A stretch of DNA of 34,105 nt. Origin: a virus. Where the stretch lies: positions 1-34,105 of IMG/VR virus record IMGVR_UViG_3300027833_001226. One strand, 5' to 3'. Below, one piece after another: positions 1-34,105 of this stretch. Each line of letters opens with the position of its first letter. Positions within the stretch are counted from its first letter, which is position 1. The position numbers and the translations under genes were made by a program. The notes beneath the pieces were generated by a model that worked only from the letters and a program-made list of their open reading frames with translations, ran no database searches and was not told where the DNA came from.

Positions 1-30
1 GAAGACGAGGATGATGACGAAGACGAGTAA
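1..30 (+). CDS. C-terminal end of an acidic-tailed protein (partial)
   Basis: The window opens inside a reading frame whose last nine codons are all Asp or Glu, followed by TAA at 28-30. Only this acidic tail is visible, so the protein cannot be identified. Acidic C-terminal tails are common on phage DNA-metabolism and scaffold proteins, where they compete with nucleic acid for a binding site, but that is general knowledge and not evidence for this gene. It lies 19 bases before the inner-membrane spanin candidate. Confidence 0.55.
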   Translation, partial: EDEDDDEDE

Positions 31-49
31 GTCTTAGTCTAGTAATCTT

Positions 50-577
50 ATGCCTTCTTTCGTATATGTAGGAATGATTCTTTTAGCTCTGGGTGGTGCT
101 GGTGCATGGTACTATGACACCACTCAGACTAAGATCGAAACATTAACAGCGTACAATGCAACGCTGACCGCCAGTGTTGACAAACTTGAAGAAGTAAATA
201 TTCAAAATATAGCAACTATAGAACGTATGGAAGCTAACGTAGAACGTCAACGAGAACAATACAATCAACTTCAAGAAAACTTTAGTATGATTCGTTCTCA
301 GAACAATCAACTTAAAGAAAGATTAGGTAGGCATGATCTAGGAGCACTTGCTTCTGCCAAGCCAGCCTTAGTTCAAAGAGTTGTGAATAATGCAACAGGT
401 AAAGCAAATCGTTGTTTCGAATTGTTATCTAATGCACCGTTAACTGAAAAAGAAAGGAGCGCAAAGAATGGTAAAGCATTTAACAGCGAGTGCCCTTGGA
501 TTTATGATGATCTTGTCTCTAGTGGCGTGCTCGTCGAACCCAGTAGCACCCCCAGCGAAGATAATAACGCAAACTGA
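50..577 (+). CDS. Rz-like inner-membrane spanin (i-spanin) candidate
   Basis: The 175-residue product has one N-terminal membrane segment (about residues 4-20, FVYVGMILLALGGAGAWYY). A long polar helical stretch rich in Gln, Asn, Glu and Arg follows (about 25-95) and looks coiled-coil. The periplasmic C-terminal part holds two Cys residues (in NRCFEL and NSECPW). This is the topology of Rz-type i-spanins, which fuse inner and outer membranes in the last step of lysis of Gram-negative hosts. The decisive context is the next gene: a Pro-rich lipoprotein whose start lies inside this gene in another frame, as in lambda Rz/Rz1. No sequence-level family match is claimed. It could instead be another membrane-anchored coiled-coil protein. 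Confidence 0.72.
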   Translation: MPSFVYVGMILLALGGAGAWYYDTTQTKIETLTAYNATLTASVDKLEEVNIQNIATIERMEANVERQREQYNQLQENFSMIRSQNNQLKERLGRHDLGALASAKPALVQRVVNNATGKANRCFELLSNAPLTEKERSAKNGKAFNSECPWIYDDLVSSGVLVEPSSTPSEDNNAN

Positions 578-824
578 ATACGTAACACCCCCAAAACCTA
601 TAGTTCCTAATGTCGATACCCTATCGCTTCGGGATGTAGAATTTGTTGTTATAACCCCTGAAAATATAGACGAAGTATTTGAAAGTCTTAAAAACGATAA
701 AGTATTGTTTGCAATAACTGCAGATGGATATGAAAACATCGGTTTAAATCTTAGTGATGTAAGAGCATATATTCAGCAACAAAAAAGTATAATTATTATG
801 TATGAGAACGCCTTTGATGAATAA
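468..824 (+). CDS. Rz1-like outer-membrane lipoprotein spanin (o-spanin) candidate
   Basis: The 118-residue product begins with a charged N-terminus and hydrophobic stretch ending in a lipobox (LVAC, Cys21), so signal peptidase II processing and outer-membrane lipidation are expected. The mature N-terminus is Pro-rich (SSNPVAPPAK, TPPKPIVP), typical of Rz1. The gene starts 110 bases before the end of the i-spanin candidate, in a different frame, and extends about 250 bases past it: the overlapped spanin arrangement. A strong AAGGAG at 454-459 sits 8 bases before the ATG and supports independent initiation inside the upstream gene. The C-terminal half is longer than classical Rz1 and has no motif I recognise. 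Confidence 0.75.
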   Translation: MVKHLTASALGFMMILSLVACSSNPVAPPAKIITQTEYVTPPKPIVPNVDTLSLRDVEFVVITPENIDEVFESLKNDKVLFAITADGYENIGLNLSDVRAYIQQQKSIIIMYENAFDE

Positions 825-860
825 ATAGATATGAATATCATATTATGTAGAAATGTAGTG

Positions 861-893
861 ACCCTGTAATTGATATAAATTTCAGGGTTTTTT
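861..893 (+). terminator. Intrinsic terminator after the spanin pair
   Basis: ACCCTG (861-866) pairs with CAGGGT (883-888), and two further A-T pairs extend the stem beyond a T-T mismatch. The right arm runs directly into six T residues (888-893). It lies in the 97-base gap between the o-spanin and the coiled-coil membrane gene and probably ends the transcript of the spanin cassette. Confidence 0.75.
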
Positions 894-921
894 CTATTTA
901 TAACAAGGATTATAAAATCAA

Positions 922-1419
922 ATGGTAGAAAAGAATTTAAACTTAAGTACTGATGTCGCTTTAATTAAAAAAGACATTAAGCAAATCGAAAGATTCTTTG
1001 CGAAGTTTGACACAGCGCTAGAAACTATGGCCGAAGTGAGCCAAAAAGTTGCTGTTATGGATGCTATGGCTGAGAACACTGCTGAGAAGTTAGAGCAGTT
1101 AGAAGAGCGTATGGCTGAGCATAAAGCAGAAGATAAGGCACGAGCCGAAGTCCTACATCGTCGATTGGAAGCACAAAGAATTTCAGCAAGAAATGACCAC
1201 CAAGTACTAGCAGACGATACAAAGGTAGACCGTAAAAACCGCAATGCAGAAATAATGACTCAGCTTGGTAAAATGAATGGATCATTAGATATACGTTTAA
1301 GCAAAATAGATGACAAAATCAGTGTACTAGAATCATGGCGTTGGTACGTTATGGGTATTGGTGCTGGTCTAGTAGTGTTATTTGCGGAAATTAACTGGAG
1401 TATGTTAATTGGTGGTTGA
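922..1419 (+). CDS. Coiled-coil protein with C-terminal membrane anchor
   Basis: The 165-residue product is mainly charged helix with heptad-like spacing (about 10-135) and ends in a hydrophobic segment (about 142-160, YVMGIGAGLVVLFAEINW), leaving a very short tail. This is the topology of XhlA-type haemolysin-enhancing proteins and of some single-span phage membrane proteins, so a holin-accessory role beside the spanins is possible but unproven. A GGA-containing site (AAGGA, 905-909) precedes the start. The TGA stop (1417-1419) lies inside the -35 box of the primase promoter. Not recognised as a named family. Confidence 0.6.
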   Translation: MVEKNLNLSTDVALIKKDIKQIERFFAKFDTALETMAEVSQKVAVMDAMAENTAEKLEQLEERMAEHKAEDKARAEVLHRRLEAQRISARNDHQVLADDTKVDRKNRNAEIMTQLGKMNGSLDIRLSKIDDKISVLESWRWYVMGIGAGLVVLFAEINWSMLIGG

Positions 1420-1444
1420 CATACCGCCAATCTTAGTATATAAT
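1416..1444 (+). promoter_or_regulatory. Sigma70-type promoter for primase, with hairpin over the -35
   Basis: TTGACA (1416-1421), 17 bases, TATAAT (1439-1444). The -35 overlaps the TGA stop of the upstream gene (1417-1419). GGTGGT (1411-1416) can pair with ACCGCC (1423-1428, one G-T pair) around a 6-base loop, so the -35 box sits inside a small hairpin. It lies 96 bases before the primase start. Confidence 0.8.
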
Positions 1445-1478
1445 AAATCTATAATTTAAAAATACATGTAAATATATG

Positions 1479-1507
1479 TGTACAAACCACCGTTTGTGTG
1501 GTATAAT
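1479..1507 (+). promoter_or_regulatory. Possible second promoter in the primase leader
   Basis: TGTACA (1479-1484; four of six match TTGACA), 17 bases, TATAAT (1502-1507). CCAC (1487-1490) and GTGG (1498-1501) form a short inverted repeat just before the -10. Two copies of TACATGTAAA flank it (about 1463 and 1514). Weaker than the promoter at 1416; it may be an alternative start or part of an operator region. Confidence 0.4.
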
Positions 1508-1539
1508 GTACTTATACATGTAAACATTATGGATATAAT

Positions 1540-2547
1540 ATGGCTGAATTCATCGACATACAATACGCGCAACTGCTGTCTGGTCGTCTTGAACACTTTA
1601 AGATCAAACACACTAACCCGTATAAAATTAATTTTAGGTGCCCTATATGCGGTGACTCACAGAAGAGTCGCTCTAAGGCCCGTGGATGGCTTCTAGAAAG
1701 AGACAATAAGTTCTCCTATTATTGCCATAACTGTGGTGCTAGCCAAGGTTTTAACTTCTTCCTCAAGACCGTAGATCCTATGTTGTATAATGATTATATA
1801 GCAGAAAAGTTTGTAGCTAATACTACGGTTAAAGATACTGCTACTAAAGAAACAGACTTTAAAACAAAAGCACCGGTATTTAAAGTTGATCCACTCAAGA
1901 AACTAAAGAAAGTCAGCCAACTTAGCCACGACCATCCTATAAAAAGATATGTAACTAGCCGTCAGATTCCTCCACATCATCATTACAGAATGTTCTTTGC
2001 TCCTAAGTTTATGACTTGGATTAATGAAATCATTCCTAATAAGTTTGATCATGATAAGATCGGTAAAGATGAACCAAGACTTGTAATTCCTTTCTTAGAT
2101 GAAAAGGGTAAAGTGTTTGGTGTCTCTGCTCGTGGGTTTAATCCTAAAGGAATCAGATATATAACTATAATGTTTGAAGAAAGACCAAAAATCTTTGGCT
2201 TAGATAAAGTTAATCTTGATCATCCTTATTATATCGTTGAAGGTGCACTCGATAGTATGTTCCTTGAAAATGCTATTTCAATGAATGGCGCTGAAGGTAA
2301 CGGTAACTCAGCAAATGAAAATGCTATATACGTATTTGATGCTGAGCCACGTAATAAAGAAATCCATAAACGCATGGAACGTATAATCAAGAATGGTTAT
2401 AGAATTTGTATATGGCCTGATAATGTTCCAGGTAAAGATATTAATGACATGCATCTGCAAGGTGCTAATGTTGAAAAGCTAATCGAAGACAATACCCATA
2501 AAGGGCTACAAGCACAATTGAAATTTCAAGCGTGGAGAAAAACATGA
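1540..2547 (+). CDS. T4 gp61-like DNA primase
   Basis: Makes RNA primers for lagging-strand synthesis at the phage replication fork, working with a gp41-type helicase that is not in this window. The 335-residue length matches T4 gp61 (about 340). An N-terminal zinc ribbon is formed by CPICG (Cys34, Cys37) and CHNCG (Cys62, Cys65). A TOPRIM-like core follows: YIVEGALDSMF carries the catalytic-type Glu234, and YVFDAEP carries Asp267. It is the first gene behind a strong sigma70-type promoter, and its stop overlaps the DHFR start by 4 bases (ATGA at 2544), suggesting translational coupling. The family call rests on the motifs and on the T4-like gene context. Confidence 0.85.
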   Translation: MAEFIDIQYAQLLSGRLEHFKIKHTNPYKINFRCPICGDSQKSRSKARGWLLERDNKFSYYCHNCGASQGFNFFLKTVDPMLYNDYIAEKFVANTTVKDTATKETDFKTKAPVFKVDPLKKLKKVSQLSHDHPIKRYVTSRQIPPHHHYRMFFAPKFMTWINEIIPNKFDHDKIGKDEPRLVIPFLDEKGKVFGVSARGFNPKGIRYITIMFEERPKIFGLDKVNLDHPYYIVEGALDSMFLENAISMNGAEGNGNSANENAIYVFDAEPRNKEIHKRMERIIKNGYRICIWPDNVPGKDINDMHLQGANVEKLIEDNTHKGLQAQLKFQAWRKT

Positions 2548-3032
2548 TACGAGGAATACTTGCCCACGATAAAGAATGGGGAATAGGTAAAGACGGTGAT
2601 CTTCCTTGGCCAAAAAATGCCGAAGATCTAAAATGGTTTAAAGACTCTACAAAACATTCATCAGTTATTATGGGTCGTAAGACTTGGGATAGCTTACCAT
2701 TTAAACTACCAAACAGAACTAACATTGTTATCACTTCAAGCTTTGCTGAAGATATGAAAAGACAACCAGATCAAATCTTTAACGTACAGTTTAAACAACA
2801 AATTGTAAATTTAAACTATGAAATGCCAATATGGATTATTGGTGGTGCAACAATTATTGAACAATGCCTTGACATTATAGACGAACTATGGTTAAATGAA
2901 GTAGAAGGTAGTTATGATTGTGATACGTTTTTAGACAAGGAAGTAATTACAAATCAGTTTTACGCTGCTGCAACAGAGCATAAATCTTTTGGAACAATCA
3001 CAAAATGGAAATTAAATGAAAAATTATCATAG
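2544..3032 (+). CDS. folA: Dihydrofolate reductase
   Basis: Reduces dihydrofolate to tetrahydrofolate with NADPH, restoring the folate that thymidylate synthase oxidises. The 162-residue product has the family order: MIRGILAHDKEWGIGKDGDLPWP at the N-terminus, the substrate-binding acid in AEDLKWFK (Asp28), the NADPH motif IMGRKTWDSLP, and IIGGATIIEQ before the C-terminal strands. I chose ATG 2544 over the in-frame ATG at 2532 because GGAG (2534-2537) then has proper spacing, DHFRs normally begin as MI..I.A, and the start overlaps the primase stop as ATGA. It overlaps the next gene, thyA, by 17 bases, so the two are probably co-translated. Confidence 0.93.
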   Translation: MIRGILAHDKEWGIGKDGDLPWPKNAEDLKWFKDSTKHSSVIMGRKTWDSLPFKLPNRTNIVITSSFAEDMKRQPDQIFNVQFKQQIVNLNYEMPIWIIGGATIIEQCLDIIDELWLNEVEGSYDCDTFLDKEVITNQFYAAATEHKSFGTITKWKLNEKLS

Positions 3033-3918
3033 ACTGCTTATGAACATACTAGAAACTGGGCAAGATGTAGAAGATCGCACAGGTACTGGTACAAAATCAA
3101 TTTTTGGTGCTCAGATGAGATTCAATCTACAAGATGGATTTCCTGCAGTCACTACAAAAAAATTAGCTTGGAAATCGGTTGTTGCTGAGCTATTATGGTT
3201 TCTCGAAGGGAGTACAGACGAACGACGTCTTGCTGAACTTACATATGGTAAAGATAGATCAGCTTTAGTTGACAAGGGTACTATATGGACTGCGAATGCT
3301 GATAAACAGGGAGTAGCGCTAGGCTATGATAATACTCCAACTAAAAAGGAGTTAGGACCTGTTTATGGGCATCAGTGGAGATCATTCGGAAAAATTGGTG
3401 ATTACTTTCCTGGAATTGCTGAGAGTACTGATCAAATCAAATGGTTAGTAAACGAAATTAAAACTAATCCAAATAGCCGTAGATTAATTCTAAGTGCATG
3501 GAATCCAAACCAAATAGATAAAATGGCTTTACCGCCTTGCCACACTATGGCACAGTTCAAGGTATATAACGGCGCACTAAGTTGCCAAATGTACCAGAGG
3601 TCAGCAGATGCATTCTTAGGGGTACCCTTTAATATCGCCTCATATGCTCTATTAACTCATCTTATAGCCAACGAGTGTGGTCTTATAGTGGGTGATTTCG
3701 TACATACGTTTGGTGACGCTCATATCTACAACGATCATATAGATCAAGTCTATCGGCTATTAGAACGAAGCCACTATCCGCTGCCAACTTTAGAGATCAA
3801 TCCTGACTTTAAGTTATTACTTGAAAAAGGTGAGCAATATAAATTTGATGATATTGTTTCTTTTCAGTTGACAAACTATTTACATCATGATACAATAAAA
3901 GCTAAGATGGCAGTATAA
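3016..3918 (+). CDS. thyA: Thymidylate synthase
   Basis: Methylates dUMP to dTMP using 5,10-methylene-tetrahydrofolate and releases dihydrofolate, which the adjacent DHFR recycles. The 300-residue product shows DRTGTGT near residue 20, the nucleophile in PPCHT (Cys175), the phosphate-binding SRRLILSAWNP (Arg155-156), QRSADAFLGVPFNIASYALL and the C-terminal dUMP-binding HIYNDH. It is about 36 residues longer than E. coli ThyA (264), largely from an insertion around residues 75-112, as in other phage enzymes. No tail residues appear to be missing (ends KAKMAV, close to the usual C-terminal ..AV). The overlap with DHFR recalls the T4 frd-td order. Confidence 0.96.
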   Translation: MKNYHRLLMNILETGQDVEDRTGTGTKSIFGAQMRFNLQDGFPAVTTKKLAWKSVVAELLWFLEGSTDERRLAELTYGKDRSALVDKGTIWTANADKQGVALGYDNTPTKKELGPVYGHQWRSFGKIGDYFPGIAESTDQIKWLVNEIKTNPNSRRLILSAWNPNQIDKMALPPCHTMAQFKVYNGALSCQMYQRSADAFLGVPFNIASYALLTHLIANECGLIVGDFVHTFGDAHIYNDHIDQVYRLLERSHYPLPTLEINPDFKLLLEKGEQYKFDDIVSFQLTNYLHHDTIKAKMAV

Positions 3919-3921
3919 ATA
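3914..3921 (+). promoter_or_regulatory. T4-type late promoter box
   Basis: A perfect TATAAATA (3914-3921) overlaps the thyA stop (TAA, 3916-3918) and lies 38 bases before the nrdA ATG. T4 late promoters are this octamer recognised by gp55. No hairpin separates it from nrdA. A chance match in A+T-rich DNA cannot be excluded, and a late promoter in front of a nucleotide-metabolism gene would be unexpected. Confidence 0.45.
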
Positions 3922-3958
3922 GTTTACCAGCTCAAAGTATATTATAAAAGGAATAAGA

Positions 3959-6265
3959 ATGATACAAGTTATCCAAGTGACAAAACGTGATGGGTCAAAG
4001 GAGCCATTAGACGTAGAAAAATTACACAAGGTAGTTTTTCACGCCTGCGACAACATTACCGGCGTGTCGCCATCAGAAGTTGAAATCAAAAGTCAGATTC
4101 AGTTTTTCTCTGGAATTACATCAAAAGAAATTCAAGAGACACTCATTAAAGCAGCAGCTGATCTTATCAGTGAAGAAACTCCAAATTACCAAAATGTTGG
4201 TGGCAGGCTGATTAACTATGGTCTTCGTAAAGAAGTCTATAATGGTTATGAACCAATTGCTGTAAAGGCTTTAGTTGAAAAGAATATTGACCGTGGTTTC
4301 TACGATCCTGAATTGTTATCATATTACACCGATGAAGAGTGGGATAAAATCGATGGATTTGTTAAACACGAACGTGATGAAAACTTAACCTATGTTGCTA
4401 TGGAACAACTACGTGGTAAGTATCTTTGTCAAAATAGAGTAACAGGCGAGATATTTGAAACACCTCAAATGTGTTATATTCTTATTGCTGCAACATTGTT
4501 TAATGAGTATCCATCAGAAACAAGAATGCAGTATGTAAAGGATTATTACGATGCTATTTCTCTACACGATATTAGTTTGCCAACTCCTGTTATGGCCGGT
4601 GTTCGTACGCCGCAACGTCAATTCAGTAGTTGTGTTCTTATTGAAACTGGCGATTCTCTCGACAGCATTAACGCTACTGCATCTGCCGTTGTAAAGTATG
4701 TAAGCCAAAAAGCTGGCATCGGTATTGGTGGTGGTTCAATTCGAGCAATTGGTACTCCTATTCGTAAAGGTGATGCATATCACACAGGTGTTATTCCTTT
4801 TTATAAGCACTTCCAATCTGCTATTAAATCTTGTTCACAAGGTGGTGTACGCGGTGGTGCTGGTACAATCTATTATCCTATCTGGCACTTCGAAGCAGAA
4901 GATCTTCTTGTATTAAAAAATAATAAAGGTACCGAAGATAACCGTGTACGTCATATGGATTATGGTGTACAGTTTAATAAGTTGATGTACGAACGTTTGA
5001 TTACTGGTGGCAATATCACATTGTTTTCTCCAAGTGATGTTCCTGGTTTATATGAATCATTCTATGCAGACCAAGCAAAATTCCGTGAGTTGTATGAAAC
5101 AGCAGAACGTAATACACGTCTTCGTAAAAAGACTATTCCTGCATCTCAATTATTCTCTGCATTTATGGAAGAGCGTAAAAACACAGGTCGTATCTATTTG
5201 CAAAATGTTGATAATGCAAACGATCATGGATCATTCTTACCAGAATTAGCTCCTATCCGTCAATCAAATCTTTGTGCTGAGATTGATTTGCCAACTAAAC
5301 CTCTCAATGATATTAATGATCCTGAAGGTGAGATTAGTCTTTGTACTTTAAGCGCAATCAACTGGGGTAATGTTCGCTGCACTTCAGACTTTAAGAAAGC
5401 TTGTGATCTTGCAGTTCGTGGTTTAGATGCGTTGCTAAGTTACCAAAACTATCCTATTGTTGCTGCACAACTATCCACAGAGAAGCGCAGACCTATTGGA
5501 GTAGGCATTATTAACTTTGCTTATTGGATGGCAAAGCATGATTTATCTTATCAGGATATCACTCCAGAGGGCCTAGAGTTAATCGATGAGTACGCCGAAG
5601 CTTGGGCTTATTATCTTACTAAAGCTTCTGCTGATCTAGCAGTTGAAATGGGTACCATCTCAGGAATTAATGAAACTAAATACGGTCAAGGCATTACACC
5701 TAACCAGACATATAAGAAAGATCTTGATGAATTAGTTAAGCATAAAGAACGTCAAGACTGGAAAGGTTTACGAAAGCAACTTAAAGCAACAGGTATTCGT
5801 AACTCTACACTAATGGCTCTTATGCCATCTGAAACATCAGCTCAAATTGCAAACGCTACAAACGGTATTGAACCACCTCGTTCACTTATTTCTGTTAAGC
5901 AATCTAAGCACGGTGTTCTTAAGCAAGTAGTTCCTGAGTACAGACGTTTAAAGAATAAATATGATTTACTGTGGGATCAAAAGTCTCCTGAAGGTTACTT
6001 AAAGATTATGGCCGTATTGCAAAAGTATATCGATCAAGGTATCTCTGTTAATACAAGCTACAATCCAGTATTCTTCGAAGATGAAAAGATTCCTATGAGT
6101 GTTTTGCTACAACACTTGCTTATGTTCTATAAGTATGGTGGCAAGCAACTTTATTACTTCAATACTTTTGACGGTCAAGGCGAACTTGATACAGATAAAA
6201 TGACTGAAGCGCCTTTAGCACAAGGCGAAGTAGATGATGACGATTGTGAGTCTTGTAAAATTTAA
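3959..6265 (+). CDS. nrdA: Ribonucleoside-diphosphate reductase class Ia, alpha subunit
   Basis: Catalytic large subunit that reduces ribonucleoside diphosphates to deoxy forms, with NrdB supplying the tyrosyl radical. The 768-residue length is normal. Residues 1-95 form an ATP-cone (VTKRDGSKEPLDVEKLH), the allosteric activity site. The active-site set falls on the same numbers as in E. coli: Cys225 (SSCVLIE), Asn437-Cys439-Glu441 (NLCAEIDLP) and Cys462. The radical-path Tyr pair lies in KQLYYFNT, and a CxxC pair (CESC, Cys763 and Cys766) at the C-terminus accepts electrons from a glutaredoxin; a phage glutaredoxin is encoded at 20581. AAGGAATAAGA precedes the ATG. The acidic run DDDD just before the CxxC is a notable detail. 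Confidence 0.97.
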   Translation: MIQVIQVTKRDGSKEPLDVEKLHKVVFHACDNITGVSPSEVEIKSQIQFFSGITSKEIQETLIKAAADLISEETPNYQNVGGRLINYGLRKEVYNGYEPIAVKALVEKNIDRGFYDPELLSYYTDEEWDKIDGFVKHERDENLTYVAMEQLRGKYLCQNRVTGEIFETPQMCYILIAATLFNEYPSETRMQYVKDYYDAISLHDISLPTPVMAGVRTPQRQFSSCVLIETGDSLDSINATASAVVKYVSQKAGIGIGGGSIRAIGTPIRKGDAYHTGVIPFYKHFQSAIKSCSQGGVRGGAGTIYYPIWHFEAEDLLVLKNNKGTEDNRVRHMDYGVQFNKLMYERLITGGNITLFSPSDVPGLYESFYADQAKFRELYETAERNTRLRKKTIPASQLFSAFMEERKNTGRIYLQNVDNANDHGSFLPELAPIRQSNLCAEIDLPTKPLNDINDPEGEISLCTLSAINWGNVRCTSDFKKACDLAVRGLDALLSYQNYPIVAAQLSTEKRRPIGVGIINFAYWMAKHDLSYQDITPEGLELIDEYAEAWAYYLTKASADLAVEMGTISGINETKYGQGITPNQTYKKDLDELVKHKERQDWKGLRKQLKATGIRNSTLMALMPSETSAQIANATNGIEPPRSLISVKQSKHGVLKQVVPEYRRLKNKYDLLWDQKSPEGYLKIMAVLQKYIDQGISVNTSYNPVFFEDEKIPMSVLLQHLLMFYKYGGKQLYYFNTFDGQGELDTDKMTEAPLAQGEVDDDDCESCKI

Positions 6266-6284
6266 TTAGTTAACAAAATAAGTA

Positions 6285-6312
6285 TTGACATTACTCTAAT
6301 ATATGTTAATAT
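6285..6312 (+). promoter_or_regulatory. Putative promoter for nrdB
   Basis: TTGACA (6285-6290) with TAATAT (6307-6312) at 16 bases, or the looser TATATA at 6310 further downstream. The -35 is perfect but the -10 is ambiguous. It lies in the only sizeable gap (81 bases) between nrdA and nrdB, so nrdB and the ALA synthase behind it may have their own start. Confidence 0.55.
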
Positions 6313-6346
6313 ATAACAATAAGTAATATGTGCAAAGGAAATATAA

Positions 6347-7474
6347 ATGAGCGTTTTTGACTCAAACAACCGCGTCGACCATACTTCAGTTTCGTCTTTT
6401 CTAGACCCAACAGGTGGGCCAACAATTCAACGGTACGATACACTAAAATATAAGCAATTCGATCAGTTGACAGATAAGCAGTTGGGGTTCTTTTGGCGCC
6501 CTGAAGAAGTAGATATCTATCAAGATGCAAAAGACTTTAAGTCATTAACTGAACATGAACAACATATCTTTACTTCTAATTTGAAACGACAGATTTTGTT
6601 AGACAGTGTTCAAGGTCGTGCACCTGCAGAAGCGTTTGGTTCTATTGTTTCTTTGCCTGAGCTTGAGAACTGGATTATTACTTGGACATTTTCAGAAACA
6701 ATTCATAGTCGTTCTTACACTCATATTATTCGCAACATCTATTCAAATCCGTCTAAGATCTTTGATGAAATGCTTAACGTTAAAGAGATTGTAGATTGTG
6801 CAGATTCTATCTCAGGTTATTACGATGATTTAATTGAGATGGCAGGTTATTATAATCTTTTGGGTGTTGGTACACATACTGTTAATGGTAAGAAAGTTGT
6901 AGTAGATCTATATCAATTAAAGAAAATGTTATATCTCACACTGATGAGCGTTAACATTCTTGAAGGTGTTCGCTTCTATGTTTCGTTTGCATGCTCTTGG
7001 GCATTCGCTGAATTGAAGAAGATGGAAGGTAATGCTAAAATTATTAAGCTTATTGCTCGTGATGAAAACCTTCACCTTGCCTCTACTCAAATGATGCTAA
7101 AATTGCTTAAGCAAGAAGATAAAGACTTTGAGAAAATTGCACAAGAAACAGAAGCTGAATGTATTCAAATGTTTGTAGATGCAGTAGATCAAGAAAAAGA
7201 ATGGGCTAACTATCTGTTTAAAGATGGCTCAATGATTGGTCTTAATGCTGAATTGCTACATCAGTATATTGAGTTTATTGCTACTCGTCGTATGACTAAT
7301 GTAAAACTTCAATCACCATATAGCATTAAGAACAACCCGTTACCTTGGACACAAAAGTGGATCTCTGGAGCTGATGTGCAAGTTGCACCACAAGAAACAG
7401 AAATTACATCTTATGTACAAGGTGGAACAAAACAGGATGTTGATAAAAATACATTCACTGGATTCAGTCTGTGA
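6347..7474 (+). CDS. nrdB: Ribonucleoside-diphosphate reductase class Ia, beta subunit
   Basis: Di-iron, tyrosyl-radical subunit of the phage RNR. All metal ligands and the radical Tyr are present, each exactly two positions after its E. coli counterpart: Asp86 (QILLDS), Glu117 and His120 and Tyr124 (SETIHSRSY), Glu206 (NILEGV), Glu240 and His243 (RDENLH). It is therefore predicted to be an active class Ia beta subunit needing iron and oxygen. Length 375 is normal. AAAGGAA precedes the ATG. Its stop overlaps the next gene in the sequence TGATG (7472-7476), which ties ALA synthase translation to NrdB. Confidence 0.96.
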
Positions 7475-8661
7475 TGTACGATGAATACTTTGATCAAAAA
7501 ATAGAAGAATTTAAAGATGATGGTAGATACAGAGTATTCAATGATATTCTTAGAGAGCGGGGAGACTTTCCTCGCTCAATTTGGTATGGAAAGTACGCAC
7601 CAAAAAATATAGTTAACTGGTGTTCAAATGATTATCTTGGTATGGGACAAAACACACACGTAGTAAGTGCTATGCATAGTGCTTTAGACCAAACAGGATC
7701 TGGTTCTGGTGGTACTCGCAACATCGGTGGTAATACTCATTATCATGTCACATTAGAAAAAGAATTGGCTAACTTACATCAAAAACAATCTGCCTTATTA
7801 TTCACGAGTGCATATGTTGCTAATGAATGGTCTCTTATAGGATTAAGTAAAATTGTTCCTAATATTTGTTTTGTTTCTGATAGTAAAAATCATGCCTCAT
7901 TAATTGTTGGTATGTCACATAGTCGTGCTGCTAAAAAGGTCTTTGAACATAATAACCTAGATGATCTAGAAGTACAACTCAAGGCAGCAATAAAAGAAAA
8001 ACATATTCCTTGTATTGTATTTGAATCTGTTTATTCTATGGATGGCGATATCAGTCCAATGGAAGCTATATGTGATCTTGCAGATAAATATAACGCATTG
8101 ACATATATTGACGAAGTTCATGCTGTTGGTCTATACGGAGAAACAGGTGGTGGCTACTGCCAAAAGCTAGGCTTATCACATAGGGTAGATATTTTAAATG
8201 GCACACTCGGAAAAGCATTCGGGGTACAAGGCGGGTATGTTGTTGGGAATACTAATATTATTGATGCTATTAGGTGTGTTGCTAGTGGGTTTATATTCAC
8301 TACATCAACCAGTCCAGTCATTTGTGCTGGAGCCTTGGCATCCATCAGATATCTCCGTGACAATCCTGCCCTAAGAGAAGAGCACCAGAAAAAAGCAAAA
8401 CAATTAAAAGAAATGTTAATAGACGCAGATATACCAATACATGAAAACTCGTGTACTCATATCGTGCCTGTAATGGTTAACGACGCATTTAAATGCAAGG
8501 AAGCCAGTGATCGCCTTCTAAATGAGTTTGGGATTTATATACAACCTATAAATAGCCCGACAGTCCCGCAAGGTACTGAAAGATTGCGAATCGCACCAAC
8601 GCCGTATCATGATGAAGTTATGATGATACAATTAATTGAAGCGTTGAAGAAAATATTATAA
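7474..8661 (+). CDS. hemA: 5-aminolevulinate synthase (Shemin pathway)
   Basis: PLP enzyme that condenses glycine with succinyl-CoA to 5-aminolevulinate, the first step of haem and other tetrapyrroles in Alphaproteobacteria. The 395-residue product matches ALAS and not its relatives BioF or Kbl at the specificity segment GTRNIGG (Thr81-Arg82-Asn83, equivalent to Thr83-Asn85 of Rhodobacter ALAS). Other landmarks: RYRVF near the N-terminus, [18 protein letters not shown] (His140), YIDEVHAVG (Asp213, His216), the PLP lysine in GTLGKAFG (Lys247), and [11 protein letters not shown]. No Cys-Pro haem-regulatory motif is seen. ATG 7474 is chosen over GTG 7471, giving a TGATG overlap with nrdB; no strong ribosome site is visible, so translation probably depends on coupling. 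Phage hemA is rare; all catalytic residues look intact. Confidence 0.9.
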
Positions 8662-8679
8662 TGTTAAAAGGAAATACAT

Positions 8680-9099
8680 ATGAGTAAAATTAAAAAAGCA
8701 TTTTGGTTTACATTAGGAATTATCCTAATTGGAGTGGCCTACTTGGGAGTTATTCTTCCGGGCCTACCTTGGAGTACACCAATTCTTGGCGCAACATTCT
8801 GCTTTGCTAAGTCGAGCCCAAGATTCCACGCATGGATTATGAACCACCCGCGTTTCGGTCCATTCGTTACTAACTGGGGTACATATCGTGTATATCCCAC
8901 AAAAGCAAAATATCTGATGGTATTCGTTATGAGTACATCATTAGTGGTATTTTTCTTAACAGTTGCAAACATTAAAGCTACAATCTATATGGCAATAATG
9001 TTTGGCTTGATTATAATTTGGGCAACACGATATCCTGGCTCAAAAGAAGAAGCGCAAAGACGAATAGACGCTGGCAAGAAAATTGGCTGGCTAAAATAA
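8680..9099 (+). CDS. DUF454/YbaN-like inner-membrane protein
   Basis: The 139-residue product has the signature of the DUF454 (YbaN) family: an N-terminal membrane helix followed by GVILPGLPWSTPILG, CFAKSSPRFHAWI and the HPRFGPFV..W segment, then two more hydrophobic helices (about 79-96 and 98-115) and a basic tail. The biochemical function of the family is unknown. It follows ALA synthase by 18 bases with AAAGGAA before the ATG, so it is probably in the same transcript. A role in haem or iron handling is suggested only by that adjacency. I do not know of DUF454 as a common phage gene. Confidence 0.8.
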   Translation: MSKIKKAFWFTLGIILIGVAYLGVILPGLPWSTPILGATFCFAKSSPRFHAWIMNHPRFGPFVTNWGTYRVYPTKAKYLMVFVMSTSLVVFFLTVANIKATIYMAIMFGLIIIWATRYPGSKEEAQRRIDAGKKIGWLK

Positions 9100-9155
9100 A
9101 TCTATAAAGATCTGGGAAGATCTAATAACGTGACTCTGGGAAATAAGGGTCCACA

Positions 9156-10118
9156 ATGAAAGGTTCAAAAATGAAACTATTAACTAGCACAATGATGTGC
9201 TTATCGCTATTTGCGACAAACGTTTATGCAGACGGACATGAACAAAAGGAAGAAAAAAAATCCGGTCTATATTATGATGGTAATGTTGAAATGTACATCG
9301 ATGGCGAATGGCCAGAAGGTGACATGAGTTCAAGAGCGGAGATTTTCGCAGGGTTTCAAACAGAACTTAATGATGGTCCATTTAACTGGGCAGGTGCAGG
9401 CGCACGGTATGATACTAACTATTCGTTAGATCGTACATTAGATAACACAATTCAAGAAAAACAACTTGGTTTGGGTATCGGTAATACAAGAGTATATATT
9501 GGTGAGACTGATGCACAACGTTTAGGCTTTGCAAAAACGTCTAAAATTGGAGCACCAGTAATTGTAATTGAACCAAATTCACGTATTGACCATAAAGAAA
9601 AAGTAGTAATTACTTTTGGCGATTGGGTAAATAACGATGAGTTTAAATTCAATCAATATAAACTCGATAGAAAAAAGCTACCAATTGGTGGTATTGTAGG
9701 TTATGAACCAGAAACAAAATCAATGTACTATGGTGCAACAGCACGTTTAGCGATCTTTGATGTATCATACTTGCAAATTAGTACAGATGGTAAAGAGACA
9801 CAACGTGGTTATAGTGTTGGCACATCATTATATCCAATCGGATTACCAGTAGGTTTAGGTTACGAGCAGTTTGATGATGGTGGTAACGTACGTAAAGATT
9901 ACGGTGTTATGTATTATGGAGTCAAAAATCTAATCCTTTCAGCACACAGAGTTGAAGACGATGATATCGGCTTTACATTTAACTACTTTGGTGCAGTTTA
10001 TAATCAAGGTCCAATGGAGTATGGTGCATACTTCCACCACGACAAGAAAATGGTAGGCCGTTATGGTAACGCCGAATATGATAATAGCCTTAAAGCTACA
10101 ATCAAATATAATTTCTGA
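9156..10118 (+). CDS. Porin-like outer-membrane beta-barrel protein
   Basis: The product has a signal peptide (MKLLTSTMMCLSLFATNVYA, cleavage expected before DGHEQ), then long alternating polar/hydrophobic stretches with many Tyr and Gly residues, and ends KATIKYNF. The terminal Phe after alternating residues is the BAM-complex signal of outer-membrane barrels. About 300 mature residues would suit a 14-16-strand porin. Two starts are possible: ATG 9156 (AGGG upstream) or ATG 9171 (AAAGG 7 bases upstream, giving the cleaner signal peptide). It may replace or block a host surface channel, altering permeability or superinfection, as lambdoid phage porins do; that is inference. Not recognised at family level. 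Last gene of the ALAS trio, followed by a TATAAATA box and a terminator. Confidence 0.75.
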   Translation: MKGSKMKLLTSTMMCLSLFATNVYADGHEQKEEKKSGLYYDGNVEMYIDGEWPEGDMSSRAEIFAGFQTELNDGPFNWAGAGARYDTNYSLDRTLDNTIQEKQLGLGIGNTRVYIGETDAQRLGFAKTSKIGAPVIVIEPNSRIDHKEKVVITFGDWVNNDEFKFNQYKLDRKKLPIGGIVGYEPETKSMYYGATARLAIFDVSYLQISTDGKETQRGYSVGTSLYPIGLPVGLGYEQFDDGGNVRKDYGVMYYGVKNLILSAHRVEDDDIGFTFNYFGAVYNQGPMEYGAYFHHDKKMVGRYGNAEYDNSLKATIKYNF

Positions 10119-10119
10119 T

Positions 10120-10127
10120 TATAAATA
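10120..10127 (+). promoter_or_regulatory. T4-type late promoter box
   Basis: TATAAATA (10120-10127) begins 2 bases after the stop of the porin-like gene. A start about 10 bases downstream would begin right at the hairpin at 10138, so any late transcript would carry this hairpin at its 5' end before reaching the dehydratase gene at 10200. Confidence 0.5.
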
Positions 10128-10137
10128 AACTTAATAC

Positions 10138-10173
10138 GGCGATCACCTCTGTTTAACAAGTGATCGTCTTTTT
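10138..10173 (+). terminator. Intrinsic terminator after the porin-like gene
   Basis: GGCGATCAC (10138-10146) pairs with GTGATCGTC (10160-10168), nine pairs with one G-T, loop of 13 bases, followed by five T residues (10169-10173). It separates the RNR/ALAS block from the glycan block. Confidence 0.82.
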
Positions 10174-10199
10174 ACAATGTTATTGATGACGGAGATATT

Positions 10200-11225
10200 A
10201 TGAGCAAAAGAATCCTTATTACAGGTGGCGGTGGTTTTATCGCACACCATCTGATTAATCAAGTACTAAAACAAACAGATTGGGATATTGTTACTGTAGA
10301 TCGTTTAGACTATAGTGGTAATCTTAATCGTTTACACGATCTTTTACAAGAACGTACCCCAGAAGAACGCAAACGTCTTCGAACAATCTTCCATGATTTA
10401 AAAGCAGAATTTAACCCAATGCTCGTTGCAGACATTGGGCCGTGTGATATTATTGCTCACTTAGCAGCAGGCTCTCACGTAGATCGGTCTATTGACTTCC
10501 CTATGGAATTTGTTATGGACAACGTTGTTGGTACATGCAACATTTTAGAGTTTGCACGTAAACAAGAAAACCTCGAGCGTTTCCTATATTTCTCAACAGA
10601 TGAAGTATTCGGTCCTGCTCCTGACGATATTAAGTATGACGAATATGATCGTTATAATTCTACCAATCCTTATTCTGCTTCTAAGGCAGGAGCTGAAGAG
10701 CTTTGTGTAGCATACCAAAACACATATGATATGCCGATCTATATTACGCATACAATGAATGTGTTTGGTGAACGTCAACATCCTGAGAAATTCATTCCTA
10801 TGACTATTCGTAATGTACGAGATGGTGGTCTAGTAACAATTCACTCTGATGCAACAAAAACAGTTGCTGGTTCACGACATTATATTCATGCTGAAGATGT
10901 GGCAGACGCTACACTATTCTTGCTTAAGCACGAAGGTACACTAAACATTACAAATAACAATGGTGTTAAGTGTCCTAAGTTTAATATCTGTGGTGCTACT
11001 GAATTAGATAACTTGCAACTAGCACAAATGATTGCTGAAGCGCAAGGTAAAGAATTAAATTATCAATTTATGGATTTCCATAGCTCTCGGCCAGGACACG
11101 ATCTTCGATATGCCCTAAGTGGTGATAGAATGAAAGCAATGGGATGGGAACCTAAGCCAGTACATGAACGTATTGCTGAGGTAGTTAAATGGACACTAGA
11201 AAATAGACGGTGGTTAGACATATGA
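10200..11225 (+). CDS. NAD-dependent sugar epimerase/dehydratase, RmlB-like
   Basis: Extended short-chain dehydrogenase acting on a nucleotide sugar. The 341-residue product has the NAD motif TGGGGFIAHH (residues 8-17), LAAGSHVDRSI as in dTDP-glucose 4,6-dehydratases, STDEVFG (Thr133-Asp134-Glu135) and the YxxxK pair Tyr158/Lys162 (PYSASKAG). The Asp-Glu after Thr is typical of 4,6-dehydratases rather than simple epimerases, so RmlB-like chemistry (4-keto-6-deoxy sugar) is favoured, but the substrate is not certain. GGAG precedes the ATG. The stop overlaps the next gene as ATGA. It starts a three-gene glycan block. Confidence 0.82.
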   Translation: MSKRILITGGGGFIAHHLINQVLKQTDWDIVTVDRLDYSGNLNRLHDLLQERTPEERKRLRTIFHDLKAEFNPMLVADIGPCDIIAHLAAGSHVDRSIDFPMEFVMDNVVGTCNILEFARKQENLERFLYFSTDEVFGPAPDDIKYDEYDRYNSTNPYSASKAGAEELCVAYQNTYDMPIYITHTMNVFGERQHPEKFIPMTIRNVRDGGLVTIHSDATKTVAGSRHYIHAEDVADATLFLLKHEGTLNITNNNGVKCPKFNICGATELDNLQLAQMIAEAQGKELNYQFMDFHSSRPGHDLRYALSGDRMKAMGWEPKPVHERIAEVVKWTLENRRWLDI

Positions 11226-11809
11226 ATATTAAAGAATGGGACGTATTGATTGATAAAGAATACGAGAACACCAAAAATACAAAGTCTGATATTGACGAGC
11301 ATGTCTTTGATCTATTAACTTTGGCTCAAGACTGTACACACGTTACAGAGTTTGGTAGCCGCTTCGGAGCAAGTACTAGAGCTTTCTTAAAAGCTCCTGT
11401 AAGCCTTAGAGCATATGACTTAGATCTTCATACACCACTTATGGATCTATTTAAAATTGCTCGTAAGGTTGGTAAAGATGTAGAATATACAAAAGCAAAC
11501 ACTCTTGAACTTCTTATTGAACCAACTGATATGATCTTTATTGATACTTGGCACTCGCAACAACAATTACGGGCTGAACTAAAGCTTCATGCTAATGCTG
11601 CTCGTAAGTACTTAGCATTTCATGATACACATACATATGGTGTAAGAGATGAACAACAAGATTGGGCTGCGAATCCTGATCGTAAAGCAATGGCTAATCA
11701 AGGGTTGTTACCTGCTATTATTGAATTTGTAATTAATAACCCGCAATGGCAATTTAGAAAGCACAAGCAAAATAATAATGGCTTGACTATATTGGAGAGA
11801 AGGAAGTAG
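11222..11809 (+). CDS. Class I SAM-dependent methyltransferase-like protein
   Basis: A 195-residue product with a Rossmann-type SAM motif (VTEFGSRFGASTRAF, near residues 37-51), an acidic residue after the second strand (LRAYDLD), IFIDTWHS as motif IV, and FHDTHTYG later. This pattern resembles small methyltransferases of the Methyltransf_24 type often seen beside glycan genes. ATG 11222 is preferred to the in-frame GTG at 11210 because it forms an ATGA overlap with the dehydratase. Its neighbours suggest it methylates a sugar or glycan, but the substrate cannot be read from the sequence. Confidence 0.68.
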   Translation: MNIKEWDVLIDKEYENTKNTKSDIDEHVFDLLTLAQDCTHVTEFGSRFGASTRAFLKAPVSLRAYDLDLHTPLMDLFKIARKVGKDVEYTKANTLELLIEPTDMIFIDTWHSQQQLRAELKLHANAARKYLAFHDTHTYGVRDEQQDWAANPDRKAMANQGLLPAIIEFVINNPQWQFRKHKQNNNGLTILERRK

Positions 11810-11810
11810 A

Positions 11811-13400
11811 ATGAAAATTGTAGATTGTTTTCCTTGGTTTGCTCCCTACGGAGAAGAACTACTTTATTTACGTGTTAATCTTTTAAAAGAACATGTAGAT
11901 AAATTTATCATTGTTGAGTCAAACAAAACTCATAGCGGCCAGCCTGTGGAACGTAAATTTCCAGAGGTTGCTCGCAAGCTTGGTCTACCTATTGAAAAAA
12001 TCATCTATGTAGAGCATGATATTCCTGAGACTGAAGATCTTGAAATACTAGAGATTGATAGACGTAATGCTAGTAACAACGCTAGTAACAAAGAATCTTT
12101 ACTAGCACGTGTACGAGAACGTTTGCAAAAAGATGCTGTAATGTCTGCCATACGTGATTTTGATAAACGAGATGTGTTTATCTATGGTGACGCTGATGAA
12201 GTTATTGATCCTAAGCACATTAATTGGCTTGCTAAACAATGTCATAACCATCCGAATATTATTATTAAAGTACCATTGGTATATTTACAAGGTCGTGCTG
12301 ATCTACGTATTCATCATAGAAATGATGTTCCAGTTATATGGAAACGTGCTATGTTCTTTGCGACAAAGGAACAGTTATTACACTGTAAGCTTAGCAATAT
12401 TCGATGTGGTAATATTTCTCTTGATGTTAGATTTCCTACACACGAAGGTATTCAACAAGAAGATATGGGTTGGCACTTTGCTTGGATGGGAACTAATGCA
12501 CAAAGACAAACAAAAGCAGATTCTTTTGCCCACGCATTCGATAGCTTTAAATGGCACAGTGAAGGTGGATATTCAGATTATAAGCAATTCGTAGATACTA
12601 CTGAACCTGTCGAAGGTAACATTGCTCCAGATAGTAACACAGATCATATTCTTAAAAGATATCCGCATAGCTCATTACCAGAAATTATCTTTGATACACC
12701 GTTCATTAAAGAATTCTTACTTCCTGAAGTAAATATTAAATCAGCATATGCATTTAATGATTGTAATTGTTATTGGTGTCAAAAGTTAGAATGGCCTCTA
12801 ATGTATGATCTTGAAAACACTGGTGATAAGCTTTGGTTTGAAGTACCGAGAAGTTGTTCTGTAACTATCAAAGAAAGTTTTCCTAAGCGTATTCAAGTAA
12901 TGCGTGAAACAAGATTGTATAACACGTTGGTTAAAGAAAAGAAGAAGCCTATTATGATCTTTACTGATCCGATAGATCGTTTCATCTCATTAATAAATGT
13001 TTACTTAACACCTAAGCAGCGATATTATGATTATGGTAAAGACATCTTCAGTTCTTTTGATAAGGATCTTAACTTGCTTTCAAAAGAAGAAAAGATTGAT
13101 TTGTTCTTCCGTAATTTAAATAAGATTACTGGTGGGCAACAAGTACATCATTTCCACCCACAGTGTAGATTTGTTGATACTGAAAGCTTTGAAGATATCG
13201 AAGTAGTAAAACGTGAAGATGTTAATAAGTACTTTGATATTGATGTTACACATAACGTTACTGATAAACAGATTACTGCTGAGGACTTCTCAGAAGAACA
13301 AATCGAATTTATTAAGCGTGCATATGCTAGTGATTACGCATTCTTTGAAAAATATGGAAAGAAAAATGCCAAAGCAAAAAATAAACGAAAGAACAGTTGA
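11811..13400 (+). CDS. GT17-like glycosyltransferase fused to a sulfotransferase-like domain
   Basis: A 529-residue two-domain protein. Residues 1 to about 300 match glycosyltransferase family 17 in layout: MKIVDCFPWF, FIIVESNKTHSG, FIYGDADEVIDP (Asp127 and Asp129 as the metal-binding DxD-like pair) and GWHFAWMG. Residues about 337-515 look like a PAPS-type sulfotransferase: WFEVPRSCSVTIKESF in place of the 5'-phosphate loop, TDPIDRFISLINVY as the 3'-phosphate motif, and a C-terminal YASDYAFFEKYG. A Cys-rich linker (NDCNCYWCQ) lies between them. Adding and then sulfating a sugar in one polypeptide is inferred. AAGGAAG precedes the ATG. The final Lys-rich tail overlaps the next small gene by 35 bases. 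Confidence 0.75.
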   Translation: MKIVDCFPWFAPYGEELLYLRVNLLKEHVDKFIIVESNKTHSGQPVERKFPEVARKLGLPIEKIIYVEHDIPETEDLEILEIDRRNASNNASNKESLLARVRERLQKDAVMSAIRDFDKRDVFIYGDADEVIDPKHINWLAKQCHNHPNIIIKVPLVYLQGRADLRIHHRNDVPVIWKRAMFFATKEQLLHCKLSNIRCGNISLDVRFPTHEGIQQEDMGWHFAWMGTNAQRQTKADSFAHAFDSFKWHSEGGYSDYKQFVDTTEPVEGNIAPDSNTDHILKRYPHSSLPEIIFDTPFIKEFLLPEVNIKSAYAFNDCNCYWCQKLEWPLMYDLENTGDKLWFEVPRSCSVTIKESFPKRIQVMRETRLYNTLVKEKKKPIMIFTDPIDRFISLINVYLTPKQRYYDYGKDIFSSFDKDLNLLSKEEKIDLFFRNLNKITGGQQVHHFHPQCRFVDTESFEDIEVVKREDVNKYFDIDVTHNVTDKQITAEDFSEEQIEFIKRAYASDYAFFEKYGKKNAKAKNKRKNS

Positions 13401-13599
13401 AGCTCTACACGCAGAGATAGACTATAATAAAACGGAAAAAGCACTTGTTCTCAGAGAGAATGATTCTCTGAGGACAGAAAACGTGATGCTTAAAGAGTTA
13501 CTCACAGACATAACTTCTAATGAAGATATATGGACTGATGATGTACCCACAAAAACCTTATTGTGGCGCTTAAAAAACATTCTAAATAACTTAAATTAA
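13366..13599 (+). CDS. Small coiled-coil protein
   Basis: A 77-residue product starting inside the 3' end of the GT17 fusion gene, in another frame, with GGAAAG just upstream. Its middle (VEALHAEIDYNKTEKALVLRENDSLRTENVMLKELL) has heptad spacing of Leu, Ile and Val, so a short coiled coil is likely. Only this ATG gives a start with a ribosome site; the frame is open further upstream but that part is a shadow of the longer gene. Function unknown. Confidence 0.55.
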   Translation: MPKQKINERTVEALHAEIDYNKTEKALVLRENDSLRTENVMLKELLTDITSNEDIWTDDVPTKTLLWRLKNILNNLN

Positions 13600-13602
13600 C
13601 TG

Positions 13603-13631
13603 TTGACATTTGATTTCCGCTGTTGTATAAT
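13603..13631 (+). promoter_or_regulatory. Consensus sigma70-type promoter for the cell-wall hydrolase
   Basis: TTGACA (13603-13608), 17 bases, TATAAT (13626-13631). The -10 is one half of an inverted repeat: TATAATA (13626-13632) and TATTATA (13634-13640) around one base, flanked by GTTG (13622-13625) and CAAC (13643-13646). This could be an operator, though A+T richness makes such repeats cheap. Confidence 0.85.
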
Positions 13632-13662
13632 AATATTATAAACAACATAGACAGGAATATGT

Positions 13663-14196
13663 ATGATTGACTTAAGCTTTAAAAGTGTTACAAGCTTTGT
13701 AATTACTGGTGCTATCGCTTTAGGTGGGGTTATTACACCTTTGTATGCTAAATCGGTATTCGATGAGCAGCAAATCCAAAATGCTATTGAAGCTGCTACT
13801 ATAGCAGATACTAGATGTTTGGCTTTAAATATCTATTACGAAGCACGTGGCAGTAATCTTGCAGATAAAGCAGGAGTTGCTGATGTAGTCATAAATAGAT
13901 CATTGGACCGTCGCTACCCAGAAACAATATGTGGTGTAGTAGAAGACGGATATGTTGCAGGTCGTCGTGATTGCCAATTTTCTTGGTTTTGCGATGGCAA
14001 GTCTGATGATCCAAAAGATCTAGACCGTTGGATGGAAGCTCAATCGATTGCTTTCACTATGATTAATTTCGGCGAATATCGCGGGATTACAGAAGGCGCA
14101 ACACACTATCACGCTACATACGTAAATCCATTCTGGGCTGATAGCCTGCAAATGGTTGGCACTATTGGAGCACACATTTACTACCGCTGGGAATAA
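13663..14196 (+). CDS. SleB/CwlJ-type cell-wall hydrolase (endolysin candidate)
   Basis: A 177-residue product with an N-terminal hydrophobic segment (about 9-27, ending LYAKS) that could be a cleavable signal or a signal-anchor. A Hydrolase_2 (SleB) domain follows: LALNIYYEARG with the conserved Glu60, VADVVINRSLDRRYP, CQFSWFCDG and THYHATYVNPFW. Members cleave peptidoglycan. In a phage this suits an endolysin, and the membrane segment would allow export by the host Sec system without a classical holin. It has its own strong promoter and lies about 12 kb from the spanin genes. A structural or virion-associated lysin is the alternative. Confidence 0.83.
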   Translation: MIDLSFKSVTSFVITGAIALGGVITPLYAKSVFDEQQIQNAIEAATIADTRCLALNIYYEARGSNLADKAGVADVVINRSLDRRYPETICGVVEDGYVAGRRDCQFSWFCDGKSDDPKDLDRWMEAQSIAFTMINFGEYRGITEGATHYHATYVNPFWADSLQMVGTIGAHIYYRWE

Positions 14197-14201
14197 GAAA
14201 A

Positions 14202-14717
14202 ATGTCTACCTTTGTTATAAGTGATACTCACTTTAATCACGCAAATATTTTAGAATTTAAAGACTACTTGGGAAAACCTTGCCGTCAGTTTGATTCACCA
14301 GATCAAATGAACGAAGCAATGATGGATAACTGGGTTAGTACTGTTGGTCCAAAAGATACTGTTATCCACTGTGGTGACGTTCTTTTTGGCCACGATAAAG
14401 TAGACTGGATGGCTGCAAACTTTGCTAAGTTGCCGGGTAAAAAAAGACTTGTTCTTGGTAACCACGACAACGTAAAGCATCTTGTACCGTTCTTTAAAGA
14501 TGTTCAACTGTGGATTGATATTCCTGGATTTATCTTTACTCACACACCGTTGCACCCTTCTACCTTAGGAGAAAAGCACAGGTTTAAAGAGCAGAAGATA
14601 AACGTTCACGGTCACATACACACTAATCCGTCTCCACCTGGACCGTATTTTTGTGCGTGTGTTGAGCAAATAAACTACACTCCTCTTAACATAGAGGAGA
14701 TACCTACACTTCAATGA
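14202..14717 (+). CDS. Calcineurin-like metallophosphoesterase
   Basis: A 171-residue product with the metal-binding motifs in order: SDTHFNH (residues 7-13), HCGDVLFG, GNHDN, THTPLHP and HGHIHTNP. The set of Asp, His and Asn ligands is complete, so an active phosphodiesterase or phosphatase is expected. The substrate is unknown; small phage members of this family act on cyclic nucleotides, dinucleotides or nucleic-acid ends. It follows the hydrolase by 5 bases and its stop overlaps a small membrane-associated gene (ATGA at 14714). Confidence 0.88.
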   Translation: MSTFVISDTHFNHANILEFKDYLGKPCRQFDSPDQMNEAMMDNWVSTVGPKDTVIHCGDVLFGHDKVDWMAANFAKLPGKKRLVLGNHDNVKHLVPFFKDVQLWIDIPGFIFTHTPLHPSTLGEKHRFKEQKINVHGHIHTNPSPPGPYFCACVEQINYTPLNIEEIPTLQ

Positions 14718-14872
14718 GAATGTTAATTGCAAGAACTTTTTTAATCTTGTGGCTAGCATTCTCAGTTAAACAAGACGACGATCTATACGGTACATTAATG
14801 AGTATTAGAAGAATGGCTGAATGTAGAAGACTTACAACAATTAAAAGGAATAATAAACTTGAAAAATGCTAA
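14714..14872 (+). CDS. Small protein with N-terminal hydrophobic segment
   Basis: A 52-residue frame that begins in an ATGA overlap with the phosphoesterase stop and ends 14 bases inside the ClpP-like gene. The N-terminus (MRMLIARTFLILWLAFSV) looks like a signal peptide or a membrane anchor, followed by an acidic patch (QDDDL) and an Arg/Lys-rich end. Start overlap and position support a real gene. There is no recognisable family. It might have an envelope role, given the neighbouring cell-wall hydrolase. Confidence 0.5.
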   Translation: MRMLIARTFLILWLAFSVKQDDDLYGTLMSIRRMAECRRLTTIKRNNKLEKC

Positions 14873-15479
14873 ACAAGTAGATCTAATGGACCTAATAAAG
14901 CCACCTGTTGGACAAAACAGCCGAATCATATCTAAGCAATGCGTAGCCATTCACGAATTCTATCTAAGCGGTGACATTGAGTCATCAGAAGATTATATTG
15001 ATTGGTTCGATACAATTCGTAGTGCCCAAGAAAATGATATTTTAAAGTTTTATATCAACTCATCTGGTGGAGATTTATTCACTGCTATTCAATTTATGCG
15101 AGTACTTTCAGAAACTAAAGCATCTGTTGTTGTTTCAGTTGAAGGTGCATGTATGAGTGCAGCAACATTAATATTCCTACACGGTCATCAATTCGAAGTA
15201 TCACCACACTCTATGTTTATGTTCCACAATTATTCAAGTGGAGTAATGGGCAAAGGTGGCGAAATGTATGATCGTCTTTCTCACGAAAAGAATTGGTCTG
15301 AAAAACTATTGCGAGATGTTTATTCAGATTTCTTGACTGAAAAAGAAATTACTTCTATTCTAGATAACAAAGACATCTGGATGGATGGCGATGAAGTTAT
15401 CAAACGTCTAAAGAAGAAAGTTAAAGTAATGGATAAAATCTACAAAGAACAACAAAAAGAAGTTGACAATAAAGAGTAA
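14859..15479 (+). CDS. ClpP-like serine protease
   Basis: A 206-residue product with the ClpP/crotonase fold signature: IHEFYLSGDI, FYINSSGGDLFTAIQFM (oxyanion glycines), GACMSAATL with the presumed nucleophile Ser100, and HSMFMFHNYSSG with the presumed catalytic His123. I use the TTG start at 14859 because AAGGA (14845-14849) is 9 bases upstream, whereas the next in-frame ATG (14886) lacks any ribosome site. ClpP-like proteases in T4-like phages may process the prohead or cleave host proteins; there is no ClpX-type partner in this window. The -35 of the next promoter lies inside its last codons. Confidence 0.85.
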   Translation: MKNAKQVDLMDLIKPPVGQNSRIISKQCVAIHEFYLSGDIESSEDYIDWFDTIRSAQENDILKFYINSSGGDLFTAIQFMRVLSETKASVVVSVEGACMSAATLIFLHGHQFEVSPHSMFMFHNYSSGVMGKGGEMYDRLSHEKNWSEKLLRDVYSDFLTEKEITSILDNKDIWMDGDEVIKRLKKKVKVMDKIYKEQQKEVDNKE

Positions 15480-15491
15480 TTGTGTTATAAT
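15463..15491 (+). promoter_or_regulatory. Consensus sigma70-type promoter
   Basis: TTGACA (15463-15468), 17 bases, TATAAT (15486-15491). The -35 lies inside the last codons of the ClpP-like gene. It would drive the long run of small overlapping genes that starts at 15528. Confidence 0.83.
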
Positions 15492-15527
15492 TAATCCATA
15501 TTAATAAAACTGAGAGTGTACTTTGCT

Positions 15528-15935
15528 ATGAATATCAAGCATCCATCATTGTTTAATACAGATTCCGTCGCAGACTTTTATTCTAAAAAAGATGGAGTAC
15601 CCGTAACTTATGTCTGCACTACTGATTTAAGGAACAGCGATGTTCCCTTTGATGTCTTTTACAGATCTACTCCACACCCAGAGTTTGGTAATAATTACTT
15701 TGGTTTAACTCAGCGTGATAAAAAGATGCTTATTACAAACGCAGATCTAGTAGAAGATTTTGAGTTCGGTATGATAAAAGATGAAGATGGTAGCTTTGTT
15801 TATTCTTCTTCCCACCACGACTGTATTTTTGTTAATGATAAAATGATTGATGGTGGAAGAGAGTATATCAGATCTACAGGACTAGACGGAATTTACAAAA
15901 TTAAAGCAGGAGAATTTTACGAATGCAAAAGTTAG
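15528..15935 (+). CDS. Conserved-looking phage protein of unknown function
   Basis: A 135-residue soluble, acidic product with no membrane segment and no motif I recognise. Aromatic-rich segments such as VFYRSTPHPEFGNNYFGL and SSSHHDCIFVN suggest a compact beta-rich fold. ATG 15528 is preferred over an in-frame GTG at 15516; neither has a clear Shine-Dalgarno. It is the first gene behind the promoter at 15463 and overlaps the next by 13 bases. Confidence 0.6.
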   Translation: MNIKHPSLFNTDSVADFYSKKDGVPVTYVCTTDLRNSDVPFDVFYRSTPHPEFGNNYFGLTQRDKKMLITNADLVEDFEFGMIKDEDGSFVYSSSHHDCIFVNDKMIDGGREYIRSTGLDGIYKIKAGEFYECKS

Positions 15936-16261
15936 ATGAACGTTACGTAGTAGTAACAACAGTAAGTCAATTTAGACAAAGATACACGATACCCGTGTCG
16001 GAGCTTCAAAAGCTTAATCCACATGTGGATATTAGTAACGATGTAGTTAAACAAGTTGAATGGGCGCAAGACTCAGTAACAACTGAAGACGTTAATGAGT
16101 TTTCTCAGAAATGGTTAGGCGAAACTATTGTAGATACGTTTATTCTTGATGAAGAACGCGTGCTTAATTTGTTTGATAGAGACAACGACTATCTAAAAGA
16201 ATGGAGTAAGAAGCAAAAGTTAGAATTCTTTAATAACTGGCAGGACAAGACTAGTGACTAA
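15923..16261 (+). CDS. Unknown small phage protein
   Basis: A 112-residue product, charged and probably helical in its C-terminal half (LDEERVLNLFDRDNDYLKEW). It has no recognisable domain. It is sandwiched by overlaps of 13 bases with the previous gene and 8 bases with the next, so it is very likely translated as part of a coupled string. AGGAG at 15909-15913 lies within the upstream gene near its start. Confidence 0.6.
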   Translation: MQKLDERYVVVTTVSQFRQRYTIPVSELQKLNPHVDISNDVVKQVEWAQDSVTTEDVNEFSQKWLGETIVDTFILDEERVLNLFDRDNDYLKEWSKKQKLEFFNNWQDKTSD

Positions 16262-16580
16262 TTACAATCCTGATAAATGGTGCTTAATAAAAATAACTGG
16301 TACTGATCCTCATTACAGAGTGTTTGGCTCTTGGTCAGGCGGCTACTTAGATGGTGATTCGTGGCGTATGAATAGTGGTATCACTAGCGTCACTGAAGAC
16401 GATGATAAATACTATTTTAAGGGTTACTCTGGTTCAGTTTATGAATGTTATAAAGATATGTACGGTTCGACTGCGCATGGATATGGCGTAATTAAAAGTT
16501 ATTCTGATAAGACATATTCAGATCATTTTAATCTAATTGATGAACCTGAAAACATTATGGAAATGGATTGGATCATATGA
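16254..16580 (+). CDS. Unknown small phage protein (GTG start)
   Basis: A 108-residue product starting with GTG at 16254, with AGGA at 16242-16245 as ribosome site. It is rich in Tyr, Gly, Ser, Asp and Trp (FGSWSGGYLDGDSW, YYFKGYSGSVYECY), which suggests a beta-rich fold. No family recognised. The stop overlaps the sugar dehydrogenase start (ATGA at 16577). Confidence 0.6.
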   Translation: MTNYNPDKWCLIKITGTDPHYRVFGSWSGGYLDGDSWRMNSGITSVTEDDDKYYFKGYSGSVYECYKDMYGSTAHGYGVIKSYSDKTYSDHFNLIDEPENIMEMDWII

Positions 16581-17320
16581 GTATTCAAATTTTTGGTTAT
16601 GGGTTTGTTGGCAAAGCGCATGCATTAGCGTTTAGCCCAAACTATTCTATCTATGATCCAGCACTAGGTTATACAGAAATTGATGATGACGCTGATGCTG
16701 TAATCATTGCAGTATCCACACCTATCGAGCCTGTTCATAATGGCTGTGATATGGTCAACGTAATAGACGCAATATCAAAAGCACCATATGTACCAATTCT
16801 TATTAAGAGCACTATTAGTCTCGAAGGTTGGAGACAAATCAAAGTCCAATTCCCTGATAAAGATATTACTTTTTCGCCTGAATTTTTGAGAGCAGAATAT
16901 GCTATGGAAGATTTTAAGACACAAGAAGTGTGTTATGTTGGAGGTGATAATACTTTCTTTTGGAGTGACGTATTAACTACTCGCCTTGGAGTTAGAGTAG
17001 AGGTAGGTGAACCTGAAGCTTTGATTATTGCTAAATATATGCGTAATAGCTTTTTAGCCACTAAAGTTGCTTTCTTTAATCAAGTCTATGATTTATGCAA
17101 GAATCCAAACGTAGATGTTGATTACTCAGAGGTTTGCCACTTTATAACCGATGATTCTCGTATCGGCAACAGCCACACTTTTGTTACTGATGATCGCGGT
17201 TTTGGCGGACATTGTTTTCCAAAAGATGTAATGGCTATTATGGAAACAGCTTACGTATATGGGGACTACCTCTCTATTATAACTGAAGCTAAAAATTATA
17301 ATGATAGGATAAGAAAATGA
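16577..17320 (+). CDS. Short UDP-glucose/GDP-mannose dehydrogenase-like protein
   Basis: NAD-binding N-terminus (IFGYGFVGKAHA, residues 5-16), AVSTPIEP and KSTISLEG as in UDP-sugar dehydrogenases, FSPEFLRAEYAMED, and the catalytic-Cys motif GFGGHCFPKD (Cys213). At 247 residues it lacks the C-terminal UDP-binding domain of the usual 390-450-residue enzymes. It would oxidise a nucleotide sugar to a uronate if active, but without that domain the substrate may differ. ATG 16577 is preferred to TTG 16568 because of the ATGA overlap. It sits directly before a cytidylyltransferase (another ATGA overlap), so the two probably act on the same glycan pathway. Confidence 0.8.
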   Translation: MSIQIFGYGFVGKAHALAFSPNYSIYDPALGYTEIDDDADAVIIAVSTPIEPVHNGCDMVNVIDAISKAPYVPILIKSTISLEGWRQIKVQFPDKDITFSPEFLRAEYAMEDFKTQEVCYVGGDNTFFWSDVLTTRLGVRVEVGEPEALIIAKYMRNSFLATKVAFFNQVYDLCKNPNVDVDYSEVCHFITDDSRIGNSHTFVTDDRGFGGHCFPKDVMAIMETAYVYGDYLSIITEAKNYNDRIRK

Positions 17321-17733
17321 TTGTAGGAATTACTTTTAGCACCTTTGATTTGTTACATGCAGGACATGTGTCGATGCTTAGAGAAGCTAAAGCCCAGTGT
17401 GATTATTTGATCTGTGGATTACAAATGGATCCAAGCCAAGATCGAAAAGAAAAGAACGCTCCTGTACAAAGTATAGTTGAGCGTTATACTCAATTAAATG
17501 GTGTTCGATATGTGGATGAAATTATTCCATATAATGATGAAAAAGATGTCGAAGACCTATTGACAATGATGGATATTAATGTTAGAATATTAGGAGAAGA
17601 ATACAGAGATAAAGAGTTTACTGGTAAAGATATTTGTCGTAAGCGTGATATCGATTTGTATTTTAATAAAAGAGATCATCGGTTTAGTTCTAGTGATCTC
17701 AGAGCAAGGGTTTGTCAAGGAGAAAAGAAATGA
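17317..17733 (+). CDS. Glycerol-3-phosphate/sugar cytidylyltransferase-like protein
   Basis: A 138-residue nucleotidyltransferase with the HxGH signature (LLHAGH, His14 and His17) in the usual TFDLLHAGH context and a C-terminal SSSDLRAR that replaces the ISTT-R motif. The length matches TagD-type cytidylyltransferases, which join CTP to glycerol-3-phosphate or a related phosphate. Sequence detail cannot fix the substrate. ATGA overlaps with both the dehydrogenase before it and the small gene after it show tight coupling. Confidence 0.82.
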   Translation: MIVGITFSTFDLLHAGHVSMLREAKAQCDYLICGLQMDPSQDRKEKNAPVQSIVERYTQLNGVRYVDEIIPYNDEKDVEDLLTMMDINVRILGEEYRDKEFTGKDICRKRDIDLYFNKRDHRFSSSDLRARVCQGEKK

Positions 17734-17909
17734 CTGAAGGACCATTCAAATCTGCTTTTGACGCAGATAGTAAAGACGTAGTACGTCGAGAGATTACAAC
17801 ATACCGTGTGCGTGATGGCAGCATGGTAATGGAAACTGCAACACGTGATTATTATAAGTCTGGTGATTATCACGATACGGTTTCAACAACTCCGTTGGTG
17901 CCACGATGA
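17730..17909 (+). CDS. Small conserved-looking phage protein
   Basis: A 59-residue product. ATG 17730 is chosen because AAGGAGA lies 6-7 bases upstream and the start overlaps the previous stop as ATGA; an in-frame TTG at 17712 is not needed. The sequence is polar with Asp, Arg and Thr (FDADSKDVVRREITTYRV). It resembles short proteins I have seen in marine T4-like phages but has no named domain. Confidence 0.6.
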   Translation: MTEGPFKSAFDADSKDVVRREITTYRVRDGSMVMETATRDYYKSGDYHDTVSTTPLVPR

Positions 17910-18124
17910 GTAAACAATTAGAATTAGAACTTGGAGATGATTTGAATATTATAAGAAATGATATTTACGATACATCAAAAGCTATTAAAGAAGATACTTT
18001 AATGCTGGCTTTTCTTCGTAATAAAGCATATGATGAAGGCGAGTTTGTTTCGCGAATAGCAGATAGGTTTGAAAAACTTACAAGCGCTGCTCATAATCGC
18101 AAGCATTGGACAGGACACGAATAG
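17906..18124 (+). CDS. Small helical protein of unknown function
   Basis: A 72-residue product starting in an ATGA overlap at 17906. The sequence is charged and predicted mostly helical (LELELGDDLNIIRNDIYDTSKAIKED) with a His-rich tail. It may be a regulator or a partner of a larger protein, but no function can be assigned. Confidence 0.55.
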   Translation: MSKQLELELGDDLNIIRNDIYDTSKAIKEDTLMLAFLRNKAYDEGEFVSRIADRFEKLTSAAHNRKHWTGHE

Positions 18125-18319
18125 ATGGGATTCTATACCTTATTCTTAGTTACTGTTTTAGCATCGACTAATCCTGCTGGTAAAGCTGCTATCCATCACT
18201 CTAAAATAAATGCTTTTGAAACAAGATTACAGTGTGAAATGACTAAGATTATATTAGAACAAAAATACAAAATACCAGACGGATTAACATTTACATGTAT
18301 TAGAACGGACGAAGCATGA
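18125..18319 (+). CDS. Small exported protein candidate
   Basis: A 64-residue product that begins directly after the previous TAG; AGGA (18112-18115) supplies a site 9 bases upstream. The N-terminus (MGFYTLFLVTVLAS) resembles a short signal peptide, and two Cys residues in the mature part (QCEMTK and FTCIRT) could form one disulfide in the periplasm. No family recognised. Its stop overlaps the phosphomannomutase start as ATGA. Confidence 0.5.
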   Translation: MGFYTLFLVTVLASTNPAGKAAIHHSKINAFETRLQCEMTKIILEQKYKIPDGLTFTCIRTDEA

Positions 18320-19020
18320 AATACATTTTTGACGTTGACGGCACACTAACACCGAGCCGTGGCATTGTTGATACAGAATTTAAAGCTTGGTTTGATTCTT
18401 TTTGTTTAACTAACGATGTGTATTTAGTTACAGGTAGTGATAAAGCAAAAACTGTTGAACAAATCGGCGAAGGAACATACAATCTTTGCAAAAGAGTTTA
18501 TCAGTGTTCTGGATCTGACGTATATGAAGGTGATAAGCAAGTGCATTGCTCTGATTGGGAAGCACCAGCTTCCTTAAAAACAATTCTTGATGGTTGGTTA
18601 ATCGGTAGTAAATTTCCTCTTAGAACAGGAAACCATCTTGAAGAAAGACCTGGAATGGTTAACTTCTCTATAGTAGGTAGAAATGCTACTGCACAAGAAC
18701 GTAGCGAATATGTTAAATGGGATAAGGCACAACGGGAACGTGAAACAATAGCATATGTAGTTAATCATTATTATGATGATATTACTGCTACAGTTGGTGG
18801 TGAAACAGGAATTGATATTCATCCTACTGGTGCAGATAAGAGTCAGATACTTAAAGATTTCGATTCAAAGGATAATATACAATTCTTTGGAGATGCTATC
18901 TTTGAAAGTGGTAATGATTGGTCTATAGCACAAGCTGTTAATAAACGTAATTATAATGACAAGTCGCATCGTGTTAAAGACTGGCGTGACACTTGGACTA
19001 AACTAAGGAAATTTGTATGA
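18316..19020 (+). CDS. Phosphomannomutase, eukaryotic (HAD) type
   Basis: A 234-residue HAD-superfamily protein. The nucleophile motif is FDVDGTLTPSR (Asp6 and Asp8). The cap segment GNHLEERPGMVNFSIVGRNATAQER, in pieces, matches the mannose-phosphate-binding cap of eukaryotic PMM (the RNGMLNVSPIGR pattern). The C-terminal core has GIDIHPTGADKSQIL and FFGDAIFESGND as metal motifs. It would interconvert mannose-6-phosphate and mannose-1-phosphate for GDP-mannose synthesis. This HAD-type PMM differs from the usual bacterial ManB family. It overlaps neighbours on both sides by ATGA. A sugar phosphatase of the same family is the alternative. Confidence 0.75.
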   Translation: MKYIFDVDGTLTPSRGIVDTEFKAWFDSFCLTNDVYLVTGSDKAKTVEQIGEGTYNLCKRVYQCSGSDVYEGDKQVHCSDWEAPASLKTILDGWLIGSKFPLRTGNHLEERPGMVNFSIVGRNATAQERSEYVKWDKAQRERETIAYVVNHYYDDITATVGGETGIDIHPTGADKSQILKDFDSKDNIQFFGDAIFESGNDWSIAQAVNKRNYNDKSHRVKDWRDTWTKLRKFV

Positions 19021-19556
19021 TTAAAGATAATATACCGGAAATAACATTTCTTGCAAGAGTAGGTGATATTGAACCGGAAAGTGGTGGATGTTCTGTTGGT
19101 GGCAATTGGCTTCCAATTAAAACAACTGAAATGTTCGAGAACAAACGTGTGCTAATATTCTCTTTACCTGGAGCGTTTACTCCAACCTGTTCTGTTGAAC
19201 AGCTTCCAGCGTTTGAAGAAAACTATGACGCAATTAAAGATATGGGTATTGATGAAATCTATGTATCATCAGTAAACGATGGCTTTGTAATGAATGCTTG
19301 GGCAGATAAGCTTGGCATTAAAAACGTTAAAGTAATCCCAGATGGTAATGGCTTATTCGCCGATGCTCTTGGAATGCTTATAGATTTAAGTGTTATTGGA
19401 TTTGGTAAAAGATCAAAAAGATTTGCTGCTGTAATTAATAATAATGAAATTGAAAAAATGTTTGTAGAACCAGATGGTACTCGTGAAAACCAAGATCCGT
19501 ATGGAGTATCAAGTCCTGGATCAGTTATGACTTATCTAGCGTCTAAGGCTATTTAA
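19017..19556 (+). CDS. Peroxiredoxin, Prx5-like
   Basis: A 179-residue product with the peroxidatic motif PGAFTPTC (Cys58) in the form typical of the Prx5 group. Downstream, SVNDGFVMNAWAD and a final GSVMTYL segment also match the group. It would reduce hydrogen or alkyl peroxides using a thiol donor; the phage glutaredoxin about 1.5 kb downstream is one candidate donor (Prx5-glutaredoxin pairing is known in bacteria). Extra Cys25 (SGGCSVGG) could be a resolving residue. It starts in an ATGA overlap with the phosphomannomutase and ends one base before the next gene. Confidence 0.85.
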   Translation: MIKDNIPEITFLARVGDIEPESGGCSVGGNWLPIKTTEMFENKRVLIFSLPGAFTPTCSVEQLPAFEENYDAIKDMGIDEIYVSSVNDGFVMNAWADKLGIKNVKVIPDGNGLFADALGMLIDLSVIGFGKRSKRFAAVINNNEIEKMFVEPDGTRENQDPYGVSSPGSVMTYLASKAI

Positions 19557-20174
19557 ATGAAAATCAAGATCGGCTCTTATCCAACAAGGCTAGTATCTAA
19601 CGTGCACAGCCGTCATATGAATAATAAATATGGTTTTGCATGGCCTGAAACACAAGACTATGAAGACTACTATTTAGAAGCAATTGAAGATATGTTGCAA
19701 ACATTTTACAATTTCTTTAATTGGATTTGGTTTGATAGACGTGCACAGCAGATTAAAGTGCGTATTGATAAGAGCGACACGTGGAGCATGGATCACACCC
19801 TTTCTCATATTGTCCTGCCTATGCTTCAACAACTTCAAGAAACTAAACACGGTGCTCCTTTTGTAGATGATAAAGATGTACCAATGATACTACGTAGTAA
19901 AAGTGCTCCTCCAAAAGAAAATGAGTGGGATACAGATGATAATCACTTTAAGCGTTGGGATTGGGTCCTAGATGAAATGATCTGGGCATTTGAACAAAAG
20001 TGCCGAGATAATTGGGAAGATGATTATTACGGAGACTATATCGAGAATCAAAAGAATGGGCCAATGGCTGGTAGTTTTGAATGGATTGACCATGAAGGCA
20101 GAGCTGCGCACCAAGAACGAATGACAAATGGCTTCAGTCTGTTTGGGAAATATTACGAGGGACTTTGGGATTAG
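19557..20174 (+). CDS. Conserved T4-like phage protein of unknown function
   Basis: A 205-residue, Trp- and Asp-rich soluble product starting immediately after the peroxiredoxin stop. Segments such as KVRIDKSDTWSMDHTLSH, SAPPKENEWDTDDNHF and KRWDWVLDEMIWAFEQK look like a highly constrained globular protein. I recall similar proteins in T4-like marine phages without a known role. No catalytic motif is evident. Confidence 0.65.
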   Translation: MKIKIGSYPTRLVSNVHSRHMNNKYGFAWPETQDYEDYYLEAIEDMLQTFYNFFNWIWFDRRAQQIKVRIDKSDTWSMDHTLSHIVLPMLQQLQETKHGAPFVDDKDVPMILRSKSAPPKENEWDTDDNHFKRWDWVLDEMIWAFEQKCRDNWEDDYYGDYIENQKNGPMAGSFEWIDHEGRAAHQERMTNGFSLFGKYYEGLWD

Positions 20175-20179
20175 AATTT

Positions 20180-20347
20180 ATGAAAAAGGTATGGCGAATC
20201 TGGGCTAAGAGTCTAGGTGAGAAAGTAGGAGAAACTGATAAGCAAGCTGATGCGGTAGCTATTATCAGAACATTTTGGTGGATTGTTCATATCGCGACCT
20301 GCTTTATGATTATTATCCACAACGCAACAAAGTTAGGATGGATGTAA
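20180..20347 (+). CDS. Small single-span membrane protein
   Basis: A 55-residue product with a basic N-terminal half and one membrane helix (about 31-47, WWIVHIATCFMIIIHNA). ATG 20180 lies 5 bases after the upstream stop; an in-frame TTG at 20165 is an alternative. Function unknown. A role in membrane alteration or lysis timing is possible but there is no direct support. Confidence 0.5.
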   Translation: MKKVWRIWAKSLGEKVGETDKQADAVAIIRTFWWIVHIATCFMIIIHNATKLGWM

Positions 20348-20584
20348 TTGTTTACAATTGAAATGGATTGGGATGAAACCGCAATAACTATTTTAGATCG
20401 TACTGGTGAACAAGAAGATTTAGAAGTTATTATGTATGACGATGTATGTTACATCAGACAATGGGATGAGGATATTCAACGCCATCATCTAATAGTAGTA
20501 TCACCTGAAATGATGTTAGCACTTCACAGGGCATTCAATTTGCCTCAGGGTGCATACCTTTTAAAAACTGGAGAAAGAAAATGA
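20348..20584 (+). CDS. Unknown small acidic protein (TTG start)
   Basis: A 78-residue product. TTG 20348 is chosen because AGGA (20335-20338) lies 9 bases upstream and because the gene then abuts the previous stop; the next ATG (20363) has no ribosome site. The sequence is acidic at the N-terminus (IEMDWDETAITILDRT). No domain recognised. The stop overlaps the glutaredoxin start as ATGA. Confidence 0.55.
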   Translation: MFTIEMDWDETAITILDRTGEQEDLEVIMYDDVCYIRQWDEDIQRHHLIVVSPEMMLALHRAFNLPQGAYLLKTGERK

Positions 20585-20838
20585 TTACAATTTACGGTAA
20601 AGCCAATTGTGGGTTTTGCACAAAAGCTAAAGACTTCGCTGAACAAAGAATGCTAAAATACGAATATAAAGATGTTGGTATCAGTCAAGATACTCTAAAT
20701 GAATTAATCGATAGATCTTCTCAACCACCTAGAAGTGTACCACAGATATTCATTAACAACGATCACATCGGAGGTTATAGTGAACTTCTAAAGTATGTTG
20801 AAGATACAGGTTATAACCAAACAGGTTTAACTTTGTGA
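20581..20838 (+). CDS. Glutaredoxin
   Basis: An 85-residue glutaredoxin with the redox pair CGFC (Cys10, Cys13), the cis-Pro motif SVPQIFI (Pro54) and GGYSELLKY near the C-terminus. It is expected to pass electrons to the C-terminal CESC of the phage NrdA, and possibly to the phage peroxiredoxin. An ATGA overlap couples it to the upstream small gene. The gene ends just before the hairpin and promoter at 20842-20876. Confidence 0.93.
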   Translation: MITIYGKANCGFCTKAKDFAEQRMLKYEYKDVGISQDTLNELIDRSSQPPRSVPQIFINNDHIGGYSELLKYVEDTGYNQTGLTL

Positions 20839-20841
20839 AAA

Positions 20842-20876
20842 AAAGGGTTGACATTGAGTCAGCCCTTTGTTATAAT
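20842..20876 (+). promoter_or_regulatory. Fused terminator hairpin and sigma70-type promoter
   Basis: TTGACA (20848-20853), 17 bases, TATAAT (20871-20876). AAAGGGTTGAC (20842-20852) pairs with GTCAGCCCTTT (20858-20868): 11 pairs with one G-T, loop of five. The hairpin follows the glutaredoxin stop by 3 bases and contains the -35 box, so one element may end the upstream transcript and start the next. Confidence 0.82.
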
Positions 20877-20910
20877 AGAACTTATATAATGATGAAAGTG
20901 AGATTTACTT

Positions 20911-21351
20911 ATGTCTATGCATATGATCCGTGGCGTACAAGTACACGGCAAATCAAAAAATAAAAAGAAAGCCTTAACTGAAGCTCAGCTGCAGAAAATG
21001 CAAGTTGAGTGGCGTCAGTACAATAAGCGAATGCGAAAGCAACATAATCATTCTTTACAATTCAGTGAATTTAACGATTATGTATCATATCTTCGTGGTG
21101 AATATAAACCCAAAACTAAAAAGGAATTTGTACCATATGTCCAGAGTAAACCGCATGTCCGCAACACAACGCAGTATCCAAGCAGCACGGTCAAGACGTC
21201 GGACACAGTTCCAGGTGCTGGACGTCTCAAAGAAAACCCAAAATATACAGGAGATCTCATTGTTGGAATCGCAACCATGCACAAATCAAACGCCGTCCCA
21301 GTTATGCGAGGAACAAACGAAGCAACCGACATAGCAAGAATGGCTAAATAG
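20911..21351 (+). CDS. Basic phage protein of unknown function
   Basis: A 146-residue, strongly basic product (KSKNKKKAL, RQYNKRMRKQHNH, KPKTKKEF), with a low-complexity Thr/Ser/Pro-rich middle and a C-terminal GTNEATDIARMAK. Basic charge suggests nucleic-acid contact but no fold is recognised. First gene behind the fused hairpin-promoter. I recall similar proteins in T4-like marine phages. Confidence 0.6.
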   Translation: MSMHMIRGVQVHGKSKNKKKALTEAQLQKMQVEWRQYNKRMRKQHNHSLQFSEFNDYVSYLRGEYKPKTKKEFVPYVQSKPHVRNTTQYPSSTVKTSDTVPGAGRLKENPKYTGDLIVGIATMHKSNAVPVMRGTNEATDIARMAK

Positions 21352-21375
21352 TTTCATCTAATTACAAATTAACAG

Positions 21376-21404
21376 TTGACACTATCATGTTTATAGTGTA
21401 TAAT
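21376..21404 (+). promoter_or_regulatory. Sigma70-type promoter with inverted repeat in the spacer
   Basis: TTGACA (21376-21381), 17 bases, TATAAT (21399-21404). ACACTAT (21379-21385) and ATAGTGT (21393-21399) form a perfect 7-base inverted repeat running from the -35 to the -10, a position where a repressor would block polymerase. Confidence 0.83.
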
Positions 21405-21435
21405 GGTTATATAAAGTAAAACAAGGAAGAGACTA

Positions 21436-21636
21436 ATGCATACAAAAAACACATATCGGTTTAAAACTGAGGCACAAGCAATCAGTTTTGCAGATGCCGA
21501 AAAGGTATCATATGATCCTTCGTGCGATGTATATGTAACAGGTCCTTTCTTTGTAGATGAAGCGGTAGTTCTTAAAGATTTACCAATTGATAAATTTGAT
21601 ACCTACTGGGAAGTAGGAGTTGAGGTATATAAATGA
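21436..21636 (+). CDS. Unknown small protein upstream of DNA ligase
   Basis: A 66-residue acidic product with a good AAGGAAG upstream and a 4-base ATGA overlap with the ligase gene. Sequence features: FKTEAQAISFADAEKV near the N-terminus and a repeated Val/Asp pattern (YDPSCDVYVTGPFFVDEAVVL). No domain recognised. Confidence 0.55.
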   Translation: MHTKNTYRFKTEAQAISFADAEKVSYDPSCDVYVTGPFFVDEAVVLKDLPIDKFDTYWEVGVEVYK

Positions 21637-22751
21637 ATAATGTTATTGCGGGAACAGCACCACTGTATAAGCGAGACTCCAAGGGTGGGGTCAGAATGTG
21701 GCGTGGTGAAGTAAGTGAAGATAATGGTAGTTACTATTGGCGTGCTATTACTGGCCTTGAAGAAGGTAAGCAAGTCGAGTCTGGCTGGAAAATTGTAGAG
21801 CAAAAGAATGTTGGTAAAGCCAATGAAACATCTCTACAAGGTCAAGCAGAATCAGAGATGCTAGCAGACTTTAAAAAGAAGCTTGAGCGTGGTTATTTCA
21901 GATTAAAGTCTGATATCGATACATTCGATAAGATCAAACCAATGTTGGCTGCTAAGTACGAAGATGCTAAGTTTGATTGGGAAAACACTCAATATTTCTC
22001 TCAACCAAAACTAGATGGCATTCGATGTATTGCTCGTGCTAATGGTTTGTGGTCTCGTGCAGGTAAAGAAATAATTGGTGTGCCACACATCATGGATAAT
22101 CTCAGGCCTTTCTTTGCAGAAAATCCAGATGCTATTCTTGATGGCGAGTTGTATAACCACGATCTTAAGCATGACTTCAATAAGATTACATCGCTAGTTC
22201 GTAAAACAAAGCCAACTCCTTGGGATATTAAAGATGCAGCAAGACTAGTAAATTATCACGTATACGATATTATTAGCTCTAATGCAACGTTCGCTGATCG
22301 TAGTATGCTTCTACAAAATTTACGCTATACTTCAATTAGGATCGTATCAACTCGTGCTGTAGATAATCAACAAGAGTTAGATGATTTATATGGTGAATAT
22401 ACAGAAGATGGTTATGAAGGACAAATGGTTCGTACAAATTCTGTATATCAACAGAACAAACGATCAAAGTCGTTATTGAAGCGAAAAGAATTCATCACTG
22501 AAGAATTCAATGTGATCGCTGTAGAAGAAGGTAAAGGTAACTGGGCTGGACATATTAAACGTTTTGTATTACAAATAAACGGGCAAGAGTTTGGTGCAGG
22601 AGTAAGAGGTAATCAAGCGTTACTTGAAAGTATGTTTAAGTCTGGAGAAAAACCAGATTGGGCTACATTGCGCTACTTTCAATTAACTCCTGACGGTATA
22701 CCAAGGTTCCCAGTCGTAATCGATTGGGGTGTAGGACAACGAGAGGATTAA
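21633..22751 (+). CDS. ATP-dependent DNA ligase
   Basis: Seals nicks between Okazaki fragments. The adenylation core runs from about 95: KLDGIRC (motif I, Lys126 as AMP acceptor), LWSRAGKEI (motif Ia region), LDGELYNHD (motif III), EDGYEGQMVR (motif IV) and SLLKRKEF (motif V). The C-terminal OB-fold region holds GKGNWAGHIKRFVLQ. The 372-residue form is compact, shorter than T4 gp30. The first 90 residues (LYKRDSKGGVRMWRGEV, YYWRAITGLEEGKQVESGW) form an extra domain with WGR-like spacing of Trp and Gly. ATGA overlap with the previous small gene; SHMT follows at 22754. Confidence 0.9.
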   Translation: MNNVIAGTAPLYKRDSKGGVRMWRGEVSEDNGSYYWRAITGLEEGKQVESGWKIVEQKNVGKANETSLQGQAESEMLADFKKKLERGYFRLKSDIDTFDKIKPMLAAKYEDAKFDWENTQYFSQPKLDGIRCIARANGLWSRAGKEIIGVPHIMDNLRPFFAENPDAILDGELYNHDLKHDFNKITSLVRKTKPTPWDIKDAARLVNYHVYDIISSNATFADRSMLLQNLRYTSIRIVSTRAVDNQQELDDLYGEYTEDGYEGQMVRTNSVYQQNKRSKSLLKRKEFITEEFNVIAVEEGKGNWAGHIKRFVLQINGQEFGAGVRGNQALLESMFKSGEKPDWATLRYFQLTPDGIPRFPVVIDWGVGQRED

Positions 22752-22753
22752 AA

Positions 22754-23896
22754 ATGATTGATGGAAGACTTAGAGATATTCTTGCAAGCGAAAAAAGTCG
22801 TCAAGAAGGTACGGTAGAACTTATTGCAAGTGAGAACTTCGCATCTCAAGCAGTAATGGATTTATCTGGTAGTATTTTTACTAACAAATACGCTGAAGGT
22901 TATCCAAGTAAACGATACTACAATGGTTGCGATAACTGTGATGATGTTGAGCAACTTGCTATAGATACTGCATGTGAATTATTTGGTTCTAAATTTGCTA
23001 ATGTACAACCACACTCTGGTGCTAATGCTAACCTTGCTGTGTTTAAAGCATTCTTAAATCCTGGCGATAAAATCCTAGGTATGGATCTTGCAAGTGGTGG
23101 CCACTTATCACACGGTGCTGATGTGAATCTCAGTGGTGCTTGGTTTAGTTCATATACGTATGGCGTAAACGATGCAGGCTATTTAGATTACGATGCTATT
23201 CGTAGAGAAGCAATTGAGCTTCAACCAAAAATGATTGTTGCTGGTGCAAGTGCTTATTCAAGAATAATTGATTGGGCAGAGTTTAGAGATATTGCTGATG
23301 AAGTAGGAGCAATCTTGCTTGTAGATATGGCACATTATTCTGGTCTAATTGCAGGCGGAGCATATCCAAACCCAGTTCCTTTTGCTGATGTGGTTACTTC
23401 AACTACCCATAAGACACTCAGAGGGCCCCGTGGAGGCATTATATTGTGGAACAAACCTGAATATACACGTAAGATTAATAGTGCTATATTTCCAGGAACA
23501 CAAGGTGGTCCACTAATGCACATCATTGCTGCTAAAGCTCAATGCTTTATTGAAGCTAATACTCGAGGATTTTACAAGTATGCTGCTGACGTTATTGATA
23601 ACGCACAAGCAATGTGTAAAGTTTTTAAAGACAGTGGATTTAAAGTTCTTACTGATGGCACTGATAGTCATATCATCTTAATGGATTTAAGTGAAAGCAA
23701 ATATAGTGGCCGAGAAGCTGCAGACTTACTTGAAGAAGCTGGTATTACTGTAAACAAGAATGGTGTTCCAAATGATCCTCGCCCATTCATGGAAACAAGT
23801 GGAATTCGTATCGGCACGGCAGCAGAAACTACTCGTGGTCATGATACAGTTTGGTTTACAGAGCTTGCAGAACGAATCGTAAAGATTCTATCATAG
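22754..23896 (+). CDS. glyA: Serine hydroxymethyltransferase
   Basis: PLP enzyme converting serine plus tetrahydrofolate to glycine plus 5,10-methylene-tetrahydrofolate, the one-carbon donor for ThyA. The 380-residue product has ELIASENFAS, YAEGYPSKRYY, QPHSGANANLAVF, the PLP-lysine segment STTHKTLRGPRGG (Lys220), GTQGGPLMH and a C-terminal SGIRIGTAAETTRG. It is about 35 residues shorter than E. coli GlyA, mostly at the C-terminus, but all recognised active-site segments are intact. ATG 22754 has AGAGGA 6 bases upstream; longer in-frame extension upstream overlaps the ligase and is not needed. With ThyA and DHFR it completes the thymidylate cycle. Confidence 0.95.
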   Translation: MIDGRLRDILASEKSRQEGTVELIASENFASQAVMDLSGSIFTNKYAEGYPSKRYYNGCDNCDDVEQLAIDTACELFGSKFANVQPHSGANANLAVFKAFLNPGDKILGMDLASGGHLSHGADVNLSGAWFSSYTYGVNDAGYLDYDAIRREAIELQPKMIVAGASAYSRIIDWAEFRDIADEVGAILLVDMAHYSGLIAGGAYPNPVPFADVVTSTTHKTLRGPRGGIILWNKPEYTRKINSAIFPGTQGGPLMHIIAAKAQCFIEANTRGFYKYAADVIDNAQAMCKVFKDSGFKVLTDGTDSHIILMDLSESKYSGREAADLLEEAGITVNKNGVPNDPRPFMETSGIRIGTAAETTRGHDTVWFTELAERIVKILS

Positions 23897-23903
23897 GAGA
23901 CTT

Positions 23904-24089
23904 ATGCCAACGTATTCATACAAGTGTAAAGAATGTGCGCTTGAATTCGACATAGTACAAAGAATAGTTGATGACGCTCTTAAAGATTGCCCAGACTGTA
24001 AAAAACCATCGTTAAAGAAAGTAATTAAACCTGGAGACGGTGGGTTTGCATTAAAAGGAAAAGGCTGGTTTAAGAGCGGTGGCTACTGA
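23904..24089 (+). CDS. FmdB-like zinc-ribbon protein
   Basis: A 61-residue product beginning MPTYSYKCKECALEFD, the typical FmdB-family start, with two CxxC pairs (CKEC and CPDC) forming a zinc ribbon, and a Gly/Lys-rich tail (GFALKGKGWFKSGGY) also common in the family. FmdB proteins are called putative regulators, but the role is unproven. AGGAG precedes the ATG. It lies between SHMT and the GIY-YIG-like gene. Confidence 0.82.
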   Translation: MPTYSYKCKECALEFDIVQRIVDDALKDCPDCKKPSLKKVIKPGDGGFALKGKGWFKSGGY

Positions 24090-24128
24090 CCATAAATAAC
24101 TCTATATAAATTAAAGTATAGGGTTATT

Positions 24129-24581
24129 ATGTGGTTATATAAAGGTGAGGAATTTACCTCTGAGATGATTGAAGACTGGATTGGATTTGTTTATTTGATT
24201 ACAGACAAAGATAATGGTATGAAATACGTAGGTAAGAAGTTGCTTACTCGTATAGCAAAACTGCCACCTCTCAAAGGTAAGAAAAGAAAAAGACACGTAG
24301 TAAAAGAAACCGATTGGAAGAAATACTACGGGTCTTCTGATACTGTAAAGTTAATGATTGAAGAAAAGGGTGTAGATAATTTTCATCGTGAAATATTATA
24401 TCTGTGTAAAACAAAAGGGCAACTAGGATATCTAGAAGCTAAATATCAATTTGCAAATGATGTACTATTGCGTGATGATTATTATAATGGAATTATACAA
24501 GCTAAAATTCATAGAAGCCACGTTAAAAGTTTGATTGGGTTAAATATGGATTGGATTGAATTAACTGAAAATAACAGTTGA
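24129..24581 (+). CDS. GIY-YIG-like endonuclease-related protein
   Basis: A 150-residue product with GFVYLITDKDNGMKYVGKK (residues 18-36), which fits the GIY-x(10-11)-YIG core of GIY-YIG nucleases in the form VYL..YVG. YYGSSDTVKLMIEEKGVDNF and a later LEAKYQFAND, with a Glu in the expected catalytic position, also fit. It may be a free-standing homing-type nuclease or a domesticated relative. AGGG precedes the ATG. Its TGA stop overlaps the next -35 box (TTGACA at 24578). Confidence 0.55.
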   Translation: MWLYKGEEFTSEMIEDWIGFVYLITDKDNGMKYVGKKLLTRIAKLPPLKGKKRKRHVVKETDWKKYYGSSDTVKLMIEEKGVDNFHREILYLCKTKGQLGYLEAKYQFANDVLLRDDYYNGIIQAKIHRSHVKSLIGLNMDWIELTENNS

Positions 24582-24606
24582 CATTTGTTTGATTATGTGT
24601 TATATT
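24578..24606 (+). promoter_or_regulatory. Sigma70-type promoter overlapping a stop codon
   Basis: TTGACA (24578-24583), 17 bases, TATATT (24601-24606). The stop of the upstream gene (TGA, 24579-24581) lies within the -35. The -10 is half of a perfect 6-base inverted repeat, TATATT (24601-24606) and AATATA (24611-24616). Confidence 0.75.
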
Positions 24607-24648
24607 AGATAATATACAATAAAAAATTATCTTTCAATGGAGAATATT

Positions 24649-24888
24649 ATGATAGTAACTCGCAAAAGCGTTCTTACCGGCAAGTCCCGCACAAGAAATA
24701 TCCCAGTACTGCCTAAAGATCTGGCACTGTATGAGACAGGATCTATTTCAATTAGCGATGCTATGCCGTATCTTAGCTCTCAAGATCGTGATTTTATAAT
24801 GGTAGGTATTACCGATAAAGAATTGAAAAATGCTTTCTCAGCTGAGTTAGCAGAAATCGTCAACGACCGTTTCGGAGTAAATTCTTGA
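24649..24888 (+). CDS. Unknown small phage protein
   Basis: A 79-residue product. ATG 24649 is chosen over ATG 24637 because GGAG (24639-24642) then lies 6 bases upstream. N-terminal half basic (MIVTRKSVLTGKSRTR), C-terminal half acidic and helical (DKELKNAFSAELAEIV). No family recognised. It overlaps the dNMP kinase-like start by 4 bases. Confidence 0.55.
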   Translation: MIVTRKSVLTGKSRTRNIPVLPKDLALYETGSISISDAMPYLSSQDRDFIMVGITDKELKNAFSAELAEIVNDRFGVNS

Positions 24889-25511
24889 TAGTACTTTTTA
24901 ATGGCCCACCTGCATGTGGCAAAGATCATGCAGCAGATTTCTTCAAAGCTCAAGGTTATAAGCACTTATCATTCAAGTATCAGTTGTTTAAAGAAACAAT
25001 TAAATACTTCAATGTTACCAAAGCATGGTTTATGGAACGCTACGAAGATCGTAGTTTAAAAGAAGTTCCTACATACTGGCTTGGAAACATGTCCTGTCGT
25101 GAGGCAATGATTTATGTTTCAGAAGAAAAAATAAAACCTCGTATGGGGTTAGATTACTTTGGTAAACTCGTAGCAGAAGAGATTGATCTTAAAAAAGATT
25201 ATGCAATATCTGATGGCGGTTTTATCGATGAGTTACTTCCTGTCGTAACGAAGGTTGGCAAGGAAAACTTTCGTCTTGTACAACTTACTCGCGAAGGACA
25301 CGATTTCTCATCAGACTCACGTAGATATTTTGATGGCAACATAACTAAAGAATATATACTAAATAAATCAACAAAAGTTGAAAATAAGTATGTACTTCCT
25401 CACAAGTTTGATGTAATATCATATAGAGTCCACAATAACTCAACTCTTTCAGACTTCAATGGAGCCTTAAAAGAGATCTACGAAAACGAAATAAATATTA
25501 ATGTGAAATAG
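24885..25511 (+). CDS. P-loop deoxynucleoside monophosphate kinase-like protein (T4 gp1 type)
   Basis: A 208-residue product with the Walker A loop GPPACGKD (residues 7-14) right after the first strand, HLSFKYQLFKETIKYF as in T4 gp1-type dNMP kinases, a central helix with REAMIYVSEEKIKPRMGLDYFG, and VQLTREGHDF with a lid-like Arg. It would phosphorylate dNMPs to dNDPs, including dTMP made by ThyA. TTG 24885 is used because GGAG (24874-24877) lies 7 bases upstream and no later ATG leaves the P-loop intact. Specificity (dNMP versus other small kinases) is inferred. Confidence 0.68.
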   Translation: MIVLFNGPPACGKDHAADFFKAQGYKHLSFKYQLFKETIKYFNVTKAWFMERYEDRSLKEVPTYWLGNMSCREAMIYVSEEKIKPRMGLDYFGKLVAEEIDLKKDYAISDGGFIDELLPVVTKVGKENFRLVQLTREGHDFSSDSRRYFDGNITKEYILNKSTKVENKYVLPHKFDVISYRVHNNSTLSDFNGALKEIYENEININVK

Positions 25512-25521
25512 GAGATATACA

Positions 25522-25788
25522 ATGTTGAATCAAACCGAAATTAAAAGCGCACTTCAAGCAGGTGTCTGTTCTGTAACGTTTACAAAAGTAGATGGTTCAG
25601 AGCGTGTAATGAATGCTACACTTAAAGCAGATCTTCTGCCGGCAATTGTAGAAAAAGTGTTGGCCGAAGGTGAAACACCAAAGCCAGCCAAGAAACCTAA
25701 TCCAAGCGTCCTAGCAGTTTATGATGTAAACGCACCAGGTTGGCGGTCATTTCGCTGGGATTCTATCAAAGACTTTCAGGTGGGATAA
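25522..25788 (+). CDS. Small SH3-like barrel (DUF2693-type) protein
   Basis: An 88-residue product with VCSVTFTKVDGSERVMNATL at the N-terminus and NPSVLAVYDVNAPGWRSFRW at the C-terminus, joined by an Ala/Lys/Pro linker. This matches from memory the short DUF2693-type phage proteins annotated as SH3-fold; the function is unknown. It follows the kinase by 10 bases with AGGAGA upstream. Confidence 0.55.
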   Translation: MLNQTEIKSALQAGVCSVTFTKVDGSERVMNATLKADLLPAIVEKVLAEGETPKPAKKPNPSVLAVYDVNAPGWRSFRWDSIKDFQVG

Positions 25789-25791
25789 TAA

Positions 25792-26754
25792 ATGAGTATG
25801 ATTTATAAAGGTGAAGTTGTAGAGACTGATCTATCTAAAAACTCTAATGGTGGAACCGAGATGATGCGAAAGCGTCTTCTCGACACTGTTCAAAAAGAAC
25901 TGTTAGAAGGTTATGCAATTCACTTCTCTCGTCCAAGAGAGATACCAGTAGATGTAAAGAACATCATGTATTGTCACGATCTAGCCGAAGATCCAGAAAA
26001 CGCTATACTAGCAGATGATGGTTGGAAGAAATTCGATCATTTTGTTTTTGTATCACAATGGCAGCGTGACCAATATATTACGTACTTTAAAATTCCGTAT
26101 TCTAAATGTTCTGTTATTCCTAACGCTGTTGAAAAACGTTATGAAGCTGAAGAAAAGAATACAGAAACAATCCGCTTTATCTATCACACTACTCCACATC
26201 GTGGATTAGAATTGTTAGTACCAGCTTTTGATGCACTATCTCAAGAATATCCAAATATTCATCTTGATGTATATTCATCATTTGCTATCTATGGATGGCC
26301 TCAAAGAGATGATCCTTACGTAGAATTGTTTACACAGATCCACAATCATCCAAAGATGACTTATCACGGTTCTGTTCCTAACGATCAGGTACTAAAGGCT
26401 CTAGATAAAGCACACGTATTCTTATATCCAAACGTATGGAAAGAGACTTCGTGTATTGCTCTGATCGAAGCAATTAAATCTGGATTGGTATGTATCCATC
26501 CAAATTACGGTGCTTTGGCAGAGACGGCAGCTAATGCTACAATTATGTATGATTATGACGAAGATCCAACTAATCATGCTAGAATGGCATATGCTATTGC
26601 TAAGGGTGTTTTAGAACACCAGAAGAACGATTCTATGTTCTTAAATCGATTTACGAGATCAGATAGATTTGGACTGATCCCTAATGACATTACTACTTTC
26701 TCTAATCTGTGGACTAAGCTACTTAGAGAAAAAAGTCAGCCACAATCGAAATAA
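25792..26754 (+). CDS. GT4-family glycosyltransferase
   Basis: A 320-residue GT-B glycosyltransferase. The N-terminal domain holds SNGGTEMMRKRL (the Gly-rich donor loop) and YCHDLAEDPEN; FVFVSQWQRDQY and VIPNAVE mark the domain junction; the C-terminal domain has IYHTTPHRGLELLVPAF and the EX7E motif ETSCIALIEA. It is shorter than most GT4 enzymes (about 370). It probably transfers a sugar from a nucleotide donor to phage DNA, a virion protein or host glycan; the acceptor is unknown. A GGGATAATAA stretch precedes ATG 25792; ATG 25798 is an alternative. Confidence 0.83.
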   Translation: MSMIYKGEVVETDLSKNSNGGTEMMRKRLLDTVQKELLEGYAIHFSRPREIPVDVKNIMYCHDLAEDPENAILADDGWKKFDHFVFVSQWQRDQYITYFKIPYSKCSVIPNAVEKRYEAEEKNTETIRFIYHTTPHRGLELLVPAFDALSQEYPNIHLDVYSSFAIYGWPQRDDPYVELFTQIHNHPKMTYHGSVPNDQVLKALDKAHVFLYPNVWKETSCIALIEAIKSGLVCIHPNYGALAETAANATIMYDYDEDPTNHARMAYAIAKGVLEHQKNDSMFLNRFTRSDRFGLIPNDITTFSNLWTKLLREKSQPQSK

Positions 26755-26758
26755 AGGG

Positions 26759-26787
26759 TTGACATTTGTTCCTACATAGATTATAAT
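26759..26787 (+). promoter_or_regulatory. Consensus sigma70-type promoter for the 5' nuclease
   Basis: TTGACA (26759-26764), 17 bases, TATAAT (26782-26787). CTACATA (26772-26778) and TATGTAG (26792-26798) form a perfect 7-base inverted repeat around the -10, an operator-like position. Confidence 0.85.
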
Positions 26788-26821
26788 AGTTTATGTAGAT
26801 TAAATTAAAACGGAAAATATT

Positions 26822-27682
26822 ATGGCAATACTAGTAGACTACAATCAGGTTATACTTGCTTCGCTATTCGCGAGCATAGGTAATCACACAGATGTGGCGG
26901 CAGATGAGAATATCATTCGCCACATGTTTTTAAACTCAGTACGATCAACTCGTAAAAAGTTCTCACAAGAATACGGCGAGATCGTAATTTGCTGCGACGG
27001 TAAAAATACGTGGCGCAAAGAAGCATATCCTTATTACAAAGCAAATCGTAAAGCTGGTAGGGATAAGTCTGGTATGGACTGGAACGCTTTGTTCCAAATT
27101 ATGAATAACGTTCGTACTGAGATGAAAGAATTCTTTCCTTATAAAGTAATTCACATCGAGCATTGTGAGGCTGATGATATTATCGGTGCTGTTATCAATG
27201 ATAATGGATCTGAATTAAACATTGGTTCTGAAAAGTTCCTTGTTCTTTCAGCAGATAAAGATTTTATTCAGTTGCAAAAGTATGCAAACGTCGATCAATA
27301 TGATCCTATTCGTAAGCGTTGGATTCGTAACGATCAGCCTGCATCATACCTTGCAGAACATATTCTTAAAGGTGATACTGGCGATGGTGTTCCAAACATC
27401 TTATCTCCAGACAACTGTTTAGCAGTTGGTGAGCGTCAAAAAGCTATGACTAAAAAGCGTTTAGCTCTTTACTCTCAAGGTACTGAAGTAATGGATGAAG
27501 AAACTCTTCGCCGTTTCTATCGCAATAAGATGATGATTGATCTTGCAGAAATTCCTCAAAAATATCAAGATCAAATTCTTGAAGCTTACAATGAAGAGAA
27601 AACTATTGGGCGCGAGCTATTGTTTAACTTCTTTGTACAGAAAAAGCTTAAGCATCTAATCACAGACATACAGGATTTTTAA
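26822..27682 (+). CDS. rnh: T4 RNase H-like 5'-3' exonuclease (FEN family)
   Basis: Removes RNA primers and flaps from Okazaki fragments. The 286-residue product has MAILVDYNQ with the first metal Asp, CCDGKNTWRKEAYPYYKANR (the helical-arch Arg/Lys segment), HCEADDIIGAVI and LSADKDFIQLQ with the metal-binding acids, and KGDTGDGVPN as the H3TH-associated motif. The length is close to T4 Rnh (305). It stands first behind a strong promoter, followed by a tightly linked unknown gene. With ligase and primase it forms the lagging-strand set. Confidence 0.93.
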   Translation: MAILVDYNQVILASLFASIGNHTDVAADENIIRHMFLNSVRSTRKKFSQEYGEIVICCDGKNTWRKEAYPYYKANRKAGRDKSGMDWNALFQIMNNVRTEMKEFFPYKVIHIEHCEADDIIGAVINDNGSELNIGSEKFLVLSADKDFIQLQKYANVDQYDPIRKRWIRNDQPASYLAEHILKGDTGDGVPNILSPDNCLAVGERQKAMTKKRLALYSQGTEVMDEETLRRFYRNKMMIDLAEIPQKYQDQILEAYNEEKTIGRELLFNFFVQKKLKHLITDIQDF

Positions 27683-27684
27683 AA

Positions 27685-28113
27685 ATGGCAGTACGACAAT
27701 CAATAACAGAAATCATTCAAGGCGCTGGTTCTAAGAAAACAACTAAAGAAAAAGTTGCTTTTCTTCAGACAAATGACAATGTGCCATTGAGAACTGTGAT
27801 ATCTTATACATATGATAAGAGCATTGAATTTTTAATACCTGATACTCCACCACCGTGGAAAGAAAATAATTATGAAGATGAAGCAAAATCACTGTTATAT
27901 ACAGAAGCTCGTCGTCTAAGAATTTTCATCAAAGGTGGTGGTTATGATCAGCTGAAACCAATCAAACGGGAACAGTTGTTTATTAGTCTTTTAGAAGACG
28001 TTGATAATGATGATGCTAAAACATTAGTACAAATGATTGCTAAGAAGCCATTCAAAGGCTTATCACTGAAAACAATTATGGAAGCATTTCCAGATCTAAT
28101 AACAACCGAATAA
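27685..28113 (+). CDS. Conserved T4-like phage protein (possibly DUF6433)
   Basis: A 142-residue soluble product with SITEIIQGAGSKKTTKEKVAFLQ, DTPPPWKENNYEDEAKSLLY and a helical C-terminal half (LVQMIAKKPFKGLSLKTIMEAFP). It lies 2 bases after the RNase H-like gene. From memory this family is common next to rnh in T4-like marine phages and may be Pfam DUF6433; I cannot check. Its function is unknown, but the position suggests replication or repair. Confidence 0.6.
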   Translation: MAVRQSITEIIQGAGSKKTTKEKVAFLQTNDNVPLRTVISYTYDKSIEFLIPDTPPPWKENNYEDEAKSLLYTEARRLRIFIKGGGYDQLKPIKREQLFISLLEDVDNDDAKTLVQMIAKKPFKGLSLKTIMEAFPDLITTE

Positions 28114-28133
28114 TGTAACAAAGGTATACTACA

Positions 28134-28328
28134 ATGGGTAAGAAGCATTCAATCAAGAAGTTTCGCGACACTTGGGAAGATGACGAATGGGGCAGTGAAG
28201 ATTCAAACAGATCAAAGGGAAAGAACAAAGATAAGCGGGTTAAAGAAGCCCGTAAGCAGAAGTTCTCAGACCGATGGTATGATGAAGATTTTAACATTAA
28301 ACGTAAAAAAAGTGAAAAAAAGCCTTGA
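28134..28328 (+). CDS. Small highly charged protein
   Basis: A 64-residue product made almost entirely of Lys, Arg, Asp, Glu, Ser and Trp (KKFRDTWEDDEWGSEDSNR), probably disordered. AAAGG precedes the ATG. The stop TGA (28326-28328) lies inside the -35 TTGACA of the next promoter. Similar charged proteins occur in T4-like marine phages, but no function is known to me. Confidence 0.6.
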   Translation: MGKKHSIKKFRDTWEDDEWGSEDSNRSKGKNKDKRVKEARKQKFSDRWYDEDFNIKRKKSEKKP

Positions 28329-28353
28329 CATTCATTCTTAGATGATGTATAAT
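28325..28353 (+). promoter_or_regulatory. Consensus sigma70-type promoter, upstream copy
   Basis: TTGACA (28325-28330), 17 bases, TATAAT (28348-28353). The -35 overlaps the TGA stop of the charged-protein gene. No real gene starts directly behind it: the first ATG codes only three residues, so its transcript begins with a 130-base leader or a short RNA. Confidence 0.82.
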
Positions 28354-28389
28354 GTATATAAGAAATGAGGAAATAAGTTAGTTTGATGG

Positions 28390-28407
28390 TTTGAAATTAA
28401 TTTCAAA
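28390..28407. promoter_or_regulatory. 18-base perfect palindrome between two promoters
   Basis: TTTGAAATTAATTTCAAA is a perfect 18-base palindrome centred midway between the duplicated promoters. It could be a dimeric-repressor operator or form a hairpin only as RNA from the upstream promoter. There is no terminator T-run. Confidence 0.55.
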
Positions 28408-28424
28408 TTAAATGAAAAAAAGCC

Positions 28425-28453
28425 TTGACAAAGGTATCAAACTAAGTTATAAT
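28425..28453 (+). promoter_or_regulatory. Consensus sigma70-type promoter, downstream copy
   Basis: TTGACA (28425-28430), 17 bases, TATAAT (28448-28453), 31 bases before the gene at 28485. CCTT (28423-28426) and AAGG (28430-28433) give a tiny inverted repeat over the -35. Confidence 0.85.
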
Positions 28454-28484
28454 ATACATATAATCAATCAAAGGAAACTACATT

Positions 28485-28847
28485 ATGACAAAATTCGCAC
28501 AGTTTGACAAAGCAACTCTTAAAGCTCTTCGTTCAGAAATGCAAGAAGTAATGAACAAATATGCTGTTAAGGCAAATCTTGAGATTGCAGTTGGTAACAT
28601 GTCCTACTCGGATGCTGAAGTTACTATCAAAGTTAACGCTAAAGTAAAAGGTGCAACAACACGCACTGATCGTATCCTTGAAAGCGAAGTTACTAAGTAC
28701 GGCTTGAAAATGCAGAACTCTAACGGTGATGCTATCACTGGTTACAACACACGGGCTGGCAAGTATCCTTTCCAGTACACATGTGGATCAACCGGTAAGC
28801 GTTATAAGTGTTCTACTGTACAAGCTAAATTGAAGTTTGGAATGTAA
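28485..28847 (+). CDS. Unknown phage protein under tandem promoters
   Basis: A 120-residue product with AAAGGA upstream. The N-terminal half is helical (ATLKALRSEMQEVMNKYAVKANLEIAV), then a beta-rich Lys/Thr part (AEVTIKVNAKVKGATTRTDR) and a C-terminal section with two Cys (TCGSTGKRYKCST). There is no recognised domain. It is the only gene preceded by two full promoters, so high or staged expression is likely. Confidence 0.62.
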   Translation: MTKFAQFDKATLKALRSEMQEVMNKYAVKANLEIAVGNMSYSDAEVTIKVNAKVKGATTRTDRILESEVTKYGLKMQNSNGDAITGYNTRAGKYPFQYTCGSTGKRYKCSTVQAKLKFGM

Positions 28848-28856
28848 AAAAAGTGC

Positions 28857-28894
28857 AAAAGGGGGTTGACATTCAATCCCCTTTTTGTTATAAT
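28857..28894 (+). promoter_or_regulatory. Fused terminator hairpin and sigma70-type promoter
   Basis: TTGACA (28866-28871), 17 bases, TATAAT (28889-28894). The segment 28857-28869 pairs with 28873-28885 in a 13-pair stem (one G-T) with a three-base loop, ending in a T-run. It follows the upstream stop by 9 bases. The -35 lies in the stem, as in the element at 20842. Confidence 0.82.
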
Positions 28895-28927
28895 ATGAAT
28901 ATGAATAAAACAATGAAAGAATATAAT

Positions 28928-29518
28928 ATGAGTTTAAGTGATAAAGTAATTTTAACAGACGTCGATGGAGTACTTCTCGATTGGCTCTTTTCATTCCAGC
29001 AATGGATGGATAAGCATGGCTACAAAACTGTAGATGGTGCTGAAGCTGAATATGACGTTTCAAAGCGTTATGGTCTCGAAGAAGTCGAAAAGAATCGTCT
29101 TGTTAGAATGTTTAATGAATCTGCATGGATTCGTTGTTTACCCCCTTTACGTGATACTATTAAGTATATGCGTAAACTACACGAAGATCACGGATATGTT
29201 TTCCGTGTAATTAGTTCTTTAAGTGATGACTATTATGCTCAACACTTACGTACTAAAAACCTGATCGAAATGTTTGGACCAAGCCTTTGGGATACTTTCG
29301 TTTACCTAGATACAGGTGCTGATAAAGATGAAGCACTAGAACAATATCGTGGTACTGATTGTTACTGGATCGAAGACAAACCAGAGAATGCTGATTTAGG
29401 CATCGAACTTGGTTTAGATTCAATTCTAATGGGTCACGACTTCAACGCTAACTATTCAGGTTCAGCAAAACGAGTTACTACCTGGAAAGAAATCTATGAA
29501 ATAATTACAGGAAATTAA
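28928..29518 (+). CDS. HAD-superfamily hydrolase (5'-nucleotidase-like)
   Basis: A 196-residue product with TDVDGVLLDW (nucleophile Asp11, acid/base Asp13), VISSLSDDYYAQ (motif II Ser) and WIEDKPENADLG (motif IV acids with Lys). The pattern fits HAD phosphatases including 5'(3')-deoxyribonucleotidases; substrate unknown. ATG 28928 is used because earlier in-frame codons lie in the promoter or in the first bases of the transcript. A late-promoter box and terminator follow. Confidence 0.72.
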   Translation: MSLSDKVILTDVDGVLLDWLFSFQQWMDKHGYKTVDGAEAEYDVSKRYGLEEVEKNRLVRMFNESAWIRCLPPLRDTIKYMRKLHEDHGYVFRVISSLSDDYYAQHLRTKNLIEMFGPSLWDTFVYLDTGADKDEALEQYRGTDCYWIEDKPENADLGIELGLDSILMGHDFNANYSGSAKRVTTWKEIYEIITGN

Positions 29519-29538
29519 CTCTTCTAACCTGTTAGACT

Positions 29539-29546
29539 TATAAATA
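29539..29546 (+). promoter_or_regulatory. T4-type late promoter box
   Basis: TATAAATA (29539-29546) in the gap between the HAD gene and the gene at 29634, where the phage switches to PhoH, spike and fibre genes. A terminator-like hairpin lies 33 bases downstream. Confidence 0.6.
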
Positions 29547-29578
29547 AGTCATAATACAGGCCTAAGAATAAAACGTTC

Positions 29579-29612
29579 AAGCCGACCTTGTATTATGGGT
29601 TGGCTTTTTTTA
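29579..29612 (+). terminator. Intrinsic terminator before the PhoH/structural block
   Basis: AAGCCGACC (29579-29587) pairs with GGTTGGCTT (29598-29606), nine pairs with one G-T, ten-base loop, then a run of T residues. It closes the metabolic block. Confidence 0.85.
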
Positions 29613-29633
29613 TATTATAACATAGGAGAATGT

Positions 29634-29894
29634 ATGCCCAATTATACATTTGAAAATACACAGACCAACGAAATCATAGATCTAACTATGAAAATTGCAG
29701 AGCTTGATCAATTCAAGCTTGACAATCCCCACATGAAACAAAGAATTGTAAGCGCACCGTCAATTGGTGATGCGCACCGTCTTGGGCGAATTAAGCCTGA
29801 TGACGGATTTCGTGATGTTCTCAAAAACGTAAAACACCACCATCCTGGCTCTAGAAAAAAGGACGGTGCAAAAAACACTATCAATACTTGGTAG
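29634..29894 (+). CDS. FmdB-like N-terminus phage protein without zinc cysteines
   Basis: An 86-residue product beginning MPNYTFENTQTNEIIDLTM, which matches the beginning of FmdB-like proteins but lacks the CxxC pairs. The C-terminal half is basic and His-rich (FRDVLKNVKHHHPGSRKK) and ends TINTW. ATG 29634 is used because AGGAG lies 5-9 bases upstream. I recall this layout in T4-like phages near phoH; function unknown. Confidence 0.62.
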   Translation: MPNYTFENTQTNEIIDLTMKIAELDQFKLDNPHMKQRIVSAPSIGDAHRLGRIKPDDGFRDVLKNVKHHHPGSRKKDGAKNTINTW

Positions 29895-29916
29895 TATCAC
29901 AAAACAGGAGAGTTCA

Positions 29917-30669
29917 ATGGCAGCTAGACAGCGAAGATTATCCAGAAGAGAAAAACAACGAGTCGAAAGAGATCAGGAACATATGGTAAGTATCTTAAAT
30001 CAAAACTTCGGTATGAGGCAGATCAATCCATTAACACCAACTCAAGGAGACATGTTCGAATCTTATAATTCAGGATACAATATCGCCGCCATCGGAACAG
30101 CAGGTACAGGAAAAACGATGTGCGCTATGTATTTAGCACTAACCGACGTACTTAAGAAAGGAGGATATGAACAAATCATCGTTGTAAGATCTGCAGTTCA
30201 GACGCGCGAACAGGGGTTTATGCCCGGCACTAAAGAGCAGAAAGAAGCACTCTATTCAGTCCCATATTCAGATATCGTTAACGACTTATTCGGTCGTGGA
30301 GACGCATATCAAATATTACAACAAAAAGGAATGATCAAATTTATGACATCCTCATTTGTTAGAGGACTAACATTCGACAATGCAATTATTATTGTAGATG
30401 AGTGCCAATCAATGACATATCACGAATTAGATACAATTATCACACGAGTAGGAGAATCGTCTAAGATTGTATTTTGTGGAGACACAAGACAAGATGACTT
30501 ATCAATATCTAGAAACAAAGCCGACGTTTCAGGTCTTGCAGAGTTTTTACGAGTAATCCGTAGAATTAATAGTTTCACTACTATTCAATTTACACCAGAC
30601 GACATCGTCAGGTCGGGTCTCGTAAAAGAATATATATTAGCAAAGGAACGGCTTTTAACAGCTGCTTAA
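29917..30669 (+). CDS. phoH: PhoH-like ATPase
   Basis: A 250-residue P-loop ATPase with the Walker A loop GTAGTGKT (residues 60-67), IIVVRSAVQTREQGFMPG as in PhoH proteins, the Walker B-like IIIVDECQSM and a sensor segment IVFCGDTRQDD. PhoH is frequent in marine T4-like phages; proposed roles are RNA metabolism and phosphate-stress response, neither proven. The N-terminal 25 residues are very basic. ATG 29917 follows AGGAG; longer in-frame upstream sequence overlaps the previous gene and is not needed. Confidence 0.92.
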   Translation: MAARQRRLSRREKQRVERDQEHMVSILNQNFGMRQINPLTPTQGDMFESYNSGYNIAAIGTAGTGKTMCAMYLALTDVLKKGGYEQIIVVRSAVQTREQGFMPGTKEQKEALYSVPYSDIVNDLFGRGDAYQILQQKGMIKFMTSSFVRGLTFDNAIIIVDECQSMTYHELDTIITRVGESSKIVFCGDTRQDDLSISRNKADVSGLAEFLRVIRRINSFTTIQFTPDDIVRSGLVKEYILAKERLLTAA

Positions 30670-30680
30670 GTTAAGCAAGG

Positions 30681-30707
30681 ATGGCCTTCGGGCCATTCTT
30701 ACTTTTA
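30681..30707 (+). terminator. Terminator with UUCG tetraloop
   Basis: ATGGCC (30681-30686) and GGCCAT (30691-30696) enclose TTCG, the very stable C(UUCG)G form, and a pyrimidine-rich tail TCTTACTTTT follows. The T-tract is interrupted, so termination may be partial. It lies 24 bases before the PAAR gene. Confidence 0.7.
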
Positions 30708-30720
30708 AAGGATAGAAAAA

Positions 30721-31035
30721 ATGTTTCCAATAACAAGACAATTTATGGATTTCCATATCGGCCACGCATGTATTGGTACAGGTACAGGCCACCCAAAACC
30801 GTTTCACAAAACACCTTATTATACTACACCACAGAACAAAGTACGTGTTGGTGGATTTAAGGCTATTGTAATTGGTGGTGGTACTGCATGTAAAGATATG
30901 GCAGTCGGTGGATCAGGGCGAGTAACTGCTGGTGGTATTCCTGTGCATCGAGCTACTGATGCAACAAGCGGACACCCTTGTCACTTTGTTCCAAATGCTT
31001 CTGCTGCGTCGTTTATATTTGTAAAGGCTGGATAA
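30721..31035 (+). CDS. PAAR-type spike-tip protein (T4 gp5.4-like)
   Basis: A 104-residue protein that would cap the central membrane-piercing spike of a contractile tail. It has the regular Gly-rich turns of PAAR proteins (KVRVGGFKAIVIGGGTAC, GGSGRVTAGGIPVHRATD) and His/Cys residues suited to metal binding near the tip (HIGHACIG, SGHPCHF). AAAGGA precedes the ATG. It confirms a contractile-tailed phage. Confidence 0.8.
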   Translation: MFPITRQFMDFHIGHACIGTGTGHPKPFHKTPYYTTPQNKVRVGGFKAIVIGGGTACKDMAVGGSGRVTAGGIPVHRATDATSGHPCHFVPNASAASFIFVKAG

Positions 31036-31036
31036 A

Positions 31037-31459
31037 ATGGCTAAGCCAGACTATGCGGCTCTGTTCGCTCAAATTGCGATTGAAACAGATCCCGTAGTCA
31101 AAGAACAACTGCGTTTACAAGCTTATGATTTCTCACCACCGGTACCATTACCAGCAGGAGAAACTATAGAAGACTACTTGTTAACTCCTCACGAAGAAGA
31201 ATTATTCGCATACACATATGACGATTATGTGGTAGATAATCCAGGATACGCAGAAGGAAACTACTCTACTTCTGGTTTATACGTTATGCCAGACTACGCC
31301 GAGTACGATTATATAAATATACAGTATCCTACTGCTGGTCTTTACGTTGCTTCAGGGTATACAGAAGAAGACTACATACAATTAACAGATACATCAATAG
31401 GTAGTGGATTTATTTCGTATGTTGGCGAATACTACAATGAATTAGGGGAAACGACGTAA
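31037..31459 (+). CDS. Tyr-rich repeat protein, probable tail component
   Basis: A 140-residue acidic product. The N-terminal 50 residues look helical. The rest holds a repeat with a period of 21 residues: TSGLYVMPDYAEYDYI (78-93) and TAGLYVASGYTEEDYI (99-114), with a weaker preceding copy around DDYVVDNPGYAEGNY. This repeat is built of Tyr, Gly and acids. It lies one base after the PAAR gene and its stop overlaps the fibre start by one base, so a structural role is likely. No family recognised. Confidence 0.6.
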   Translation: MAKPDYAALFAQIAIETDPVVKEQLRLQAYDFSPPVPLPAGETIEDYLLTPHEEELFAYTYDDYVVDNPGYAEGNYSTSGLYVMPDYAEYDYINIQYPTAGLYVASGYTEEDYIQLTDTSIGSGFISYVGEYYNELGETT

Positions 31460-34105
31460 TGTCAATAACAAAGCGTACCGACAAAGGCTCGGCATTAACT
31501 TACGATGAAATGGATGATAACTTTGATGCTATCGCACCACGGACTAGTGCAACAGGTTCAATTCAAATTCCTGCAGGAGATACTAACGCTCGAGACGCTA
31601 CTCCATCAGCAGGCTTTTTAAGATACAACACAAGTCTTAATTCTTTTGAAGGCTATCAAAACGGAGCTTGGGGTAATTTAGGTGCAGGTGGCGGAGGTGG
31701 TGGCGGCGACGTTAACCAAAACGCTTTTAGTATTTTCTCAGTTTCAGGTCAAACAAGTGTTTCAGCAGATTCAGCAACAGATACCGTAGAGTTCATTGCT
31801 GGTTCAAATATCACTCTTACAACAAATTCAGGAAGCGATAGTATTACTATTGCAGCATCTGGTTTAACACAAGATTTTGCATATTCAAGTTTAACAGATG
31901 TTCCGTCAAGTTTTCCTCCAAGCACACATAACCAAGCATGGTCTACAATCACAGGAACACCAACCACATTAGCAGGTTACGGTATTACTGATGGCGGTGG
32001 TGGCGGCGGTGTACAAGGATTTACTGGTATACAAGGTTTCACTGGTGGAGATGGAGATCCTGGTGCTCAAGGTACAAATGGTATCGGACTAAGCGGTAAC
32101 CAAGGTATTCAAGGTCCAGCAGGTGATGGTTCCGGCGGCGGTGGAGCTCAAGGATTCCAAGGTACTCAAGGATTCCAAGGAACAATTGGACAAACTGGTT
32201 TTGGATCAGATGGTGCTCAAGGTTTTCAGGGTTTACAAGGCGACGAAGGTCCAGAAGGAAATTCAGTTCAGGGAATTCAAGGACCTTCTGCTCCAGCTGG
32301 AGCGGTAGTTCAGGGTACTCAAGGTGTTCAAGGTTCGCTAGGATTTGACGGTCAGCCAGGATTCCAAGGCATGCAGGGTTTAGATGCTGCAGGCGCCCAA
32401 GGTGTTCAAGGTCCTAATGGACCAGCAGGATTTGGTTTACAAGGACATCAGGGTATCCAAGGTGATCTTGGTCCTGAAGGTCCTGAAGGTGAAGGTGCTC
32501 AAGGTATTCAAGGTACTGATGGTTTCCAAGGACTTATCGGCGGTGATGGTGGCGATGGGCCAGACGGTCTTCAAGGTCTGCAAGGACCAGCCGGTTCTGT
32601 TCAAGGTTTACAAGGTACGATTGGTGTAGGCGACACGGGTGCTCAAGGTATTCAAGGCAGCGTTCTTCAAGGTACAATTGGTACTGACGGTGCTCAAGGT
32701 ATTCAAGGTTTACTTGGTACCGGTGTTCAAGGTCTTCAAGGAGAAGCTGTTCCAGGACCTAACGGTTTACAAGGTGCTACCGGTATTCAAGGTCTTGGTG
32801 GTGATGAAGGTATTCAAGGTACAGGCGGCGTAAGTATCCAAGGTATCCAAGGGACTCAAGGCATAATTGGAGAAACTGGTACTCAAGGCACACAAGGTAT
32901 TCAAGGTTTACAAAGTGTTCAAGGACTGCAAGGACTCCAAGGAGAAATATTACAAGGTGTTCAAGGTTCAGAAGGTACTATTGGACTGCAAGGTGTTCAA
33001 GGTAACCAATCTACACAAGGTATTCAAGGCAACGCCGGAATAGGTATTCAAGGACCGTCCGACGGTGTTCAAGGTTTGCAAGGTACGACTGGTGACGCTG
33101 GTGTTCAAGGACCGTCTGATGGACAAACGGGTGCACAAGGCTTATTAGGACCACAAGGTATTCAAGGTCTTACTGCTCAAGGTGTTAACGGTGTACAAGG
33201 TTTCGTCGGAATTCAAGGACCATCAGATGGTGCAGACGGAATACAAGGTACTACAGGTATTCAAGGCTCGCAAGGAACTCAAGGTTTAACTGGGGCAGGT
33301 GTTCAAGGTGCGACTGGTGACACTGGTGTTCAAGGACCTGCTGACGGACCACAAGGTACACAGGGTGTTATTGGTACTGCAGTTCAGGGTATTCAGGGTT
33401 CAACCGATGGACCTATTGGACCACAAGGTACACAAGGTGTTCTTGGTTTACAAGGTTTAACTGGATCAACCGGTCTTCAAGGTGTCCAAGGTTTAACTGG
33501 ATCAACTGGCCTTCAAGGTATTCAGGGTGTTCAAGGGATGCAAGGTCTCGATGGACCAGAAGGTAAACGTTCATTTGTTGTAGAAGCTAATGGTTCAACT
33601 GATTACGTAATTGATGGTGTAAATGATCCAACTATTAACCTTATTCGTGGATTTACTTATGCATTTAATGTAGCAGCAAATGGTCACCCATTTGAAATCA
33701 GAGCATCTAACGGTGGATCTGCTTATAATACAGGTGTAATTAATAACGCTGCACAACTTGGTACAGTCTTATTTACAGTGCCATATAACGCTCCTGCAAC
33801 TCTCTATTATCAATGTACTGTGCATTCGAATATGGGTGGAGTTATTAATACTTCTGATCTTGGACCAATTGGTTTAACAGGTCTTCAAGGTTTGCAAGGT
33901 GTCCAAGGTTTACAATCCGTGCAAGGTTTGCAAGGTTTGCAAGGTACAACGAGTCCGAATCCACTGTTTGCTGCTAACGAAGATACTCCTACTGCTCAAC
34001 CTGTAGCAACGGGTTCAAACGCAATTGCGCTAGGCGACTCATCAGATGCTTCGGGTGCTGACTCACTTTCGTTTGGTAGAGATTCAACAGCAAGCGGAGC
34101 TGACT
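31459..34105 (+). CDS. Collagen-like tail fibre with embedded cupredoxin-like domain (partial)
   Basis: The first 882 residues of a fibre that continues past the window. The N-terminus [22 protein letters not shown] is the typical attachment start of marine T4-like fibres. About 110-170 include a Gly-rich hinge and a [12 protein letters not shown] segment. Residues about 185-702 are collagen-like Gly-X-Gln/X-X triplets (GIQGVQGLQG style) broken by short interruptions. Residues about 703-800 form a compact beta domain with H743, C786, H789 and M792. A short second collagen stretch follows (about 805-833), then YadA-head-like repeats ([18 protein letters not shown]). AAACGACG precedes the ATG, which overlaps the upstream stop (TAATG). 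Host receptor binding is expected in the unseen C-terminus. Confidence 0.88.
32020..33564 (+). repeat. Collagen-like coding repeat
   Basis: About 1.5 kb of tandemly degenerate 9-18-base units, mostly variants of GGTATTCAAGGT, coding Gly-X-X triplets unusually rich in Gln. Trimeric triple-helix formation is expected. Alternative-frame open stretches here are by-products of the repeat. Confidence 0.9.
33451..33519 (+). repeat. Tandem 36-base duplication in the fibre gene
   Basis: The 33-base unit at 33451-33483 recurs at 33487-33519 with only two differences (C/T and T/C, both silent), coding [11 protein letters not shown] twice. This looks like a recent slippage or recombination event. Confidence 0.85.
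33565..33858 (+). other. Cupredoxin-like domain inside the fibre
   Basis: Residues about 703-800 of the fibre interrupt the collagen repeat. The sequence ends with [15 protein letters not shown]: Cys786, His789 and Met792 in C-x2-H-x2-M spacing, the same as in amicyanin, with an upstream His743 in NGHPFEIR. These are the four ligands of a type 1 copper site. Strands [34 protein letters not shown] fit a Greek-key barrel. Copper binding is inferred from ligand spacing only. Confidence 0.65.

Follow-up and report, generated by a model that had tools for sequence, protein, structure and literature searches.

A phage-encoded family of porin-like proteins in aquatic T4-like phages, predicted to form 16-strand barrels

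Porins encoded by phages are already known as a kind of protein. Lc and NmpC of lambdoid phages are OmpC-type porins encoded by temperate coliphages, and viral proteins annotated as porins are also found in BFVD. A viral porin, OmpL, lies beside glnK-amtB in phages of oxygen-poor ocean water and was traced to Bacteroidetes, as outlined in PMC8115048. The tetrapyrrole gene alaS is known in viruses as well, as outlined in PMC11480375, and that viral AlaS work backs the label that we give to a neighbor of the gene described here.

The window analyzed here is a virus record of 34,105 bases (IMG/VR IMGVR_UViG_3300027833_001226) that carries T4-like replication and nucleotide-synthesis genes. It also contains a low-complexity open reading frame (ORF) at 32384–32629, which may be a collagen-like fiber repeat read in the wrong frame. 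An earlier note on this DNA had proposed that one gene encodes a porin-like outer-membrane protein. In our analysis, this gene is no lone capture but a member of an unnamed porin family; the family is mobile, heme-linked, and, within what was searched, phage-restricted, and it appears undescribed. A non-exhaustive search of the open PMC literature found no description of the family, its restriction to phages, its cassette behavior, or its adjacency to tetrapyrrole genes.

The gene and its predicted product

The ORF runs from ATG to TGA on the plus strand (9156..10118), encodes 320 residues from the first ATG, and ends in KATIKYNF; its assignment as a porin-like outer-membrane protein gene is based on predicted fold and relatives. 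As the earlier note had pointed out, two start codons with separate ribosome sites are present, with purine-rich AAGGG (9145–9149) 5' of the ATG at 9156 and the Shine-Dalgarno-like AAAGG (9159–9163) 5' of the ATG at 9171. The second start, Met6, is nearly invariant in the alignment of 42 relatives, and the proteins of L004, L017, L024, and L025 begin at its equivalent, which makes 9171 the probable start and gives a plus-strand gene of 9171..10118 and a protein of 315 residues. Residues 6–25 (9171..9230, plus strand) are a signal peptide by simple rules, with a basic start, a hydrophobic core, and a V-x-A site (MKLLTSTMMCLSLFATNVYA|DGHE; predicted cleavage A25|D26). The same rules are passed by all 60 unique family proteins, and the C-terminal residue is aromatic in all 54 complete unique ones. 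The observation made in the earlier note holds. Mature proteins are acidic (net charge −10 to −31, pI 4.2–5.2; nine members), and Omp32-like anion selectivity was dropped for that reason.

Queries with the whole protein retrieved five IMG/VR loci, on other phage contigs, with 64%–91% identity to the window porin. NG86 comparisons gave dN 0.051 and dS 0.444 against L001 (dN/dS 0.11), dN 0.145 and dS 0.820 against L003 (0.18), and dN 0.241 and dS 1.003 against L004 (0.24). Because such relatives occur in other phage contigs and dN is well below dS in all three comparisons, the ORF is not a chance one. The gene is under purifying selection.

From an alignment of 42 rows (the window protein and 41 proteins from phage loci), AlphaFold2 predicted a 16-strand antiparallel barrel with a pLDDT of 73.6 and a pTM of 0.70. 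This model was used in place of one from 4 rows, which was discarded (pLDDT 31.4). By DSSP, predicted strands 1–8 cover residues 37–49, 57–70, 78–86, 98–108, 111–119, 146–155, 177–184, and 189–198, and strands 9–16 cover residues 201–210, 216–224, 232–240, 245–256, 259–267, 273–284, 287–301, and 311–319, with an extra four-residue piece (304–307) left out of the count. The top Foldseek match in the PDB was the Rhodopseudomonas blastica porin (1prn, E 7.7e-10), followed by OmpU, OmpT, and OmpF/OmpC types. VIA-align gave Z 21.4 and 2.8 A over 253 residues against Omp32 (1e54) and Z about 21 against OmpC/OmpF. The earlier note had asked for a fold search and had set its reading against a soluble fold; a barrel is what was predicted, no soluble fold appeared, and the modeled strands, Foldseek match, and Z score support a porin-like outer-membrane protein encoded by the phage. 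One predicted feature, the connection at residues 156–176, is longer than the periplasmic turns of porins usually are and counts against a general-porin reading.

The window protein had no match at E ≤ 1 in Pfam, Porin_1 and Porin_4 included, or in PHROGs, and neither Pfam porin family matched any of the 42 members. Among these members, the best E value was 0.019 in PHROGs and 0.16 in NCBIfam, with nothing below 0.01 in either, and the window protein is recognized by no model of NCBIfam. A single member, not the window protein, matched OMP_b-brl (PF13505, E 7.9e-05), and a single member reached the cyanophage barrel Phage_OMP (PF24653) at E 0.79, which we do not count as a profile match. PDB sequence searches with the porin protein returned no true relative, and hhalign was negative against five Porin_1 and seven Rhodobacterales Porin_4 proteins (probabilities of 3.5% and 9.3%), which are the cleanly read ORFs of 7 and 13 loci, respectively. 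The phage family and four of the seven Rhodobacterales Porin_4 proteins have in common a G[DE]TD motif where strand 5 meets L3; shuffled proteins are expected to contain about 0.06 such motifs each, counted over the whole chain. At the level of sequence, this motif is at most a hint of kinship with Rhodobacterales porins.

A long loop (residues 120–145, a 26-residue gap) separates predicted strands 5 and 6, which we take to be the position of the constriction loop L3 in general porins. Strand 5, this constriction-loop-like L3, and strand 6 (residues 111–155, TRVYIGETDAQRLGFAKTSKIGAPVIVIEPNSRIDHKEKVVITFG; 9486..9620, plus strand) are the most conserved part of the protein. Information per site is highest in L3 (3.86 of 4.32 bits, a value inflated by the retrieval of L011–L090 through 8-residue matches inside residues 84–155), and outer loops L5, L8, L4, and L1 are the lowest among loops (2.13–2.42 bits). 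Outer loop L7 (268–272) is not variable, at 3.79 bits, which counts against the general-porin reading set out below. The pore-loop conservation is real, because it is seen again in porins found through bilin reductase and not through the segment itself: in six representatives, the core at 111–155 is 58%–73% identical to the window protein and the rest 35%–41%. Residues 132–141 of L3 have a pLDDT below 50 despite their conservation, so that a position of the loop inside the pore is putative.

Occurrence in phages and genomic sites

The earlier note had described phage outer-membrane proteins as rare, a description that this family does not support. It is common in aquatic phage contigs, with 118 IMG/VR stretches matching the central segment (80 of them fetched), although locus counts include near-identical phages from several samples. 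A tblastn search with three family members against 50,697 named phage records gave no match. The genome collection contained two matching loci, both in "Rhodobacteraceae bacterium Water_Bin34" (G001, FZLS01). This bin has three porin copies or contigs and nine Gp23 capsid matches but no Porin_4 match, whereas each of the remaining 20 of 21 genomes searched has one. Its porin loci are therefore phage contigs, in a bin apparently heavily loaded with such contigs. In view of the nine Gp23 matches and the missing Porin_4, we rejected an assignment of the host to Rhodobacteraceae by way of this bin. When 196 genomes of the bin's order and 398 genomes from its phylum were searched with a profile, the family appeared only in that bin, apart from one fragment at E 0.04. 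Recent capture from a host, which the earlier note had wished to judge from homologs in host genomes, thus finds no backing in those genomes outside the phage-laden bin. Within what was searched, the porin family is restricted to phages.

The neighbors of the window porin are metabolic (nrdA, nrdB, alaS, and DUF454). The alaS, DUF454, and epimerase genes, the leader before the porin, and the box-and-hairpin region after it, all described below, are on the plus strand. The upstream neighbor at 7471..8661 (PF00155 6.5e-60; synteny) is a 5-aminolevulinate synthase-like gene, which we take to be alaS/hemA from family traits read in its sequence rather than from a specific model. It is followed by a gene for a DUF454 (YbaN-type) inner-membrane protein (8680..9099; PF04304 2.7e-26). 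Downstream, a nucleotide-sugar epimerase/dehydratase gene (10200..11225; PF01370 2.8e-48, phrog_540 2.1e-102) borders the variable site.

We grouped 82 loci into contexts A–F, using plus-strand matches minus seven repeats and including loci cut by contig ends. Context A (15 loci) has the order of the window, DUF454-porin-epimerase, and alaS lies upstream wherever the contig extends far enough. The porin directly follows the Gp23 capsid gene in context B (27 loci; PF07068 2e-98 in L048). In context C (15 loci), it lies between the hemO-bilin reductase pair (PF01126 8.4e-19 and PF05996 2.6e-19 in L081) and what is presumably a neck gene, a label taken from the record of Pelagibacter phage Mosig. 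Context D (17 loci) places it near nrdB and a glutaredoxin-like gene, and four loci each belong to context E and to other arrangements. In T4-like phages, the family occupies several sites that are unrelated to one another. Members from contexts A and E interleave in the porin tree (support 0.992, from one FastTree run in which several deep nodes are weak, at 0.453 and 0.858), and therefore the porin gene changes sites. The carriers are diverse, since the capsid of L048 is nearest to jumbo-phage capsids (67%–71% identity). In L027, the porin is directly followed by another exported, barrel-like protein with FNF at its end (4890–5687), and an ORF of the same cluster follows the porin in L029.

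Two sites occur both with and without the gene. In Mosig, the hemO, bilin reductase, and neck genes stand in a row without a porin. Among 80 bilin-reductase loci fetched of 475 matched, 37 have the porin; of the 43 that do not, 26 continue directly into the neck gene, 3 stop at the reductase, and the remaining 14 show different neighbors or too little sequence. Among 80 alaS loci fetched of 90 matched, DUF454 is present in 54 and the porin in 6. In eight porin-free alaS-DUF454 loci (L103, L104, L108, L109, L111, L112, L118, and L119), the epimerase follows DUF454 directly, and in L103, one of these empty sites, the sequence 5' of the epimerase is nearly the same as that 3' of the porin in L003. 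A short leader between the DUF454 and porin genes (9100..9155) is missing together with the porin at empty sites. Given this clean pattern of filled and empty sites, the porin behaves as a one-gene cassette.

The region between the porin stop and the epimerase (10119..10199) contains a T4-late-promoter-like box, TTATAAATA (10119–10127), followed by a hairpin. The box is invariant directly 3' of the stop in 10 of 10 aligned rows (the window at 10119–10175, L001, L003, L004, L017, L018, L020, L024, L025, and L028). The hairpin arms differ in sequence between rows, and single folds gave a hairpin at this site in all seven context-A sequences folded. An ATAAATA box and then the same hairpin also precede the epimerase at the empty site of L103. 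The arrangement resembles that of a late promoter and a 5' hairpin, although counts of TATAAATA and CTAAATA across the window are at chance, which leaves the conserved position behind the porin stop as the sole suggestive point. The hairpin near 10140 has a loop longer than a simple terminator scan allows and was not listed by it. RNAalifold gave the hairpin alignment no consensus structure, and we claim no covariation.

Possible roles of the phage porin

We lean slightly towards a phage-specific general porin, that is, an outer-membrane channel exported by the host that keeps or alters the uptake of small solutes and is encoded by a single-unit auxiliary gene. The infected host is predicted to export the protein, which would be inserted into the host outer membrane and would form a water-filled channel, probably a trimer. 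Such a channel could keep or change small-solute uptake while host gene expression is shut off, and the auxiliary gene would travel between phages as a single unit. In favor of this reading are the porin fold predicted for the entire mature chain, the signal peptides and C-terminal aromatic residues, the purifying selection, the conservation of L3, neighbors that are metabolic genes or, in other phages, hemO and bilin reductase, and the empty sites. The protein may thus act as a virocell porin that replaces or supplements host permeability, and its function could lie in nutrient uptake or in superinfection exclusion. In contexts B and C, where the gene follows the major capsid gene or precedes the neck gene, the porin may be made late, with uptake mattering less.

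Exclusion of superinfection by a receptor swap, in which the phage porin replaces or masks a host porin used by other phages, is possible but clearly less probable than a channel for uptake. It fits the predicted porin fold, the variability of outer loops L1, L4, L5, and L8, and the lambdoid Lc/NmpC precedent. However, it is the constriction loop, and not the surface, that is most strongly constrained, these T4-like phages are most likely lytic and would leave little time for a late surface change, and no link to exclusion genes was seen. Surface camouflage alone would not keep L3 fixed, and the constraint on this loop favors selection on passage through the pore over camouflage, both of them putative roles that a single porin might combine. 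A helper of lysis or release, made late as a barrel that would weaken the outer membrane next to Rz/Rz1 spanins, seems very unlikely. The porin adjoins capsid or neck genes in two contexts and the window has spanin-like ORFs at 50–824, but the window porin sits among nucleotide and tetrapyrrole genes instead of lysis genes, and such a role would not conserve a selective porin loop. We give still less credence to a barrel-like protein of the virion that plays no part in the outer membrane; the structural-gene neighbors in contexts B and C would suit it, but the rule-based cleavable signal peptide and C-terminal aromatic residue throughout the family, and the clean absence of the gene from sister phages, argue against it.

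A channel for heme, bilins, 5-aminolevulinate, or precursors such as glycine and succinate, serving the phage alaS or hemO/bilin-reductase genes, is suggested by two independent neighborhoods, namely the position after the DUF454 of alaS-DUF454 or before the epimerase and the position beside hemO-bilin reductase (15 of 82 loci each). Of 20 porin-bearing records, 6 have alaS, 7 have hemO, 12 have either, and 5 have DUF454, and nearly half of the fetched bilin-reductase loci have the porin. The suggestion is weakened by the gp23-adjacent group, which has neither alaS nor hemO even on contigs of 137.7 kb and 135.4 kb; the eight records without either gene are seven context-B records and L038. The scarcity of the porin at alaS loci and the porin-free hemO-bilin reductase of Mosig also count against this role, as does the size of heme, since general porins seldom pass molecules as large. 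The link between porin and tetrapyrrole genes lacks a matched control among related phages and could be explained by shared hosts. Overall, we consider a tetrapyrrole channel rather unlikely. Slightly more doubtful is a broader proposal, a phage-only porin lineage that moves as a single-gene cassette among distant T4-like phages and whose near-invariant constriction loop is tuned to one class of solute needed or released by heme and tetrapyrrole modules.

Further heme-pathway genes are seen in L003, a phage contig that carries uroporphyrinogen decarboxylase (PF01208 3.1e-59) and porphobilinogen deaminase (PF01379 5.2e-51) genes at 5567–7529. An A-type iron-sulfur carrier gene lies between alaS and DUF454 in L004 (5157–5507) and in L008 (7157–7507; PF01521 8.8e-10), which is the same phage type. 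In the window, alaS is followed by DUF454 (7471–9099), a pairing that recurs in most of the fetched viral alaS loci; the term "DUF454" is absent from the main text of PMC11480375, where nothing was seen on this pairing.

Phages are known for metabolic enzymes, and a widespread outer-membrane pore restricted to phages would give many aquatic phages a hold over what enters the infected cell as well. With a pore loop so strictly conserved, the question of substrate can be tested on one purified protein, and the link with alaS and hemO/bilin reductase offers a starting point for understanding why heme genes occur in phages at all.

Comparison with known systems

The window protein is similar to general 16-strand porins (Omp32, OmpC/OmpF, and 1prn) in its predicted fold over residues 33–320, with 16 strands and a long loop after strand 5, and in its signal peptide and C-terminal Phe. 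It differs from them in sequence (about 10% identity, no Porin_1 or Porin_4 match, and a negative profile-profile comparison) and in its short outer loops and long 156–176 connection. Like lambdoid Lc/NmpC, it is a phage-encoded porin-like protein, but the absence of a Porin_1 match in the family gives no sign of OmpC-type kinship. Two viral porins in BFVD are similar barrels, A0A6J5L4P1 ("OmpC", uncultured Caudovirales phage; Foldseek E 1.9e-6) and A0A8S5S2G8 ("phosphate-selective porin", Siphoviridae sp. ctBLh2; E 6.8e-6), but these chains are longer and only 10%–11% identical. Like viral OmpL, as outlined in PMC8115048, the family is encoded by an auxiliary gene of aquatic phages and is a beta-barrel porin by prediction; it is set apart by description, as OmpL goes with glnK-amtB and has a Bacteroidetes origin. 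The main text of PMC11480375, in which "porin" and "outer membrane" do not occur, outlines viral alaS and hemO/pcyX cassettes made up of the same metabolic genes that are neighbors of the porin family.

Follow-up and report, generated by a model that had tools for sequence, protein, structure and literature searches.

Background

Amicyanin (1aac) and plastocyanin (1plc) are proteins of the cupredoxin fold that work as free electron carriers of the periplasm or the lumen. In trimeric fibres, T4 gp37 and the R-pyocins carry buried iron bound by HxH motifs, for which a role in folding and stiffness was proposed (PMC6116203), and an iron-based Trojan-horse mechanism was proposed for phage tail fibres with HxH motifs (PMC11705849). 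Two groups of cyanophage tail proteins bear a domain comparable to the one described here. The proteins of phrog_677, for example YP_009133416.1 of Synechococcus phage ACG-2014d, have it at their C-terminus and carry the annotation 'baseplate wedge tail fiber protein connector', without mention of copper. The fibre AAX44406.1 of Prochlorococcus phage P-SSM2 has it between two collagen stretches.

The window analyzed in this work is a linear record of 34,105 bases from a marine virus, whose last gene encodes a collagen-like tail fibre with a predicted cupredoxin domain. The predicted fold resembles those of amicyanin and plastocyanin at about 18% identity, but the domain is part of a fibre and not a free carrier. 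In T4 gp37 and the R-pyocins the iron is held on the axis by His from three chains, whereas in the window a single chain gives the Cys, the two His and the Met. The HxH motif is absent from the fibre, as checked for all four of its His (157, 330, 743 and 789). The phrog_677 proteins contain the same domain, with the four ligands identical in the members read; there it ends a short gp9/10-like baseplate protein, while in the window it interrupts the collagen shaft. The P-SSM2 fibre shares the order collagen, HCHM domain, collagen, and its domain is 49% identical to that of the window, although the flanks differ.

Organization of the fibre gene

The features of the fibre gene are as follows.

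31459-34104, plus strand: collagen-like tail fibre gene, last of the window, 882 residues; open frame with no stop, the 3' end lying past the contig
31459-32010, plus strand: N-terminal non-collagen region, residues 1-184, from the sequence
32011-33564, plus strand: Gly-X-Y collagen-like stretch, mostly G-X-Q, residues 185-702, with short irregularities; from the sequence and PF01391
33565-33858, plus strand: predicted cupredoxin domain, residues 703-800, 98 residues; from AlphaFold2, PDB fold matches and phrog_677
33685-33687, plus strand: CAC codon of His743, the most upstream of the putative metal ligands; read directly, invariant in Cys-bearing homologues
33814-33816, plus strand: TGT codon of Cys786, putative ligand; read directly
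33823-33825, plus strand: CAT codon of His789, putative ligand; read directly
33832-33834, plus strand: ATG codon of Met792, putative axial ligand; read directly
33859-33957, plus strand: collagen repeat restarting past the cupredoxin domain, after residue 801; from the sequence
34006-34083, plus strand: YadA-head-like repeat, residues 850-875, at the incomplete end of the fibre; PF05658, E 0.0027, under its cut-off

Among the PHROGs, the frame matches phrog_5073 (tail fiber, E 6.4e-59) as well as several further tail-fibre groups; it also matches the Pfam collagen family PF01391 (E 1.1e-33). Residues 28-89 give weak matches to phrog_25721 and phrog_2803, and residues 1-184 are likely the end attached to the virion. 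A sequence-only reading of this DNA had described a beta domain of about 98 residues breaking the collagen repeat, and this description holds: residues 703-800 are non-collagen, with triplets on both sides.

Two genes upstream of the fibre there is a 104-aa gene (30721-31035) that reaches 21.4 bits against the PAAR family PF05488, whose cut-off is 27; its product is possibly a tail-tip spike protein. Immediately before the fibre, a tyrosine-rich protein of 140 aa has no family match (31037-31459). A UDP-glucose dehydrogenase-like gene, an aminotransferase gene and a peroxiredoxin-like gene are also present in the window (16568-17320, 7471-8661 and 19017-19556, respectively).

The four putative ligands, claimed earlier from the sequence with a spacing as in amicyanin, were confirmed from the codons. 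Within the domain the spacing is C-x2-H-x2-M, His743 lies 43 residues upstream of Cys786, and Cys786 is the only Cys among the 882 residues of the fibre. The loop CTVHSNM corresponds to CTPHPFM of amicyanin, C-x2-H-x2-M in both, and differs from the plastocyanin loop C-x2-H-x4-M. A chance motif was ruled out, since all four residues recur with the same domain in hundreds of records. Judged by its residues, the ligand set and its spacing match those of type 1 copper, and copper would be the metal. We infer a blue colour and a function for the putative site.

Comparison with copper proteins and predicted fold

The domain of the window has no match among the Pfam copper-protein families at E below 1. 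Seven of the 63 members of its family match the plastocyanin/azurin family PF00127 (copper-bind; best E 1.1e-4), and the halocyanin model TIGR03102 is matched within the family at 4.2e-4. The NCBIfam amicyanin model TIGR02657 does not match the domain of the window at E 0.1, the best value for another member being 0.0088, and no copper protein reached significance when the PDB was searched by sequence with this domain (E 0.15 for the best cupredoxin). Weak matches to PF25489 (At5g54830-like) occur in 32 of the 63 members (best E 6.1e-6); with the domain of the window the E value is 0.14, under the curated cut-off, and PF25489 is probably a distant cellular relative. Matches to PF01353 (GFP) and Asp3 were weak and were judged to be chance.

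Profile-profile comparison was made against amicyanin plus plastocyanin, whose sequences a search identified as those of 1aac and 1plc. It gave an E value of 4.3e-5 and aligned the Cys-x2-His-x2-Met loop with theirs. The upstream His lies two positions off the cupredoxin His in the profile alignments, a shift also seen in the plastocyanin alignment; moving a gap by one residue would bring it into register. Capture of a host plastocyanin as an auxiliary gene is disfavoured, because the domain is part of tail proteins and matches to copper families are below cut-off or absent.

Structure prediction and comparison with cupredoxins had been proposed together with the first reading, and the predicted fold is that of a cupredoxin. 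The AlphaFold2 model, built from a 63-row alignment of the domain and comprising 106 residues, is all beta (mean pLDDT 93.6, pTM 0.86). The top Foldseek matches in the PDB are cupredoxins, with E values of 3.9e-5 and weaker. The best VIA-align match is the N-terminal cupredoxin domain of the nitrite reductase of Hyphomicrobium (2dv6; Z 11.3, 2.1 A over 92 residues), and rusticyanin (2cal) scores Z 10.4. These two are the nearest solved folds among those listed; both are redox proteins and have 18-20% identity to the domain. The best 50 PDB chains listed are all cupredoxins or multicopper oxidases. The model thus supports placing the domain in the cupredoxin fold superfamily, as a predicted Greek-key beta-sandwich. 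In a library of viral structures, predicted 'beta-sandwich proteins' from Pithovirus- and Marseillevirus-like records also match this fold, at E about 1e-7 to 1e-8.

Conservation and loss of the ligand set

Conservation was analyzed in 133 distinct full-length domains, which form 59 clusters below 70% identity. The Cys is present in 48 of the 59 clusters, a share inflated by the scan of viral contigs, whose pattern included the Cys; the co-occurrence of the other three ligands is unaffected, and both His and the Met accompany the Cys in 48/48. Apart from the four columns of the ligands, no column is invariant in these Cys-bearing clusters. In the 11 clusters without the Cys, the second His is never found, the first His occurs in two, the Met in five, and both His together in none. 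These members retain the other conserved core positions (Gly, Tyr, Phe, Pro, Tyr and Gly), and a homologue without the Cys is still predicted as a cupredoxin (AlphaFold2 pLDDT 92.9; Z 11.0 to rusticyanin), which indicates that the fold is useful without metal.

The state of the ligand set was followed on a tree of 87 rows and 96 columns from which the ligand columns were excluded and in which the direction of change was not inferred. Five changes are required (5-6 in bootstraps), compared with 10.6 for shuffled labels, and well-supported branches force at least two of them. Both states also occur together in one frame of a 207-kb viral record (L201, G003:C1:188000-192000), where the copy at residues 484-585 has all four ligands and the copy at 803-904 reads YNNM.

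The first reading proposed to test whether the four ligands are conserved among homologues and named as its refutation a fold kept with the set lost. All four are indeed found in 48 of the 59 clusters, and such a loss is seen in the other 11, but there the site disappears as a unit. A generic beta-sandwich for adhesion or spacing, with ligand residues that are inherited relics, would account for those 11 clusters, where the fold is kept without the site. Decay of a relic, however, should proceed one residue at a time, while Cys-bearing members never miss the other three ligands, no member without the Cys has both His, and the ligand columns alone are invariant among the Cys-bearing members; we regard a relic as very improbable. 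A site that is either complete or gone as a unit is what would be expected of a working metal centre. The pattern is the one expected of a site that functions and can at times be given up.

Distribution in phages and bacteria

A copper centre on a phage fibre had been called unusual, but the domain is no rarity of one fibre: it is frequent among the tail proteins of cyanophages and is also found in some secreted bacterial proteins. A tblastn search against annotated phages retrieved 375 records at E 0.01, chiefly Synechococcus and Prochlorococcus phages, many of them with the annotation 'baseplate wedge tail fibre connector'. The domain of the window matches phrog_677 with an E value of 6.1e-31 over profile positions 308-409 of 412, the C-terminal region. 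In the ACG-2014d protein it follows a T4 gp9/10-like N-terminus (PF07880, E 4e-7) and forms the C-terminus, and in ACG-2014e it adjoins a subtilase domain. It is present too in the podophage P-SCSP2 and in an uncultured Fussvirus. One pattern scan of viral contigs gave at least 600 candidate stretches. Among the distinct HCHM-bearing frames in the loci read, many of which are truncated, 37 of 112 have a Gly-X-Y run of six or more triplets.

In bacteria the domain is rare: it was found in 3 of 190 genomes of the alphaproteobacterial sample and in 3 of 100 of the Marinimicrobia sample, part of which is probably misbinned virus. The Marinimicrobia matches on contig C57 (L061 and L217) were not counted as cellular evidence because they look like viral sequence that was placed in a metagenome assembly by binning. 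The bacterial carriers appear to be secreted and contain CHRD, fn3 or subtilase segments. One has an apparent signal peptide and the domain together with four CHRD domains (L213), and another an apparent signal peptide, the domain, fn3 and a secretion tail (L212). In an alphaproteobacterial contig (L062), the domain lies in a frame of 4923 aa with subtilase and calcium-repeat-like segments, and cobalamin-type genes are adjacent.

The occurrence of same-family domains in secreted bacterial proteins, and a ligand set held as a unit despite high divergence, would suit a redox or copper-handling unit that captures scarce seawater copper or presents copper to a surface system of the host; the Trojan-horse proposal for HxH fibres (PMC11705849) is its iron counterpart. 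However, this fibre has no such motif, neither a copper gene nor a partner for electron transfer was seen among the genes examined in the window, the domain is placed within a long shaft, and several lineages keep the domain and lose the metal site. We consider a redox or copper-handling role unlikely.

Proposed role of the domain

The domain, its fold class, its ligand set, the conservation of that set as a unit and its modular spread are results of computation. The proteins that contain the domain belong to the tail or are exported, namely gp9/10-like baseplate proteins, fibres, subtilases, and secreted CHRD and fn3 proteins. The explanation that we favour, to which we give about an even chance, is that a metal-site cupredoxin in the collagen shaft of a trimeric fibre serves as a stable knob for adhesion or spacing. 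A cupredoxin with an intact type-1-like site would be inserted in the shaft, each chain of the trimer projecting a compact beta-sandwich. Synthesized in the host cytosol as the apo form, the domain may acquire its copper when the cell lyses or afterwards. This metal would lock the fold and the exposed His loop and could thereby yield a stable adhesion or spacer knob, which some lineages would retain while dropping the metal. The buried iron in the trimeric fibres of T4 gp37 and the R-pyocins (PMC6116203) is a precedent. The persistence of relatives that have only the fold indicates that the domain has a use besides metal, most simply as a block for building and binding in proteins of the tail and the surface, to which the metal would add stability.

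The place of synthesis also bears on which metal would be bound. Free copper is scarce in the cytosol, where phage proteins are made, and zinc can occupy cupredoxin sites, so the same four residues might hold zinc or another cytosolic metal in a purely structural site. Against this, an axial Met and the C-x2-H-x2-M spacing are the set of type 1 copper proteins, and homologues are found in exported bacterial proteins; a purely structural site with zinc or another cytosolic metal seems distinctly improbable to us.

Significance

Within the part of the open-access literature that was covered, a cupredoxin or plastocyanin-like domain was not found described for phage, virion or cyanophage, which is weak evidence. 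The fold is well known; its use in phage tails is apparently undescribed in the literature searched, although domain databases may already flag some cases. In the literature found, copper is apparently unreported so far as a metal of phage fibres.

Beyond the adhesion or spacer knob, the fibres and baseplates of many ocean phages might bear working blue-copper centres, in multiple copies per virion, with copper obtained from seawater or from the host as it lyses, and used for attachment or for a redox-triggered change. We hold this to be a speculative and rather unlikely proposal; if true, copper would be a cofactor of marine phage infection.

Copper probably matters for how the hundreds of ocean viruses that bear this domain build or use their tails. 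The present results give a hint of function for a very common, unannotated domain of cyanophage tail proteins, and domains with and without the ligands form hundreds of natural pairs that are available for probing the role of the metal. Should copper be bound at the site, metalloprotein tails would be a feature of a large group of abundant ocean phages, and phage infection would be tied to the copper chemistry of the sea.
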